Below are positions 1-58,889 of a DNA stretch of 58,889 nt, piece by piece; within the stretch, counting starts at the first letter, position 1, and every line of letters begins with the position of its first letter. A program made the position numbers and the translations under genes. The notes beneath the pieces are model-generated. The model was not told where the DNA came from and did no database searches. It worked only from the letters and a program-made list of their open reading frames with translations. Source of the stretch: Parabacteroides sp. OttesenSCG-928-G21 (GTDB lineage Bacteria > Bacteroidota > Bacteroidia > Bacteroidales > Tannerellaceae); NCBI GenBank assembly GCA_030266465.1, contig JAJDIA010000002.1:1-58889 (forward strand), written 5' to 3'.

Positions 1-375
1 TTCTATTCCGGATTTTTGACACCTTTTCAAAATCATTGCAATGATTTCTGTTTGGCCTTTCATTTTGTCAACGAATCAGTTTTTTGCCTGACATCCTGAT
101 TTTTTCTTGAGCCTTATTTTTGCGTTTCTAATTGAATAGACTCGTATCGGGGTCCGAATAAACGATTCTACGAGGGGCCAAATTGACACTTTGATAGTTG
201 GGGAGAGGGTTTATTGCTTGAGGTGAGATGTTGACAATTTGTAAATATGGATATTCGGTTTTTGTGAGGAGTGGGAGTGAGGATTACAGAAAATCATCAA
301 AAACTATTATTTTAAAACAAAATAGTCTATTTTCGCTGTTATAAATATAGAGGAAATTAAAAAAACAAAAAGATT
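1..375. other. Left-edge non-coding stretch with possible transposase remnant
   Basis: No intact gene is visible. On the minus strand, from about position 120 down to 1, two overlapping frames read like the central part of a DDE transposase: one frame gives a basic KNQDVRQKTDSLTK segment that ends in a stop, and a second gives MKGQTEIIAMILKRCQKSG running off the window. This could be a frameshifted insertion-sequence fragment, but it is short and I cannot name the family. Nearer the first gene, TATTTTCG at 328-335 could be a -7 element for it; no good -33 box precedes it. Confidence 0.25.
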
Positions 376-927
376 ATGGGTCGTCTTACTAATTCCACAG
401 TGCGCAGTGCGCTTGCTATTATTTTAGGTCTTGTATTGGTCTTATGGCCTGAGGTGGCTATTTATTATCTTGTTATAACCATTGGTATACTTTTTATCCT
501 GCCCGGTATTTTTGCCTTATTAGCCTATTTTACCCGAGATAAAGATGTGGAAAATCCCAGAACATTTCCTTTGGAGGCGGCAGGAAGTATTTTGTTTGGC
601 GCTCTGTTGGTTATTATTCCTAACTTTTTTGTAAACACATTGATGTATTTACTCGGCATATTACTACTGATTGCCGGTATTCAACAGCTTGTTTCATTGA
701 TCAGGGCCAGAAAATGGGCATTTGTAAGTTGGGTCTTTTATATTATTCCGGTTTTATTGATACTGGTTGGTATCATTATTTTAAGTAACCCATTTACGGT
801 TGTGTCAAGCACATTTATTGTCTTTGGCGTAGCCTGTATAGTTTATGGTATAAGTGAATTAATCAACGCCTATCGTTTCCGGAAAAGAAATGAATTTACA
901 GATATAACAGATGTTACTGACGTTTAA
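376..927 (+). CDS. HdeD-like (DUF308) inner-membrane protein
   Basis: This encodes a 183-residue protein that is almost entirely hydrophobic, with about six membrane segments (near residues 11-30, 32-53, 68-86, 88-105, 117-140 and 143-163) and a short charged C-terminal tail. The repeated pattern of paired helices with an early WPE motif is typical of the HdeD/DUF308 family, which in enteric bacteria is linked to acid resistance, although the biochemical role is not settled. It stands alone on the plus strand and its last four bases overlap the end of the convergent AraC-type gene. Function here is unknown beyond a membrane location. Confidence 0.75.
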   Translation: MGRLTNSTVRSALAIILGLVLVLWPEVAIYYLVITIGILFILPGIFALLAYFTRDKDVENPRTFPLEAAGSILFGALLVIIPNFFVNTLMYLLGILLLIAGIQQLVSLIRARKWAFVSWVFYIIPVLLILVGIIILSNPFTVVSSTFIVFGVACIVYGISELINAYRFRKRNEFTDITDVTDV

Positions 928-1826
928 GATTTTCGATATTCCATTGGTGAGACTCCCATATGTTTTTTGAAAAACTTCCCGAAAGTGGACTGATCTGAAA
1001 AATTCAGTTGATCAGCCACCTGCTGTATAGTCACATTCGGCATCTTCAATAAGATTTTAGCTTCCGCCATTAATGCTTCGTCAATCCATTTATTGGCCGA
1101 CTTCCCTGTTAATTCTTTGAGTATTAATGAAAGATATTGTGGAGTAATAAATAAATTTTCGGCAAAGAAAGTTACAGCGTGATGCTCCTTCACATGTGTA
1201 AAAAGCAGTTGTAGAAATTGATTCAGTATCTCTTCTTTACGGGAGAGGGTTGGTCGCACTAACATCTCTTGCTTTCCAATTAAAATATTCGCCATTTCCA
1301 ATAAAAAGCCCACAAATGCATTCTGTAAAAGCTCTTTATGAAAAGCATGTGTTCGCTGGCGTATTTTGTCTTGCAAAAGATACAATCCATTTTTAACAAC
1401 AGTTGTTTCTTCCGGTGAAAGCTTCATATGCGGATTATTATGTACCAAAAGATAGTTACTCATAGACGGACTTCGCTTTTGTAGATTCATTTCTTCGGCA
1501 AAAACTTTATCAACCATCATAATAATTGCCTTAAAATCAGAGCTATTATTCCCTGCCTGTAGGACATGCGAAGGCATAACAATCAAAAAATCATTGGCGG
1601 AGAGTTGATACGGAACATAATCAAGGCTAATTTCTGCTTCACCTTGTAAAATAAGAAAAATAAATAGTCCGTTCAATCGTAGAGGAGAAGTATAGTCTGT
1701 TTTCTCCTCTTTATTCTCAAGTAAACAAGCATCAAGTTCCGCTACTCCAAAAACATTTTGGTAAACATCAGAAGTAACGATATATTTATTAATTTCTGCA
1801 ATTTGAATGATTGGAAACTGTGTCAT
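924..1826 (-). CDS. AraC-family transcriptional regulator
   Basis: A 300-residue regulator. The N-terminal half (about residues 20-170) resembles the cupin-like effector-binding fold of AraC proteins (segments such as LRLNGLFIFLILQGEAEIS and LSANDFLIVMPSHVLQ). The C-terminal ~100 residues hold the double helix-turn-helix with the typical ending NFSDQSTFGKFFKKHMGVSP. It probably senses a small molecule and acts on a nearby or distant promoter; the target is not shown by the sequence. It is divergent from the TetR-led efflux operon across a 368-base intergenic region and convergent with the HdeD-like gene. Confidence 0.88.
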   Translation of the reverse strand: MTQFPIIQIAEINKYIVTSDVYQNVFGVAELDACLLENKEEKTDYTSPLRLNGLFIFLILQGEAEISLDYVPYQLSANDFLIVMPSHVLQAGNNSSDFKAIIMMVDKVFAEEMNLQKRSPSMSNYLLVHNNPHMKLSPEETTVVKNGLYLLQDKIRQRTHAFHKELLQNAFVGFLLEMANILIGKQEMLVRPTLSRKEEILNQFLQLLFTHVKEHHAVTFFAENLFITPQYLSLILKELTGKSANKWIDEALMAEAKILLKMPNVTIQQVADQLNFSDQSTFGKFFKKHMGVSPMEYRKS

Positions 1827-2068
1827 AAATATCTTATTTTATAGTTGTATTTTTATCTGCTTTAGCATTTATTTCGTTTTAACCGAAATACTATGGAAGA
1901 AAAAGCCCGGATTAGCCACAAATATATAGACTTTATTTCTATTTTAACCAATCATGTAACATAATAAACCATTTTAGTTTTCAAAATTCACCCCACCTTT
2001 GTATCGGCAAATAGAAAATAATTTATTCTATTCTTTTATACGAAAAAAACTTAACCGGTTTATCGAGT

Positions 2069-2127
2069 GTATTCCGTCATTCGTCGATTAATGACGGCAG
2101 ACAAGCGGATTCAGTTTGAGGGAATAC
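2069..2127. promoter_or_regulatory. Nested inverted repeat, candidate operator of the efflux operon
   Basis: CCGTCATT (2074-2081) pairs with AATGACGG (2090-2097), and an outer GTATTCC (2069-2075) pairs with GGAATAC (2121-2127). The outer right arm lies between the -33 and -7 boxes of the TetR promoter, a usual place for a repressor site. Autoregulation by the TetR protein is inference. Confidence 0.4.
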
Positions 2128-2146
2128 CAAAGTATATATACTTTTG
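2115..2146 (+). promoter_or_regulatory. Bacteroidetes-type promoter of the RND efflux operon
   Basis: TTTG at 2115-2118 and TACTTTTG at 2139-2146 match the -33 and -7 consensus (TTTG, TAnnTTTG) with a 20-nt spacer. Transcription would start near 2153, about 42 bases before the TetR start codon. Confidence 0.7.
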
Positions 2147-2194
2147 CTCTCAAAGATAAAAGTGGATAGGTATGAATGAAGTAAGGTTTCAAAT

Positions 2195-2809
2195 ATGGTT
2201 ATCAGTAAAACAGAAATTATCAAAATTGCATTCGATCAGTTTTCCCATTATGGGATCAAGCGCGTAAGCATGGATGATATTGCCCGGACAGCCGGAATCT
2301 CCAAGCGTACGTTATATGAATTCTTTGATGATAAAGAGACGTTGCTTGTAGAAGGAATAAAGAATACCGGTAGTCATCTATATAAATATCTCCAGGAGCT
2401 TGAGAAGACTTCTTGCACAGCAATTGATGTATTTATTTTGTTTTATGAAGAATTGATGAGGCAACCTCGCTGGTATCATCATAAATTCTACGAGGATCTT
2501 AAGAAATACCCAAAGGCTTTGATATATAAGGAAGAGGAAAAAGCGGCATTTACACAAAAATGTATTGATTTATTTAACAGAGGTATTAAGGAAGGAGTTT
2601 TGAGGGAAGAGGTGAATTTTGAAATTGTTGCCTTACTGGCAAAAGACCAAATAAAGATGATCCATCCGTCGAAAGCCTTTTCAAAACATTCAAATGCAGA
2701 GGTATATAACACAGTATTAGTAACTTTTTTAAGAGGTATATGTACAGAAAAAGGAGTGAGAATTGTAGAAAAATGGATCGCCACAAAAAAAATACACAAT
2801 ATTTCTTGA
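2195..2809 (+). CDS. TetR-family transcriptional regulator of the efflux operon
   Basis: A 204-residue protein with a TetR-type helix-turn-helix in residues ~8-52 (MDDIARTAGISKRTLYEFFD), followed by a divergent all-helical ligand-binding domain. It is the first gene of a co-directional cluster with TolC, adaptor and RND pump; only 34 bases separate it from the TolC gene, so it is probably cotranscribed and acts as local repressor (inference from position, as in many RND operons). The inducing ligand cannot be told from the sequence. Confidence 0.87.
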   Translation: MVISKTEIIKIAFDQFSHYGIKRVSMDDIARTAGISKRTLYEFFDDKETLLVEGIKNTGSHLYKYLQELEKTSCTAIDVFILFYEELMRQPRWYHHKFYEDLKKYPKALIYKEEEKAAFTQKCIDLFNRGIKEGVLREEVNFEIVALLAKDQIKMIHPSKAFSKHSNAEVYNTVLVTFLRGICTEKGVRIVEKWIATKKIHNIS

Positions 2810-2843
2810 ATAATAATCACATAATCATAATAAATCTATTTAA

Positions 2844-4349
2844 ATGAGACGATTAGTATGTAAAACAAAGAGGATGATGACAGTAAGCTTATTACTGTTT
2901 TCTATTGCTCTTCTGCAAGTAAAGGCCCAGGAGGCTACTCCCATTGTCCTTGATTTGGAGAAAGCACTGGAAATAGCGATGAGTGAGAATCCAACCGTTA
3001 AGGTTGCTGATCAGGAAATTGAAAAGAAGCAATATGCAAAAAAAGGCGCATACGCCGCTCTTTTCCCACAAATTAATTTTAGCGCGGATTATAGTCGTAC
3101 ATTGAAAAAACAAGTCATGTATATGGATGGCGCATTCGATATGGGCAGTATGCTTGATCCTGTAGTAGAACCAATCGTAACAGGTATAGACCGAACGCTC
3201 CAGGGAATGGATCCTAACTATGTGCCGGGAACTTTAGGTACAAATATTGCAGGAAGCCAACCCCCTCCAGTTGAGACTACCGGTGGAAATGAAGGGATAT
3301 CCGTTGGACGTGATAATAACTGGAGCTTTGGGTTCAGCTTAGGAATACCGTTGGTTAATGCATCCTTATGGAAAAGTTTATCAATATCAGGTATGGATGT
3401 TGAGTTAGCGATAGAACAAGCCCGTTCTTCTAAAATCGATATGACGAATCAGGTTACAAAGGCTTTCTATGCGGTTATGCTGGCCAACGACTCTTATCGC
3501 GTATTTAAGGACAGCTATGAAAATGCGATGAGCAATTATCTGGATATCAAAAATAAATATGAACAGGGACAAGTAGCAGAGTATGATTTGATTCGTGCCG
3601 ACGTTTCCGTGAAAAATATTGAACCCAATATGCTTCAGGCAGAAAATGCCGTAACACTTGCCAAATGGCAACTGAAAGCGCTTCTGGGAATGGATCTGGA
3701 TATGCCTATAGAATGTGAAGGCAAACTAACCGATTATCAGTCGAATTTATATGGAGAACATCTGTTAGCGGATTATTCATTGGGAGAAAATACCAGTTTG
3801 AGACAATTGGATCTTCAAAAAGGACAGCTTGAGAAAACGTTGACACTGCAAAAGTTCGACTTTCTGCCTACACTTTCGTTAAGCGGCGTGTATAACTGGA
3901 GTGCCATGAATAATGACTTTAAGTTCAGTGAATACAGATGGAATCCTTATTCAATGGTAGGTCTTTCGCTCTCTATTCCTATTTTCTCCGGAGGAAGCAG
4001 GGTACAGAAAATTAATCAGACTAAGGCGACTCTATTTCAAATGGACTTGCAAAGAAGTGACATGGAGCGCAATCTGCAATTGGCAGTTAAGCAGTATCAG
4101 GACAATATGAATACCTGTATCAAACGATTTGATGCGGCGAGAAAAGGAGTAGAACAATCTGAAAGAGGATTTGAAATCGCACAGAAACGCTATGAGACAG
4201 GGGCCGGAACATTGCTGGAAAGAAATGATGCGGAGTTGGCCATGACACAAGCTAAACTTAACTTCAACCAGTCGATTTACGATTATATGGTATCAAAATC
4301 AGATCTGGACAGAATCATTGGGAAATATAACGATAAGATTAGAAAATAA
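2844..4349 (+). CDS. TolC-family outer-membrane efflux channel
   Basis: A 501-residue outer-membrane factor. Residues ~1-28 form a signal peptide (basic start, hydrophobic run, cut after VKAQ). The mature part has two outer-membrane-efflux repeats with long coiled-coil helices, for example the segment near residues 185-275 and the C-terminal helix near 395-490 rich in Q, K, E and A. It forms the trimeric outer-membrane duct for the adaptor and pump encoded directly downstream (gaps of 20 and 16 bases). An extra loop rich in Pro and Gly (about residues 115-155) sits between the first helices. Confidence 0.9.
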   Translation: MRRLVCKTKRMMTVSLLLFSIALLQVKAQEATPIVLDLEKALEIAMSENPTVKVADQEIEKKQYAKKGAYAALFPQINFSADYSRTLKKQVMYMDGAFDMGSMLDPVVEPIVTGIDRTLQGMDPNYVPGTLGTNIAGSQPPPVETTGGNEGISVGRDNNWSFGFSLGIPLVNASLWKSLSISGMDVELAIEQARSSKIDMTNQVTKAFYAVMLANDSYRVFKDSYENAMSNYLDIKNKYEQGQVAEYDLIRADVSVKNIEPNMLQAENAVTLAKWQLKALLGMDLDMPIECEGKLTDYQSNLYGEHLLADYSLGENTSLRQLDLQKGQLEKTLTLQKFDFLPTLSLSGVYNWSAMNNDFKFSEYRWNPYSMVGLSLSIPIFSGGSRVQKINQTKATLFQMDLQRSDMERNLQLAVKQYQDNMNTCIKRFDAARKGVEQSERGFEIAQKRYETGAGTLLERNDAELAMTQAKLNFNQSIYDYMVSKSDLDRIIGKYNDKIRK

Positions 4350-4369
4350 CGATAAAACAGAAATATAAG

Positions 4370-5389
4370 ATGAGAACAACAAGCGTCTTAAAAGTATTAC
4401 CGGTATCCGCTTTAATGCTGATTATTACATCTTGCGCCGGAGATGGCTCCAATGTGGAGACAAAAGATGAAAAAGTGAAAATAAAATTAGAGACTGTACA
4501 TCGTCAGGATGTAGAACAATTGTATGAATTTACTGCAACAGTTGAAGCGAATATATCCAATAATATTGCTCCTCAAAGCCCGGCTCGTATTGAGAAGCTG
4601 CATGTAGAAGTTGGTGACCGCGTAAATGCCGGACAACTATTGGCTACTATGGATGCAACAAACCTGAAACAGACAAAACTACAGTTGGAGAATCAAGAAA
4701 CGGAATTCAAACGTATTGATGAATTGTATAAAATAGGTGGTGTTTCCAAATCGGCTTGGGAAGCACAAAAAACAGGTTTGGATGTCAGTCGTACAATCGT
4801 GAAGAATTTAGAAGAAAACGTTCAGTTGCTAAGTCCTATTTCAGGAATAATAACTGCCCGGAATTATGACAATGGAGATATGTATTCAGGCACGCCTGTT
4901 TACGTTGTTCAACAAATCCGACCGGTAAAACTAATGGTAAATGTCTCTGAGAGCTATTTTACACAGGTAAAAAAAGGGATGGATGTGGACATTCGTTTAG
5001 ATGTATATGGTGATGACGTATTCAATGGCAAAGTGCATTTAATTCACCCGACAATTGATCCGGCTACCCGTACATTCCCGGTAGAGATACGTCTTCCGAA
5101 CAATGACGACAGAGTTCGTCCCGGTATGTTTGCCCGTATAACCATGAATTTTGGAACGGTTCAACACGTGGTGGTATCCGATCAGGCGATTGTTAAACAA
5201 GCCGGTTCAGCAGACAGATTCATTTATGTGTATAAAAACAACGGAACTGTTTCTTATCAAAAAGTAGAATTAGGCAGAAGAATGAATGACCGGTATGAAT
5301 TAATATCCGGTGTAGAAGACGGAGACCAGGTAGCAGTTACCGGTTTGAACCGCTTGACGAATGGTGCAGAAGTTGAAATTGTAAAATAA
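4370..5389 (+). CDS. RND efflux periplasmic adaptor (membrane fusion lipoprotein)
   Basis: A 339-residue HlyD/AcrA-type adaptor. The signal ends in a lipobox with Cys22 (LIITSC), so the protein is lipid anchored. A biotinyl/lipoyl-like hairpin domain (about residues 65-160, with PQSPARIEKLHVEVGDRV at its start) brackets a short coiled coil, followed by a beta-barrel domain (160-255) and a membrane-proximal domain. It bridges the inner-membrane pump and the TolC channel of the same operon. Confidence 0.92.
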   Translation: MRTTSVLKVLPVSALMLIITSCAGDGSNVETKDEKVKIKLETVHRQDVEQLYEFTATVEANISNNIAPQSPARIEKLHVEVGDRVNAGQLLATMDATNLKQTKLQLENQETEFKRIDELYKIGGVSKSAWEAQKTGLDVSRTIVKNLEENVQLLSPISGIITARNYDNGDMYSGTPVYVVQQIRPVKLMVNVSESYFTQVKKGMDVDIRLDVYGDDVFNGKVHLIHPTIDPATRTFPVEIRLPNNDDRVRPGMFARITMNFGTVQHVVVSDQAIVKQAGSADRFIYVYKNNGTVSYQKVELGRRMNDRYELISGVEDGDQVAVTGLNRLTNGAEVEIVK

Positions 5390-5405
5390 GAAAACTGAAT
5401 AAAAT

Positions 5406-8400
5406 ATGAGTATATATAGCGCAGCGGTTAAAAAACCGGTAACTACGGCTCTTATCTTTGTGGCTGTAGTCATTATCGGGATTTTTTCCCTAACACGACT
5501 GGCTGTCGATTTATTACCGGAGATTGAAAGTAATGTCATCCTGGTAATGACGGCCTACCCAGGAGCAAGTTCCTCGGATATAGAGACCAACGTTTCCCGT
5601 CCGCTTGAAAACTCTTTAAATAGCGTAAGCGACTTGAAGAATATCACCTCTATGTCCAGAGAAAATATGTCTATTGTGATGATGGAGTTTGAGTATGGAG
5701 CGGATATAGATGTGGCAACGAATGACGTCCGGGATAATCTGGAAATGGTTAAATCCATGCTTCCTGATGATGCTGAAAGTCCTGTTATTTTCAAATTTGG
5801 TACGGAGAATATCCCCATCTTACTACTCTCTGTTACAGCAGAAGAAAGTACAAATGCCTTATATAAAATATTGGACGACCAGGTAGCCAATCCATTGGCT
5901 CGTATCAGTGGAGTGGGTGCTGTTTCTATTTCAGGAACACCGGTTCGTGAAGTACAAGTATATTGCGACCCCTATAAACTGGAGGCCTATGGCATGACTA
6001 TAGAAGCAATATCATCAATCATCAGCCAGGAAAACAGAAATACGCCTGCCGGTTCTATTGATATTGGTTCCAACACCTATTCTTTACGCGTACAGGGAGA
6101 ATTTACGGATTCCAAACAGCTTCTTGACTTAGTATTAGGTAGCCAGAACGGAAAAACCATTTATCTCCGGGATATAGCCCGTATAGACGATACGGTAGCT
6201 GAACGCGCACAGGAAGTTTATAATAACGGCACACGTGGAGGTATGATCGTTATACAAAAACAGTCCGGCGCAAATTCTGTTAATATTGCAAAGAGTGTAC
6301 ATGCAAAATTACCTGAAATTCAGGCAGGATTACCTTCAGACGTAAAACTTGGCGTAATTGTTGATACCTCTACCAATATTACAAACACAATCAACAGTTT
6401 GATTGAAACAATCATTATAACTTTCTTGATTGTAATGCTTGTTGTATTTGTATTCCTTGGACGTTGGAGAGCTACGTTTATTATTGTATTAACCATCCCG
6501 ATCTCATTGATCGCTGCATTCGCCTATTTGTATGCTTCCGGTAATACATTGAACATTATCTCACTGAGTTCACTCTCTATTGCTATCGGTATGGTGGTGG
6601 ATGATGCGATTGTGGTACTCGAAAATATTACAACACATATTGAACGGGGTAGTAATCCTAAACAGGCAGCCGTACATGCCACGAATGAGGTTTCGCTTTC
6701 TGTAATTGCCTCTACATTGACTATGTTAGCGGTATTCTTACCGTTGACCATGACTTCGGGTATCGCCGGTATTCTGTTTAAACAGTTAGGATGGATCGTT
6801 AGTATTATCATGATCGTATCTACTTTGGCTGCTTTAACATTGACACCGATGTTATCTTCACAGATGCTTCGTCTTAATCTGAAGAAAGGAAAGCTTTATA
6901 TGCTGTTCTTTACTCCGATAGAAAAAGCGCTGGATGCATTAGATCATTTTTATTCCAAATTCTTGCATTGGTCCGTAAGACACAGGAAAACCGTTATCTT
7001 CGGTGCGTTTATGATCTTTGCGGCAGTTATGTTATTAGTACCGACTATAAAAACAGAGTTTTTCCCAACACAGGATAATGCCCGTATTGGTGTAACGATA
7101 GAGTTACCGGTAGGGACACGTCAGGAGATTACCCGCGATTTAGCCGTTCAGATCAACTCCGAATTTACAGAAAAATATCCGGAGATTGACGTGATCAACT
7201 TCTCTGAAGGGCAGGCGGATTCTGATAATACATTTGCACAATTAAGTTCATCCGGTACAAACATTATCAGCTTCAATATCAGTTTGAGCAGTGTGGAAGA
7301 GCGTGAAAGAGGTCTGTTGGAGATTTGTGAGCTGATGCGTAAAGACCTTGACCAGTATTCTGAAATCAAAAAATTCCAGGTACAGGCAGGGGGAAGCACC
7401 GGCGGTATGGGAGGAGAAACCAGTGTGGATATCGAAATCTACGGATATGACTTTGAAGCTACAGATGCAATGGCACAAAACATAGCGGCCAAAATGAGGA
7501 ACTACAAAGTGGTATCACAAGTGGATATCAGCCGTGAAGATTATATCCCGGAATATCAGGTGGATTTCGATCGTGAAAAACTGGCTATCAACGGACTGAA
7601 TGTAACTACCGCTTCCATGTATTTAAGAAACCGTATTAACGGATCTACCGCGTCTCAGTATCGTGAAGAGGGAGATGAATATGATATCCGCGTACGTTAT
7701 GCACCGGAATTCCGTCAGTCTTTGGAAGACATTGAAAACATTATCCTGTATAATGCGATGGGAAATGGTGTTCGCATCCGCGATTTAGGTGTAGTTGTTG
7801 AACGTATGAATCCGCCGACGATTGAGCGTAAAAACCGTGAACGTGTCATTACCGTTTCTGCTATTGTAGCTGCCGACGCTGCACTCAGTGATGTAGTAGC
7901 TGCTGCCAACTCAGAAATGAGAGCGATGCAGATGCCTTCGGACATTACCTGGCAAATTGGTGGTACGTACGAAACGCAACAGGAGACATTTGCCGACCTG
8001 GCCGGATTATCCGTATTAATTATCATTCTGGTATTTATCGTGATGGCGGCACAGTTCGAATCATTGGTCGACCCGTTTGTGATTATGTTCTCTATCCCGT
8101 TTGCGGCGGTAGGGGTAGTCCTTGGGTTATCTATCACGCAGACACCTCTTGGCGTAATGGCATTGATCGGAGCAATCATGTTGCTTGGAATTGTGGTAAA
8201 GAATGGTATCGTATTGATCGACTATACCATCTTATGCCGGGAACGGGGTATGAGTGTGCTTACAGCGGTTGTTACCGCCGGAAAGTCCCGTCTTCGTCCG
8301 GTATTAATGACCACACTGACCACTGTATTAGGTATGCTTCCGTTGGCATTGGGTACCGGTGAAGGTTCGGAAATGTGGCGCTCTATGGGGATGACAGTGG

Positions 8401-8555
8401 CCTGGGGGCTTGCTGTATCAACCATGATTACGTTGGTTATCGTTCCCGTCGTTTACAGTGTATTCGCAGCTAACGGTATCAAACGCAGACGTAGAGCTAT
8501 CAGAAAAAGCGTTATGCGCAAACAGCAAACGCGTCTTGAAATGGTAAATAATTAA
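5406..8555 (+). CDS. RND multidrug efflux transporter (AcrB/MdtB-like, inner membrane)
   Basis: A 1049-residue inner-membrane pump of normal RND length, with twelve membrane helices and two large periplasmic loops. Helix 4 carries the proton-relay motif GMVVDDAIVVLEN near residues 395-407, where the paired Asp residues are expected. This Asp pair fits hydrophobic/amphiphilic (HAE-type) exporters better than metal exporters. It is driven by the proton gradient and acts with the TolC and adaptor genes upstream. Substrate is unknown; drugs, bile salts or fatty acids are plausible for gut Bacteroidales (inference). The C-terminal tail is strongly basic. Confidence 0.93.
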   Translation: MSIYSAAVKKPVTTALIFVAVVIIGIFSLTRLAVDLLPEIESNVILVMTAYPGASSSDIETNVSRPLENSLNSVSDLKNITSMSRENMSIVMMEFEYGADIDVATNDVRDNLEMVKSMLPDDAESPVIFKFGTENIPILLLSVTAEESTNALYKILDDQVANPLARISGVGAVSISGTPVREVQVYCDPYKLEAYGMTIEAISSIISQENRNTPAGSIDIGSNTYSLRVQGEFTDSKQLLDLVLGSQNGKTIYLRDIARIDDTVAERAQEVYNNGTRGGMIVIQKQSGANSVNIAKSVHAKLPEIQAGLPSDVKLGVIVDTSTNITNTINSLIETIIITFLIVMLVVFVFLGRWRATFIIVLTIPISLIAAFAYLYASGNTLNIISLSSLSIAIGMVVDDAIVVLENITTHIERGSNPKQAAVHATNEVSLSVIASTLTMLAVFLPLTMTSGIAGILFKQLGWIVSIIMIVSTLAALTLTPMLSSQMLRLNLKKGKLYMLFFTPIEKALDALDHFYSKFLHWSVRHRKTVIFGAFMIFAAVMLLVPTIKTEFFPTQDNARIGVTIELPVGTRQEITRDLAVQINSEFTEKYPEIDVINFSEGQADSDNTFAQLSSSGTNIISFNISLSSVEERERGLLEICELMRKDLDQYSEIKKFQVQAGGSTGGMGGETSVDIEIYGYDFEATDAMAQNIAAKMRNYKVVSQVDISREDYIPEYQVDFDREKLAINGLNVTTASMYLRNRINGSTASQYREEGDEYDIRVRYAPEFRQSLEDIENIILYNAMGNGVRIRDLGVVVERMNPPTIERKNRERVITVSAIVAADAALSDVVAAANSEMRAMQMPSDITWQIGGTYETQQETFADLAGLSVLIIILVFIVMAAQFESLVDPFVIMFSIPFAAVGVVLGLSITQTPLGVMALIGAIMLLGIVVKNGIVLIDYTILCRERGMSVLTAVVTAGKSRLRPVLMTTLTTVLGMLPLALGTGEGSEMWRSMGMTVAWGLAVSTMITLVIVPVVYSVFAANGIKRRRRAIRKSVMRKQQTRLEMVNN

Positions 8556-8574
8556 TGAGGAAAAACAACATAGT

Positions 8575-8868
8575 ATGAAAGCTGTATTTATATCATTCAA
8601 TCAGGCATATCAATATGCCATTGTACAGATCATGGATCGTAACAACCTGAGGGGTTATACCTACTGGGAAACCGTTCAGGGACGTGGTACGAAAACCGGA
8701 GAGCCTCATTACGGAAGCCACGCGTGGCCTACATTAAACGGCGCCATTCTAACCATGATTGACGCGGAGAAAGTCGATAACTTTTTGAATTTATTACATG
8801 AACTGGACAAGAAAACAGAAGCCCTTGGCTTACGTGCCTTTGTCTGGAATGTTGAAAAATCAATTTGA
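8575..8868 (+). CDS. PII-like small protein at the end of the RND operon
   Basis: A 97-residue protein whose beta-alpha-beta pattern (MKAVFISFNQAYQYAIVQIM, then a central loop, then ILTMIDAEKVDNFLNLLHEL) fits the PII/CutA-type ferredoxin-like fold. The loop at about residues 35-55 (GRGTKTGEPHYGSHAWP) takes the place of the canonical T-loop and is rich in Gly, His and Trp. It starts 19 bases after the pump stop codon and is followed by a strong terminator, so it is part of the efflux operon. PII-like proteins of the DUF3240 type are known in metal-RND operons. A sensing or gating role here is inference. Confidence 0.6.
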   Translation: MKAVFISFNQAYQYAIVQIMDRNNLRGYTYWETVQGRGTKTGEPHYGSHAWPTLNGAILTMIDAEKVDNFLNLLHELDKKTEALGLRAFVWNVEKSI

Positions 8869-8896
8869 TTATAGATAAATAGTTTTTGAATTTTAT

Positions 8897-8927
8897 AAAA
8901 AAGCTGTCCTTTTTGGACAGCTTTTTT
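8897..8927 (+). terminator. Intrinsic terminator of the RND operon
   Basis: A perfect hairpin pairs AAAAAAGCTGTCC with GGACAGCTTTTTT around a short T-rich loop. The run of T on the right end fits termination of the plus-strand operon; the run of A on the left would let it work on the other strand as well. Confidence 0.85.
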
Positions 8928-9083
8928 AGTTTATATTTTCAAAATTCCGAATGATTGACTCTTTTTTTTATTTTTATTTGGCTTTTTGTTTTGCCAGAAA
9001 ATGGAATAGCAAAGCGTAAAGGTATATTTATTACTCATTGTAAAAATGGGATTTTAGGAATGCCGCAAATTGTTAAAGTCATA

Positions 9084-9115
9084 TTTGTATTTACGAATAA
9101 AATATCTTACATTTG
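9084..9115 (+). promoter_or_regulatory. Bacteroidetes-type promoter of rplY
   Basis: TTTG at 9084-9087 and TACATTTG at 9108-9115 are perfect -33 and -7 boxes with a 20-nt spacer. Transcription would begin near 9122, leaving a leader of about 70 bases that might carry regulatory structure. Confidence 0.75.
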
Positions 9116-9192
9116 CACCGCTTTTTGGCCCGTTCGTGTGATGGGAAATTAGAAAGCATATCTAATTTTTAGTAACACAAAAAAATTACAAA

Positions 9193-9789
9193 ATGAAAAC
9201 TTATTCTTTAGAAGGCAAATCAAGAGCTATTGAAGCCAGCTCAGCCGATCAAAAAAGAGCTTTAAAAGCGTTACGTAAAGAAAGCCGTATTCCTGCAGTT
9301 CTGTATGGAGGCAATGAGGTTATGCATTTAAGTGTAGCTTTCGATAACATTCGTGGTTTGATCTATACTCCGGAAGTACATTTGGTAGAATTGACTATCG
9401 ACGGAGCAAAGAAAATGGCTATCGTGAAAGATATGCAATTCCAGCCGGTAACTGATGAGTTACTTCACGTTGATTTTCTGGAAATATTCCCTGACAAACC
9501 TGTTGTTATAGAGGTGCCTGTTGCTTTAGAAGGATATGCAGAAGGGGTTAAAGCCGGTGGTAAATTGACTTTACGTATGCGTAAACTGAAAGTGAAAGCC
9601 CTTTATAGTAAGCTTCCTGAGAAATTGATTATCAATGTAGATAGTCTTGGCTTAGGAAAGTCTATGCAAATTGGAGAATTAAGCTTTGATGGTCTTGAAC
9701 TGATGAATGCGAAAAACGCTGTTGTTTGTTCTGTTCAGCTTACACGTGCTGCACGTGGTGCTCAGGCTGCAGCTGCCGGTGGCAAATAA
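9193..9789 (+). CDS. rplY: 50S ribosomal protein L25/CTC family
   Basis: A 198-residue long-form L25 (general stress protein CTC type). The N-terminal ~95 residues form the 5S rRNA-binding beta-barrel (ALRKESRIPAVLYGG, HVDFLEI), and the C-terminal TL5/CTC domain follows (IEVPVALEGYAEGVKAGGKL). The tail is rich in Ala and Gly. It has its own promoter and a terminator-like hairpin after it, followed at once by pth; the L25-Pth pairing is common in bacteria. Confidence 0.96.
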   Translation: MKTYSLEGKSRAIEASSADQKRALKALRKESRIPAVLYGGNEVMHLSVAFDNIRGLIYTPEVHLVELTIDGAKKMAIVKDMQFQPVTDELLHVDFLEIFPDKPVVIEVPVALEGYAEGVKAGGKLTLRMRKLKVKALYSKLPEKLIINVDSLGLGKSMQIGELSFDGLELMNAKNAVVCSVQLTRAARGAQAAAAGGK

Positions 9790-9822
9790 TTCAGGTTTAC
9801 CGAAGCATTTTAAAAATATCAT

Positions 9823-9856
9823 AAAAGGGCTTTATTCTTCGAGAATAAGCCCTTTT
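9823..9856 (+). terminator. Terminator-like hairpin between rplY and pth
   Basis: AAAAGGGCTTTATTCT pairs almost fully with AGAATAAGCCCTTTT around a CTTCG-like loop, followed by T-rich sequence. It probably ends or attenuates rplY transcripts before pth, which starts only 20 bases later. Confidence 0.75.
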
Positions 9857-9875
9857 ATTTTCTATAATATAAGGT

Positions 9876-10457
9876 ATGAAATATCTAATTGTCGGACTGG
9901 GTAATATCGGCTCTCAATATTGGGGGACAAGGCATAATATCGGTTTTCGTGTTGTTAACAAACTGGTAGAGAATGCGAATGCATCCTTTACGGAACAACG
10001 ATACGGAGCTGTTGCGCATATGCGTCTGAAAAACCGTCTGTTGACAGTCTTGAAGCCAAATACGTTCATGAATTTAAGCGGAAATGCTGTTCGTTATTGG
10101 CTACAAAAAGAAGATATACCGATTGAGAATTTATTGGTCATTGTGGACGATACAGCACTTCCTTTCGGGACACTTCGCTTAAAATCGAAAGGTAGTGACG
10201 CCGGGCATAATGGGCTGAAAAACATTCAACAAATCCTTGAGACGCAAGAATATTGTCGCTTAAGGTTTGGTGTTGGCGATTATTTTCCCAAAGGCAGACA
10301 AGCTGATTATGTGCTGGGACAATTTGATCCGGAAGAGTTGGCCGTAATGCCTCAGATACTCGAAAGAGCCGTGGAAATAACCGAAAGTTTTTGTCTGGCC
10401 GGAGTGCAAAACACCATGAATCAGTATAATAATAAAGATATCGATCTGAAAAAATGA
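9876..10457 (+). CDS. pth: Peptidyl-tRNA hydrolase
   Basis: A 193-residue Pth that releases peptides from prematurely dissociated peptidyl-tRNA in the cytosol. Conserved features: the N-terminal [22 protein letters not shown] with the catalytic His, PNTFMNLSG, and [28 protein letters not shown] with the catalytic Asp and second His. The length is normal. The final bases overlap the start of the next gene (ATGA, 10454-10457), which points to translational coupling. Confidence 0.97.
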
Positions 10458-10879
10458 ATGACGTTCGTATAGATAAATGGTTGTGGGCTACACGTATATT
10501 TAAGACCCGAACGATTGCTGTAGAGGCATGTAAAAAAAATCGGATCATGATTAATGGCGTGAATATAAAACCTTCACGCATGATAAAGGTCGGTGAGATT
10601 ATTCAGGTCCGGAAACCACCTGTTACCTATTCTTTTAAAGTATTGGCCTTAACAGAGCGTCGTATGGGGGCTAAGCTGGTTTCAGAATATCTTGAAAATG
10701 TAACGCCACCTGAAGAATATGAAATTCTGGAAATGAATCGCATATCCGGCTTTGTCAATCGGGCAAAAGGTATGGGACGTCCAACTAAAAAAGACCGACG
10801 TGACTTAGAGGAATTTGCAGATCCGGAGTTGTATGATGATGGTTTTGATTTTGACTTTGATTTCGAAGATAAAGAATAA
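10454..10879 (+). CDS. S4-domain RNA-binding protein (Hsp15-like)
   Basis: A 141-residue protein with an N-terminal S4 domain (residues ~4-65: [38 protein letters not shown]) like heat-shock protein 15 (HslR), which binds stalled 50S subunits carrying peptidyl-tRNA. That role would fit its coupling to pth by a 4-base overlap (inference). The C-terminal ~30 residues are very acidic, with alternating Asp and Phe. It ends the rplY-pth group; a strong hairpin follows about 125 bases downstream. Confidence 0.88.
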
Positions 10880-10914
10880 AAACAGCCATCTACTTTGTTG
10901 CTTCCTTTCATTTA

Positions 10915-10952
10915 TTCAGTCACATACTTCAGTATGCTCCTTCATAACTGAA
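10915..10952. repeat. Nested small inverted repeat after the S4-domain gene
   Basis: CATACT (10923-10928) and AGTATG (10931-10936) form a tight inverted repeat, enclosed by TTCAGT (10915-10920) and ACTGAA (10947-10952). It lies between the S4 gene and the terminator; role unknown. Confidence 0.4.
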
Positions 10953-11003
10953 ATTCAGACGCCTTGTATCTGACTGCTTTTTAATCATTTCCAGGTAAAA
11001 TTG

Positions 11004-11038
11004 AAAAGGCTGCCTAATTTTATTTTAGACAGCCTTTT
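11004..11038. terminator. Bidirectional terminator between convergent genes
   Basis: AAAAGGCTGCCTAA pairs with TTAGACAGCCTTTT with one mismatch. It lies between the plus-strand S4 gene and the minus-strand isomerase gene, with A and T runs on the outside, so it can serve both. Confidence 0.8.
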
Positions 11039-11059
11039 GGGTTTATTATACAGACAGTT

Positions 11060-12208
11060 TTAGATCAAAATTTGTCTTGCGAAGTTTACGCAATTTCTTA
11101 CTTCTTTCACCGTGTTTGTCCAAGGTTGAATAGTATATTCCAATTCAATATCGAAATAATACGGCCATTTTTCGTCTCTGGCAGTAGTTAAGATATCAAC
11201 AAGCGGAGTTTCTCCTTGTCCCCAAACTTGATTTCTGTCCGCTTGAGTTTCATTGTTTTTACCGGTTTTATCTTTCAAGTGAATGCTGTAGATACGATCT
11301 TTATATCTCCGGATGAAATCATTCGGATGCAATCCGGTAGAACCGAAATAGTGACCAGCATCAAAATTCAACATCACATGAGGGTTAACTGCCAAAATAG
11401 GATCTGCACTAAATGCAGGGTCACCATATTGTGCGTGGTTGTGGAAAGCAACATACATATCATGTTTCTGAGCGAACGGGCCTAATTTCTGAGCAGCTTC
11501 CAAACTGATCTCTTCAGTAACCGCTTTTGCACCCATTGCTTTAGCTACTGTAAATGCATAGTCGATATCATCATCTGACCATCTGGCCGGAGAGAATTTC
11601 ACAATGTGAATGCCAATACCTTCGTTTGCAAACATCTGGCGAGCTTCTTCCACTTTAGACATAGATACGTTTTTGCGGAAAGCAGAAAGATCTGCATTGT
11701 ATTTTTCAATTGCAGCTAATTCTTCCGGGGTGCGTTGTGGTTGCTGACGAGGTTGTTGTGGTGCTGCAGCAGCTCCGCCTGGTCCACCTGCGCCTGGTCC
11801 GCCAGCACCTGGTCCACCTGCGCCACCTGCTTGTGGTTGTGCAGCAGGACGAGGTTGTTGCATCATTCTTCTCATTGGATTTTCAGGAGCACCTAAGAAT
11901 GTTTCCAATTCCGAGCTCATTAACTCGATAGAGCTTACACCTGATTCTTTACAGAATTGAACCAACTGTTGCAAACCACCTGTTAAGCCACGGTAGCTAT
12001 ATGTGATAGCTCCTATTTGTACGCCATTAAACTTAGAATTTATCTTGCCGTTGATTATTTTCGCTGTAGCACCGGCAGCAGCAGCTGCAGAACCACCAGC
12101 ATTAGCACATGAGAAATTCAAAGGAACAATAGATGCAGCAGCAAGAGCAGCAGCCGATTTTCCTAAGAAATCACGTCTGGATTGACCATTGTTTGTCAGA
12201 TTTTTCAT
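11060..12208 (-). CDS. Tat-exported sugar phosphate isomerase/epimerase-like TIM-barrel protein
   Basis: About 382 residues. I place the start at 12208 because the next residues give a twin-arginine signal (QSRRDFLGKSAAALAAASIVPL) ending near a possible lipidation Cys (LNFSCAN); the longer open frame adds non-signal residues. The mature part is an AP-endonuclease-2-type TIM barrel (YSYRGLTGG, FHNHAQYGDP, NFDAGHYFG, IHLKDKTG) with the metal-binding His, Asp and Glu positions of xylose-isomerase-like enzymes. Unusually, residues ~125-165 are a Gly/Pro/Gln/Ala-rich insert inside the barrel. It follows the Gfo/Idh/MocA gene, and the pair probably processes modified sugars in the periplasm (inference). 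Confidence 0.85.
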   Translation of the reverse strand: MKNLTNNGQSRRDFLGKSAAALAAASIVPLNFSCANAGGSAAAAAGATAKIINGKINSKFNGVQIGAITYSYRGLTGGLQQLVQFCKESGVSSIELMSSELETFLGAPENPMRRMMQQPRPAAQPQAGGAGGPGAGGPGAGGPGGAAAAPQQPRQQPQRTPEELAAIEKYNADLSAFRKNVSMSKVEEARQMFANEGIGIHIVKFSPARWSDDDIDYAFTVAKAMGAKAVTEEISLEAAQKLGPFAQKHDMYVAFHNHAQYGDPAFSADPILAVNPHVMLNFDAGHYFGSTGLHPNDFIRRYKDRIYSIHLKDKTGKNNETQADRNQVWGQGETPLVDILTTARDEKWPYYFDIELEYTIQPWTNTVKEVRNCVNFARQILI

Positions 12209-12250
12209 AATTGCACTTGTATTAAAATTAGTTATTTTATAAACAGATAA

Positions 12251-12279
12251 GATGAGACTGCCCAAAAGGCAGCCTCATC
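12251..12279 (-). terminator. Hairpin between the two Tat-protein genes
   Basis: GATGAGaCTGCC pairs with GGCAGcCTCATC around a CAAAA loop. No T run follows on the minus strand, so it may be a processing or mRNA-stability hairpin and not a full terminator. Confidence 0.5.
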
Positions 12280-12302
12280 ATTTATTTGATGATTAGTTTT
12301 TA

Positions 12303-13796
12303 TTACAAACTCCAACCATTACGATATTCATAATGGAAATAATCGTTAGCTTCAGGAAGATTGGTAATCTTCATATTCGCTGCATCATATTCTAATGTTG
12401 TGTTGATACGCTGTGAAACAACTGCAATATTGGTAAGCAACATGATTTCATTCAATTTGCAAGCAATTTCGAAATCATTAGCAGCTTTTCTGCCTTCTTT
12501 AATCGCTTCAATAAAGTCAACATATACACTCTTTGGACGTGGAAGCGTTTTAGGAGTTGAGAATTCTCTTTCCGGAATAAGCTGAGGAGCAGCACCGTGT
12601 GTACCGTGCATGATCATACCTTTTGTTCCGATATAGAGACATTCGCCTAAAGCACGGTTCGCTTCCAGTTCCGAAGGACGAGCCGGTTTAACACCACCGT
12701 CACTCCAGGTAACTTTCACAGCAGGTTTATTTCCACGTGCAGCAAAGTCGTATTGTACAAATTCTGTTTGTGGCAAATAATCATCGTTAAATGGAGTAGT
12801 AGTAGCCTGGATTTTTGTTGGCATACCTAAATCTAATGCCCAAATCGGAGCATCAAATGTATGAGCACCCATGTCACCCATAGCACCTGTACCATAATCC
12901 CATAGACCACGCCAGCTGAAGTGAAGGATGTCCGGATGGTATGGTTTCTCAGGAGCCGGGCCTAACCACAAATCATATTTCAGATTGCTTGGTACGGCAA
13001 CACCTGCAGGACGTTCGTAATATCCTTGCCGCCACATCGGACGGTTTGACCACATCTTAACTTCAGTCACATCACCAATCACGCCTGAATTGATCCATTC
13101 AACAGTCTGCATCGTTCCTTCGATGTTGTGACCCTGGTTACCCATTTGAGTTACAACGCCTGTTTTCTTTGCCAAATCTCTTAAGAAACGAGTTTCATAA
13201 ATAGTTTTTGCCATTGGTTTTTCAACGAAGCAGTGTTTGCCTGCTTTCATTGCATAAGAAGCAATCACAGCGTGCGTATGGTCAGGAGTACCGATCAAAA
13301 CAGCATCGATTTCTTTTTCTTTATCCAGCATTTCACGGAAATCGTGATACTTCTTAGCGCTTGGATAACCTGCCATAATATGACCTGCATAATCATGGTC
13401 TACATCACACAATGCGTAAATGTTAGCATGTTTGAATGTTCCACGACCTGCATCCCCCATTTGAACAGCAGCATTTGCATTAGCAACACCACCTCCGGCA
13501 GCACCAGGGCGTTGTTGACGTTGAGGCTGAATTCCTGCATAACCTTGCATTAGCATACCTCCGCCACCACTACCTTGACGTCTTTGGATTGGAACTTCAG
13601 GAGTCATGATGTTTTGAATATCACCACCACCTTGTGAACCAACACCAATACCGGCAAGGTTGACCATATCACTTGGAGGAGTATATCCCGGTCCACCTAA
13701 TACCGAACGAGGCACTACAGTAAAAGCAGCTGTAGCGGCCATTGTTCCGATAAAGTCTCTTCTTGAAAAATTCAATGAACTTTTTTTGTTACTCAT
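12303..13796 (-). CDS. Tat-exported Gfo/Idh/MocA-family oxidoreductase
   Basis: A 497-residue NAD(P)-dependent oxidoreductase with a twin-arginine signal at the N-terminus (FSRRDFIGTMAATAAFTVVP). The Rossmann domain shows NLAGIGVGSQGGGDI and the classic GTPDHTHAVIASYAMKAGKH and CFVEKPMAK segments, where the Lys of EKP is catalytic; the C-terminal dehydrogenase domain follows. Residues ~70-115 are a Gly/Gln/Ala-rich insert between the first strand and the rest of the Rossmann fold, similar in flavour to the insert in the neighbouring isomerase. The family oxidises or reduces sugars, cyclitols or glycosides. Substrate is unknown. Confidence 0.9.
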   Translation of the reverse strand: MSNKKSSLNFSRRDFIGTMAATAAFTVVPRSVLGGPGYTPPSDMVNLAGIGVGSQGGGDIQNIMTPEVPIQRRQGSGGGGMLMQGYAGIQPQRQQRPGAAGGGVANANAAVQMGDAGRGTFKHANIYALCDVDHDYAGHIMAGYPSAKKYHDFREMLDKEKEIDAVLIGTPDHTHAVIASYAMKAGKHCFVEKPMAKTIYETRFLRDLAKKTGVVTQMGNQGHNIEGTMQTVEWINSGVIGDVTEVKMWSNRPMWRQGYYERPAGVAVPSNLKYDLWLGPAPEKPYHPDILHFSWRGLWDYGTGAMGDMGAHTFDAPIWALDLGMPTKIQATTTPFNDDYLPQTEFVQYDFAARGNKPAVKVTWSDGGVKPARPSELEANRALGECLYIGTKGMIMHGTHGAAPQLIPEREFSTPKTLPRPKSVYVDFIEAIKEGRKAANDFEIACKLNEIMLLTNIAVVSQRINTTLEYDAANMKITNLPEANDYFHYEYRNGWSL

Positions 13797-13951
13797 GGTT
13801 TAACTTTTTAAATTTTATATATGATGAAAACACAACTTAAATTTCTATCTTTGATAAAATCATCCGGCACAACTCAAGCGCTTTGCCGTAAATTTTCTGC
13901 AATATAATTACCGCACGTAAACGGTTAGCTAATATCTTCCAAATGGGCTGT

Positions 13952-13973
13952 TAATTTCGGGCTAATTTCGGGC
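13952..13973. repeat. Perfect 11-bp tandem duplication
   Basis: TAATTTCGGGC is repeated head to tail with no mismatch in the leader region upstream of the oxidoreductase gene. GGGCTAATT recurs near 14102. Confidence 0.6.
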
Positions 13974-14126
13974 TAAAAAACCAGTCGGCCTTGCTCAAAA
14001 ACCAAACAATAATCTGGTAAGCAGCAACATATGCAAAAATATTATTTTACAATAAATAAGTTTTTCAAGCAAAAAATTAAGACAAATTCACATCTTCACA
14101 AGGGCTAATTGCTGAAATAACAAAAA

Positions 14127-14152
14127 AGGCTACCCCTTTTCAGAGATAGCCT
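14127..14152 (-). terminator. Terminator of the primary sigma factor gene
   Basis: Read on the minus strand, AGGCTA and TAGCCT pair around an A/G-rich loop and are followed by a run of T. It starts about 25 bases after the sigma-factor stop codon. Confidence 0.75.
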
Positions 14153-14177
14153 ATACGATTCTATTGGGATTTAAAAC

Positions 14178-15038
14178 TTAACCCAAATAAGATTTTAGCA
14201 ACTTACTACGTGTTCCTTGTCTTAATCTTCTAATAGCTTTTTCCTTGATTTGGCGGACGCGCTCTCTTGTGAGGCCAAATTTGTCGCCAATCTCTTCTAA
14301 TGTCATTTCTTGACAGCCAATACCGAAAAACATTTTGATTATCTCACATTCTCTTTCGGTCAATGTAGCAAGTGCTCGATCAATTTCTTTTGCTAAAGAT
14401 TCGTTCATCAACGATCGGTCGGCGATAGGAGCGTCATCGTTCACAAGCACGTCCAAAAGGCTGTTGTCTTCGCCCTCTACAAAAGGAGCATCCACAGAGA
14501 TATGACGTCCGGAAACCTTTAAGGTATCCGAAATCTTATCCACCGGGATATCCAATTCTTCTGCCAACTCTTCCGGAGATGGACGCCGTTCATTTTCCTG
14601 TTCGAATTTAGAGAAAGCTTTGCTGATTTTATTCAGCGAGCCAACCTGATTCAAAGGAAGACGAACAATACGCGATTGCTCCGCTAAAGCCTGCAAAATA
14701 GACTGACGAATCCACCATACTGCATAGGAAATAAACTTAAACCCTCTCGTTTCGTCAAATTTTTCCGCAGCTTTGATCAAACCTAAGTTGCCTTCATTAA
14801 TTAAGTCAGGCAAACTTAAACCCTGGTTTTGATATTGCTTAGCTACAGAAACAACGAAACGAAGATTGGCTCTGGTTAATTTTTCCAATGCCTTACGATC
14901 TCCTCTTTTAATTGCTTGTGCCAATTCCACCTCTTCTTCTACAGTGATAAGATCTTCACGGCCTATTTCCTGAAGATATTTATCAAGAGAAGCGCTTTCG
15001 CGATTGGTAATGGACTTTGTAATTTTTAATTGTCTCAT
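14178..15038 (-). CDS. rpoD: Primary RNA polymerase sigma factor (sigma-70/ABfr type)
   Basis: A 286-residue sigma factor, much shorter than proteobacterial RpoD because it lacks region 1.1 and the non-conserved region, as is normal for the Bacteroidetes housekeeping sigma factor. Region 1.2 ([21 protein letters not shown]), region 2 ([47 protein letters not shown]), region 3 and region 4 ([28 protein letters not shown] is represented near the C-terminus) are all present. It would recognise the TTTG/TAnnTTTG promoters seen in this window. It lies downstream of the htrA-like gene on the same strand, 132 bases away, with its own -7 box. Confidence 0.96.
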
Positions 15039-15067
15039 TCAATTCGTTTAATTGAGAATCCGGGGTG

Positions 15068-15075
15068 CAAAGATA
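15068..15075 (-). promoter_or_regulatory. -7 element of the sigma factor gene
   Basis: Minus-strand TATCTTTG matches TAnnTTTG and would start transcription about 22 bases before the start codon. The -33 box is not clear. Confidence 0.5.
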
Positions 15076-15170
15076 GCATTTTTTTTGTAATTATTGGCCG
15101 AATGCCTACACATTCAGCCAATAATATGAAAAACAACCTTTTTGCCTAAAAACAACATCCCTGATATCTC

Positions 15171-16721
15171 TTATTCAGTTAAATCAATAACATAATATTT
15201 CGTTCTACCCGTAGGATATACGCCTTTTATTACGAGTATTTTTTCTTCTTCACTACCCCTCAACACCCGTTCGACAAGAGTATCCAACTCATCCGGAGTA
15301 GAGATTCGCTGATCATTTACGGTTAAAATAATATAGCCTTTGGTTATACCTGCATCCTTAATCTTTCCGTTATTTACTTCTGCAACTTCAACACCATAGC
15401 TGATGCCGAACTGTTGTTTCTGCCTATCGGAAAGTTCCTTAAATGCAGCACCTAACAATACCGCAGGAGCCTCGACGCCTTTCACTATATCTGTATTCCC
15501 CTGCGCATTACGCAATTCTACTGTGAATGTTTTTTCAGCACCATATCTATCGACTGTAATTTTGACTTTATCACCAGGGCGATATTTGGAAATCTGTTCC
15601 TGCAAGCTGCTTCCTGTACGAACTTTCGTATCATTCACTGCTACAATAACATCACCTATCTCCACCCCGGCTTGTTTAGCTGCACTTGATTGCGTAAATT
15701 CAGCGATATAAGCACCTTCATTAACCTTCATATTCACTTTATCCTTACGAACAGCTTCTTCAGAAGATCGTTCCATATCCGGCACATCAACCATCTGCAC
15801 ACCTAATAAGGCACGCTGCACGGTTCCGAATTGCTTCAAATCCGCGGCTACTTTTCCGGCAATGCTAATAGGCACCGCGAATGAATAACCGGCAAAGTTT
15901 CCGGTTTCAGAATAAATAGCCGTATTAATACCTACCAATTCTCCTTTTGTATTCACCAAAGCGCCACCACTATTTCCCGGATTTACAGCCGCATCCGTCT
16001 GTATAAATGATTCAATATTAGCACTAACAGAGCCTGCTCCAAAACTTCTGGAAATACCGCCTCTGCTTTTTGCACTAACAATTCCGGCAGTAACGGTTGA
16101 TGTAAGATTAAAAGGATTTCCTACAGCCAAAACCCATTCCCCTACTTTCAGAGCATCAGAATCGCCAAACGGCATAGTCGGCAAATCTTTTGCCTCAATT
16201 TTTATCAACGCAATATCCGTTTGCGGATCTGTTCCTACAATTTTAGCTTGGAATTTCCGGTTGTCATTTAATGTAACTTCCAGTTCATCAGCACCTTCTA
16301 CAACATGATTGTTGGTCATTATATAACCATCCACAGAGATAATCACACCCGAACCGCTACCCGATCTTGAGCGAGGCTGATTCTGATTGCCTCTATCACC
16401 AAATCCGAAGAAATATTCAAACGGATCCACATATTGTCTGCCTTGTGCACTTCTTGGACTAACTGTTGTCGTAGATTTAATATGCACAACTGCATGAACT
16501 GCACTTTCCGCTGCCACCGTAAAATCAATATTCTCCGCAGCAACTAAACTATAATTCGCCTGATAAAAAGGCTGTTGCACAAAACCATACTCAGAATCAA
16601 CGGTATAACCCGATTCCGAAATCTTTTTGTCCATCATATAGGAGGTTCCCCACATTGCCGCACCCACACATACACCGATAAGCAGCACTACTCCTACCGC
16701 ATTCTTCCACACTTTACTCAT
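15171..16721 (-). CDS. htrA: HtrA/DegP-family periplasmic serine protease
   Basis: A 516-residue Do-like protease and chaperone for misfolded envelope proteins. An N-terminal hydrophobic signal or anchor occupies residues ~7-30. The trypsin-like domain has the catalytic triad at His139 (NNHVVEG), Asp169 (QTDIALI) and Ser251 (NPGNSGGALV). Two PDZ domains follow (about residues 295-400 and 415-510, for example GDVIVAVNDTKV and GYIILTVNDQRI). Length and domain order are standard. The upstream intergenic region contains inverted and direct repeats that could serve stress regulation. Confidence 0.95.
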   Translation of the reverse strand: MSKVWKNAVGVVLLIGVCVGAAMWGTSYMMDKKISESGYTVDSEYGFVQQPFYQANYSLVAAENIDFTVAAESAVHAVVHIKSTTTVSPRSAQGRQYVDPFEYFFGFGDRGNQNQPRSRSGSGSGVIISVDGYIMTNNHVVEGADELEVTLNDNRKFQAKIVGTDPQTDIALIKIEAKDLPTMPFGDSDALKVGEWVLAVGNPFNLTSTVTAGIVSAKSRGGISRSFGAGSVSANIESFIQTDAAVNPGNSGGALVNTKGELVGINTAIYSETGNFAGYSFAVPISIAGKVAADLKQFGTVQRALLGVQMVDVPDMERSSEEAVRKDKVNMKVNEGAYIAEFTQSSAAKQAGVEIGDVIVAVNDTKVRTGSSLQEQISKYRPGDKVKITVDRYGAEKTFTVELRNAQGNTDIVKGVEAPAVLLGAAFKELSDRQKQQFGISYGVEVAEVNNGKIKDAGITKGYIILTVNDQRISTPDELDTLVERVLRGSEEEKILVIKGVYPTGRTKYYVIDLTE

Positions 16722-16883
16722 ATACTTCTACCTTTTTTTCTTAATTAAACACTTAAATTTAACACTTCATTGGTAACAAATTAAACTCAAATATCGTGCA
16801 ATTATTCTATTTGAGTACTTTTTTTATCACTTTTAACGACTAAACCCCAGTGATTAACGGCGATTAACAGTACCCGGTATTAC

Positions 16884-16926
16884 ATGACAGCAAAAATGAC
16901 AAAAAGGCAACTGTCATTTCGTCATT
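16884..16926. repeat. Interleaved inverted repeats upstream of htrA
   Basis: ATGACAG (16884-16890) pairs with CTGTCAT (16911-16917), and AATGAC (16895-16900) pairs with GTCATT (16921-16926). The two hairpins overlap and could not form together. This could be an operator or a switchable leader structure; function unknown. Confidence 0.45.
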
Positions 16927-17106
16927 CTCTACATTAATATAACAGCCCGTCCTGCCGAAAGTTCATTTTTTTCAACAATAATCACATTAGTTTTAAATAG
17001 GGATTGCCCTCAAACATAAAAATAACGTACATCCGCTATAAGTTTAATGTAATTTCTCCGTAAGAACTATACAACGAATCCATATAGTCATCGTCATCTT
17101 TTTTAC

Positions 17107-17193
17107 TTTTGACTCCTGTGAAAAAGCTTTTTGACTGCAGTGATAAATCTTTTCCACTCCTGTAGAAAAGCTTTTCGACTCCTGTCAAAAACA
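17107..17193. repeat. 22-bp-period palindrome array D (AC-TCCT-GT type, 4 units)
   Basis: Four imperfect inverted repeats of the form TTTT-S-AC-N4-GT-N-AAAA follow each other. The AC of each core falls at 17112, 17134, 17156 and 17178, so the spacing is exactly 22 nt three times. Cores are TCCT, TGCA, TCCT and TCCT. Outer arms are A/T rich and partly complementary. The architecture is the same as in the CCGG-type arrays at 24.6, 39.7 and 49.4 kb although the sequence differs. Confidence 0.8.
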
Positions 17194-17281
17194 TAAAACA
17201 TTAGCAACAAAACGGACAAACATCGCAATCATACAGGTGAAAGAATGTGATGTTATAGCGAGTTAGCGTTAAAATAATAAC

Positions 17282-17289
17282 TACCTTTA
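17282..17289 (+). promoter_or_regulatory. -7-like element of rnpB
   Basis: TACCTTTA differs from TAnnTTTG at the last base and would start transcription at about 17296, exactly where the RNase P RNA helix P1 begins. No clear -33 box was seen. Confidence 0.4.
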
Positions 17290-17295
17290 CCGCAT

Positions 17296-17652
17296 AACAG
17301 TCTGCCGGTCTGTCGCTCGCAGTAATGCGGGAGGAAAGTCCGGGCAACACAGAGCACCATACTTCCTAACGGGAAGCCGTCTGTGAAGGCAGAGTAGCGT
17401 AACAGAAAATAACCGCCTTGCTTGCAGGGTAAGGGTGAAAAGGTGAGGTAAGAGCTCACCGGGTTCCGTAGTGATATGGAATGCCGTACGCCTTATGGGT
17501 TGTAAGGTCATGTATACCGGCGCATGTAGGATTGCTCGTCCGATGCCGGGGGGTAGACCGCTAAAGCTTATTGGCAACAATAAGACGAGATAAATGGCAG
17601 GCACTTCTTAAAAAATGTGAAGAACAGAACCCGGCTTACAGGCAGACTGTTT
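17296..17652 (+). ncRNA. rnpB: RNase P catalytic RNA
   Basis: About 357 nt, the RNA subunit of RNase P, which matures tRNA 5' ends. The 5' strand of helix P1, AACAGTCTGCC (17296-17306), is perfectly complementary to GGCAGACTGTT (17641-17651). The conserved CR-I block GAGGAAAGTCCGGGC lies at 17331-17345, and the conserved 3' block ACAGAACCCGGCTTA lies just before the closing P1 strand. Other family segments such as GGGTAGACCGCTAAAG are in place. The next gene starts only 21 bases after the 3' end. Open frames drawn across this RNA on either strand are not genes. Confidence 0.97.
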
Positions 17653-17672
17653 TCTTTGTAAATGTCATCTTT

Positions 17673-19040
17673 ATGGAAAAAGACAACAACACTGAAAAAG
17701 AATCCTTTATAACAAGAATGAGTGCTTTTCTGAAAAAAGCCATTCATTTTGTCACGTACGAAATGTGGAGGATTACCGGCAACGAAGTCAGTGGAATAAA
17801 AGAATTAGGTATAAACACCATAAAGACTATTATATTAGCCGGACGCAGTTTTCAGAATCAAAACCTGCAAAGCAGGGCATCCGCGCTCACTTATAGCACG
17901 CTATTGGCCATAGTGCCGCTACTCGCTGTCATCCTGGGGATCGCCAAAGGTTTCGGCTTTCAGGAGACAGTCCGTAAGGTGTTGATTGACTATTTCCCCG
18001 GTCAGGAAAATGAATTAATACAGGCTTTTGAATTTGGAGAAAGTTATCTGGCCCAGGCACAGGGAGGAGTAATCCTCGGTATCGGTTTGGTGTTATTGTT
18101 TTATACGGTAATAGGTCTGATTTCAAACATAGAAAATACATTTAATGATATCTGGCAGATCAAAAAATCCCGCTCCTTTGCACGTAAAGTAACCGATTAT
18201 TTAGCCCTGTTTTTGATCCTGCCTGTATTAATGACTGCTTCCAGTGGTATGTCTATTTTTGCATCCACACTGCAAAATACGATTCTTGACGAGTTTGTAT
18301 TTCTTACACCAGTTGTAGATCTGACAATAAAAGTCGGCCCATTCATCATTGCCTCTCTCGTTTTTGCTGCATTATACATCTTCCTGCCTAATACTAAAGT
18401 TCGGTTCTTGCCCGGATTAATTGCAGGAATAGTGTCCGGATGTGCTTTTCAGACCTTCCAATATATATACATCAGCGGACAGATATGGGTGAGTAAATAC
18501 AATGCTATATATGGTAGTTTCGCTGCGATACCGTTGTTATTGCTTTGGTTGCAACTGTCCTGGTTAATCTGTCTGTTCGGAGGATCTTTAGCCTATTCTA
18601 TCCAAAATGTCAGCAAATTTAATTTCGAACGGGATAGTAAAAATATCAGTCGACGCTATAAAGATTTTGTCACCATACTAATCACCACACTTATCGTAAA
18701 GCGATTTATTAAAGGAGACAAACCTTATACGGCCGATGAACTGTCAGAAAAGTATCACATCCCTATCCGTGTAGCTACAGATACACTTTACCTGCTTACA
18801 GATCTGCACATAATCACTGAAGTCATAGATGTGGAAGACGAATGGACCATCTACTACCATCCCGCAATAGATGTAAATCAAATCAGTGTCGGTTTCGTGT
18901 TGAAACAAATAGATGAGTACGGCTCGGAAAACTTTAAAATCGACACCAAACATAAATTCAAACAAGAGTGGAATGCCATTCTTAAAACAAGAGAGGATAT
19001 GCTTAGTGCTAATGAGAATATGCTGCTGAAAGACCTGTAA
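17673..19040 (+). CDS. YihY/virulence-factor-BrkB-type inner-membrane protein
   Basis: About 455 residues. I set the start at the ATG at 17673; a longer frame begins with TTG inside the RNase P RNA and can be excluded. The first ~310 residues form the YihY domain with about six membrane helices (ASALTYSTLLAIVPLLAVILG, and LLLLWLQLSWLICLFGGSLAY at the end), and the remaining ~140 residues form a cytoplasmic winged-helix-like tail (YTADELSEKYHIPIRVATD). The family was once called RNase BN in error; its true function is unclear. It probably shares transcription with rnpB. Confidence 0.9.
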   Translation: MEKDNNTEKESFITRMSAFLKKAIHFVTYEMWRITGNEVSGIKELGINTIKTIILAGRSFQNQNLQSRASALTYSTLLAIVPLLAVILGIAKGFGFQETVRKVLIDYFPGQENELIQAFEFGESYLAQAQGGVILGIGLVLLFYTVIGLISNIENTFNDIWQIKKSRSFARKVTDYLALFLILPVLMTASSGMSIFASTLQNTILDEFVFLTPVVDLTIKVGPFIIASLVFAALYIFLPNTKVRFLPGLIAGIVSGCAFQTFQYIYISGQIWVSKYNAIYGSFAAIPLLLLWLQLSWLICLFGGSLAYSIQNVSKFNFERDSKNISRRYKDFVTILITTLIVKRFIKGDKPYTADELSEKYHIPIRVATDTLYLLTDLHIITEVIDVEDEWTIYYHPAIDVNQISVGFVLKQIDEYGSENFKIDTKHKFKQEWNAILKTREDMLSANENMLLKDL

Positions 19041-19073
19041 GAGGGCTACTTTTAGAGCATCTTCCGGAAAGAC

Positions 19074-19107
19074 AAAAAAGCTGTCCAATTTTATTTTGAA
19101 CAGCCCT
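19074..19107 (-). terminator. Terminator after ribE (iorA-iorB-ribE operon)
   Basis: A hairpin of AAAAAAGCTGTcC with GaACAGC carries a run of T on the minus strand, right for ending the iorA-iorB-ribE operon. It lies between convergent genes. Confidence 0.7.
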
Positions 19108-19134
19108 TATTCTAAATATACCGGGATATTTTAC

Positions 19135-19737
19135 TTATTGGAATTGCATCATCTTACTGATATATTTCCCAACAATATCAAATTCCAGATTGACTACCGT
19201 CCCTTTTTGGATAGTACAGAAGTTGGTATGTTCATAGGTATATGGAATAATCGCAACTTCAAAACTATTATCTGTAGAATTAAACACCGTCAAACTTACG
19301 CCATTTACACATGCAGAGCCTTTTTCAACAGTCATATAACCCTGGCGGGCCATTGCCTTGTCAAACTCATATTCGAAGGTAAAATACCAACTGCCGTCAG
19401 CTTCACGCACATTCGTGCAAATGGCTGTCTGGTCAACATGACCTTGCACAATATGTCCGTCAAGGCGACCATTCATCAGCATGCTGCGTTCCAGATTAAC
19501 CTTGTCGCCAACTTTCAGTAAACCCAGATTTGAACGATCTAAAGTCTCCTGAATCGCCGTTACGGTGTATGTGTCATCCGTAAGATTTACCACTGTCAGG
19601 CAAACACCATTATGCGAAACACTCTGATCTATCTTCAGTTCGTTTACGAATGAACACTGCATTGTTAAATGAATATTTCCTTTATCCGCTTCTATGGAGA
19701 CTACGCGAGCTGCTTCTTCTACTATTCCTGAAAACAT
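19135..19737 (-). CDS. ribE: Riboflavin synthase (alpha subunit)
   Basis: A 200-residue enzyme that converts two 6,7-dimethyl-8-ribityllumazine molecules to riboflavin. It has the canonical start MFSGIVEEAARV and two tandem lumazine-binding beta-barrels (about residues 1-95 and 96-195), each with its ligand motif (SVSHNGVCLTV and GSACVNGVSLTVF). The gene lies 24 bases after iorB on the same strand, so it is probably cotranscribed with iorAB. No FMN riboswitch is seen upstream of this operon. Confidence 0.96.
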   Translation of the reverse strand: MFSGIVEEAARVVSIEADKGNIHLTMQCSFVNELKIDQSVSHNGVCLTVVNLTDDTYTVTAIQETLDRSNLGLLKVGDKVNLERSMLMNGRLDGHIVQGHVDQTAICTNVREADGSWYFTFEYEFDKAMARQGYMTVEKGSACVNGVSLTVFNSTDNSFEVAIIPYTYEHTNFCTIQKGTVVNLEFDIVGKYISKMMQFQ

Positions 19738-19761
19738 ACTATCTACCTTTTATTTTATGAC

Positions 19762-20346
19762 TTATTTATTCTTGCTTTGTGCCACAGCGTAACCGGCTTG
19801 CAAAGCTTTCAAATTAAGTTCTACAACCTCTTCCCCTTTACGCCCGAAAATACGACGGATACCCTCTTCAATTTTCGGATAATCAATTTTCAGGAAAGGA
19901 GCAGCAGCACCCAACATAACAATATTCGCCGAACGCGTAGAGCCTACCTCTTTAGCTATCGCCTCAACATCAAGAACTACCTTATTGGGCAGCTTATTCA
20001 GTTCTGCCATCACTTTATCCATCTCCGGATAATTGGGAATATTGATAAATGGCTCTGAATTGGTAACCAACCAGCCCTCTTTCTTCAGATAAGGCAGGTA
20101 GCGCAAACTTTCCATAGGCTCTAATGAAATGATCAAATCAGCCTGACCCAAAGCAATCAGATCTGATGCAATCGGCTTGTCCGACAAGCGAAGATTCGAC
20201 TGCACATCTCCTCCGCGCTGACTCATTCCATGTACTTCAGCCTGCTTCATATACAAACCGTCTTTTAACGCTGCCTCACCTATTACTGCAGCGATTGAGA
20301 GGATTCCTTGACCTCCTACTCCGGATAAAATTATATCTATTTTCAT
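19762..20346 (-). CDS. iorB: Indolepyruvate:ferredoxin oxidoreductase, beta subunit
   Basis: A 194-residue gamma-type subunit of 2-oxoacid:ferredoxin oxidoreductases (DIILSGVGGQGILSIAAVIGEAA, the conserved GVGGQG nucleotide/CoA-binding loop; EVHGMSQRGGDVQSNLR). With IorA it oxidatively decarboxylates aryl pyruvates from aromatic amino acids to aryl-acyl-CoA, reducing ferredoxin. Its start overlaps the iorA stop by four bases. Confidence 0.94.
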   Translation of the reverse strand: MKIDIILSGVGGQGILSIAAVIGEAALKDGLYMKQAEVHGMSQRGGDVQSNLRLSDKPIASDLIALGQADLIISLEPMESLRYLPYLKKEGWLVTNSEPFINIPNYPEMDKVMAELNKLPNKVVLDVEAIAKEVGSTRSANIVMLGAAAPFLKIDYPKIEEGIRRIFGRKGEEVVELNLKALQAGYAVAQSKNK

Positions 20347-21944
20347 TTTTTACTGGCTTTTCTTTTTCTGGCAAATGTCTGGATACACTCACGACGTGGT
20401 ATGATTACCGAAACACCCTTATATTCTATTTCTTCCCGAATAAGGGATTTCATCTCCTCATAATTTTTCCTCAAAGGGATTATTACGCGAATATGCGCCG
20501 GATCAACACCGATACCGGTACAGATAGACTCCAATCGTCCTGTTCCGGCCGAATCTTGTCCGCCTGTCATCGCTGTTGTCTCATTATCCGAAATCACAAT
20601 AGTAATATTACTTTCTTCATTCACACAATCCAGTAAACCCGTCATGCCCGAATGTGTAAAAGTGGAGTCTCCGATAACGGCAACGGCAGGGAACAAACCT
20701 GCATCAGCCGCCCCTTTAGCCATCGTAATAGACGCCCCCATATCAATACAAGTATCGATTGCACGGAAAGGAGGTAATGCGCCCAACGTATAACAACCGA
20801 TATCGCTAAACACTTTGGCTGTGCCATTATATTCCAAAAGAACTTCATTTAGCGCCTCATATACATCCCGGTGTCCGCAACCCTGGCATAGAGCCGGCGG
20901 ACGTTGTTCCACCACTTCCGGCGTAGCGTAATAGCGGTGTATTGGTTTTCCTAAAACTTTGCCTACAGCATCCGGACTCAACTCGCCATCCCGTTGCAAT
21001 GTGCCGTCTAAACGTCCATGTACGACAATTCCTTTTCCTAAAAATCCTTTTAGTTGTTCCTCTACCACAGGAAATCCCTCTTCTAAAACAAGTATCTCCT
21101 TACATTCATCTACCAGTTTTTCTATCTGTTTTTTAGGCAGCGGATATTGCGTGATTTTCAGTACGGGATATTCAAAACCTTCCGGATAGTTCTCGGAAAG
21201 ATAATTAAACGCTATACCGGTCGTAATAATACCCAAGTCCTTATTTGGCGCATCAAAGTATTGATTATAGATGGATTGTTCGGATATTTCCGTGAATGTT
21301 TTCTGCGCCTCTAAAAGCACTTTAAAACGTTTACGGGCCAAAGCCGGTAACAAGATAAAACGCTGCCGACCATCTTCCGGTGTCTGCATTTTATTTTGTT
21401 CACGCATCGGACGTCTAAGGACTCCCGAACGGGAATGTGCCATACGCGTAGTAATACGTAACAAGATAGGATAACCAAGCTTCTCCGACAAGTCAAAACC
21501 ATCATAAATCATATCGTAAGCCTCTTGTTGGTTAGAAGGTTCCAACATAGGGATCATCGCGAAATTACCAAAAAACCGATTATCCTGTTCATTTTGCGAA
21601 GAGTGCATAGATGGGTCATCGGCCGTAATAATAATCATTCCGCCGTTGATTCCGCTCATCGCAGCATTCATAAAACAATCAGCCGCTACATTTAAGCCGA
21701 CGTGTTTCATACAGCAAAGCGAACGCTTCCCGGCATAACTCATCCCCAAAGCCGACTCCATCGCCGTCTTTTCGTTCGTACTCCAACGACTGTGAATGCC
21801 TCTCTCTTTGGCGATAGGCGAACTCTGTATATATTCTGTGATTTCAGTAGAAGGTGTCCCCGGATAAGCATATACACCCGACAGACCCGCATCAATAGCG
21901 GCTTGAGCAATAGCTTCATCCCCTAAAAAAAGATGTTTTTCCAT
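20343..21944 (-). CDS. iorA: Indolepyruvate:ferredoxin oxidoreductase, alpha subunit
   Basis: A 533-residue subunit with the pyrimidine-binding domain at the N-terminus (FLGDEAIAQAAIDAGLSGVYAYPGTPSTEI) and a thiamine-diphosphate-binding domain near residues 350-500 (ALCQGCGHRDVYEAL, GDSTFTHSGMTGLLD, ISDNETTAMTGGQDS). Family members in archaea usually carry a C-terminal ferredoxin domain with two 4Fe-4S clusters. None is present: the protein ends soon after IPRRECIQTF and no CxxCxxC cluster follows, and the stop codon overlaps iorB, so this is the natural end. The CxxC in QGCGHRD remains. Reduced ferredoxin made here could feed Rnf (27.9-32.9 kb). Confidence 0.94.
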   Translation of the reverse strand: MEKHLFLGDEAIAQAAIDAGLSGVYAYPGTPSTEITEYIQSSPIAKERGIHSRWSTNEKTAMESALGMSYAGKRSLCCMKHVGLNVAADCFMNAAMSGINGGMIIITADDPSMHSSQNEQDNRFFGNFAMIPMLEPSNQQEAYDMIYDGFDLSEKLGYPILLRITTRMAHSRSGVLRRPMREQNKMQTPEDGRQRFILLPALARKRFKVLLEAQKTFTEISEQSIYNQYFDAPNKDLGIITTGIAFNYLSENYPEGFEYPVLKITQYPLPKKQIEKLVDECKEILVLEEGFPVVEEQLKGFLGKGIVVHGRLDGTLQRDGELSPDAVGKVLGKPIHRYYATPEVVEQRPPALCQGCGHRDVYEALNEVLLEYNGTAKVFSDIGCYTLGALPPFRAIDTCIDMGASITMAKGAADAGLFPAVAVIGDSTFTHSGMTGLLDCVNEESNITIVISDNETTAMTGGQDSAGTGRLESICTGIGVDPAHIRVIIPLRKNYEEMKSLIREEIEYKGVSVIIPRRECIQTFARKRKASKK

Positions 21945-21986
21945 TTACTTTTATTTATTGTTGTTATCTTCTCTTCAAAGCGAGAA

Positions 21987-21994
21987 CAAAGATA
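21987..21994 (-). promoter_or_regulatory. -7 element of iorA operon
   Basis: Minus-strand TATCTTTG matches TAnnTTTG and lies about 43 bases before the iorA start codon. No good -33 box was found. Confidence 0.45.
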
Positions 21995-22095
21995 CAGCTT
22001 TTACGCGCAAGATGTATTTCTACGAATAACTATATTTTAAAACACATAAAAAGCGGTCTTAACATCAGCGATATAAAAAGCGTAAATTTTAAAAG

Positions 22096-23295
22096 CTACT
22101 TCAACTTCAGAATCATCAATACAGGATTATCTTTAGCTTTCAGTTTCAAATATTTACTGTCAATATTTTCAGTACCATTTGCTTCTATCCATTTATGAAT
22201 ATCCTCTACTGATATTTCTCCAATCAGCTCATTTTTATTATTAATTGTCCATTTGGAAGGGAAAAGCGGAAAACCTTTCTGGAGATCATTCACAAAACAG
22301 GTATTTCCAGACTTATCCGGACCGGCAACATGTGTTTCTTCTGCTTTTTTAGAATAATAACCGGCATAATTCTTACTATCATATTTAAATGAAAAAAGGA
22401 TAAAAGAGTCGTTTTCGCAAATATGAAAATCTGTAAAGTAACCTGCCACTTTTTCATTATACAAGCTACGTTTGTTTTTCTGATAGGATTCTGTCCGAAA
22501 ATCAATAATTTGCTGGTTGGTTATTCCTTTAGTCCCTCGCCCTAAAAGATAAGATGCCCGCTCGCCTGTAGAAGTAATATGAAAAACCGTATCATTACAT
22601 TCATCAAACAGAAACAGATTATCTCGAAAATAATAGGTACCACCATGAAGACCTGTAGAAATTCTTTTAGGATCAAAATGATGGTGCTGCGGAGAAGTCA
22701 TAAACACACTGTCTTTATTTTGAAAATAAAGTTTTACAGCGCTATTGCCTTTCGTGTTCCGATCTAAACTTACGATTACATCTTTATTCAGGCGTCCAAG
22801 GAAAGTATCCTTATTGGTAGTTGTCGGTCGCGGATATACTTTCGGCTTATTAGTTAAAAGATCATACTCCAAGAAAAAGCGAGAATTATAAGTCATTATT
22901 TTCCCTTCCCGCTCATAATACGGACTGTTTGCTCCCGTGTAGTCATAATAAAACGACAAATCCCTATTGGGATTCCCACTTTTCGCACCGATCTGGCGAA
23001 TGTATTCTCCTGTTTTCCGATCAAAAAGCAGAAGGTAATAGCCAACATATAATATCTTATCTTCTAATAAAAAATAAGCATTCTTATTCTCCAATGAACT
23101 AATAGGCGGAATATAAGAATATCGGGTTTTTTCAGGCCATACAAATGTAACCTCTGATGCTATTTCGCTTAATTTAATCACACGAGGATTCTGAACAGCC
23201 TCGTATAACCGAAGGTCTGTCTCCTGCGCATAAAGATTCCCGATATGGAAAACTATAAGAAAGAGCAGAATCTGTTTAAATAAAAGCCTGTTCAT
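22096..23295 (-). CDS. Exported 6-bladed beta-propeller protein (second of a pair)
   Basis: A 399-residue protein with a cleavable signal peptide (hydrophobic residues ~5-20, cut near LYAQE). The rest has the repeating short beta-hairpins of the Bacteroidetes 6-bladed beta-propeller family (formerly DUF4934), for example LLLFDRKTGEYIRQIGAKSG, where a strand ending in FDRKTG starts a blade. It is translated from an ATGA overlap with the preceding paralogous lipoprotein. Function unknown; NHL-like propellers in this phylum often bind proteins or glycans at the cell surface. Confidence 0.8.
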   Translation of the reverse strand: MNRLLFKQILLFLIVFHIGNLYAQETDLRLYEAVQNPRVIKLSEIASEVTFVWPEKTRYSYIPPISSLENKNAYFLLEDKILYVGYYLLLFDRKTGEYIRQIGAKSGNPNRDLSFYYDYTGANSPYYEREGKIMTYNSRFFLEYDLLTNKPKVYPRPTTTNKDTFLGRLNKDVIVSLDRNTKGNSAVKLYFQNKDSVFMTSPQHHHFDPKRISTGLHGGTYYFRDNLFLFDECNDTVFHITSTGERASYLLGRGTKGITNQQIIDFRTESYQKNKRSLYNEKVAGYFTDFHICENDSFILFSFKYDSKNYAGYYSKKAEETHVAGPDKSGNTCFVNDLQKGFPLFPSKWTINNKNELIGEISVEDIHKWIEANGTENIDSKYLKLKAKDNPVLMILKLK

Positions 23296-24452
23296 CTGGG
23301 GACAAGAATAGCTATAACCGGATTATCATCCTCTTGAACATTATCTAAATGAGCCAAAGCGGAATGTTTCCCTTTATTTGTATTTTCTTGAAATTCTATG
23401 ATTTTTTCTGCGGGAATAACACTGATTACTTCCCCCTGCATATTTTGATATTGAGGTAATAAAGGTAAAAAATCATGCAGATCATTTGCAAACCCATCTT
23501 TGGCAAGTTTAACCTGAGCTGTTGATTTATCCATTACACCCACAAATTTATTAGTTAAGTAATCGTATTGGAAGAATAAGTAATTAGCGCTCTCATACAT
23601 CATCTTTATCATCATGGCATTTGCCATCTTTTCTTCATTATCCTGTTCGCTATAAGCAAGTCCTTTACCGCCCATATCGAATAAATAAACCGGCATAATC
23701 TTATCTTCTGCCAACACAAAAACAGTATCATTGCATGCCTCTTTAAACAGTGTTCTATCCTCAGACACATCAAAAATTGGAGCATAGAAAATCATCGTAG
23801 CATCATTGTCTTCAAAAGTAAGATAATTTGGAATTACCAGTTGTATCTTACCCGTAGCGTCAAAATAAACCAATTTCATCGGGTTTTTCCCATCAGCATT
23901 ATTGACATATCCGATATAAAGGTCATCATTCAATTTTGTGGAATACATTAATGGATCCATAAACATAGAAAACTCCGCGTTCTTTTCGTCGTTTGCAGAA
24001 AATCTCATCATATCTGACAAGTCAGGCTTTTTAACAAGTTTAGTTTGCCCTGTCTCGCAATTTATTTCAATCCATTGATTCCCTTTACTGGCTAAAACAG
24101 AATTAGATATATCATAATAAGAAGCTCTGAACAACATGGAATATTCTTCAGGTCCTTGCCCTTGTCGACTAACTGTTCCTTTGAATTTCCCTGTTTTCTT
24201 ATCAAACAGCAAAATCTCTTTATCTATAACAATAATCTCTTTTTCAGAAACAAAAAATTTAGCTAATGGACTTAACATAGTCTCCTTTTTTGACTCCAAA
24301 GGAATATACTCCACAGAAGAAAAATATTCACTAAGCAGTATTTCTGCTGATTTCCCGTTTTTCACATCAATGACGGTCAGTTCGTCAGAGGATCTTTCCT
24401 GACAAGACGATAAGAGGAATAACAGACAAAAGATATTTAAATAAGTTCTCAT
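23292..24452 (-). CDS. 6-bladed beta-propeller lipoprotein (first of a pair)
   Basis: A 386-residue lipoprotein with a lipobox near residues 14-17 (LLSSC, then QERSSDE). It shows the family hallmarks: VEYIPLESKKE near the N-terminus, then LLFDKKTGKFKGTVSRQGQGPEEY, which is the RxGxGPxEY signature of the Bacteroidetes 6-bladed propeller group. It overlaps its downstream paralogue by four bases (23292-23295). Surface or periplasmic location is inferred from the lipobox. An array of 22-bp palindromes lies in the divergent region upstream. Confidence 0.83.
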   Translation of the reverse strand: MRTYLNIFCLLFLLSSCQERSSDELTVIDVKNGKSAEILLSEYFSSVEYIPLESKKETMLSPLAKFFVSEKEIIVIDKEILLFDKKTGKFKGTVSRQGQGPEEYSMLFRASYYDISNSVLASKGNQWIEINCETGQTKLVKKPDLSDMMRFSANDEKNAEFSMFMDPLMYSTKLNDDLYIGYVNNADGKNPMKLVYFDATGKIQLVIPNYLTFEDNDATMIFYAPIFDVSEDRTLFKEACNDTVFVLAEDKIMPVYLFDMGGKGLAYSEQDNEEKMANAMMIKMMYESANYLFFQYDYLTNKFVGVMDKSTAQVKLAKDGFANDLHDFLPLLPQYQNMQGEVISVIPAEKIIEFQENTNKGKHSALAHLDNVQEDDNPVIAILVPR

Positions 24453-24608
24453 AAGCGATAGGTTAAAAATTAATACAGAACTATTATGCGCAATATATGC
24501 ACTTTATCCATAACATTAAGTATTATTTCATGTAAAAAAGTCACAGTACTTCAATGAAAAAGAAAAATATTCGTTGATCTTTTCAGGCAGCATTGTAATG
24601 AAAAATTA

Positions 24609-24717
24609 TTTAGACCCGGGTGTAATCCGATTTATACCCGGGTGTAATTTTGTTTAGACCCGGGTCAAAATTAATTTAAACCCGGGTCTAACAGATTTTA
24701 TATCCGGGGTAAACAGA
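24609..24717. repeat. 22-bp-period palindrome array A (AC-CCGG-GT type, 5 units)
   Basis: Five units of 21-22 bp, each with a central ACCCGGGT and A/T-rich outer arms (for example TTTAGACCCGGGTGTAAT). The core AC positions are 24614, 24636, 24658, 24680 and 24702, all 22 nt apart. The last unit is degenerate (AT-CCGG-GG). Just before it, TTGTAATGAAAA also occurs next to array C at 49.5 kb. No open reading frame covers the array. Confidence 0.88.
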
Positions 24718-24794
24718 TTTTCCGTTGCAATCTTTTTTCGTTTTCATGACGAACAAAAAACTTTTTTTATACGGTCTTGCCGAAAAATAAATCT

Positions 24795-24802
24795 TACCTT
24801 TG
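24795..24802 (+). promoter_or_regulatory. -7 element of kdsB
   Basis: TACCTTTG fits TAnnTTTG and lies 57 bases before the kdsB start codon. The -33 box is not convincing. Confidence 0.5.
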
Positions 24803-24859
24803 CTATCCTTACTGGATTTGTAGCCTTCCTGAATAGGCTAATTATATAAATAGATATCT

Positions 24860-25603
24860 ATGAAATTTATCGGAATCATACCGGCCCGTTATGCATCGAC
24901 CCGATTCCCGGGAAAACCTTTGGTTGATATGAAAGGTAAACCGATGATACAACGGGTGTATGAACAGGTTCAGCAAGTTTTAGATACGGTATATGTAGCG
25001 ACCGACGATGAACGGATAGAAAGTGCCGTCCATGCCTTCGGCGGGAATGTGGTAATGACTGCCAAGCATCATCGCAGCGGTACTGAACGTTGTCTGGAGG
25101 CGTATCATCTGACCGGGGAAAAGTTTGATGCCATCATCAATATCCAGGGCGATGAACCGTTTATTCAGCCTGAACAGATCGAGTTACTGAAGGCCTGCTT
25201 TGCTGACGACTCTACCCAGATCGCCACTTTAGCCAAGCCTTTTGCTGCGGATGACGATTTTGAGTCGGTATTATTCAACCCTAATTCTCCTAAAGTAGTG
25301 ATTAATGCCAGATCGGAAGCGATGTATTTTAGCCGATCGGTTATTCCCTATGTGCGAAGTGCCAATCATACCGAATGGTTGAAAAAGACTGCTTTCTATA
25401 AACATATCGGACTGTATGCCTATAAAACCCAAGTACTTGAAGAGATAACAAAACTCACACCCTCTTCACTTGAGTTGGCAGAAAGTCTGGAACAATTGCG
25501 TTGGCTGGAAAACGGCTACCGCATAAAGGTGGCAATCACGCATCAGGAAACGATAGGTATAGATACGCCCGAAGATATGGAAAAGGCGTTAAGGCTACTT
25601 TAA
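24860..25603 (+). CDS. kdsB: 3-deoxy-manno-octulosonate cytidylyltransferase (CMP-Kdo synthetase)
   Basis: A 247-residue enzyme that activates Kdo with CTP for lipopolysaccharide inner-core synthesis. It begins with the nucleotide-binding signature FIGIIPARYASTRFPGKPL and includes VYVATDDERI, NIQGDEPFIQP (metal and nucleotide binding) and YFSRSVIPY. Length and motifs are standard. It has its own promoter and a terminator that overlaps the promoter of the next gene. Confidence 0.97.
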   Translation: MKFIGIIPARYASTRFPGKPLVDMKGKPMIQRVYEQVQQVLDTVYVATDDERIESAVHAFGGNVVMTAKHHRSGTERCLEAYHLTGEKFDAIINIQGDEPFIQPEQIELLKACFADDSTQIATLAKPFAADDDFESVLFNPNSPKVVINARSEAMYFSRSVIPYVRSANHTEWLKKTAFYKHIGLYAYKTQVLEEITKLTPSSLELAESLEQLRWLENGYRIKVAITHQETIGIDTPEDMEKALRLL

Positions 25604-25612
25604 CAAACTATT

Positions 25613-25644
25613 ATTGCCCGGTAAGGGCTTTTTTGCTATTTTTG
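25613..25644 (+). promoter_or_regulatory. Promoter of the DUF3078 gene
   Basis: ATTG (25613-25616) and TATTTTTG (25637-25644) are spaced by 20 nt. The elements flank and overlap the kdsB terminator hairpin. The start codon follows directly on a GGAGG stretch. Confidence 0.6.
25617..25634 (+). terminator. Compact terminator of kdsB
   Basis: GCCC and GGGC pair around GGTAA and are followed by six T. It sits between the -33 and -7 boxes of the next promoter. Confidence 0.6.
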
Positions 25645-25674
25645 CACGACTAAAACAAATCTAACAAACGGAGG

Positions 25675-27228
25675 ATGATTTTCAATAAATACATTGTGGC
25701 TACTTTGTGCTTGTTGTTGTTTTTGCCATTAAAAATAAATGCGCAAGACGCGACCATTACCGCCATGCCCTTATCAGAACAGCAGACTCCGCAAAACTCA
25801 CAATCAGTCGGGAGTGATTCAATTCCTTCTGTCGCAGATGGAAGCTCGCTGGATAAAATACCCGATATCCGTACACAGTTCGAGCGGCAACGCAGCCTCT
25901 ACACCAAACCGGTTAGAAGACCGGAAAGTTTGTTACGATTCGTTCAAAAGAAAGAGCTGACGCTTTCAGATGAAATGATGGATTTAATCAACAGATCTTT
26001 TGATACGTCCCAATATTTCCCGGGATACATTACCTTCAAAGATACGGTCATTGTGAACCCGCTATTCCTGCCCTTGGTGGCCAAAGGAGGGCTTCTCCCT
26101 GCTAAGTTGGAGTTCTATAACCTGGATAGCCTTATGCCTCGTACTGCTTACGATAATTTGTATCAGGGAGAGACTATATTTGCCGACCGACAGGTTTTAC
26201 ATAAAATTCGCCATTCTGCTTATGCGGATGTCAGACGCAATCATCCTAATTTATTCAAATATACCGAAAGAGATCTGCCGGCTCTGTTTCAGCCGGGTGA
26301 ATTGAAAATTGAACTTGTAGAAACGAATCCTATAGAAGTAAAACCCGATCTGATCAATGCGAATGAACTGGATGCTAACGTAATTAAATTCATACCGGAA
26401 CGGCAATATTGGCAATCCGCTTTTGAAAGTGCGATACAGTTTTCACAAAGCTACGTATCTCCCAACTGGCATAAAGGGGGAAGCGGTAACCTTAATCTCT
26501 TTATGAAAAACCATTTAAAATACAATTATAATAAAGACAAAGTGCAATTAACCAACGAAATAGAATCAAAAGTCAATTTTTTCAATGCACCAAAAGACAC
26601 CCTTCGTGACCATAAAATCGGGGATGATGTTCTCCGCCTGCATAGTAACTTAGGTTATCGCGCTTTCAACAAATGGTATTATACCTTAGACGGTGAATTC
26701 CGGACACAGCTATTTAAGAGTTTCAAAGAAAACACCAATAACCTGCAATCGGCGTTTTTGGCTCCGCTACAACTCAACCTTGGTTTGGGGATGAAATATG
26801 ATCTTAACAAAACGTTTTCCGATAAAAACAAAAATATAAAGTTAAGCATCAATATGGCACCGATATCTTATACATTTAAATATAGTACCAGAGATGATAT
26901 CGATTTCGGACGTCACGGCTTTGAAAAGAAACCGGAAACGGATAAGTACAATCGTTCGTTAAGCAAATTCGGTTCTACCATTAAAACGGATATGACGATT
27001 AACTTCAACCGGAGCGTAAGTTGGCAATCACGCATTTTATATAGTACCTCTTACGACAGAGTGGAAGCTGAATTTGAGAATACATTGGTTATGGCTATCA
27101 GTCGTTTCTTTTCAACCCGCCTGTATCTTTACGTAAGATATGACGATGGAGCCACTAAAAAAGAGGACTTCGATTCTTACTTCCAATTAAATGAACTCAT
27201 CAGTTTTGGTTTTAACTACAAATGGTAG
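25675..27228 (+). CDS. DUF3078-containing exported protein
   Basis: A 517-residue protein with a cleavable signal (residues ~1-23, cut after INAQ). After a Ser/Gln-rich linker, the region from about residue 235 to the end is a beta-rich DUF3078 domain with the hallmark YVSPNWHKGGSGNLN and alternating aromatic strands ending ISFGFNYKW, which looks like an outer-membrane beta-barrel with a C-terminal aromatic residue. Function is not known. It has its own promoter and is not in an obvious operon. Confidence 0.8.
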   Translation: MIFNKYIVATLCLLLFLPLKINAQDATITAMPLSEQQTPQNSQSVGSDSIPSVADGSSLDKIPDIRTQFERQRSLYTKPVRRPESLLRFVQKKELTLSDEMMDLINRSFDTSQYFPGYITFKDTVIVNPLFLPLVAKGGLLPAKLEFYNLDSLMPRTAYDNLYQGETIFADRQVLHKIRHSAYADVRRNHPNLFKYTERDLPALFQPGELKIELVETNPIEVKPDLINANELDANVIKFIPERQYWQSAFESAIQFSQSYVSPNWHKGGSGNLNLFMKNHLKYNYNKDKVQLTNEIESKVNFFNAPKDTLRDHKIGDDVLRLHSNLGYRAFNKWYYTLDGEFRTQLFKSFKENTNNLQSAFLAPLQLNLGLGMKYDLNKTFSDKNKNIKLSINMAPISYTFKYSTRDDIDFGRHGFEKKPETDKYNRSLSKFGSTIKTDMTINFNRSVSWQSRILYSTSYDRVEAEFENTLVMAISRFFSTRLYLYVRYDDGATKKEDFDSYFQLNELISFGFNYKW

Positions 27229-27443
27229 GTTGAAACGAAAAAAATCAGCCTGAAAATTCGTTCTTAATAATCAAAAAACAACTAATTTCTGTAACCATTT
27301 AACAGGTTTGTAAAACAAATATTACCAAAACCGTCTAATATAATAATAATCTGTCATTTCGGATAAATATCAAATAGTAAGTCTGCCCTCTGTCTTCCGT
27401 GTAATAATCTTTGTTAATCGGCAGGTAATATTTAAATATTCCG

Positions 27444-27451
27444 TACATTTG
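27444..27451 (+). promoter_or_regulatory. -7 element of the rseC-rnf operon
   Basis: TACATTTG fits TAnnTTTG. Transcription would start near 27458, which favours the ATG at 27483 over the one at 27465 as the first start codon. Confidence 0.5.
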
Positions 27452-27482
27452 CTGCGATTTTGTAATGTCGAGTTTGCAAAAC

Positions 27483-27896
27483 ATGGAAAATAGCATTCAA
27501 CATAGCGGAATAGTTGATCATATTGAAGGGGAAAAGATTTTCGTCAAAATCACTCAGCAATCAGCTTGTGCCGGGTGTCACGCACGTTCGATGTGCATGG
27601 CTTCAGATAGCAAAGAAAAAATGGTTGAAGTTATTGACTATTCAGGCTTATTGAAAAAAGATGATCCTGTTGTTATATGCGGTCGGAGTTCTATGGGGCT
27701 TCAGGCCGTTTTTTTTGCATTTGTAATACCGCTGATTCTTGTTGTCGGAGCAATTATCATTGGTGTGCAATTGCAATGGGGAGAGGCTTTAAGCGCTTTA
27801 ATCGGACTGTCATTACTTATTCCCTATTATTTTGTAATCTATTTGTTGCGTGACAAATTGAAAAAACGATTTGTCTTTACGTTGAAAAAAATTTAA
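27483..27896 (+). CDS. RseC/MucC-family redox-linked membrane protein
   Basis: About 137 residues from the ATG at 27483; an ATG six codons earlier is possible but very near the predicted transcription start. The N-terminal cytosolic part has the Cys cluster SACAGCHARSMC, followed by two membrane helices (about residues 70-90 and 95-115). RseC is found in rnf and SoxR-reducing systems and is thought to take part in electron transfer or assembly. It leads the rnf operon, 12 bases before rnfB. Confidence 0.88.
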   Translation: MENSIQHSGIVDHIEGEKIFVKITQQSACAGCHARSMCMASDSKEKMVEVIDYSGLLKKDDPVVICGRSSMGLQAVFFAFVIPLILVVGAIIIGVQLQWGEALSALIGLSLLIPYYFVIYLLRDKLKKRFVFTLKKI

Positions 27897-27908
27897 AATA
27901 ATGCCACT

Positions 27909-28784
27909 ATGGTGATATTAATTGCCGTTATTTCATTAGGAGCTATTGGTGCTATCGGAGCACTATTCTTATATTTTGCCTCGAAAAAATTTGAAGTTTA
28001 CGAGGACCCACGAATCGCCCAAGTACAAGAGATACTTCCTGCCGCCAATTGTGGCGGATGCGGATTTCCCGGATGTTCCGGATTTGCTAATGCCTGTGTA
28101 AAAGCCGGGACGTTGGAAGGACTGTATTGTCCTGTCGGAGGCACAGATGTAATGAACAAAGTGGCTGCTGTATTAGGAAAAGAGGTGGCTACTGCCGAGC
28201 CTATGGTGGCAGTCGTTCGCTGTAATGGGACCTGTGAAGCGCGCCCTAAAATAAACAACTACGATGGTACGGCCAATTGTGCTATGGCCTCTGCTTTATA
28301 TGGTGGCAATACCGGATGTTCTTTTGGATGTCTTGGTTTTGGCGATTGTGTCAGCGCCTGCAATTTCGATGCGATACATATCAATCCACTGACAGGACTA
28401 CCTGAAGTGATTGAAGATAAATGTACCGCATGCGGAGCTTGTGTAAAAGCCTGTCCGAAAACAATTATCGAACTCCGGAAGATAGGACCAAAATCCCGTC
28501 GTATATTTGTAAGTTGCGTGAATAAAGATAAAGGAGGTATTGCAAAAAAAGCCTGTAATAGTGCGTGTATCGGATGTGGCAAATGCGTAAAAGAGTGTAA
28601 GTTCGATGCCATTACATTGGAAAATAATCTGGCCTATATAGATTATACGAAATGCCGGTTATGCCGCAAATGTTCTATTGTATGCCCAACCGGCGCCATT
28701 CTGGAGATTAATCTTCCGCCAAGAAAAGAGGCTGTAGCGGAGGCTGTAGTAAAGACTGAGGAAAATAAAGAGACAACTAATTAA
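27909..28784 (+). CDS. rnfB: Rnf complex subunit B (ferredoxin-interacting iron-sulfur protein)
   Basis: A 291-residue subunit. An N-terminal membrane anchor (residues ~1-25) precedes the 4Fe-4S motif CGGCGFPGC near residues 48-56. Further clusters follow at about residues 137-150 (CLGFGDCVSAC), 172 (CTACGACVKACP), 219 (CIGCGKCVKEC) and 248 (CRLCRKCSIVCP). RnfB accepts electrons from reduced ferredoxin on the cytosolic side. It is longer than proteobacterial RnfB owing to the extra ferredoxin domain, as in other anaerobes. Confidence 0.96.
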   Translation: MVILIAVISLGAIGAIGALFLYFASKKFEVYEDPRIAQVQEILPAANCGGCGFPGCSGFANACVKAGTLEGLYCPVGGTDVMNKVAAVLGKEVATAEPMVAVVRCNGTCEARPKINNYDGTANCAMASALYGGNTGCSFGCLGFGDCVSACNFDAIHINPLTGLPEVIEDKCTACGACVKACPKTIIELRKIGPKSRRIFVSCVNKDKGGIAKKACNSACIGCGKCVKECKFDAITLENNLAYIDYTKCRLCRKCSIVCPTGAILEINLPPRKEAVAEAVVKTEENKETTN

Positions 28785-28795
28785 ATAAATATAGT

Positions 28796-30127
28796 ATGCT
28801 AAAGACATTTCGAATCGGAGGTATACATCCACCTGAAAATAAATTATCTTCAGGTAAAAAAATCACACTGCTGCCTGTTCCCAAGCAGGTAGTTATACCG
28901 TTAAACCAACATATTGGTGCACCGGCTATAGCTGTTGTAAAAAAAGGAGACGATGTAAAGGTCGGAACCCTGCTCGGTAAAGCCGGTGGTTTTGTATCTG
29001 CCAATATTCATTCTTCTGTCTCCGGAAAAGTCAATAAGATAGATAATGCACTTGACTCATCCGGCTACCGGAGACCTGCCGTCTATATTGATGTGGAAGG
29101 TGATGAATGGGAGGAAAGTATAGACAGGAGTAATACCATACTGAAAGAATGTACTTTATCATCTAAAGAGATTATCGATAAAATTACGGAAGCCGGTATT
29201 GTCGGCTTAGGTGGAGCTACATTTCCTACTCAGGTAAAATTGATGCCTCCTCCGGGTAATAAGGCGGAGATTCTCCTTATCAATGCTGCCGAATGTGAAC
29301 CATACCTGACAGCAGATCACACCTTAATGCTGGAAAAAGGAGAAGAGGTTCTGATTGGAATTTCTATTCTGATGAAGGCTATTCAGGTAAATAAGGCGAT
29401 TGTCGGCATTGAAAATAACAAAAAGGATGCGATTGTGCATTTACAAAAGCTATCCGTTAATTTCCCGGGCATTGAAGTTTTACCCTTGAAAGTACAGTAT
29501 CCGCAAGGAGGAGAAAAGCAACTGATAGATGCGATTTTAAGACGCCAGGTAAAAAGTGGTGCTTTACCTATATCTGTTGGCGCAGTTGTTCAAAACATCG
29601 GAACCTCCTATGCCGTATATGAAGCGGTGCAAAAAAACAAACCGCTTATTGAGCGCGTTGTGACTGTAACAGGAAAAGCGGTTAGCAATCCGTCTAATTT
29701 ATCCGTACGTATCGGAACACCTATCAGCCATCTGATTGAAGCGGCAGGAGGATTACCTGAAGATATCGGTAAAATTATCGGTGGTGGGCCTATGATGGGC
29801 AAAGCTTTGATAAACACGGAGATCCCGGTCATAAAAGGAACTTCCGGAATTCTTTTGATGACACGAAAAGAGTCCGAAAGAAAGCCAGTGTACAACTGTA
29901 TTCGTTGTGCAAAATGCGTAAATGTCTGCCCAATGGGACTGCAACCGACTCAACTAATGACGGTAACTGAATTTTCCAATTGGGATCTGGCTGAGAAATT
30001 ACATATTACGGATTGTGTTGAATGTGGCTCCTGCAGCTATACTTGTCCATCCAATCGCCCTTTATTAGACCATATTCGCCTGGGAAAAGGTAAAGTATTA
30101 GGAATTGTACGTAGTAGAAAGACATAA
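28796..30127 (+). CDS. rnfC: Rnf complex subunit C (NADH-binding)
   Basis: A 443-residue peripheral subunit. It carries a glycine-rich NADH/FMN-binding region (EAGIVGLGGATFPTQVK, INAAECEPYLTADH) and two C-terminal 4Fe-4S motifs at about residues 367 (CIRCAKCVNVCP) and 405 (CVECGSCSYTCP). It passes electrons between NAD and the membrane subunits. It has no long C-terminal repeat tail, unlike the enterobacterial form. It starts 11 bases after rnfB. Confidence 0.96.
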   Translation: MLKTFRIGGIHPPENKLSSGKKITLLPVPKQVVIPLNQHIGAPAIAVVKKGDDVKVGTLLGKAGGFVSANIHSSVSGKVNKIDNALDSSGYRRPAVYIDVEGDEWEESIDRSNTILKECTLSSKEIIDKITEAGIVGLGGATFPTQVKLMPPPGNKAEILLINAAECEPYLTADHTLMLEKGEEVLIGISILMKAIQVNKAIVGIENNKKDAIVHLQKLSVNFPGIEVLPLKVQYPQGGEKQLIDAILRRQVKSGALPISVGAVVQNIGTSYAVYEAVQKNKPLIERVVTVTGKAVSNPSNLSVRIGTPISHLIEAAGGLPEDIGKIIGGGPMMGKALINTEIPVIKGTSGILLMTRKESERKPVYNCIRCAKCVNVCPMGLQPTQLMTVTEFSNWDLAEKLHITDCVECGSCSYTCPSNRPLLDHIRLGKGKVLGIVRSRKT

Positions 30128-30128
30128 A

Positions 30129-31088
30129 ATGGAGAATAGTTTATACGTATCCCCTTCACCCCATATACATGGTGGTGACAGCATAAGCAAAAACATGTAT
30201 GGCGTATTGATTGCGCTTATCCCCGCTTTCCTGGTTTCTCTGTATTATTTTGGACTGGGCGCTTTGATTGTTACAGTTGTATCTGTTGCTTCTTGCCTCA
30301 TCGCGGAGTATCTGATCCAGAAGTTCCTCTTACAGAAAACACCGACATTATGGGATGGTTCTGCCATACTGACCGGTATTCTTTTAGCTTTCAATTTGCC
30401 ATCTAACCTTCCTGTCTGGATTATCATTATCGGAGCACTTGTAGCTATTGGTATTGGTAAAATGTCTTTTGGAGGCTTAGGTACTAACATATTTAATCCG
30501 GCATTAGTCGGACGTGTATTTCTATTGATCTCTTTTCCGGCACAGATGACCACCTGGCCTGTTCCTGATCCATTATCCACTCATTATCTGGATGCTGAAA
30601 CAGGTGCAACGGTTCTTTCGGCAATGCAGTGGGATTCATCTGCAATACCTTCCGTTAAAGATATGTTACTTGGTAATATGGGTGGAAGTCTTGGAGAAAT
30701 CGGCGCTATTGCTTTATTGATTGGGTTTGCATTCATGCTTTGGCGGAAAATAATTACCTGGCACATTCCTGTAGCAATTATTGGTACCGTATTGATTTTT
30801 ACCGGTATTATGCACGGTATTAATCCGACGACCTATGTTAATCCTTTGATCCATCTATTGTCCGGCGGTCTTTTACTGGGAGCTATTTTTATGGCAACAG
30901 ACTATGTTACTTCTCCCATGAGTAAAGCAGGAATGATCGTTTACGGTATTGGAATCGGAATTATCACAACTGTAATTCGTCTGTTCGGGTCTTATCCGGA
31001 AGGCATGTCTTTTGCCATTCTGATCATGAATGCATTTACTCCGCTTATCAATAGCTATATCCAACCTAAACATTTCGGAGGAAAGTAA
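30129..31088 (+). CDS. rnfD: Rnf complex subunit D (FMN-carrying membrane subunit)
   Basis: About 319 residues, starting at the ATG one base after the rnfC stop codon (an upstream frame start lies within rnfC). It is a polytopic NqrB/RnfD membrane protein with some nine helices. The covalent FMN site is expected at the Thr of ETGATVLSAM near residue 160. PHIHGGDSISKNMYGVLIAL at the start is typical of the family. Confidence 0.96.
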   Translation: MENSLYVSPSPHIHGGDSISKNMYGVLIALIPAFLVSLYYFGLGALIVTVVSVASCLIAEYLIQKFLLQKTPTLWDGSAILTGILLAFNLPSNLPVWIIIIGALVAIGIGKMSFGGLGTNIFNPALVGRVFLLISFPAQMTTWPVPDPLSTHYLDAETGATVLSAMQWDSSAIPSVKDMLLGNMGGSLGEIGAIALLIGFAFMLWRKIITWHIPVAIIGTVLIFTGIMHGINPTTYVNPLIHLLSGGLLLGAIFMATDYVTSPMSKAGMIVYGIGIGIITTVIRLFGSYPEGMSFAILIMNAFTPLINSYIQPKHFGGK

Positions 31089-31090
31089 AT

Positions 31091-31765
31091 ATGGAAAAGC
31101 TTAAATCAAGTTTGTTAAATATGCTATTGTCTCTGACTATTGTTTGCGTATGCGCAGGCGGTATTTTAGCGACAGTAAATATGTATACTTCCGCTCCTAT
31201 AACATTGGCAAAAGCCGCCGCATTGGAAACTGCCATTAAAAATGTAACCCCTCCTTATGACAATAATCCACTGGAAGAAGCCTATAATGCTATCACATCA
31301 GCGGGAGATTCCCTGACTATTTATCCGGCCACTATGGGAGGAAAGCCGGTTGGCGTAGCTGTTGAAAGTAACAGCAAAAACGGATTTAGCGGAGAGATCA
31401 GAGTAATTGTCGGGTTTGACACAGAAGGTACAATTGTTAATTACTCCGTTCTTGAGCATGCGGAGACACCGGGGTTAGGCTCCAAAATGGAAGAATGGTT
31501 CCGTACAGAAAAAAATAATCAAAGTGTTATAGGTCGTTCATTATCTAGCGGAAATTTATCTGTCAATAAAGATGGGGGAGATGTTGATGCGATAACTGCA
31601 TCTACCATTTCCAGTCGGGCTTTTTTAGAAAGTATAAATCGTGCCTATAGTGCTTATAAAGGAACGGATGCAACCACAGGGGCTACTAGTAATACCACTG
31701 CAACAGATGCTAATTCAGAAGCAACTGTGTTGGAAGAAGCTAAGGAAGGAGGAGAAAATGAGTAA
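31091..31765 (+). CDS. rnfG: Rnf complex subunit G (covalent FMN, periplasmic)
   Basis: A 224-residue subunit with one N-terminal membrane helix (residues ~10-30) and a periplasmic FMN-binding domain. The flavinylation motif lies in DVDAITASTISSRAF (near residues 161-175), where a Thr carries FMN through a phosphoester bond. The C-terminal ~35 residues are a Thr/Ala/Glu-rich tail. Its last bases overlap the start of rnfE by eight nucleotides. Confidence 0.95.
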   Translation: MEKLKSSLLNMLLSLTIVCVCAGGILATVNMYTSAPITLAKAAALETAIKNVTPPYDNNPLEEAYNAITSAGDSLTIYPATMGGKPVGVAVESNSKNGFSGEIRVIVGFDTEGTIVNYSVLEHAETPGLGSKMEEWFRTEKNNQSVIGRSLSSGNLSVNKDGGDVDAITASTISSRAFLESINRAYSAYKGTDATTGATSNTTATDANSEATVLEEAKEGGENE

Positions 31766-32342
31766 TTGGAAAACATTAACAAACGGGTTAATCAAAGAAA
31801 ATCCTGTCTTTGTCTTACTATTGGGAATGTGTCCCACATTAGGAACTACATCTTCGGCGATTAATGGTATGAGTATGGGATTAGCTACCATGTTTGTACT
31901 TATCTGCTCTAATGCAGCAATTTCTTTACTGAAAAAATTAATTCCTGATCAGGTTCGTATTCCGGCTTATATTGTTGTGATTGCAACTTTTGTAACTGTT
32001 GTGCAAATGTGTATGGAAGCTTATCTTCCGGCATTATATGCAAGTTTAGGTCTTTTTATCCCATTAATTGTGGTCAACTGTATTGTATTAGGCAGGGCTG
32101 AAGCTTTTGCTGCAAAAAACAACGTAATACCATCTATTTTTGATGGACTTGGAATAGGGCTGGGCTTCACACTGGCATTGACATTACTAGGAGCATTGAG
32201 AGAGTTATTAGGAACAGGAAAGCTTTTCAGTTTCACTTTAATGCCGGAAGAATATGGAGCATTAGTTTTTGTATTGGCTCCAGGGGCTTTTATTGCATTA
32301 GGTTATTTGATCGCTATCGTGAATAAATTACGTAAAGAATAA
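31758..32342 (+). CDS. rnfE: Rnf complex subunit E
   Basis: About 194 residues. The start is the ATG at 31758, inside the end of rnfG, preceded by a good GGAGG; a longer frame beginning at 31641 lies over rnfG and is not real. It has about six membrane helices and the family segments NPVFVLLLGMCPTLG (with the Cys that helps hold an intramembrane iron-sulfur site) and VNCIVLGRAEAFA. Confidence 0.95.
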   Translation: MSNWKTLTNGLIKENPVFVLLLGMCPTLGTTSSAINGMSMGLATMFVLICSNAAISLLKKLIPDQVRIPAYIVVIATFVTVVQMCMEAYLPALYASLGLFIPLIVVNCIVLGRAEAFAAKNNVIPSIFDGLGIGLGFTLALTLLGALRELLGTGKLFSFTLMPEEYGALVFVLAPGAFIALGYLIAIVNKLRKE

Positions 32343-32348
32343 TCAGTT

Positions 32349-32921
32349 ATGGAATATATATTAATATTTATTGCTGCTGTTTTTGTCAATAACGTCGTAT
32401 TAGCCCAATTCCTGGGTATTTGCCCGTTTTTGGGTGTCTCCAAGAAAGTAAATACAGCTGCCGGCATGGGAGCCGCCGTTACATTTGTATTAACAATAGC
32501 CACTATTGTTACATTCCTCATTCAAAAATATATTTTAGATGTATATGGATTAGGCTATATGCAAACCATCAGTTTTATTCTGGTTATTGCATCACTCGTA
32601 CAATTGGTCGAAATAATCCTGAAGAAAGTATCACCGGCATTATATCAGGCATTGGGCGTTTTTCTGCCTCTGATTACAACAAACTGCTGTATTCTCGGTG
32701 TCGCTATCCTTGTTATACAAAAGGATTATAATTTACTGGAAGCCATTGTATATTCCGTATCTACAGCTATTGGTTTTGCCTTAGCTTTAATTATCTTTGC
32801 AGGTATTCGTGAACAATTGGAAATGACACATATTCCAAAAGGGATGAAAGGAACGCCAATCGCATTAATTACTGCAGGTTTATTAGCTATGGCTTTCATG
32901 GGATTTTCCGGAATTGTATAA
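32349..32921 (+). CDS. rnfA: Rnf complex subunit A
   Basis: A 190-residue polytopic subunit, homologous to RnfE with inverted topology. It shows NNVVLAQFLGICPFLGVS and TTNCCILGVAILV, whose Cys residues match the membrane iron-sulfur site. It closes the rnfBCDGEA set, six bases after rnfE, completing an ion-pumping ferredoxin:NAD oxidoreductase. Confidence 0.96.
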   Translation: MEYILIFIAAVFVNNVVLAQFLGICPFLGVSKKVNTAAGMGAAVTFVLTIATIVTFLIQKYILDVYGLGYMQTISFILVIASLVQLVEIILKKVSPALYQALGVFLPLITTNCCILGVAILVIQKDYNLLEAIVYSVSTAIGFALALIIFAGIREQLEMTHIPKGMKGTPIALITAGLLAMAFMGFSGIV

Positions 32922-32936
32922 TAACATACAGGAAAA

Positions 32937-33956
32937 ATGGGCAAAAAAATTTTAGTGACAGGAGGAACAGGATATATCGGCTCGCATACAGTTGTTGAGT
33001 TACAACAAGCCGGTTATGAAGTACTGATCATTGACGATCTGTCTAATTCCAATATAGAAGTATTAGATGGTATTGAAAATATTACAGGCATCCGTCCGGA
33101 TTTCGTCCAACTGGATTTAAATGATAAAGAAGGATTATATAAAGTTCTCACAGAAAATAGAAACATCCAGGGGATTATTCATTTTGCAGCCAGCAAAGCT
33201 GTTGGAGAATCCGTACAAAAGCCTTTACAATACTACCGGAATAATATTCTCACCTTACTTAATCTGCTGGATATGATGCCGGAATTTGGCATTCGTTGTT
33301 TTGTATTCTCTTCATCCTGTACCGTTTACGGGCAACCGGATATTTTGCCGGTAACGGAAAATGCACCGATAAAACCGGCCATGTCCCCATACGGGAACAC
33401 GAAGCAGATCAATGAAGAGATCATTCATGATGCCATTCACGCTAATCTGCCTTTCAAAAGTATTATCCTACGGTATTTTAATCCGATAGGGGCACACCCA
33501 AGCGCAGAAATTGGCGAATTACCGAATGGCGTTCCCCAGAATCTTGTTCCTTTTATTACGCAAACAGCGATGGGTATTCGTAAGGAATTAAGCGTATTTG
33601 GAGATGATTATAATACCCCTGACGGAACCTGCATCCGTGATTTTATCAATGTAGTGGATTTAGCCAAAGCGCATGTAATCGCTATCGACCGTATGTTGGA
33701 AAACAAATCTGACGACAAACTGGAAGTCTTCAACCTGGGCACCGGAACCGGCGTTTCCGTATTGGAGTTAATCCATGCTTTCGAACAAGGAACCGGTGTG
33801 AAAGTTCCTTATAGAATTGTAGAACGCCGTGAAGGAGATATTGAAAAAGTATGGGCAGATCCGACCTACGCTAATAATGTTTTGGGCTGGAAAGCAAAAG
33901 AAACCCTAAAAGACACGCTTGTCTCTGCCTGGAACTGGCAGAAAAAGCTGAAGTAA
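32937..33956 (+). CDS. galE: UDP-glucose 4-epimerase
   Basis: A 339-residue short-chain dehydrogenase/reductase that interconverts UDP-glucose and UDP-galactose. The NAD-binding motif GGTGYIGSH is at residues 9-17, and the catalytic YxxxK is in SPYGNTK (Tyr near 149), with SSSCTVYG before it. It starts 15 bases after rnfA and so lies in the rnf transcription unit; this rnf-galE order is also known in Bacteroides. Confidence 0.96.
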   Translation: MGKKILVTGGTGYIGSHTVVELQQAGYEVLIIDDLSNSNIEVLDGIENITGIRPDFVQLDLNDKEGLYKVLTENRNIQGIIHFAASKAVGESVQKPLQYYRNNILTLLNLLDMMPEFGIRCFVFSSSCTVYGQPDILPVTENAPIKPAMSPYGNTKQINEEIIHDAIHANLPFKSIILRYFNPIGAHPSAEIGELPNGVPQNLVPFITQTAMGIRKELSVFGDDYNTPDGTCIRDFINVVDLAKAHVIAIDRMLENKSDDKLEVFNLGTGTGVSVLELIHAFEQGTGVKVPYRIVERREGDIEKVWADPTYANNVLGWKAKETLKDTLVSAWNWQKKLK

Positions 33957-33986
33957 GAGTTATAAATTATGAATTTTATATTCGAT

Positions 33987-34021
33987 AAAAAAGCAGGTAA
34001 AATAACTTTATCTGCTTTTTT
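33987..34021. terminator. Bidirectional terminator between galE and the HAD gene
   Basis: AAAAAAGCAG pairs with CTGCTTTTTT. It is enclosed by a longer A/T-rich inverted repeat of ATAAATTATGAATT type (33959-34055), so a large extended hairpin is possible. Confidence 0.8.
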
Positions 34022-34033
34022 CTAACTCATAAT

Positions 34034-34669
34034 TTATAATTCATAACTCATAATTTGCTCATCCACTGCTTCTCTCCAATCCTCCTTATTCTTCGCATGA
34101 TACGTTTGGATTTTTAAAGCAGAAGCCACTTCTATATTCCGAAGGCCATCATCTATAAAGAGTGTTTCTTCAGGCTTCATTCCTGAATCTTTCAGCATAT
34201 ATTCAAAGATATATGGATCGGGTTTTGTTACTCCGATTTCAAATGAGGCATAAATTTTATTGCAGTATTCAGTTAATGGTCGACCGGCTTCCGTAAATTT
34301 CGATGTCCGGGCCCAGCGATCCATAATAAATGGGTTTGTATTACTGAGAATATAAACATCAAAACGCTTACGCAATTCCAATAAATAATCTAACTTATAA
34401 GCAGGCACATCTACAACAAAACCCATCCACGCATACTGAATTTCATCTAAAGTCAGCTCTCTTCCGGCATGCTTGCTCAATTGATGACGAAAACCTTCTG
34501 CTGTTAGTTCCCCATTTTCTATTTCAAGGAATATACCGTTTTGTTCGTATGGATCAATCAATTCTCCGGCGTCAGCAACTCCTAATTCTTCAAATCGCAG
34601 AACGGCTTGTTCCCGGTTTAAATCCATAATTACACCACCTAAGTCGAATACTACGTTTTTAATTACCAT
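34034..34669 (-). CDS. HAD-family phosphatase (HAD-IA)
   Basis: A 211-residue haloacid-dehalogenase-type hydrolase. Motif I is VVFDLGGVIMDLN (nucleophile Asp near residue 9), motif II SNTNPF, motif III near KPDPYIFEYML, and motif IV FIDDGLRNIEVA. A helical cap lies between motifs I and II, as in YihX-like sugar-phosphate phosphatases. It is the last gene of the serC-serA-DUF1015-HAD row on the minus strand. It does not match SerB closely enough to call it the phosphoserine phosphatase, although the position would fit (inference). Confidence 0.85.
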   Translation of the reverse strand: MVIKNVVFDLGGVIMDLNREQAVLRFEELGVADAGELIDPYEQNGIFLEIENGELTAEGFRHQLSKHAGRELTLDEIQYAWMGFVVDVPAYKLDYLLELRKRFDVYILSNTNPFIMDRWARTSKFTEAGRPLTEYCNKIYASFEIGVTKPDPYIFEYMLKDSGMKPEETLFIDDGLRNIEVASALKIQTYHAKNKEDWREAVDEQIMSYEL

Positions 34670-34705
34670 ACTTAATTAATTGAAAATAAAAAATCAGCTA
34701 TATTC

Positions 34706-35950
34706 TTAATCTAATTTATGGATAACCAATCCTGAACGTAATTTAGGCTCAAACCAAGTCGTTTTAGGAGGCATGATATTACCTGTATCAGAGATATTAA
34801 TTAGCTGTTCCATGGTCACCGGATACAGAGCCAATGCAGCTTTCATCTCTCCGCTATCTACACGACGCTTCAATTCACCTAATCCACGTATACCTCCAAC
34901 AAAATCCACGCGTTTATCCGAACGAAGGTCTTTTATCCCTAACAGTTTATCCAGAATTAAATTAGATGAAACCGTAACATCCAACACACCTATTGGATCA
35001 TTATCATCATAGGTTCCGGGACGTGCAGTCAATGAATACCATTTGCCCTCCAGGTAAAGTGAGAAATTATGCAAAGTCGTTGGTTTGTAGATATCCTTGC
35101 CTTTCTCTTCCACAACAAAATCTCCGGATAGCTTTTGGAGGAATTCTTCATTGGTCAGTCCGTTCAAATCTTTAACGACCCGGTTATAATCAATAATTGA
35201 TAACTGACTTGCCGGGAAACATACTGCCATAAAGTAATTGTACTCCTCATCTCCTTTGTGGTTAGGATTGTTGCGCGCTTTCTCTGCCCCTACCAATGCT
35301 GCGGCAGCTGAACGATGATGACCGTCTGCAATATAAAGTGCCGGTATGGTTGAAAACTCCCGGGTTATCGTTTCTATATCCTTATCATCATCAATAATCC
35401 AGAAAGTATGACCAAAGCCATCATGCTGAGCAATAAAGTCATATTCAGGCTTACGAACAGTATACTTTTTTACAATATCATCCAACATTTGATTATCCGG
35501 GTAAGCAAAGAAAACAGGTTCTATATTGGCATTGTTTATACGTACGTGCTTCATCCGGTCTTCTTCTTTATCACGTCGGGTCAGTTCGTGTTTTTTGATC
35601 TTCCCTTCCAGATAATCATCCACATTGGCACAAACGACCAAGCCATATTGTGTGCGCCCATTCATCGTTTGCGCATAAACATAATAAAGTTCTTTCTGAT
35701 CCTGGACCAACCAACCTTTTTCCTGAAACATTGTGAAGTTTTCCACAGCTTTTTCATATACAGCGGAGTCATGCTCGTCTGTACCTACCGGGAAGTCTAT
35801 TTCCGGTTTAATAATATGATACAGGGATTTTTCATTCCCTTCTGCTTCAGATCTTGCTTCTTCTGAATTCAATACATCATACGGACGTGATGCAACCTCT
35901 TTAATAATGTCTTTTGGAGGGCGGATACCCTTAAACGGCTTAACCTTCAT
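34706..35950 (-). CDS. DUF1015-family protein linked to serine biosynthesis
   Basis: A 414-residue cytosolic protein of the DUF1015 family (VKPFKGIRPPKDIIKEVASRP at the start; IADGHHRSAAA with conserved His residues; GDEEYNYFMAVCFPASQLSI). The family is repeatedly found next to serC and serA in Bacteroidetes and Firmicutes, as here. The conserved DGHHR motif suggests an enzyme, possibly a kinase-like or metal-binding one, and some relatives have been discussed as serine kinases. I do not assign an activity. Confidence 0.85.
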   Translation of the reverse strand: MKVKPFKGIRPPKDIIKEVASRPYDVLNSEEARSEAEGNEKSLYHIIKPEIDFPVGTDEHDSAVYEKAVENFTMFQEKGWLVQDQKELYYVYAQTMNGRTQYGLVVCANVDDYLEGKIKKHELTRRDKEEDRMKHVRINNANIEPVFFAYPDNQMLDDIVKKYTVRKPEYDFIAQHDGFGHTFWIIDDDKDIETITREFSTIPALYIADGHHRSAAAALVGAEKARNNPNHKGDEEYNYFMAVCFPASQLSIIDYNRVVKDLNGLTNEEFLQKLSGDFVVEEKGKDIYKPTTLHNFSLYLEGKWYSLTARPGTYDDNDPIGVLDVTVSSNLILDKLLGIKDLRSDKRVDFVGGIRGLGELKRRVDSGEMKAALALYPVTMEQLINISDTGNIMPPKTTWFEPKLRSGLVIHKLD

Positions 35951-36047
35951 ATCTATTTCTTTTTAAAACAGAAGAGACTCAGAGATGCCTATTCCTGTAT
36001 TTTTAAATCGCATCTCTCAGTCTCTCTTATAATTAGAACATAACTTT

Positions 36048-36968
36048 CTATTTATTCACTCTGAACTTTTCGTTACCGTTCTTAATAAAATCAACGATTT
36101 GTTCAGCCGCCGCTATACCGGCATTAATATTCGCTTCCGCCGTTTGTGCTCCCATTTTTTTAGGAGTGGCAAAATAACGGGTCGGATATTTTTCTGCTAA
36201 TTCTGTATCAATTGCCGGTTTAATATCAGAAAGATATTTGAAGTCCGGGCGCTCTTCCAATGCTTTAACTAATCCATCCTCATCAATCACCTCTTTACGG
36301 GCGGTATTGACAATAATTGCCCCTTTAGGCATTGAACTTATCAAGGAATAGTTAATAGATTTTTTAGTCTCTTCCGTTGCCGGAATATGAAGAGATATGA
36401 TTTCACAGGTTTTAAACAGCTCTTCAGTACTACCCACACTTTTCACACCGTCGCTTTCAATTAAAGCTGCCGGACAATAAGCATCGTAAGCATACACTTC
36501 CATGCCAAATCCTTTCGCAATGCGGGCCACATTCCGTCCTACATTTCCGTAAGCCAGGATGCCTAGTTTTTTATCTTTCAACTCCGTCCCTGAAGTACCA
36601 TTAAAGAGATTACGAACACCGTACACAAGCATACCAAATACCAATTCGGCTACGGCATTTGAATTTTGTCCGGGCGTATTCATAACACATACACCGTGAG
36701 CAGTTGCCGATTCCAAATCCACATTGTCATATCCTGCTCCTGCACGAACAACAATCTTCAACTGCTTAGCAGCATCCAAAACCTCCTTATCTATATTATC
36801 GCTACGGATAATAATAGCATCAGCATCTTTCACTGCATCCAGTAATTGGGATTTTTCAGTATACTTTTCAAGCAAAGCCAGTTCAAAACCGGCCGCTTCA
36901 ATAACTTGTTGGATTCCTTTTACTGCAACCGGAGCAAAAGGCTTATCTGTTGCTACTAAAACCTTCAT
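36048..36968 (-). CDS. serA: D-3-phosphoglycerate dehydrogenase (short form)
   Basis: About 306 residues from the ATG at 36968, six bases after the serC stop; a TTG nine bases earlier is less likely. It oxidises 3-phosphoglycerate to 3-phosphohydroxypyruvate with NAD. It shows RAGAGYDNVDLESATAHGV, the dinucleotide loop LGILAYGNVGRNVARIA and NTARKEVIDEDGLV. The usual C-terminal ACT domain for serine feedback is absent, so regulation by serine would need another route. The catalytic His pair normally near the C-terminus is not clear (PTRYFATPKKMGAQT region). Confidence 0.88.
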   Translation of the reverse strand: MKVLVATDKPFAPVAVKGIQQVIEAAGFELALLEKYTEKSQLLDAVKDADAIIIRSDNIDKEVLDAAKQLKIVVRAGAGYDNVDLESATAHGVCVMNTPGQNSNAVAELVFGMLVYGVRNLFNGTSGTELKDKKLGILAYGNVGRNVARIAKGFGMEVYAYDAYCPAALIESDGVKSVGSTEELFKTCEIISLHIPATEETKKSINYSLISSMPKGAIIVNTARKEVIDEDGLVKALEERPDFKYLSDIKPAIDTELAEKYPTRYFATPKKMGAQTAEANINAGIAAAEQIVDFIKNGNEKFRVNK

Positions 36969-36973
36969 GACAA

Positions 36974-38038
36974 TCAATGTTGTTTTTCAAATTCTTTCAT
37001 GGCGTCTACCAATGCCTGTACACTGCTTATCGGCATGGCATTGTAAATAGAAGCGCGGAAACCACCAGCCGAACGGTGTCCTTTGATACCAACCATTCCC
37101 CGTTCTGTTGCCAATTTATTAAAATCACCTTCCAGATCTTTATACTCTTCATTCATAACAAAGCAAACATTCATCAATGAACGATCTTCCGGATTTGCCG
37201 TACCTTTAAATAATCTGTTACGATCAATCTCATCATACAATAAACCTGCTTTTTCAATATTTTTCTTCTGTAAGGCAACTATTCCACCCATTTCTTTATA
37301 CCATTTCAATGTCTGAAGAACAGAGAAAACAGGTAAAACAGGAGGCGTATTAAACATCGATTCCTTATCCGTATGTGTTTTATAACTCAACATCGTAGGA
37401 ATCGGACGATCACTATTTAAAGCATCTACTTTAACAATGGCGATGGTTACACCAGCAGGGCCAAGATTCTTCTGTGCGCCTGCATAAATCAAATCATATT
37501 TTGACACGTCCACCGGACGGGAGAAAATATCAGAAGACATATCGGAAATCAACGGAACTTTTACAATAGGGTCCTCTTTTATTTCCGTACCATAAATTGT
37601 ATTATTAGATGTATAATGGAAATAATCGGAATCTTCCGATACGGTATAATTCTTAGGAATATATGTATAGTTGTCCGCTTTTGAGGAACCTACAACATCC
37701 ACTTCACCAAAAAACTTAGCCTCTTTAATGGCTTTTGCAGCCCATGTCCCTGTATCCAGATAAGAGGCTTTCTTCTTTAAAAAATTATAAGGCGCCATAC
37801 AGAATTGCAAACTGGCACCTCCCCCTAAAAACAGCACGTCATAACCAGCAGGTACATCCAACAGTTCTTTAATTAAAGCACGCGCTTCATCGCTAACGGC
37901 TATGAACTCCTTACTTCTATGAGAAACTTCAAGAAGCGATAATCCCATCCCGGCGAAATTTTCTACAGCCGCTGCTGTATTTTTAATCGTGTATTCACTC
38001 AAGATAGAAGGACCTGCATAAAAATTGTGCTTCTTCAT
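36974..38038 (-). CDS. serC: Phosphoserine aminotransferase
   Basis: A 354-residue class-V PLP aminotransferase that makes phosphoserine from 3-phosphohydroxypyruvate and glutamate, and also serves PLP synthesis. It has the family start [15 protein letters not shown], the [17 protein letters not shown] phosphate-binding stretch and the PLP Lys in [13 protein letters not shown]. It leads the serC-serA-DUF1015-HAD cluster. Confidence 0.97.
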
Positions 38039-38105
38039 ACCAAATTACGTTTTTAAGAATGTTATTAAATTAATGTAAAGTAAAGCTTTCTTCGAAAACA
38101 GGCGA

Positions 38106-38113
38106 CAAATGTA
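38106..38113 (-). promoter_or_regulatory. -7 element of the serC operon
   Basis: Minus-strand TACATTTG fits TAnnTTTG. A TTTG at 38137-38140 lies three bases further than the usual spacing. Predicted leader is about 60 bases. Confidence 0.5.
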
Positions 38114-38172
38114 ACTCATTTTCCACAAAATTCCATCAAATTGACAAATAAATGCGAAAAAAATTTACACAC

Positions 38173-39492
38173 TTATTTTGGCGAGTTGTCATCAAACCGA
38201 TTCCCCCAGAGGTGCTTCATGCGTTCAACCAATTTAGTTTCAGCCGGATTCTGTTGGCCTACCCAAAATTGTTCATCCGCTAATTCCGGGGGTAAAAAAT
38301 CCTGTTTCACAAAATTACCGGCATAATTATGTGCATACTTGTATTCCTTCCCGTAATCCAGCTCTTTCATTAATTTTGTAGGCGCATTCCGTAAATGTAA
38401 AGGCACCGGCAAATTTCCGGTCTCCTCCACCTTTTGAAGTGCCGAACCGATAGCCATACAGGCGGAATTGCTCTTAGGACTAGTCGCCAGATATATGGCT
38501 GTTTGCGATAAGATCAACTGTCCTTCCGGCCAGCCTATCTTCCGTAAGGCGTCAAAACAAGCATTAGCCAGCAATAAAGCATTCGGATTAGCCAATCCGA
38601 TATCTTCTGCTGCCAGAATAAGTAAGCGCCGGGCTATAAATTCCGGATCTTCTCCGCCAGCCACCATCCGCGCCAACCAATAAACGGCCGCATCCGGATC
38701 ACTGCCCCGAATCGATTTAATAAAAGCGGATATAATATCATAATGTATTTCTCCTCCTTTATCATAAGCTGCCGGATTTTCCTGCAACCGCTCTATCACT
38801 TTTGCGTCTGTAATAACGACCTCTTTCGAATTTTCAGCCGATACTACCAAATCCAATATATTCAACAGCTTGCGCGCATCGCCACCTGAATAACGTAAAA
38901 TAGCATCCGTCTCAACCAATTCTATCTGCTTTTCTTTGAGTGCCACATCCTGCGTAATCGCATTATGCAGCAATTGCAACAGATCCTCCTTGTCCAACGA
39001 CTTAAGCACATAGACCTGGCAACGGGATAAAAGCGGACGAATAACCTCAAAAGAGGGATTTTCGGTAGTGGCTCCTATCAGCGTGATAATACCTTTTTCC
39101 ACCGCATTCAGCAGCGAATCTTGTTGCGACTTACTGAAACGGTGAATTTCATCAATGAATAAAATCGGTGAAATAGAAGAGAAAAACCGGTTGTTTTTAG
39201 CTTTTTCAATAACCTCACGGACATCTTTCACGCCGGAATTGATCGCACTCAACGTATAAAACGGTGCATCTAGTTTGGAAGCAATAATCTGTGCTAAGGT
39301 AGTCTTTCCTACGCCGGGAGGACCCCATAAAATAAAAGAAGGAACGCGACCGCCATCTATCATTTTCCGCAATATCGCTCCTTCTCCCACCAAATGCTTC
39401 TGTCCGATGTATTCATCAAGCGTTTTCGGACGCAATCGTTCTGCTAAAGGCTGATTCAACATAAGCCTACAAAGTTCGGAGATTTTATCCAT
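38173..39492 (-). CDS. rarA: Replication-associated recombination protein A (RarA/MgsA)
   Basis: A 439-residue AAA+ ATPase of the clamp-loader/RuvB group that acts at stalled forks. Walker A is GPPGVGKT at residues 57-64, Walker B ILFIDEIHRFSK near 110, and sensor 1 is in IGATTENPSF. The C-terminal tetramerisation domain follows (MVAGGEDPEFIARRLLILA, KYAHNYAGNFV). Start could be Met1 or Met11; the longer one is used. It has palindrome array B upstream. Confidence 0.96.
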   Translation of the reverse strand: MDKISELCRLMLNQPLAERLRPKTLDEYIGQKHLVGEGAILRKMIDGGRVPSFILWGPPGVGKTTLAQIIASKLDAPFYTLSAINSGVKDVREVIEKAKNNRFFSSISPILFIDEIHRFSKSQQDSLLNAVEKGIITLIGATTENPSFEVIRPLLSRCQVYVLKSLDKEDLLQLLHNAITQDVALKEKQIELVETDAILRYSGGDARKLLNILDLVVSAENSKEVVITDAKVIERLQENPAAYDKGGEIHYDIISAFIKSIRGSDPDAAVYWLARMVAGGEDPEFIARRLLILAAEDIGLANPNALLLANACFDALRKIGWPEGQLILSQTAIYLATSPKSNSACMAIGSALQKVEETGNLPVPLHLRNAPTKLMKELDYGKEYKYAHNYAGNFVKQDFLPPELADEQFWVGQQNPAETKLVERMKHLWGNRFDDNSPK

Positions 39493-39654
39493 ATACCAAA
39501 AGAATAAAAAGTGTTTTTTACCCCTTGTGCAAGATTAGTTTTCAACACTGATTTAAAACAGAATAGTATTGTTGATTTGGGGGGAGAAATACTCAGCTCC
39601 TTCACTTAGCAAATGGGGGAGAGATCACCACTTTGTGGTATCGCCTGTTGTTTT

Positions 39655-39728
39655 TATGCTCCTTTTATTGCAATAAATATAGCTTTTCATTACAACGATC
39701 TACCCGTTTCATTGCATACTTTTAATCG
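39655..39728 (+). repeat. 74-nt conserved flank of array B
   Basis: This flank is about 90% identical (some 7 differences) to the reverse complement of 49516-49589, beside array C. Shared landmarks are ATTGCAATAAA, AGCTTTTCATTACAACGATC and TACCCGTTTCAT. It ends directly at the first palindrome. Confidence 0.9.
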
Positions 39729-39815
39729 TTCCACCTGGGTGAGTCGACCGTTCCACCCAGGTGAATCGATCGTTCTACCCGGGTGGAACAGGCGTCTCAC
39801 CCAGGTGGAACGATT
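39728..39815. repeat. 22-bp-period palindrome array B (4 units)
   Basis: Four head-to-tail 22-bp units, each an 18-bp imperfect palindrome such as GTTCTACCCGGGTGGAAC followed by a 4-bp spacer. Core AC positions are 39733, 39755, 39777 and 39799. Cores are CTGG, CCAG, CCGG and CCAG. The array is closed by TTTAATCG on the left and CGATTAAA on the right, itself an inverted repeat. The end CGATTAAACCATTAC is also shared with array C. Confidence 0.92.
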
Positions 39816-39873
39816 AAACCATTACCGTCAGTGGATTTGTTCATGCTTATCTTTTACCTTATAAATCACATTA

Positions 39874-39917
39874 AAAAAACAACCCTTCCCTGACAATGCA
39901 GGGAAGGGTTGTTTTTT
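39874..39917. terminator. Very strong bidirectional terminator
   Basis: A 19-base-pair stem, from AAAAAACAACCCTTCCCTG with its exact complement ending in six T, around a short loop. It follows the 66-residue membrane-protein gene on the minus strand. Confidence 0.9.
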
Positions 39918-39946
39918 ACTTAGTGCAAATGAGTCTTTTCTGATGT

Positions 39947-40147
39947 TTAATGAAACGACTCTGAATTATGTTCATTTTGCTTGGAACCAATAACTCTAAA
40001 TACAATACTTACAAGAGCAACGACAGTAAGCCCTCCCATAAGTATATATTTGATGGTCATATTTTCGAAATCACTTGATGTAATGAGTACTAAAATAATA
40101 GCTGCCAACATCATTATCGCATCCATTAAATCTTTATTTATTTTCAT
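39947..40147 (-). CDS. Small two-helix membrane protein
   Basis: A 66-residue protein with two predicted membrane helices (about residues 8-23 and 33-52) and charged ends. I do not recognise a family. It resembles the neighbouring 70-residue protein in layout (helix, SSDFEN or SSVITN turn, helix), so the two may be old duplicates. A strong terminator follows. Coding is supported by length, a clean start after an A-rich leader and the terminator, but not by known homology. Confidence 0.55.
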   Translation of the reverse strand: MKINKDLMDAIMMLAAIILVLITSSDFENMTIKYILMGGLTVVALVSIVFRVIGSKQNEHNSESFH

Positions 40148-40185
40148 GATCAGTTTTTTTATGAAAATTTCGTGTTTGTATAAAC

Positions 40186-40398
40186 TTATTTCTCCGTATC
40201 AATAATATCTGTTTTGCTTGTGCTTGGACCGCTTAGTCCTTTCATGATACCAAAGAGTCCGACAATAAGCGTAGTCATAACAACTACCAGTTTCAGATAA
40301 TCATTCGTGATAACAGAACTACAGGCCAGTACGCAACCGGCAATTGTAAGAAGGACATACAAGTAAATGGCATATTTGCCTGAATTATTTTTAGACAT
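40186..40398 (-). CDS. Small two-helix membrane protein
   Basis: A 70-residue protein, starting at the ATG at 40398 (a longer frame adds 23 unlikely residues). Two membrane helices lie near residues 9-26 and 33-53, followed by a Ser/Thr/Asp-rich tail. A Cys pair is in the first helix (GCVLAC). It lies 38 bases upstream of the 66-residue protein, on the same strand. Family not recognised. Confidence 0.55.
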   Translation of the reverse strand: MSKNNSGKYAIYLYVLLTIAGCVLACSSVITNDYLKLVVVMTTLIVGLFGIMKGLSGPSTSKTDIIDTEK

Positions 40399-40529
40399 AA
40401 TTTGTTGTTTTAAAGTAAAATAGTAATTAATAATAATACACATGAAGTTTTTCTCTGGTATGGCCACAGAAAAACAGTACGTGAGAAGAGATGATCATTC
40501 ACATACAAAAAGAAGATTCTTTAAAACAT

Positions 40530-40934
40530 TCAAATAATGATTTTCCGTAAAGCATATACATGATATCCCTTTACAGAACGAAGAATAGAGTAATTAATGG
40601 TTTGTTGGCCGGAGAGATATTCTGATACCTTCTGGAGCTTTTCGGCTCCTTTAAGGCGTATATCCTGAAAAATGCGGACCGTATTTTTGAAAACATTGAT
40701 TCGTGGAATGAATTGATAGGTTTGTACATTCCGGCGAGGAACAAGGCAATTACTGTTTTTTATATCATTGGTAATGACTTCTAAATGATGCTGGACATCT
40801 GTAGCCGTATTCTCTTCTTTCATAACAGATTCACTTTCAGTGGATCTGGTGATATTTTGCTTGTCTGTCTCCTTGTTTGGAGTAAACTGCAAAGCGATCG
40901 TTAGCAAAGCTATTATGAAAAATAACTTTTTCAT
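40530..40934 (-). CDS. Small secreted protein of unknown function
   Basis: A 134-residue protein with an N-terminal hydrophobic signal (residues ~4-17, MKKLFFIIALLTIALQF). The mature part is basic and ends in KGYHVYALRKIII. I recognise no family. It is on the same strand as the two small membrane proteins, about 130 bases upstream of them, and is divergent from menA. Confidence 0.55.
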   Translation of the reverse strand: MKKLFFIIALLTIALQFTPNKETDKQNITRSTESESVMKEENTATDVQHHLEVITNDIKNSNCLVPRRNVQTYQFIPRINVFKNTVRIFQDIRLKGAEKLQKVSEYLSGQQTINYSILRSVKGYHVYALRKIII

Positions 40935-41033
40935 ATGGCAAAGATATACCTTATATTTAATATTTACATATATATAACCATTGAAAGAGTTTTTTGTTTT
41001 TACTTTGCTATGAAAATAGAATAAAAACAGTTA

Positions 41034-41927
41034 ATGAAAAGAGATATTCGTGATAATAGTTGGTTTGTATGGGTTGAAGCTGCCCGCCCACGTACGCTTT
41101 TTGCTTCGATAAGTCCTGTCTTGGTGGGAACGGCTTTGGCTTGGCATGACGGCTTGTTTAATCCTGTTGCGGCGGTGTTGTGTTTTCTTGTGGCAGTTTT
41201 AGCACAGATTGCCAGTAATTATGCGAATGATTTTTTTGATTTTAAAAAAGGAGCAGACCGGGAAGACCGATTAGGACCGGCTCGTGCGGTTGCCTCCGGT
41301 TGGATTGCACCTAAAGCGATGTTGATTGCTACATTTCTGACCTTGGGGCTTGCCTGTATGTTTGGCTGTTTGTTACTCTTTTACGGTGGCTGGATCTTAT
41401 TACCGGTTGGGATGGTTATGGCACTTTGTGTGCTGGCTTATTCGGCAGGGCCGTATCCTTTGGCATACAACGGACTGGGCGATGTTTGCGTGCTTTTGTT
41501 TTATGGCATTGTTCCGGTTTGTTTTACCTATTATGTACAGGCCGGTAGTATTTCGTTGTTCGCCTTTTTGTTATCTTTAGCCATGGGATTTTTATCAATC
41601 AATATTTTAGTGGTGAATAATTACCGCGATTACGAACAAGATAAAGTCTCCCGGAAAAAAACTACAATTGTTCTGTTCGGACGTCGTTATGGCCGGATTA
41701 TCTATTTAGTGAATGGACTGTTAGCTATATTGATCGCTGCACCTTTGATGCTACGAGATGCGTGGATTTCTGGAGTTTTATTGGTTGTTTATTCCGCCTT
41801 TTTTATCTTAACATGGGCGAAATTCCGAAAAACAGAAGGAAAAGCCCTGAATCCTATGTTGGGGCGGACGGCTATGTCGGTCTTTATTTTTGCTCTTCTC
41901 CTTTCCGTTGTATTTGTGTTCTTGTAA
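41034..41927 (+). CDS. menA: 1,4-dihydroxy-2-naphthoate polyprenyltransferase
   Basis: A 297-residue UbiA-superfamily membrane enzyme that prenylates DHNA on the way to menaquinone. About eight helices are seen. The prenyl-diphosphate Asp motif is NYANDFFDFKKGADRED near residues 62-78, and the second Asp-rich loop is NNYRDYEQDKVSRKKT near residue 197. WVEAARPRTLFASISPVLVG at the start is typical for MenA. Confidence 0.95.
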   Translation: MKRDIRDNSWFVWVEAARPRTLFASISPVLVGTALAWHDGLFNPVAAVLCFLVAVLAQIASNYANDFFDFKKGADREDRLGPARAVASGWIAPKAMLIATFLTLGLACMFGCLLLFYGGWILLPVGMVMALCVLAYSAGPYPLAYNGLGDVCVLLFYGIVPVCFTYYVQAGSISLFAFLLSLAMGFLSINILVVNNYRDYEQDKVSRKKTTIVLFGRRYGRIIYLVNGLLAILIAAPLMLRDAWISGVLLVVYSAFFILTWAKFRKTEGKALNPMLGRTAMSVFIFALLLSVVFVFL

Positions 41928-41955
41928 TAAGAATTTGCAGGGATGAGAAAATGAA

Positions 41956-41982
41956 AAGCCGCTCTGTAATGCAGAACGGCTT
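41956..41982 (-). terminator. Terminator of the pdxJ-exbBD-tonB-DJ-1 operon
   Basis: AAGCCGcTCTG pairs with CAGAaCGGCTT around a TAATG loop. On the minus strand a T-rich tail follows. It lies between convergent menA and the DJ-1 gene. Confidence 0.65.
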
Positions 41983-42004
41983 GTGTATCATTGAGTGGAA
42001 ATAA

Positions 42005-42553
42005 TTAAGCCAGAAGTAAACCGGAAGCTACCTCTTGTGCTACATTTTTCCCTTGTAAGGCTTCTATTAATGCTAATCCGAAGTTAAAGACAAAACCGGG
42101 ACCTTTGCCTGTGATAACGTGTTCATCTACTTCAACCGGTTCACTGGAAACAATAGCGCCTTTCAGTGTCGGCTCAAAACTTGGGTAACAAGTGGCTTTA
42201 CGACCATGTAGAATACCTAAGCCGCCTAATACAAGAGGAGCGGCACAGATGGCAGCTACAATTTTCCCTGATTCGTATTGTTTCATTAACTGTGCTTTTA
42301 AAGGCTCAAAAGCATTCAGGTTATTGCTTCCCGGCATTCCTCCGGGCAGTATTAATGCATCAGCGTCGGTAAAATTGACTTCTTCAAATAAAGCGTCGGC
42401 CATGATTCCGATGCCGTGAGCTCCTTTTACGCTGTATTCTCCGGTGATGGATACAATTGTAGTTTCAATATTTCCACGACGAAGTAGATCGATCGTTCCA
42501 ACGGCTTCCACCTCCTCGAAGCCGGTTGCTAAGAATATAAATGCTTTTTTCAT
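42005..42553 (-). CDS. DJ-1/PfpI-family protein (YajL-like)
   Basis: A 182-residue DJ-1 family protein. It has AFIFLATGFEEVEAVGTIDLLRR at the start, ILPGGMPGSNNL, and the nucleophilic elbow VAAICAAPLVL with the reactive Cys near residue 104. Relatives act in protection against carbonyl and oxidative damage. It starts 32 bases after the tonB stop codon, so it is probably cotranscribed. Confidence 0.92.
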   Translation of the reverse strand: MKKAFIFLATGFEEVEAVGTIDLLRRGNIETTIVSITGEYSVKGAHGIGIMADALFEEVNFTDADALILPGGMPGSNNLNAFEPLKAQLMKQYESGKIVAAICAAPLVLGGLGILHGRKATCYPSFEPTLKGAIVSSEPVEVDEHVITGKGPGFVFNFGLALIEALQGKNVAQEVASGLLLA

Positions 42554-42585
42554 ATTATTAGTGTATAAAAGGTGAGTATATGAAG

Positions 42586-43422
42586 TTATCTCAGACGATA
42601 CCTGTAAGTAATCGTTCCACGTTGATTGTTCGTTCCGGAAATACTATTGAATTTAGCCCGGCGAGCCGCTTCAATAGCACTTCTTCGCATAGAATCGTTG
42701 TCGATATTTGTTCCTCTGCCAATTTCAGCGGAAATGACATTACCCCTCGGATCTACGGTTATATCTAAAACGATGCTTCCTTCTTCCTGAATGGTATAAG
42801 CCGGACGAGGCAGGCCTCCTGCACCAATAGAACGGCCGTTTAGATTAAACGAACCATAACCTCCGACACCTTCATTCTCTCCACGGTCGGAATTGCCGAA
42901 CGGACTTCCTTGATTTCCTACTCCTTCAGCCGCATCGCCCTGACTGGTGCCTTCAGCTGTTCCCATTCCGAAAGCTCCGGCTACGCGATTGCTGATCTCC
43001 TCTTCACGGCGACGTTGTTCTTCTGCCAGCCGTTGGCGTTCAACTTCTTCTCTGCGTAAACGTTCTCTTTCCGCCTCCTCACGACGTAAGCGCTCTTCTT
43101 CTTGTTTGCGTTCTTCATTTTTTTGAGCGTCAGCAATAGAAACACTTTCTTCGATGTCTTGCGTGATAGCATTTTCTTGCGGAGCTTCTACCCGGGTTGT
43201 CGGTGGAGGAGGGGTATAGGTTTGCTGAGTAGGCGTTTCACCGGTATAACGGGGTTCGAATGTTCCGGCAGCCGCATTGATGTTGCCGAAATTAACGAGA
43301 ACACCCTCATCTTCTTCCGGCACGACAGTACGTAATACTGTAAACCATAAAATGATGAAGATAATCAGGTGAACACCTAATGTACCGATCATGCTATATA
43401 TGTCGTCTTTTGTAAACTTCAT
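42586..43422 (-). CDS. TonB-like energy transducer
   Basis: A 278-residue protein with one N-terminal membrane helix (residues ~12-31), a Pro-rich stretch (PPPPTTR near residue 72), a long Glu/Arg-rich coiled coil (about residues 95-145) and a C-terminal TonB-type domain of ~80 residues (SIVLDITVDPRGNVISAEIG). The coiled coil also resembles TolA. It lies three bases after exbD. It probably links the ExbBD motor to outer-membrane receptors or to the Tol-like envelope system (the family is mixed in Bacteroidetes). Confidence 0.87.
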   Translation of the reverse strand: MKFTKDDIYSMIGTLGVHLIIFIILWFTVLRTVVPEEDEGVLVNFGNINAAAGTFEPRYTGETPTQQTYTPPPPTTRVEAPQENAITQDIEESVSIADAQKNEERKQEEERLRREEAERERLRREEVERQRLAEEQRRREEEISNRVAGAFGMGTAEGTSQGDAAEGVGNQGSPFGNSDRGENEGVGGYGSFNLNGRSIGAGGLPRPAYTIQEEGSIVLDITVDPRGNVISAEIGRGTNIDNDSMRRSAIEAARRAKFNSISGTNNQRGTITYRYRLR

Positions 43423-43425
43423 AGT

Positions 43426-43836
43426 CTATTTGATCGGTCGCGTTATTAATACCATCCGAAAGTTATTTTCGTTTGATATATTTAGTATTTTAACTATTTC
43501 CCGATAAGGTACGGTTTCATCCGCATATAAGGCAACATACATATCCGGTTCCTTAGCAATACTTTCCTGTAAAAAGGGAGTTATATCATCAAAGGATACC
43601 TTTACTTCCCGTTGATTTCCAAAAGCGACATAGTAATTCAACCCGGAATCAATCGTCACACGCGTCAATGGTTTGGCCGCTGTCTGTTTTTGTGATTGAG
43701 GTAAGGTGACTTTAATCGCATTCGGAACTACGACTGTTGAGGTAACCATAAAGAAGATCAGCAGAAGAAAGATAACGTCTGTCATCGATGCCATGCTGAA
43801 ATTCTTATCTATTTTCGTTTTTCTTTTTAGTCCCAT
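43426..43836 (-). CDS. exbD: ExbD/TolR-family motor protein
   Basis: A 136-residue protein with one membrane helix (about residues 17-36, MTDVIFLLLIFFMVTST). The Asp of MTDVIF is the essential proton-relay residue of ExbD/TolR. The periplasmic part is short. It lies between exbB (gap 70 bases, with an A/T-rich inverted repeat) and tonB (3 bases). Confidence 0.93.
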   Translation of the reverse strand: MGLKRKTKIDKNFSMASMTDVIFLLLIFFMVTSTVVVPNAIKVTLPQSQKQTAAKPLTRVTIDSGLNYYVAFGNQREVKVSFDDITPFLQESIAKEPDMYVALYADETVPYREIVKILNISNENNFRMVLITRPIK

Positions 43837-43848
43837 ATGTGTTATGAA

Positions 43849-43912
43849 TTAAAAATTGAAAATTAAATGAAAAGATCAATGGATGTTTTCCATTTTTAAT
43901 TTTCAATTAATT
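43849..43912. repeat. A/T-rich inverted repeat between exbB and exbD
   Basis: AATTAAAAATTGAAAATTAAATG on the left side (given here in two parts: AATTAAAAATTG and AAAATTAAATG) is nearly complementary to the right side CATTTTTAATTTTCAATTAA. It may form an mRNA hairpin inside the operon and adjust the ratio of ExbB to ExbD (inference). Confidence 0.55.
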
Positions 43913-44617
43913 AGCCGGTTCGTTCAATAAATCCATAAATTCCATCGTACGGGCTTCCATCTGGTTTACCACTTTGTCGACTTGTGAAACCAAATAGTTG
44001 TAGGCAAACAAGGCAATGATACCAACGATCAGACCGCCAACAGTTGTTACCAGCGCTTCATAAATACCTCCGGACAACAAAGTCACATCCACGTTTGATC
44101 CGGCATTTGCCATATCGAAGAAGGCGCGAACCATACCGGTCACTGTTCCAAGGAATCCGATCATAGGGGCTCCGGCTGCTGTTGTGGCAATTACAGGAAA
44201 ACCTTTTTCCAGTTTGGCCACTTCCAGATTACCCACATTCTCAATCGCTACTAATACATCATTCATCGGACGCCCCAAACGGCTGATCCCTTTTTCAATC
44301 ATACGGGCAGAAGGAGTATCTGTGCTACGGCACAGATTGAGTGCCGATTCCACTTTGCCTTCGTGTATATAATCTTTGATTCTGTTCATAAATGACTCAT
44401 CTTCTTTTCCGGCCCGTTTTATAACCAGTATCCGTTGGATAAAGATATAAATAGCCAACAAAGACATCAGCAATAAAACAACCATTATCCAGCCTCCTTT
44501 AAAGGCGAGGTCAATCACGTTAATCTCTGCTTCTGTGGGAACTGTTACTGCCGTAAACTCAGGCATCTGTTCTGCCGCTTGTGTCCCTACGGCTTGGAGT
44601 GATAGCAAAATACTCAT
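43907..44617 (-). CDS. exbB: ExbB/TolQ/MotA-family proton channel protein
   Basis: A 236-residue protein with three membrane helices (near residues 38-58, 135-160 and 180-205). The conserved stretch IATTAAGAPMIGFLGTVTGMVRAF and ALVTTVGGLIVGIIALFAYNYL are the channel-lining helices. With ExbD it forms the proton-driven motor for TonB. It lies 28 bases after pdxJ; the pdxJ-exbB-exbD-tonB order is common in Bacteroidetes. Confidence 0.94.
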   Translation of the reverse strand: MSILLSLQAVGTQAAEQMPEFTAVTVPTEAEINVIDLAFKGGWIMVVLLLMSLLAIYIFIQRILVIKRAGKEDESFMNRIKDYIHEGKVESALNLCRSTDTPSARMIEKGISRLGRPMNDVLVAIENVGNLEVAKLEKGFPVIATTAAGAPMIGFLGTVTGMVRAFFDMANAGSNVDVTLLSGGIYEALVTTVGGLIVGIIALFAYNYLVSQVDKVVNQMEARTMEFMDLLNEPAN

Positions 44618-44645
44618 CGTTTTGTTTTATTAATTTGTTATATTA

Positions 44646-45365
44646 CTATTTACTGATTAATTGCTGTTTGTATGCTGTGATAGTTTCTTTTAATCCCAGG
44701 TAAAGTGCATCTGCGATCAGCGCATGTCCGATAGAAACCTCTTCCAACCATGGGATTTGTTGATTTAAGAAAGCCAGATTATCAAGATTCAAGTCGTGTC
44801 CGGCATTAACGCCCATTCCCAGATTCTTCGCCAAGCGTGCTGCTTCAACAAAAGGAGCAACAGCATTTTTTTTGTCAATAGGATACTGGGTAGCATATGG
44901 TTCTGTGTATAGCTCTACACGGTCGGCACCAGCTTTTGCTGCCCATTCGATAGCGGTAGGGTTCGTATCGACAAAAATAGAAGTACGTATACCCTGTTCT
45001 TTAAAAACATCCACCAGTTCATTCAATAGATCAAAATGTTTTTTTGTATCCCAACCGGCATTTGAGGTAATCGCATCAGGAGCATCGGGAACCAGAGTGA
45101 CCTGTGTGGGCCTGACTTTTGCGACCAAATCAACAAAACTAGCGCAAGGATATCCTTCAATATTGAGTTCGGTTTTTATGATAGATCTTAAAGCATAAAC
45201 ATCGCTGTAGCGGATATGTCTTTCATCAGGACGTGGATGCACGGTTATTCCTTCGGCACCAAATAATTCACAATCAACAGCAACTTTTACCACATCGGGA
45301 ATATTTCCACCACGCGCATTACGAATCGTTGCAACCTTATTGATGTTTACACTTAATTTTGTCAT
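44646..45365 (-). CDS. pdxJ: Pyridoxine 5'-phosphate synthase
   Basis: A 239-residue TIM-barrel enzyme that makes pyridoxine phosphate from 1-deoxyxylulose 5-phosphate and 3-amino-2-oxopropyl phosphate. It shows [32 protein letters not shown] (substrate-binding His/Arg), [18 protein letters not shown] and [11 protein letters not shown]. It is the first gene of the pdxJ-exbBD-tonB row and divergent from the CBS gene. SerC, encoded at 37 kb, serves the same PLP pathway. Confidence 0.96.
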
Positions 45366-45394
45366 TCGATAACGTTAAATCTTTTTACTTTCGT

Positions 45395-45424
45395 TACATT
45401 TGCATAAATGTATCGGCAAATTTA
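45395..45424. promoter_or_regulatory. Divergent -7 elements for the CBS gene and pdxJ
   Basis: TACATTTG at 45395-45402 points right, toward the CBS gene. CAAATTTA at 45417-45424 is TAAATTTG on the minus strand and points left, toward pdxJ. The two promoters overlap, so they may interfere. -33 boxes are weak for both. Confidence 0.5.
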
Positions 45425-45449
45425 GCAGGATTTAGGAAATATTAGAACA

Positions 45450-46109
45450 ATGTTAGTGAAAGATTTCATAACAAAAGAAATTCCGGTGTTAAAAAGTTTT
45501 GATACTGTCGAATATGCGCTTTCTTTAATGGATGATTGCAAGGTAAGGCATTTGCCCTTATTGAAAGGCTCCATCTATCATTGCCTTATTTCCGATAAAG
45601 AACTTTTGTCTGCGACAGATCCGAAAGAGGCGATAGGAGAGTCTGTCTTTTTTGCTCCTGCAGTGAAAGAAAATAGTCATCTGCACGAGGTCTTGGCTTT
45701 AATGACCCGTTATGGTTTAAGCGTTTTGCCTGTTATTAATGTCGGAGGAGAATATCTGGGTGTAATTACCCAACAAAAAGTGATAGATGCTTTTGCTGAA
45801 TTATGCAATGCAGAAGCAGCAGGTAGTATCATTGTTTTAGAGTTGCTGCCTCAGGATTATTCGCTTTCTGAAATTGCCCGGATCGTGGAATCGAATAATG
45901 CACATATCCTGAATCTGTTTTCCACCCTTGATAAAGATACCGGCAGACTCCAGATGACAATTAAAATAAATCTGGAAGATGCTTCACCTGTGATTCGTAG
46001 CTTTGAGCGTTTTAATTATACGATTGTCTATCATTTTATGAAAACAGGAATGGTAGATGATGTTTTGCAGAAGCGAATGAATGAATTGCTTCATTACATG
46101 AATATGTAA
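45450..46109 (+). CDS. CBS-domain protein
   Basis: A 219-residue cytosolic protein with two CBS domains in the first ~125 residues (VKDFITKEIPVLKSFDTVEYA; CKVRHLPLL; LSVLPVINVGGEYLGVITQQ), followed by an ACT-like region (SIIVLELLPQDYSLSEIARI). CBS pairs bind adenine nucleotides. It is 19 bases ahead of the NAD kinase gene, so a nucleotide-sensing role for NAD metabolism is possible (inference). Confidence 0.85.
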   Translation: MLVKDFITKEIPVLKSFDTVEYALSLMDDCKVRHLPLLKGSIYHCLISDKELLSATDPKEAIGESVFFAPAVKENSHLHEVLALMTRYGLSVLPVINVGGEYLGVITQQKVIDAFAELCNAEAAGSIIVLELLPQDYSLSEIARIVESNNAHILNLFSTLDKDTGRLQMTIKINLEDASPVIRSFERFNYTIVYHFMKTGMVDDVLQKRMNELLHYMNM

Positions 46110-46128
46110 CACGGAAAAATTCTGTAGC

Positions 46129-47007
46129 ATGAAAATCGGAGTATTCGGGAGTGACCATCAGTTGGAAAAGCTGATTTTAATCAGACGTTTATTTGAGAAA
46201 TTATATGCCTTAGGTGCTGAAGTCTATATTGATGCACTATTTTATGATTTTTTGAAGGAAAAGCTTCATTATACACCTGCTAATAACGGGTTGTTAGATG
46301 ATGATAATACATTAAATATTGATATAGCTTTAAGTGTTGGCGGTGATGGTACTTTTTTGCGTACGGCAGCTCGTGTCAATATGCAGGCAATTCCGATTTT
46401 AGGCATTAATACCGGACGATTAGGTTTTCTGGCAGACATTAGCAGTAATGAAATAGACGAAACACTGGAGGAAATATTCAAGAATTATTATAAAGTAGAA
46501 GAACGCATACTACTCCATTTAGCTACTGAGAACTTTCAACCGGAACAATATAATTACGCCCTGAATGAAGTGGCAATCCTAAAACGGGATACCTCTTCCA
46601 TGATTACGATCCATACTTATCTGAATGATGATTACCTGACCACATACCAGGCGGATGGTCTGGTTATTGCCACACCAACCGGTTCAACAGCTTATTCTAT
46701 GAGTGTGAACGGACCGATTATTGTTCCGCAAAGCAACAGCATTGTCTTAACTCCTGTGGCTCCGCATTCCTTGAACGTGCGCCCTTTGGTTATTCCGGAT
46801 ACGACAAAAATCAGATTGAGTGTGGAAAGCCGGAATGATACCTTTCTGGTCGCTTTAGACGGACGCTCGGAAGTTTTTCCGGTAGAGACAGAATTACGCA
46901 TAGAAAAAGCCGCTTATTCAGCGAAAGTGGTGAAACGGCATAATCATACTTTTTATCAAACCCTCCGTGAGAAACTGATGTGGGGCGCTGATGCACGCAT
47001 GAAATAA
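46129..47007 (+). CDS. nadK: NAD kinase
   Basis: A 292-residue enzyme that phosphorylates NAD to NADP. The GGDGT motif with the catalytic Asp is at residues 71-75. NEVAI, YQADGLVIATPTGSTAYSMS and GPIIVPQ (nucleotide-binding loop) follow. Length is standard. It is probably cotranscribed with the CBS gene and is convergent with the DUF1080 gene, 16 bases apart. Confidence 0.97.
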   Translation: MKIGVFGSDHQLEKLILIRRLFEKLYALGAEVYIDALFYDFLKEKLHYTPANNGLLDDDNTLNIDIALSVGGDGTFLRTAARVNMQAIPILGINTGRLGFLADISSNEIDETLEEIFKNYYKVEERILLHLATENFQPEQYNYALNEVAILKRDTSSMITIHTYLNDDYLTTYQADGLVIATPTGSTAYSMSVNGPIIVPQSNSIVLTPVAPHSLNVRPLVIPDTTKIRLSVESRNDTFLVALDGRSEVFPVETELRIEKAAYSAKVVKRHNHTFYQTLREKLMWGADARMK

Positions 47008-47023
47008 GAATTTTATAAAGAAC

Positions 47024-47740
47024 TTATTTCGCGTTCCTTATTTTTACATTCCTGAAAGAAATAGCGGCATCTCCGTGTTTACCCTGTAAACCGATATACC
47101 CTTTCGTTGGCATTTCTGCCAGTGGGTTTGGTAGCCATTCCGGGATTTCGCTTTCATCCGGATTAACGGAACCGGAAGTCCATTTACTCATATCCATAGT
47201 AATTAGTTTTTTACCATTAAGTATAACGGATATGTTTTGACCTACACATTTAACGCGGATATGATTCCATTCGCCGGGTTTTCTTACAACGTTTTCCTGA
47301 CGAGGACCTAAATGTCCGTAAACTGCACCGCAGCGTTCATATGGTTTTGCATCACTCCATTGTGGGTAATGGTCGTCAGCAATCTGAATTTCCACAGAGT
47401 TGGGAATCCAGTTTACGGTATCTGTACAGTAAAAGACGATTCCACTGTTTGTCCCTGATTCATTTCTAAAATCAACATCCAGTTCAAAATTCTCATATTC
47501 TACCGTTGTCCAAATAGCCTCATCTTTCGTGGCGGTCAGAATCCCACTGTCCCAACTCCAGGCTTCAGGATCATAAGAGGCATCGGAAAGATCCGTGCCG
47601 AATAAAGGACGCCAGGAATTTCTTTGCGTTTGTTCTTCCGCATCTTCCTCTTCTATGGTTACGTTCTGATTCACCTCCTGGGCATATATGTTCCCGGCAA
47701 ACAGGAACATTCCAGCTATGATGTATATAATTTGTTTCAT
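47024..47740 (-). CDS. Exported DUF1080 (3-keto-glycoside hydrolase-like) protein
   Basis: A 238-residue protein with a signal peptide (residues ~1-20, cut near IYAQE). The rest is one DUF1080 lectin-like beta-sandwich (GTDLSDASYDPEAWSWDSG, DVDFRNESGTNSGIVFYC, KGYIGLQGKHGDAAISFRNV). The family includes 3-keto-disaccharide hydrolases, which act together with Gfo/Idh/MocA dehydrogenases and TIM-barrel isomerases; such enzymes are encoded at 11-13.8 kb. A joint pathway is inference. Confidence 0.85.
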   Translation of the reverse strand: MKQIIYIIAGMFLFAGNIYAQEVNQNVTIEEEDAEEQTQRNSWRPLFGTDLSDASYDPEAWSWDSGILTATKDEAIWTTVEYENFELDVDFRNESGTNSGIVFYCTDTVNWIPNSVEIQIADDHYPQWSDAKPYERCGAVYGHLGPRQENVVRKPGEWNHIRVKCVGQNISVILNGKKLITMDMSKWTSGSVNPDESEIPEWLPNPLAEMPTKGYIGLQGKHGDAAISFRNVKIRNAK

Positions 47741-47778
47741 TGTCAGTATATTTTATAGGACGAATACATAAAACAGAT

Positions 47779-47786
47779 CAAATATA
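47779..47786 (-). promoter_or_regulatory. -7 element of the DUF1080 gene
   Basis: Minus-strand TATATTTG fits TAnnTTTG. A TTCG-type -33 box lies at 47808-47811 with about 21 nt between. Confidence 0.5.
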
Positions 47787-47872
47787 TTCATTCTATTTTA
47801 TCCGGAACGAATCAAGCCCGCTAAAAAATGTTTTCTTATAAGATTACATCCTGTTTTCGTCGGAAATCTATG

Positions 47873-47880
47873 TACTTTTG
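47873..47880 (+). promoter_or_regulatory. -7 element of the ABC ATPase gene
   Basis: TACTTTTG fits TAnnTTTG. The predicted start of transcription, near 47887, rules out the GTG at 47880 as a start codon and supports the ATG at 47901. Confidence 0.5.
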
Positions 47881-47900
47881 TGTGCCGAAAAAGAGCTGTT

Positions 47901-49349
47901 ATGGAGAACCAAAAGAACATATTAACAATAACGGATTTTGTTCCCCGTTTACCTGAATTGAAATTTACAGCACCTATCAATTGGACCGTAAAATCAGGTG
48001 AACAATGGGCAATTATTGGTCCAAACGGATCCGGAAAGACTTTACTCGCTGATTTTTTACAACACAAACATGCTTGCAGGGAAGGTGAAATAGCTGTTGG
48101 GTTTGATGGAAATCTGTCAGATCAGATAAAAAGCATAGCTTTTAAAGATATTTACTCACTTACGGATACCCGAAATACATATTATCAACAACGTTGGCAT
48201 TCGACGGAAACAGAAGATATTCCTACCGTTAGGGAACTATTGGGTGATCCGGAAGGGGAAATGGCTCAAAAGATATTTGCTCATTTCCAGATAGATGCCA
48301 CTTTATCGAAACGGTTAATTTTTCTGTCGAGCGGAGAACTTCGCAAATTTTTGATTGTGCGGACACTGCTTACCCATCCGCGTGTCTTGATTTTAGATAA
48401 TCCGTTTATCGGACTGGATGCAGACTCGCGAATTTTACTCACGGATATGTTGAAGCAAATGACCGAGATGGAAGGATTGCAGATTATTCTGTTATTGGCC
48501 AATCCGAAGGATATACCGGAGTTTGTAACGCATATTCTGCCGCTTAAAAATCGACACTGTTATTCCCCGCTTTCACGGGAAAAATTTCTTTCCGATAGTG
48601 TGTTGATAAATGAACTTTTCCCGGAGAATAACGATAACTCTTACTCACTGCCGGTTGATGAATCAAAGGGTGTTTCTTCACATCAGGTAACTATCCGCAT
48701 GGAAGATATAGCGATACGTTATGGTGAACGGACTATTCTGGATGGATTGAACTGGGAGGTGAAAAACAATGAAAAATGGGCTTTGTTAGGGCCGAACGGT
48801 TCGGGTAAATCTACACTGCTAAGCCTGATTTATGCCGATAATCCACAGGCTTATGCCAACACTTTTTATCTTTTTGACCGAAAACGGGGTTCCGGAGAAA
48901 GTATTTGGGATATCAAAAAACGAATAGGCTATGTCTCACCGGAAATGCATTTGTATTATCAGGAAAATGTGCCTGCTGTTCGAATTGTAGGTTCCGGTTT
49001 TTTTGATTCTGTCGGGCTTCATCGGAAATGTACTCCGGAACAGGAAGTAACGGCGTTGGAATGGATGCGTATTTTCGGAGTAGATCATTTGAAAGACAGG
49101 TTATTTCTAACCCTTTCTTCAGGAGAGCAACGCCTGCTTTTGTTGGCCCGTGCTTTTGTTAAAGATCCGGATTTGTTGATTCTGGATGAACCTTTGCATG
49201 GTCTGGATTATGCTAACAAACAAAAAGTCGGTCGTGTTATTGAACTATTTTGTGAGCGACCCGGTAAGACATTGATTTATGTAACCCATTATCAAAACGA
49301 ATTACCTTCTTGTGTGGATAAGGCTTTCCGCTTAAAATCAAAGAAATAG
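47901..49349 (+). CDS. Double ABC-ATPase (ModF-like)
   Basis: About 482 residues with two ABC ATPase domains and no membrane part. Walker A motifs are GPNGSGKT near residues 41-48 and again near 300, and signature motifs are LSSGELRKF and LSSGEQRLL. Walker B segments are RVLILDNPF and LLILDEPLHGLD; the first has Asn where the catalytic Glu is normal, so the first domain may be degenerate. Overall it resembles ModF/PhrA of E. coli. No molybdate uptake genes are near; substrate or partner unknown. Confidence 0.87.
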   Translation: MENQKNILTITDFVPRLPELKFTAPINWTVKSGEQWAIIGPNGSGKTLLADFLQHKHACREGEIAVGFDGNLSDQIKSIAFKDIYSLTDTRNTYYQQRWHSTETEDIPTVRELLGDPEGEMAQKIFAHFQIDATLSKRLIFLSSGELRKFLIVRTLLTHPRVLILDNPFIGLDADSRILLTDMLKQMTEMEGLQIILLLANPKDIPEFVTHILPLKNRHCYSPLSREKFLSDSVLINELFPENNDNSYSLPVDESKGVSSHQVTIRMEDIAIRYGERTILDGLNWEVKNNEKWALLGPNGSGKSTLLSLIYADNPQAYANTFYLFDRKRGSGESIWDIKKRIGYVSPEMHLYYQENVPAVRIVGSGFFDSVGLHRKCTPEQEVTALEWMRIFGVDHLKDRLFLTLSSGEQRLLLLARAFVKDPDLLILDEPLHGLDYANKQKVGRVIELFCERPGKTLIYVTHYQNELPSCVDKAFRLKSKK

Positions 49350-49418
49350 ATCGTTATGGAAAGGTCGCGTTATCATAATTTTTTATTTGAAAGATTATGA
49401 TAAGGAAACCGTTTTATC

Positions 49419-49589
49419 GTAATGATTTAATCGATTCACCCGGGTGGAACGGTTGACTCACCCGGGTGGAACGACCGTCTCACCTGGGTGGAACGCTCGT
49501 CTCACCCGGGTGAATCGATTAAAAGTATGTGATGAAACGGGTAGATCGTTGTAATGAAAAGCTTAGTTTATTGCAATTAAAGGAGAATA
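49419..49589 (-). repeat. Palindrome array C with its conserved flank
   Basis: Array C has four 22-bp units at 49433-49520 with core AC at 49438, 49460, 49482 and 49504 and cores CCGG, CCGG, CTGG and CCGG. Units are 18-bp palindromes such as GACTCACCCGGGTGGAAC plus a 4-bp spacer. The flank at 49516-49589 and the end at 49419-49433 match array B in inverted orientation at about 90% identity. It lies between two convergent genes (ABC ATPase and DUF456). Confidence 0.92.
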
Positions 49590-49602
49590 GAAACAGGTTT
49601 AT

Positions 49603-50070
49603 TTAGAAGATAATCCGGTATAATAAATAAAAGCAGTATAAAAGTTTGGCTCCGGTGCCCAGTAAAAATCCAGTAAAAGCGCCAATGGAAGCACGCAAAG
49701 CGCTGTTGGCTCCTTTTCGGGCAAAAAGCAGTTCACCGATAAAAGCGCCAAGCAACATACCAAATAGCATACCTATGGCTGTGAAAAAGATTCCGACAAT
49801 CATGCCGATAATTGAACCGATCGTTGCATAACGGGAACCTCCGGATTTTTGGGTAATGTAAGGGGGTAATACGTTGTCAATAATCGTAACGATCAGCATA
49901 ATAATACCCATCCAAATCAAAAAAGGGGTGGAGAAGTCGCCGTATTTACTCCATTGTGCCAGCCATAGTCCGAGATAGGCTACAGGAGGGCCGGGAATAG
50001 CCGGTAAGATAGATCCGGCTGCTCCGATGAGCATACATAATACCGCTAAAGTGATTAAGAGTATATCCAC
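49603..50070 (-). CDS. DUF456-family membrane protein
   Basis: A 155-residue hydrophobic protein with about four membrane segments and a glycine-zipper pattern (GAAGSILPAIPGPPVAYLG, IGSIIGMIVGIFFTAIGMLFG). It matches the DUF456 family, whose function is unknown. It is 56 bases downstream of thioredoxin on the same strand, so the two may share a transcript. Confidence 0.85.
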   Translation of the reverse strand: MDILLITLAVLCMLIGAAGSILPAIPGPPVAYLGLWLAQWSKYGDFSTPFLIWMGIIMLIVTIIDNVLPPYITQKSGGSRYATIGSIIGMIVGIFFTAIGMLFGMLLGAFIGELLFARKGANSALRASIGAFTGFLLGTGAKLLYCFYLLYRIIF

Positions 50071-50125
50071 TTGTTCTATTATTTGAACAGCAAATATAAT
50101 CTATTCACAAAAGAATAAAGGATTT

Positions 50126-50422
50126 TTACAAATGATTTGTAATTTGCTCTAATAAGGTCATCTTATCCGTGACTCCGGAAAACCGCCACATGATTTCTCC
50201 TTTCTTAAAGAGGATGAAGGTAGGAACAACCTGAATCTGATACTGGTCAGCAAGAGCCTCGTTTTTATCAATGTCAATTTTGATTACGCGAGCTTTACCT
50301 TGTACCTCTTTACCTATTTCTTCCACAGCGGGTGCTATTGCTTTGCATGGACCGCACCAGGTTGCAAAGAAATCTACTAAAACAGGCTTTTCGCCCTGAA
50401 TGATGTCATGAAATGTTTCCAT
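50126..50422 (-). CDS. trxA: Thioredoxin
   Basis: A 98-residue classical thioredoxin with the redox motif WCGPC at residues 22-26 (Cys23, Cys26) and the cis-Pro segment QVVPTFILFKKG. It has no signal peptide and so acts in the cytosol. Lengthwise it is slightly shorter than the E. coli protein because the N-terminal strand is trimmed. Confidence 0.95.
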   Translation of the reverse strand: METFHDIIQGEKPVLVDFFATWCGPCKAIAPAVEEIGKEVQGKARVIKIDIDKNEALADQYQIQVVPTFILFKKGEIMWRFSGVTDKMTLLEQITNHL

Positions 50423-50626
50423 AGCTTATCGTTTATTATGATAACATGGGAAAGTAACAAAAAGTTTTGAAACAAAAATGCATAGAATCTCGCAAAGAAA
50501 TGGAAATTAATTACTTTTGGGAGAAATATAGTTTTTTGTGTTTTTTTTTCGAAAAGTGTAGGGTTTTGCTTTTCCCATTTATCTAATAAGGAAAGAATAT
50601 TCCAAAAGGAATGTTTTTTTGTTTTG

Positions 50627-50639
50627 AAACATATGTTTG
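50627..50639 (+). promoter_or_regulatory. -7 element overlapping a perfect palindrome
   Basis: TATGTTTG at 50632-50639 fits TAnnTTTG and lies 25 bases before the start codon at 50665. It overlaps AAACATATGTTT (50627-50638), a perfect 12-bp palindrome that might be a repressor site. Confidence 0.5.
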
Positions 50640-50664
50640 TTCGCAATATAAATCTATCATTATT

Positions 50665-51381
50665 ATGAGAAAATGTCTGTTTTTGACTTTTGTTCTCTGT
50701 TTGGGTTTGCAAAGTCAGGCGCAAAAAAAAGTCATATCATCTTTGCCTTATTCTGCGGAAGTAGTAAACGAATATATTACATCCTCGGGTAATCAGTTGA
50801 TTATTTACAATGGTAAAGAAGAGGCCAAATATCCATCACAAGCTATAAATCATCCGTTTTTGGATACGAGTGAATACCGGGAGGGAATAATTTCTTTCGA
50901 TGGGGTTGTTTATCCGAATATACGGGTGCGATTAAATGTTCATTCGGAAGAATTGATTGTGCAATCTCCGACAACTCGCTTGAATGTGGTTATACCGGCA
51001 GACCGGGTAGATTATGCTTACATATCCCCTTATTATATTATTCCTCATGATAAAAGTGATGGCTATGCTGAATTGCCGGAAGGTTATTATGTGTTACTTC
51101 ATGACGGGAAGCATCAGGTATTAAAAAGGGAGACGGCATTTATGCAATCAGGTGTAAAAGGAATGACAATGGAAGTTTCTTTTAAAAAACAAACGAAATA
51201 TTACATCTATAAAGATGGGAAATATACGAATGTTACAAGCCAGCGCTCTGTTCTGAAATTGTTTGATTCAAAAAAGAGGGAATTACAACAATTCATTAAA
51301 CAGAGCAATTTGAATTATAGAAAATTCCCCGAAGCTTATCTGGTTGCTGTTGCTGATTATTATGAAACTTTAGAACGCTGA
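50665..51381 (+). CDS. Secreted protein of unknown function ahead of a TonB receptor
   Basis: About 238 residues, starting at the ATG at 50665 (a longer frame adds non-signal residues). Residues ~1-19 are a signal peptide (cut near LQSQAQ). The mature part is rich in Tyr and beta strands (SPYYIIPHDKSDGYAELPEGYYVLL) and ends in a helical tail. I know no family name. It lies two bases before the TonB receptor gene, so it probably helps the receptor or its ligand handling (inference from position). Confidence 0.7.
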   Translation: MRKCLFLTFVLCLGLQSQAQKKVISSLPYSAEVVNEYITSSGNQLIIYNGKEEAKYPSQAINHPFLDTSEYREGIISFDGVVYPNIRVRLNVHSEELIVQSPTTRLNVVIPADRVDYAYISPYYIIPHDKSDGYAELPEGYYVLLHDGKHQVLKRETAFMQSGVKGMTMEVSFKKQTKYYIYKDGKYTNVTSQRSVLKLFDSKKRELQQFIKQSNLNYRKFPEAYLVAVADYYETLER

Positions 51382-51383
51382 TT

Positions 51384-54125
51384 ATGAGAAGGAAATTGAT
51401 AATAATACCGGTGTTGTTTCTTTTTGTTGTGTCTGTATTTGCACAGCAAAAGGTAACTGTTCGTATGGAACAACAATTGCTTACTGATTTGTTTGAGGTT
51501 ATAGAGCAGCAAACAAATTATCGGATATATTCTCTACCGGCCGATACCGATTCTTTGCGAATTTCTGTCAATGTAGTCGATGAAGAAGTATTGACTGTAC
51601 TTCAGCAAGCTTTAGAGAGAACATCTCTGAAGGTCTCACAATATGCAAATAGTTTCTTTATTACAGATAGTGAATTGATCACATCTTTGCCTGAAGGTTA
51701 TTTTGACCGGGAAAGGGCGATTGAAACAGAAGGTTCTGATATTTCCGGATTGTCATTGAGCCAGCGTACGCAACGTGCTTCATCAGAAAATAAGGTGTAT
51801 GAGATTGGCGATCCTTCAGCTAATCCAACAGGAAGGGTGAATTTAAGTGGAACTTTAATTGATTTTAAAACAGGAGAGGCTGTTGTTGGTGCTACTTTGT
51901 TTATTGAAGAGCCAATGATTGGTGTGACTTCGGATGCTTATGGCTATTATACGATACAGCTTCCTGCCGGACGTCATGAATTAAATATTCGTGGTATGGG
52001 ACTGAAGGATACACGTCGACAGATAGTTCTGCACTCGGACGGGAAAATGGATATAGAGTTGGAGGAAGAGGTCTATGCCTTAAGAGAAGTTGTGATAGCC
52101 GGGGATCGGGTACAAAACGTGAGACGTACGACGATGGGGGTTGAACGCTTGCAAGTTCGGGATATTAAAAATATTCCGACCGCCTTTGGAGAGGTTGATG
52201 TGATTAAAGCTGTATTATTATTGCCGGGAGTGAAGTCAGTAGGCGAGGCTTCCAGTGGCTTTAATGTCCGGGGAGGTTCGACAGATCAAAATCTGATTCT
52301 TTTTAATGATGGAACTATATATAACCCCACACACTTGTTTGGCTTTTTCTCTGCATTTAATTCTGATTTGATCCGGGATATGGAGCTTTACAAGAGTAGT
52401 ATACCTGCAAAATATGGTGGCCGTATTTCTTCCGTATTGGATATAAATACCCGGGAGGGGAATAAAAAAGAATTTGGCGGTTCGGCAAGTATAGGTTTGT
52501 TGACTAGTAGCCTAACACTGGAAGGCCCTTTGTTTAGCGATAAAACATCTTATATTATAGGTGGGAGAACGACTTATTCCGATTGGATTTTAAAACAATT
52601 GCCGGAAGACAGTGGCTATCGGGATGGAAGTGCTGGTTTTTATGACTTAAATGCATCTATTAATCACAAATTTAGTGATTATGACAATCTTTCCATCAAT
52701 GGATATTTTAGTAATGACCGTTTCCGGTTTACAGATGAAGAACGTTATTCTTATCAAAATGCCAATGCATCTATAAAATGGCGACATATCTTTAATCCTA
52801 AACTGACTAGTACGATTACAGCCGGTTATGATCACTACGATTATGACACAAAAAATACAGAAAATGCAGCGAATGCTTTTTCTATGGCGTTTGATATTAA
52901 TCAATATTTTGGGAAAGCAGATTTTACCTGGTATGTAAATGACCAACATACACTTGATTTTGGAATGAATGGATTGTTGTATAACCTAAATCCGGGGACC
53001 TATCTTCCGGAGGGCAGTGAGTCTTTAGTTGTTGAAGATCGTTTACAGAAAGAAAAGGCTATAGAGTCAGGTATTTATGTGGAGGACAGATGGGATATTC
53101 TTCCGGGTCTTTCAGTAAATGCGGGAATACGTTATTCCATGTTTAATGTTATGGGGCCAAGAGACTATTATACCTATCAGGATGAATATATACCATCATT
53201 ATCTACGGTGGTAGATACGGTATCGGTTGGTGGTAAGGCATTTAAAACATATCATGGTCCGGAATTCCGTTTGTCTGCACGGTATGAATTCGACAATACT
53301 TTTTCAATAAAGGCAGGATTTAATACGATGAGACAGAATATTCATAAAATATCAAATACCACTGTGATGTCACCTACAGATACCTGGAAACTCAGTGATG
53401 CGAATATCAAGCCTCAGACTGGCTCTCAATTAGCTTTGGGACTTTATAAGAATTTTGCTAATAATACCATTGAAACATCAATAGAAGCTTATTATAAAAA
53501 GATGAATGATTATTTGGATTATCGCAATGGCGCAGAATTGTTGATGAATCATCATCTTGAAACAGATGTGTTGAACACAGAAGGACGAGCTTATGGAGTA
53601 GAGTTGATGGTAAAAAAGACACAAGGTAAACTAAATGGTTGGATCAGCTATACATATTCTCGTACAGAGCTTCGTCAAAATGATCCTAAAGTTATAGATC
53701 CGGTTAATAATGGAGATTGGTATCCTGCGGACTATGATAAGCCTCATGATTTTAAGTTTGTCGGGAATTATAAATTTACACATCGTTTCAGTTTTTCAAT
53801 GAACCTTGATTACAGCACCGGTCGTCCGATTACATTACCTGTTTCAAAATATAATTATGCAGGAGGAGAGTATGTTTATTTCTCTGATAGAAACAAATAT
53901 CGTATCCCTGATTTCTTCCGAATTGACGCATCCATTAATATAGAACCAAGTCATAATTTGACTAAACTGACACATAGCTCCGTTTCCATAGGAGTATATA
54001 ATTTGACAGGGCGAAAAAATGCTTATTCTGTATATTATATTGCAGAGGAAGGAAAGCTTAAGGGATATAAACTTGCGATTTTCGGAGTGCCAATTCCTTA
54101 TATATCTTATAATATTAAATTTTAA
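51384..54125 (+). CDS. TonB-dependent receptor with STN and carboxypeptidase-like domains
   Basis: A 913-residue outer-membrane transporter. A signal peptide (residues ~1-20) is followed by an STN/secretin-like domain (about 25-105), a carboxypeptidase-regulatory-like beta-sandwich (about 152-235, VNLSGTLIDFKTGEAVVGA), a plug domain (about 245-370, with GFNVRGGSTDQNLILFNDG) and a beta-barrel ending in Phe (ISYNIKF). The STN domain usually contacts an anti-sigma factor, but no FecR or sigma gene is adjacent. No SusD gene follows, so it is not a classical polysaccharide locus. Substrate unknown. Confidence 0.92.
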   Translation: MRRKLIIIPVLFLFVVSVFAQQKVTVRMEQQLLTDLFEVIEQQTNYRIYSLPADTDSLRISVNVVDEEVLTVLQQALERTSLKVSQYANSFFITDSELITSLPEGYFDRERAIETEGSDISGLSLSQRTQRASSENKVYEIGDPSANPTGRVNLSGTLIDFKTGEAVVGATLFIEEPMIGVTSDAYGYYTIQLPAGRHELNIRGMGLKDTRRQIVLHSDGKMDIELEEEVYALREVVIAGDRVQNVRRTTMGVERLQVRDIKNIPTAFGEVDVIKAVLLLPGVKSVGEASSGFNVRGGSTDQNLILFNDGTIYNPTHLFGFFSAFNSDLIRDMELYKSSIPAKYGGRISSVLDINTREGNKKEFGGSASIGLLTSSLTLEGPLFSDKTSYIIGGRTTYSDWILKQLPEDSGYRDGSAGFYDLNASINHKFSDYDNLSINGYFSNDRFRFTDEERYSYQNANASIKWRHIFNPKLTSTITAGYDHYDYDTKNTENAANAFSMAFDINQYFGKADFTWYVNDQHTLDFGMNGLLYNLNPGTYLPEGSESLVVEDRLQKEKAIESGIYVEDRWDILPGLSVNAGIRYSMFNVMGPRDYYTYQDEYIPSLSTVVDTVSVGGKAFKTYHGPEFRLSARYEFDNTFSIKAGFNTMRQNIHKISNTTVMSPTDTWKLSDANIKPQTGSQLALGLYKNFANNTIETSIEAYYKKMNDYLDYRNGAELLMNHHLETDVLNTEGRAYGVELMVKKTQGKLNGWISYTYSRTELRQNDPKVIDPVNNGDWYPADYDKPHDFKFVGNYKFTHRFSFSMNLDYSTGRPITLPVSKYNYAGGEYVYFSDRNKYRIPDFFRIDASINIEPSHNLTKLTHSSVSIGVYNLTGRKNAYSVYYIAEEGKLKGYKLAIFGVPIPYISYNIKF

Positions 54126-54126
54126 A

Positions 54127-55146
54127 ATGAAAACAATAAAGAAAATATTATGTTTTGCAGTGTTGATTAGTAGTGTTCTATCAAGCTGTATTGAGGAGTT
54201 TGTTCCCCGTGATGTGGAAAGGGTGAGTGGTATACTTATTGTAGATGGACATATAACCAACGATGAATCTATTATTACATTAAGGTATAGTGTAGGAATG
54301 CAAGATACACTTATCGGTAATGAAACAATAGATCATGCATTGGTATTTGTAGAGACAGATAAGGGGCAGAAGATGCAAGGGGTTTTTCAAGAAAAAGGAA
54401 AATATGTTGTACCCACAGGAACTTTATATTCCGATACCCAGTATAAACTACATATTTTATTAGACGGACAAGAATATGAATCAACATTTCTTTTCCCGTT
54501 ATATACAGTTGAAATAGATACTTTATATGTAACGAAAGAAGGAAGGGGTGAACCGGTTAATGTTAATTTGGTTACACATGGTCAAGAGGATGATTCAAAA
54601 TACTATTTTTGGTCGTACAATGAAATATGGGAATATAGGGCAGAATTGTTTGCTAATGCGGGTTATATTGGAGGGGAGTTTATGTTTTTTAATCTATATA
54701 CTTCTAATAATTCTTATTATTGTTGGGCTCGGAATAATTCGAAGAGCCTAATAGTAGGATCAACAACAAAGCTATCCCAAAATATGATGCAAAAAAAAAT
54801 AATTGAAATACCTCCCAACCATGATAAATTATCTATGCTATATTATATATCTATTCAACAAAAAATGATACGAAAGGAAACTTATGATTATTATCAGAAT
54901 TTACAAAACAATGTAGATTTAACAGGAAGTATTTTTTCTCCTATCCCTGCTGAAATAAAAGGGAATATTTCATGTATAAATAATTCTGATATTCCTGTAA
55001 TCGGATATATAGATGTTACTACTACTACTGAAAAATCATTGTTTGTTCCTACCAGTGGAGAATTATATGAACCCAAAATATCTAATTGTATTTATTCGGT
55101 GACGGATGATCCGGATTCAGGTTATCCTATATATATATATATATAG
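54127..55146 (+). CDS. DUF4249 lipoprotein, cut short at a (TA)9 repeat
   Basis: As read, 339 residues, starting one base after the receptor stop codon (an upstream in-frame start lies within the receptor gene). The lipobox is VLSSC, with Cys near residue 20. The family core begins VERVSGILIVDGHITNDES, as usual for DUF4249 proteins, which are surface partners of TonB receptors. The end is abnormal: the sequence runs into PIYIYI and a stop codon made by a (TA)9 repeat. The expected Cys- and Trp-containing C-terminus (VCVDCRAKGG, PDFW) is intact in another frame at 55143-55235. Loss of one TA unit, or gain of two, would restore a protein of 368 or 370 residues. Confidence 0.85.
   Translation: MKTIKKILCFAVLISSVLSSCIEEFVPRDVERVSGILIVDGHITNDESIITLRYSVGMQDTLIGNETIDHALVFVETDKGQKMQGVFQEKGKYVVPTGTLYSDTQYKLHILLDGQEYESTFLFPLYTVEIDTLYVTKEGRGEPVNVNLVTHGQEDDSKYYFWSYNEIWEYRAELFANAGYIGGEFMFFNLYTSNNSYYCWARNNSKSLIVGSTTKLSQNMMQKKIIEIPPNHDKLSMLYYISIQQKMIRKETYDYYQNLQNNVDLTGSIFSPIPAEIKGNISCINNSDIPVIGYIDVTTTTEKSLFVPTSGELYEPKISNCIYSVTDDPDSGYPIYIYI
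55128..55145. repeat. (TA)9 microsatellite inside the DUF4249 gene
   Basis: Eighteen bases of pure TA end directly in the stop codon TAG (55144-55146). The repeat lies near the 3' end of the gene, and its length fixes the reading frame of the last ~29 residues. Eight or eleven units would be in frame; nine are not. Such repeats are hot spots for slipped-strand mispairing. Confidence 0.95.
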
Positions 55147-55235
55147 ATTCTTATGCGCCGAAAGTCTGTGTCGATTGCCGGGCGAAAGGTGGTTCAAAAA
55201 ACAAACCAGATTTCTGGCCAACAGATCATTTATAA
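55143..55235 (+). pseudogene. Displaced C-terminus of the DUF4249 protein
   Basis: In the frame two bases away from the upstream coding frame, the sequence reads IDSYAPKVCVDCRAKGG and then SKNKPDFWPTDHL before a TAA stop at 55233-55235. CxxC followed by Gly-Gly and then PDFW is the usual end of DUF4249 proteins. The next gene starts eight bases later, matching the tight spacing seen elsewhere in this operon, which supports this as the true end. Confidence 0.85.
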
Positions 55236-55243
55236 TATAGCGT

Positions 55244-56923
55244 ATGAAAAGGAATTATATTATAGTATTTTTATTATTCATGCTTAGTATACAGTATACT
55301 ACGGCAGAGAATATGAGAGAAAGAGTGTATTTGCAGACAGATAAACAAACCTATCTGGCAGGTGAATTACTTTGGATGAAGCTATATTTAACAGATGCAG
55401 AAGGGAAGCCCTCCCCGTTAAGTAAAGTCGGCTATGTTGAATTGTTGGATGCGGAATCTGTTCAGGTGCAAGTCAAGCTGGATATTTCAGAAGGAACAGG
55501 CGAGGGCTGGTTAGAGCTTCCGATAACACTCCCAACAGGCTATTACCGCCTTGTCGCTTACTCTCGGTATATGCAAAATGAAGGAGATGAAGTCTTCTTC
55601 CAGAAGAATATAGGCGTGATCAATACTTTTCTGATTGATAAAACAGTTGAAATAGATAATTCCCTTACCGAGCCGACATTCTCAGTACTGGATAACACCC
55701 TGTCAGTCATAATGGCTAATTCGAGAACTAAACCTCGTACCGAAAACAGTATTCAGATACAAGGACTGCCGGAAGACGTCCACTCCTTAGCCATTTCCGT
55801 TGCTGGAAAAGATCTTGTACAGGACGGAAGTGTATTGAATATCAGCCAATGGCAGGATCAACTGCCGGCAACTATAACTACAACTACAACTGCGATACGT
55901 TCTGATTTCCTCCCGGAATACGAAGGACATATCATCAATGCTAAATTGATAAACGTAGCAACCGGACAACCGGAAACAACAGAAAAAGTATCCTCCCTAT
56001 TAGGATTTGTAGGAGAAGATATCCGTCTTTTCGACGGCGTCTCCGATAACCAGGGGAACGTCCAATATGTTACGAAAAGAATAACCGGCCGCCAGGAATT
56101 AGCTACCGCGACATTCCCACAATCAGAAAACAAATTCAGAGTAGATATCCAGTCCCCCTTTGCCGTGCACCCGAAAGCCGATCTGCCCACTTTCAAGTTA
56201 AACTCCGCCTGGGAGCAACAACTTTTGCAGCGCAGCGTCGGACTCCAGGTCTTATACAGCTACATGGCCGACTCCCTAAGTATAATGGAACGAACAACTC
56301 CACACTTCCAATGGAAGCCATACAGTTCCTACATCCTGGATAACTACACCCGCTTCACCCGTATGGACGAGGTAGTCATAGAATTCGTCACTTTGCTCAG
56401 CTTTAGGAATATCGACAGGAAAAGACAACTACATCTCTTCATCGAAAAGAACGTCGGTCGCGGAGCAGGCAGTACGTTGGCCCTCTTAGACGGTATCCCG
56501 ATCACAGACCATAACATCCTCTATAACTACGACCCCTTGCTGGTTCAGCGCATAGAGCTGTATCGGGAGCGATTTGATTTCAACGGCCAATTCTTCGACG
56601 GCCTCGTCTCCTTTACCACCTATGCGAACAACTACCCCACGCTGCAGCTCGACGAATCCACGCAAATATTCGACTACGAAGGCACGCAAGCTCGCCGGCT
56701 CTTTTACGCCCCCTCTTATAAGAACGAGGCAGAACGAAACAGCCGTACACCGGACTATCGCCACACCTTGCTGTGGATACCCGAAGTTGATACGCACGGA
56801 AACTCATCGGTAACGATCCCATTCAGCACCTCGGACCTGACGGGAGAATTCCAAGTCGTCATCGAAGGTTTAACAAAAGACGGAAAGCCTTTACGAGGAA
56901 TCACATATTTTGATGTAGAATAA
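55244..56923 (+). CDS. MG2 (alpha-2-macroglobulin-like) domain surface protein
   Basis: A 559-residue protein with a signal peptide (residues ~1-21, cut near YTTAE). Residues ~25-115 form an MG2-type beta-sandwich (RVYLQTDKQTYLAGELLWMKLYL, TGYYRLVAYSRYMQNEGDE). Later parts contain more beta-sandwich repeats and a region like a TonB plug (GSTLALLDGIPITDHNILYN). The protein ends in a beta-rich domain. Such MG2 proteins occur with TonB receptors and DUF4249 lipoproteins in Bacteroidetes. The 3' part of the gene, from about 56.1 kb, is clearly richer in G and C than the 5' part. Confidence 0.82.
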   Translation: MKRNYIIVFLLFMLSIQYTTAENMRERVYLQTDKQTYLAGELLWMKLYLTDAEGKPSPLSKVGYVELLDAESVQVQVKLDISEGTGEGWLELPITLPTGYYRLVAYSRYMQNEGDEVFFQKNIGVINTFLIDKTVEIDNSLTEPTFSVLDNTLSVIMANSRTKPRTENSIQIQGLPEDVHSLAISVAGKDLVQDGSVLNISQWQDQLPATITTTTTAIRSDFLPEYEGHIINAKLINVATGQPETTEKVSSLLGFVGEDIRLFDGVSDNQGNVQYVTKRITGRQELATATFPQSENKFRVDIQSPFAVHPKADLPTFKLNSAWEQQLLQRSVGLQVLYSYMADSLSIMERTTPHFQWKPYSSYILDNYTRFTRMDEVVIEFVTLLSFRNIDRKRQLHLFIEKNVGRGAGSTLALLDGIPITDHNILYNYDPLLVQRIELYRERFDFNGQFFDGLVSFTTYANNYPTLQLDESTQIFDYEGTQARRLFYAPSYKNEAERNSRTPDYRHTLLWIPEVDTHGNSSVTIPFSTSDLTGEFQVVIEGLTKDGKPLRGITYFDVE

Positions 56924-56944
56924 ATCTGTTATCAAGCGTTTAAC

Positions 56945-56976
56945 AAGGGACTGCCGAAAAAGCAGTCCCTTTTTTT
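56945..56976 (+). terminator. Intrinsic terminator of the TonB receptor operon
   Basis: AAGGGACTGC pairs with GCAGTCCCTT around a CGAAAAA loop, followed by a long run of T. It comes 22 bases after the MG2 stop codon. Confidence 0.88.
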
Positions 56977-57103
56977 GCTGAAAAAACCTCCACTTTAACC
57001 GATAAATCCCTTCAATTTGTTGAAAGAAAGAACACTTATCCAAACCACAATTAAACCTTTCCCCCTTTGCAGCATCAAAACAACGAAGCAAATTTAATTG
57101 GTA

Positions 57104-57601
57104 ATGAAAAGAACAGTATTAATCATCATCGCACTAGCAGGCATCCTGAATGCCTACGCACAGAGAGGTCGCACAGCCGTATTAAAGGAGATATCCGGGA
57201 TGGAGGTAATCAAGACAATCTACCCCGAAGCCTCAAAAGTAGAACAGCAAAACGAAGTCTGGTTTGAAATCCTCGACGCAGATGGAAATCTTATCGGCTA
57301 CACCCTGTCCAGCAAGCCTTTCTCCGATGATATAATAGGCTATCGGGGAGCCACGCCCGTAATCGTCATCATGGATAAGAACAAAGTGATCCGCAAGGTC
57401 TCCATCCTAAGCCATAAAGAGACCATCTCCTATATAAACCGATTAACAAACTGGGGCTTTTTCGACAACTGGAACGGACTCACCGTCAGCGATGCCAAGG
57501 AAAAGCAGGTGAAGGTCGACGCCTATACCGGAGCCACCATGACAGCCGTCTCCCTGATAAAAAACATGGACATTATCTTAGAGAAGGCAGCAGGGAATTA
57601 G
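57104..57601 (+). CDS. Exported FMN-binding-domain protein
   Basis: About 165 residues from the ATG at 57104. A signal peptide (residues ~1-20, cut near AYAQR) is followed by an FMN-binding domain of the RnfG/NqrC type, with the flavinylation motif DAYTGATMTAVS near residues 145-156. It would carry FMN through a Thr and act in periplasmic electron transfer. No flavin transferase ApbE or redox partner is adjacent; the Rnf operon at 27.5 kb is the nearest related system. Codon use is G/C rich compared with the middle of the window. Confidence 0.85.
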   Translation: MKRTVLIIIALAGILNAYAQRGRTAVLKEISGMEVIKTIYPEASKVEQQNEVWFEILDADGNLIGYTLSSKPFSDDIIGYRGATPVIVIMDKNKVIRKVSILSHKETISYINRLTNWGFFDNWNGLTVSDAKEKQVKVDAYTGATMTAVSLIKNMDIILEKAAGN

Positions 57602-57660
57602 TTTTGGGGTGAAGCCGTTTTATCATAAACTCTTAAAACCTGGCATCTCCCTGTTGCAAA

Positions 57661-58488
57661 CTATCTTTCTCTTTCCGGATCCGAAGCCGGCTGCCTTGCC
57701 AACCTGTTTTTCCCTCGGCCGAGTCGCATATTCAGCACCTCCACCAGCAGAGAAAAAGCAATGGCGAAATAAATGTAGCCCTTCGGAATCTCTCCAACCT
57801 CAGTTCCAAACACATTTACGTGCGACAAATGCGCCGCCTCTACCAACAACGTCACCCCGATCAGAATAAGAAACGAAAGAGCCAGCATCTGGATCGTCGG
57901 GTGCTTATTCACAAACCTGCTGATCGGGCCGGAGAAGAAGAGCATCAGCAAAACAGCCATGATAATCGCTGTAACCATAATCGTCATCGCTCCAATGTAG
58001 CCGAACTCCCGGAAACTTACCATCCCGACCGCCGTCAGTACGCTGTCGAAAGAAAACACAATATCCAGCGCCACAATCTGCATGATAACGCCCCAAAACC
58101 GCTTGTGTTTGGATTCCTGCTCACCTTTTTCTTCCCCCTCTAATTTATGGTGAACCTCCGTAACGCTTTTGTAAAGCAAAAACAACCCGCCCAGGAAAAT
58201 AACAATACTCTGTCCCGTCACAGCCCCGTCGATCCAGGAAAAAGAAAACGTGAACAGCGGCCGCGTCAGTTGCATCAATAAAGAGATACCAAACAACAAC
58301 CCAATACGTGCCAGCATCGCCAGCAAAAGCCCTATAAACCGAGCCTTCGGCTGTTCCTGCGGAGGAAGTTTCCCCGTCATGATCGACAGAAAGACGATAT
58401 TATCCACCCCTAAAACGATCTCCAGGAAACCAAGCGCCAACAAAGCCAGCCAGGCATTTGGCAACAAAAACGTCTGTATTATCTCCAT
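57661..58488 (-). CDS. TerC-family integral membrane protein
   Basis: A 275-residue membrane protein with about seven helices. It has the TerC signature FLEIVLGVDNIVFLSIMTGKL with the paired Asp/Asn near residue 30, and a second acidic helix DIVFSFDSVLTAVGM near residue 145. A cytosolic loop rich in Lys, Glu and His (HHKLEGEEKGEQESKHKR) lies between. The family is linked to tellurite resistance and to manganese export (Alx/MntX-like). Confidence 0.92.
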   Translation of the reverse strand: MEIIQTFLLPNAWLALLALGFLEIVLGVDNIVFLSIMTGKLPPQEQPKARFIGLLLAMLARIGLLFGISLLMQLTRPLFTFSFSWIDGAVTGQSIVIFLGGLFLLYKSVTEVHHKLEGEEKGEQESKHKRFWGVIMQIVALDIVFSFDSVLTAVGMVSFREFGYIGAMTIMVTAIIMAVLLMLFFSGPISRFVNKHPTIQMLALSFLILIGVTLLVEAAHLSHVNVFGTEVGEIPKGYIYFAIAFSLLVEVLNMRLGRGKNRLARQPASDPERER

Positions 58489-58621
58489 ACCATTTTATTC
58501 ATAAGACTCTCATTCGATGCGAATGAAACCTCACCGATATAATTGTAACACAATAGTTTTCGTCTTTGTTTAAGAAATGTTCTGTTATTTAGGCAGGAAA
58601 GGCTGATTGCCAGGCGACAAC

Positions 58622-58889
58622 CTACACCTCCAAGGCACTATCGCCGAGGAACGCCCTATACCGCTCCTCCGCCTGCCGAAGCGCCTTTTTTGTAACCTTT
58701 TTATGTTCGGGGAAGAGGGAAAACTCAATCGACAGCCCTCCCTTCTTCGTGGCCTTCTTCCAATTGCCGACAATCCTGCCATTGCATACGATTACGGGAT
58801 AGAAAATGCCAAACGTATTGAACGCCTTCCTGTTATGCTCCTCCGCCAACACATGATTACGGCTCTTGTAACTAATCAGGAACTCGTCG
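58622..58889 (-). CDS. Winged-helix DNA-binding domain protein, C-terminal part (cut by window end)
   Basis: Reading leftward from the window end, the frame is open from the edge (DEFLISYKSRNHVLAEEH) to the stop codon at 58622-58624, about 88 residues. The pattern DEFLxSYxxR, FYPVIVCNGRIVGNWKK and a final helix ending RYRAFLG match the C-terminus of HTH_42 proteins, the group that includes the AlkZ/YcaQ DNA-crosslink glycosylases. The 5' part lies outside the window, so no more can be said. Confidence 0.7.
   Translation of the reverse strand, partial: DEFLISYKSRNHVLAEEHNRKAFNTFGIFYPVIVCNGRIVGNWKKATKKGGLSIEFSLFPEHKKVTKKALRQAEERYRAFLGDSALEV

Follow-up and report, generated by a model that had tools for sequence, protein, structure and literature searches.

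In gut Bacteroidales, phase variation has been described mainly as DNA inversion. The inversions target surface proteins, SusC/D, and fimbriae (review, PMC12632263), and a word search of that review returned the term "slipped" zero times. We found no paper on slipped-strand phase variation in Bacteroidales in a search of the open literature, with subscription journals outside its range. The mechanism is well known in kind: in Mycoplasma mycoides, the methyltransferase gene mmyCImod occurs as AG10 and AG12 in two clones that differ in tract length and in activity (PMC3498834). Judged by the open literature searched, a Bacteroidales example would be unusual. A further point of comparison comes from the DUF4249 proteins, which share operons with TonB transporters in a conserved pairing (PMC11003636).

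The locus described here, in a member of the Tannerellaceae, shares features with each of these systems. Like mmyCImod, it has an intragenic dinucleotide tract that leaves the gene in frame at one length and brings a stop right after the repeat at another; unlike mmyCImod, it is known from one sequence, its unit is TA, its late position keeps the protein body, and its product is a Bacteroidales surface protein. As in BT2173-BT2172 (PMC11003636), a PF14054 lipoprotein adjoins a TonB-dependent receptor, but here the conserved C-terminus of the lipoprotein is out of frame. The target, a surface protein, is also of the kind affected by DNA-inversion phase variation, whereas the mechanism that we propose, repeat slippage, needs no invertible element.

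A TA repeat in a DUF4249 lipoprotein gene

The window, by which we mean the whole stretch of DNA analyzed (58,889 nucleotides), is contig C88 of a MAG-like, 54%-complete assembly in 175 contigs (G000) of an uncultured, gut-type bacterium, the sole member of its own genus in the genome collection compared. Among named organisms, Parabacteroides and other Tannerellaceae stand closest to it, and the locus is syntenic with that of Parabacteroides sp. PH5-46. Alignment yielded 19 related loci, mostly from named Tannerellaceae and none (0/19) from the same species; a single-protein search of genome contigs found no close relatives, and a search of viral contigs did not find the flank pattern. The gene order is a 256-aa protein (no Pfam match), a TonB-dependent receptor, the DUF4249 lipoprotein, and an MG2-domain protein, and the features of the locus are as follows.

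51384 to 54125, plus strand: TonB-dependent receptor (CarboxypepD_reg_2, plug, and barrel), intact, 913 aa (open reading frame and Pfam)
54127 to 55146, plus strand: DUF4249 (PF14054) lipoprotein gene, present form 339 aa, ending in the repeat (Pfam)
54791 to 54799, plus strand: A9 run within the DUF4249 gene, in frame, a second potentially unstable tract (direct reading)
55128 to 55145, no strand assigned: pure (TA)9 microsatellite (direct reading and TRF)
55146 to 55235, plus strand: conserved C-terminus DSYAPKVCVDCRAKGGSKNKPDFWPTDHL and TAA, out of frame, read at 5, 8, or 11 units (phases and homologues)
55146 to 55240, plus strand: unrelated 31-residue tail RFLCAESLCRLPGERWFKKQTRFLANRSFII of the 7- or 10-unit phase (computed phases)
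55244 to 56923, plus strand: MG2-domain protein, intact, 559 aa, beginning 8 bases past the restored stop (open reading frame and Pfam)

The DUF4249 product begins with a signal peptide that has a lipobox cysteine (LSSC), and residues 29 to 304 match PF14054 (E = 5.3e-30; 105.3 bits against a curated cut-off of 28.5). Its ATG at 54127 lies one base after the receptor stop (TAA, 54123 to 54125). An earlier note on this DNA had named the gene a DUF4249 lipoprotein in a TonB-receptor context, and both the domain match and the adjoining receptor confirm that assignment. Elsewhere in the window, 22-bp tandem repeats form four arrays (17106 to 17191, 24608 to 24720, 39727 to 39785, and 49436 to 49519), three of which have the core ACCCGGGT in common.

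The note had also proposed that (TA)9 supplies the stop codon of the gene, and direct reading and TRF bear this out: the local sequence is ...GGTTATCC(TA)9GATTCTTATGCG..., and the last TA unit together with the following G forms the TAG at 55144 to 55146. By computed phases, a change in unit number shifts the gene between an intact and an interrupted product. With 5, 8, or 11 units the frame continues as ...YIDSYAPKVCVDCRAKGGSKNKPDFWPTDHL to a TAA ending at 55235, 8 bases ahead of the ATG at 55244; with 6, 9, or 12 units it stops at 55146; and with 7 or 10 units it runs into an unrelated 31-residue tail whose stop ends at 55240. The computed phases and 43 homologues thus agree with the note that the conserved CxxC/PDFW end is intact in the 8- or 11-unit frame, to which 5 units can be added, and the restored stop lies where the note had placed it. 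Its description of the OFF form as a nearly full protein with an altered end stands for the body, which is kept (339 aa), but not for the end. The present (TA)9 form is a plain truncation, because nine units stop at 55146 and the altered tail needs 7 or 10. As the note had stated, the gene is otherwise intact: besides the frame loss at (TA)9 no lesion was seen in it, and its A9 run is in frame.

The displaced C-terminus and the origin of the repeat

In the restored frame the gene is open through the conserved end, CVDC...KPDFWPTDHL. Each of the 43 homologues with a complete C-terminus has a CxxC close to it, nearly always together with KPxxWP, and this CxxC...KPxxWP motif of the DUF4249 subfamily, which falls outside the Pfam domain, is present in the gene studied here, but out of frame. 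For three of four homologues, amino acid identity is 0.64 to 0.73 in the out-of-frame tail versus 0.46 to 0.52 in the body, and nucleotide identity in the tail is 0.78 to 0.81 at codon positions 1 and 2 and 0.46 to 0.50 at position 3, in a comparison that spans only ~26 codons; for the fourth, PF5-9, tail and body identities are 0.58 and 0.47. These values are suggestive of a tail on which coding selection acted until a short time ago, or acts intermittently even now, and a tail that remains coding-like while out of frame points to a frame loss that is recent or reversible.

In the homologue alignment, the repeat coincides with a linker whose length differs widely and that is Tyr-rich in many members. 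The intact PH5-46 orthologue, as modeled by AlphaFold, has a mean pLDDT of 77; this linker (residues ~331 to 360) is among its least confident parts, with pLDDT blocks of 46 to 62, and the C-terminal motif (~361 to 380) is moderately confident (75 to 81). Given a linker that is length-variable and of low confidence, only the reading frame should matter at the tract. Foldseek with the DUF4249 body matched nothing but tandem Ig/FN3-type domains, and these at low TM, a weak likeness, and a PDB sequence search found no relative of the DUF4249 protein.

Under a dinucleotide Markov model, ~7e-6 (TA)9 starts are expected in the window and ~2e-4 in 1.86 Mb. Every other TA run in the genome sequence searched is shorter, the next in length being a non-coding (TA)7 beside apparent ribosomal RNA sequence. 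The codons of the (TA)9 tract, three ATA and two TAT, have a probability of ~0.008 at the codon usage of this genome, which fits repeat growth at the DNA level; since the linker is Tyr-rich in many homologues, the repeat plausibly grew from its TAT codons. Across the order, 27 of 392 genomes have (TA)9 or longer; one tract was inspected in each of these 27, and only the one described here lies within a clear gene body.

Repeats and frame breaks in relatives and in this assembly

The 125 genomes of the family contain ~32 tracts of (TA)8 or longer, most of them intergenic. Four, of (TA)8 to (TA)9.5, are intragenic and out of frame: that of the DUF4249 gene and those at loci L093, L099, and L094. 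At L093 (1600 to 4727; contig C10 of genome G015), (TA)9 interrupts the frame of a long gene for a fimbrial-type lipoprotein, giving 434 and 622 codons, with a FimA-type gene downstream. In genome G138, a lipoprotein gene following an Mfa2-family gene (L099:885-2371) and a gene for a probable secreted protein (L094:2073-2804) each have an out-of-frame (TA)9 that follows the start codon and precedes the signal peptide; both carry further frame changes, and L099 also breaks at G7. A Laminin_G_3 protein of genome G079 has an intragenic TA tract that is in frame. All four interrupted genes seem to encode surface or secreted proteins; three of them come from one other genus. No DUF4249 homologue from other genera has a long TA tract at the same site, and beyond its own genus the tract is therefore not conserved as a switch. 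In Parabacteroides sp. ZJ-118, (AT)6 and (TA)7 runs lie ~240 to 300 bases upstream of the DUF4249 start (L174:2112-2175).

Frame breaks at poly-G/C runs in relatives (DUF4249 at G8 in G140 and at C8 in G138, and a receptor at G8 in G023) were considered as independent support and set aside: such breaks are common in these MAGs, where runs of this kind split unrelated genes of the genus too, among them L119, which by its sequence alone would be a pyridine-nucleotide-type oxidoreductase, and two related isolates are free of them. The G138 homologue shifts frame at C8 in a conserved YEPP stretch and has also lost the CxxC tail (L041:2330-2620). In G023, the whole receptor-DUF4249-MG2 cassette is apparently decaying (L050, on contig C71), with the G8 break in the receptor and with stops and frameshifts in the DUF4249 copies and the MG2 gene. 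In G100 one base breaks the DUF4249 frame within the linker; G140 has two broken copies of the gene, and G061 a remnant. The genome studied here has an intact DUF4249 paralogue on contig C154.

By open reading frame layout, the basis on which most genes were judged rather than by homology searches, no other gene of the 59-kb window is broken. In a sample of twenty stretches of the assembly (247 kb including the window), ~20 A/T runs of 8 to 9 bases lie within open frames, a count that includes the A9 of the DUF4249 gene, and none coincides with a break. Together, the intact genes and the in-frame A/T runs argue against random assembly error. G/C runs of 8 or more bases number only two in the assembly, and both break genes. 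A G8 run (minus strand; C1:29096-29103, L185:3097-3104) marks the point where the gene of a small lipoprotein changes frame, and a C10 run (C164:4207-4216, L186:4207-4216) divides a DUF6088/AbiEi-like gene between two frames whose products match profile positions 5 to 64 and 64 to 170. The next gene downstream of the split one, AbiEii toxin-like, is intact, and the same contig has an apparent tyrosine recombinase. In two related isolates, G8 or longer runs within clear genes are in frame where this can be judged. The G/C-run breaks can mean either slippage in wild populations or an unreliable MAG consensus, and we counted them for neither side.

Slippage, loss, or artefact

We propose that the (TA)9 tract may be a slippage-born microsatellite in a flexible, Tyr-rich linker between the DUF4249 body and the CxxC/KPDFWP motif. 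Slipped-strand mispairing would gain or lose units, giving the conserved C-terminus, the immediate stop of the assembled state, or the unrelated tail, and cells with and without the motif would coexist or alternate. The C-terminal motif probably matters for the work of the lipoprotein with the adjacent TonB receptor, itself a probable partnership for which the evidence is the conserved operon (PMC11003636). The tract, its phases, the conservation of the C-terminus, and the intact neighbors are observed; how fast the tract slips, whether it reverts, what effect the change has, and whether switching is selected are what we infer from them. A true slippage-reversible state is the best single account of the locus, with about an even chance of being correct, and the note's reading of the gene as a candidate for phase variation, known from one sequence, is partly supported. 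A pure 18-bp tract far beyond chance expectation counts for such a switch; the near absence of other intragenic (TA)9 tracts in the order counts against it, as does the family distribution, in which three of the four cases belong to one other genus and some have further breaks.

The truncation could instead be a non-switching loss-of-function allele, a slippage mutation, fixed or transient, in one strain or a sweeping clone, with decay underway or the truncated form sufficing. We regard this main rival as a realistic but tentative possibility: DUF4249 cassettes decay in four relatives (G023, G100, G140, and G061) and the paralogue on C154 might compensate for the truncated protein, yet here there is no second lesion, the receptor and MG2 genes are intact, the tail is coding-like, and the lesion falls exactly on the most slippage-prone site. 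The further lesions and lost coding signature of a decayed pseudogene were not found in the DUF4249 gene. It is unlikely that the true tract has eight units and that the ninth is an assembly or sequencing artefact. The fragmentation of the assembly favors an artefact, as do the G/C runs, which break genes here but not in the isolates, so that long repeats may be miscalled in the MAG consensus; however, the other genes of the window and the coding A/T runs are intact, and an 18-bp dinucleotide tract fits well within one short read. Continued synthesis of the tail from (TA)9, whether through transcriptional slippage or through ribosomal frameshifting, would explain why it remains conserved but is highly improbable, as the tract has no known slippery motif, TAG follows at once, and homologues are without the repeat here.

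If slippage-reversible switching is the correct reading, it might extend beyond this gene: wild Tannerellaceae might switch surface genes by repeat slippage beside DNA inversion, through (TA)8-10 or G/C8-10 tracts inside the genes of secreted proteins, among them DUF4249 receptor partners and fimbrial lipoproteins. In that case the late tract described here would add or remove a C-terminal motif instead of acting as a simple on/off switch. We consider this generalization speculative and rather doubtful. A slippage switch in a TonB-receptor partner, if proven, would be a second mechanism beside DNA inversion, with possible consequences for the uptake of nutrients and for sensitivity to phages at the receptor, and it would suggest a functional role for the CxxC/KPDFWP tail in the uncharacterized DUF4249 family.
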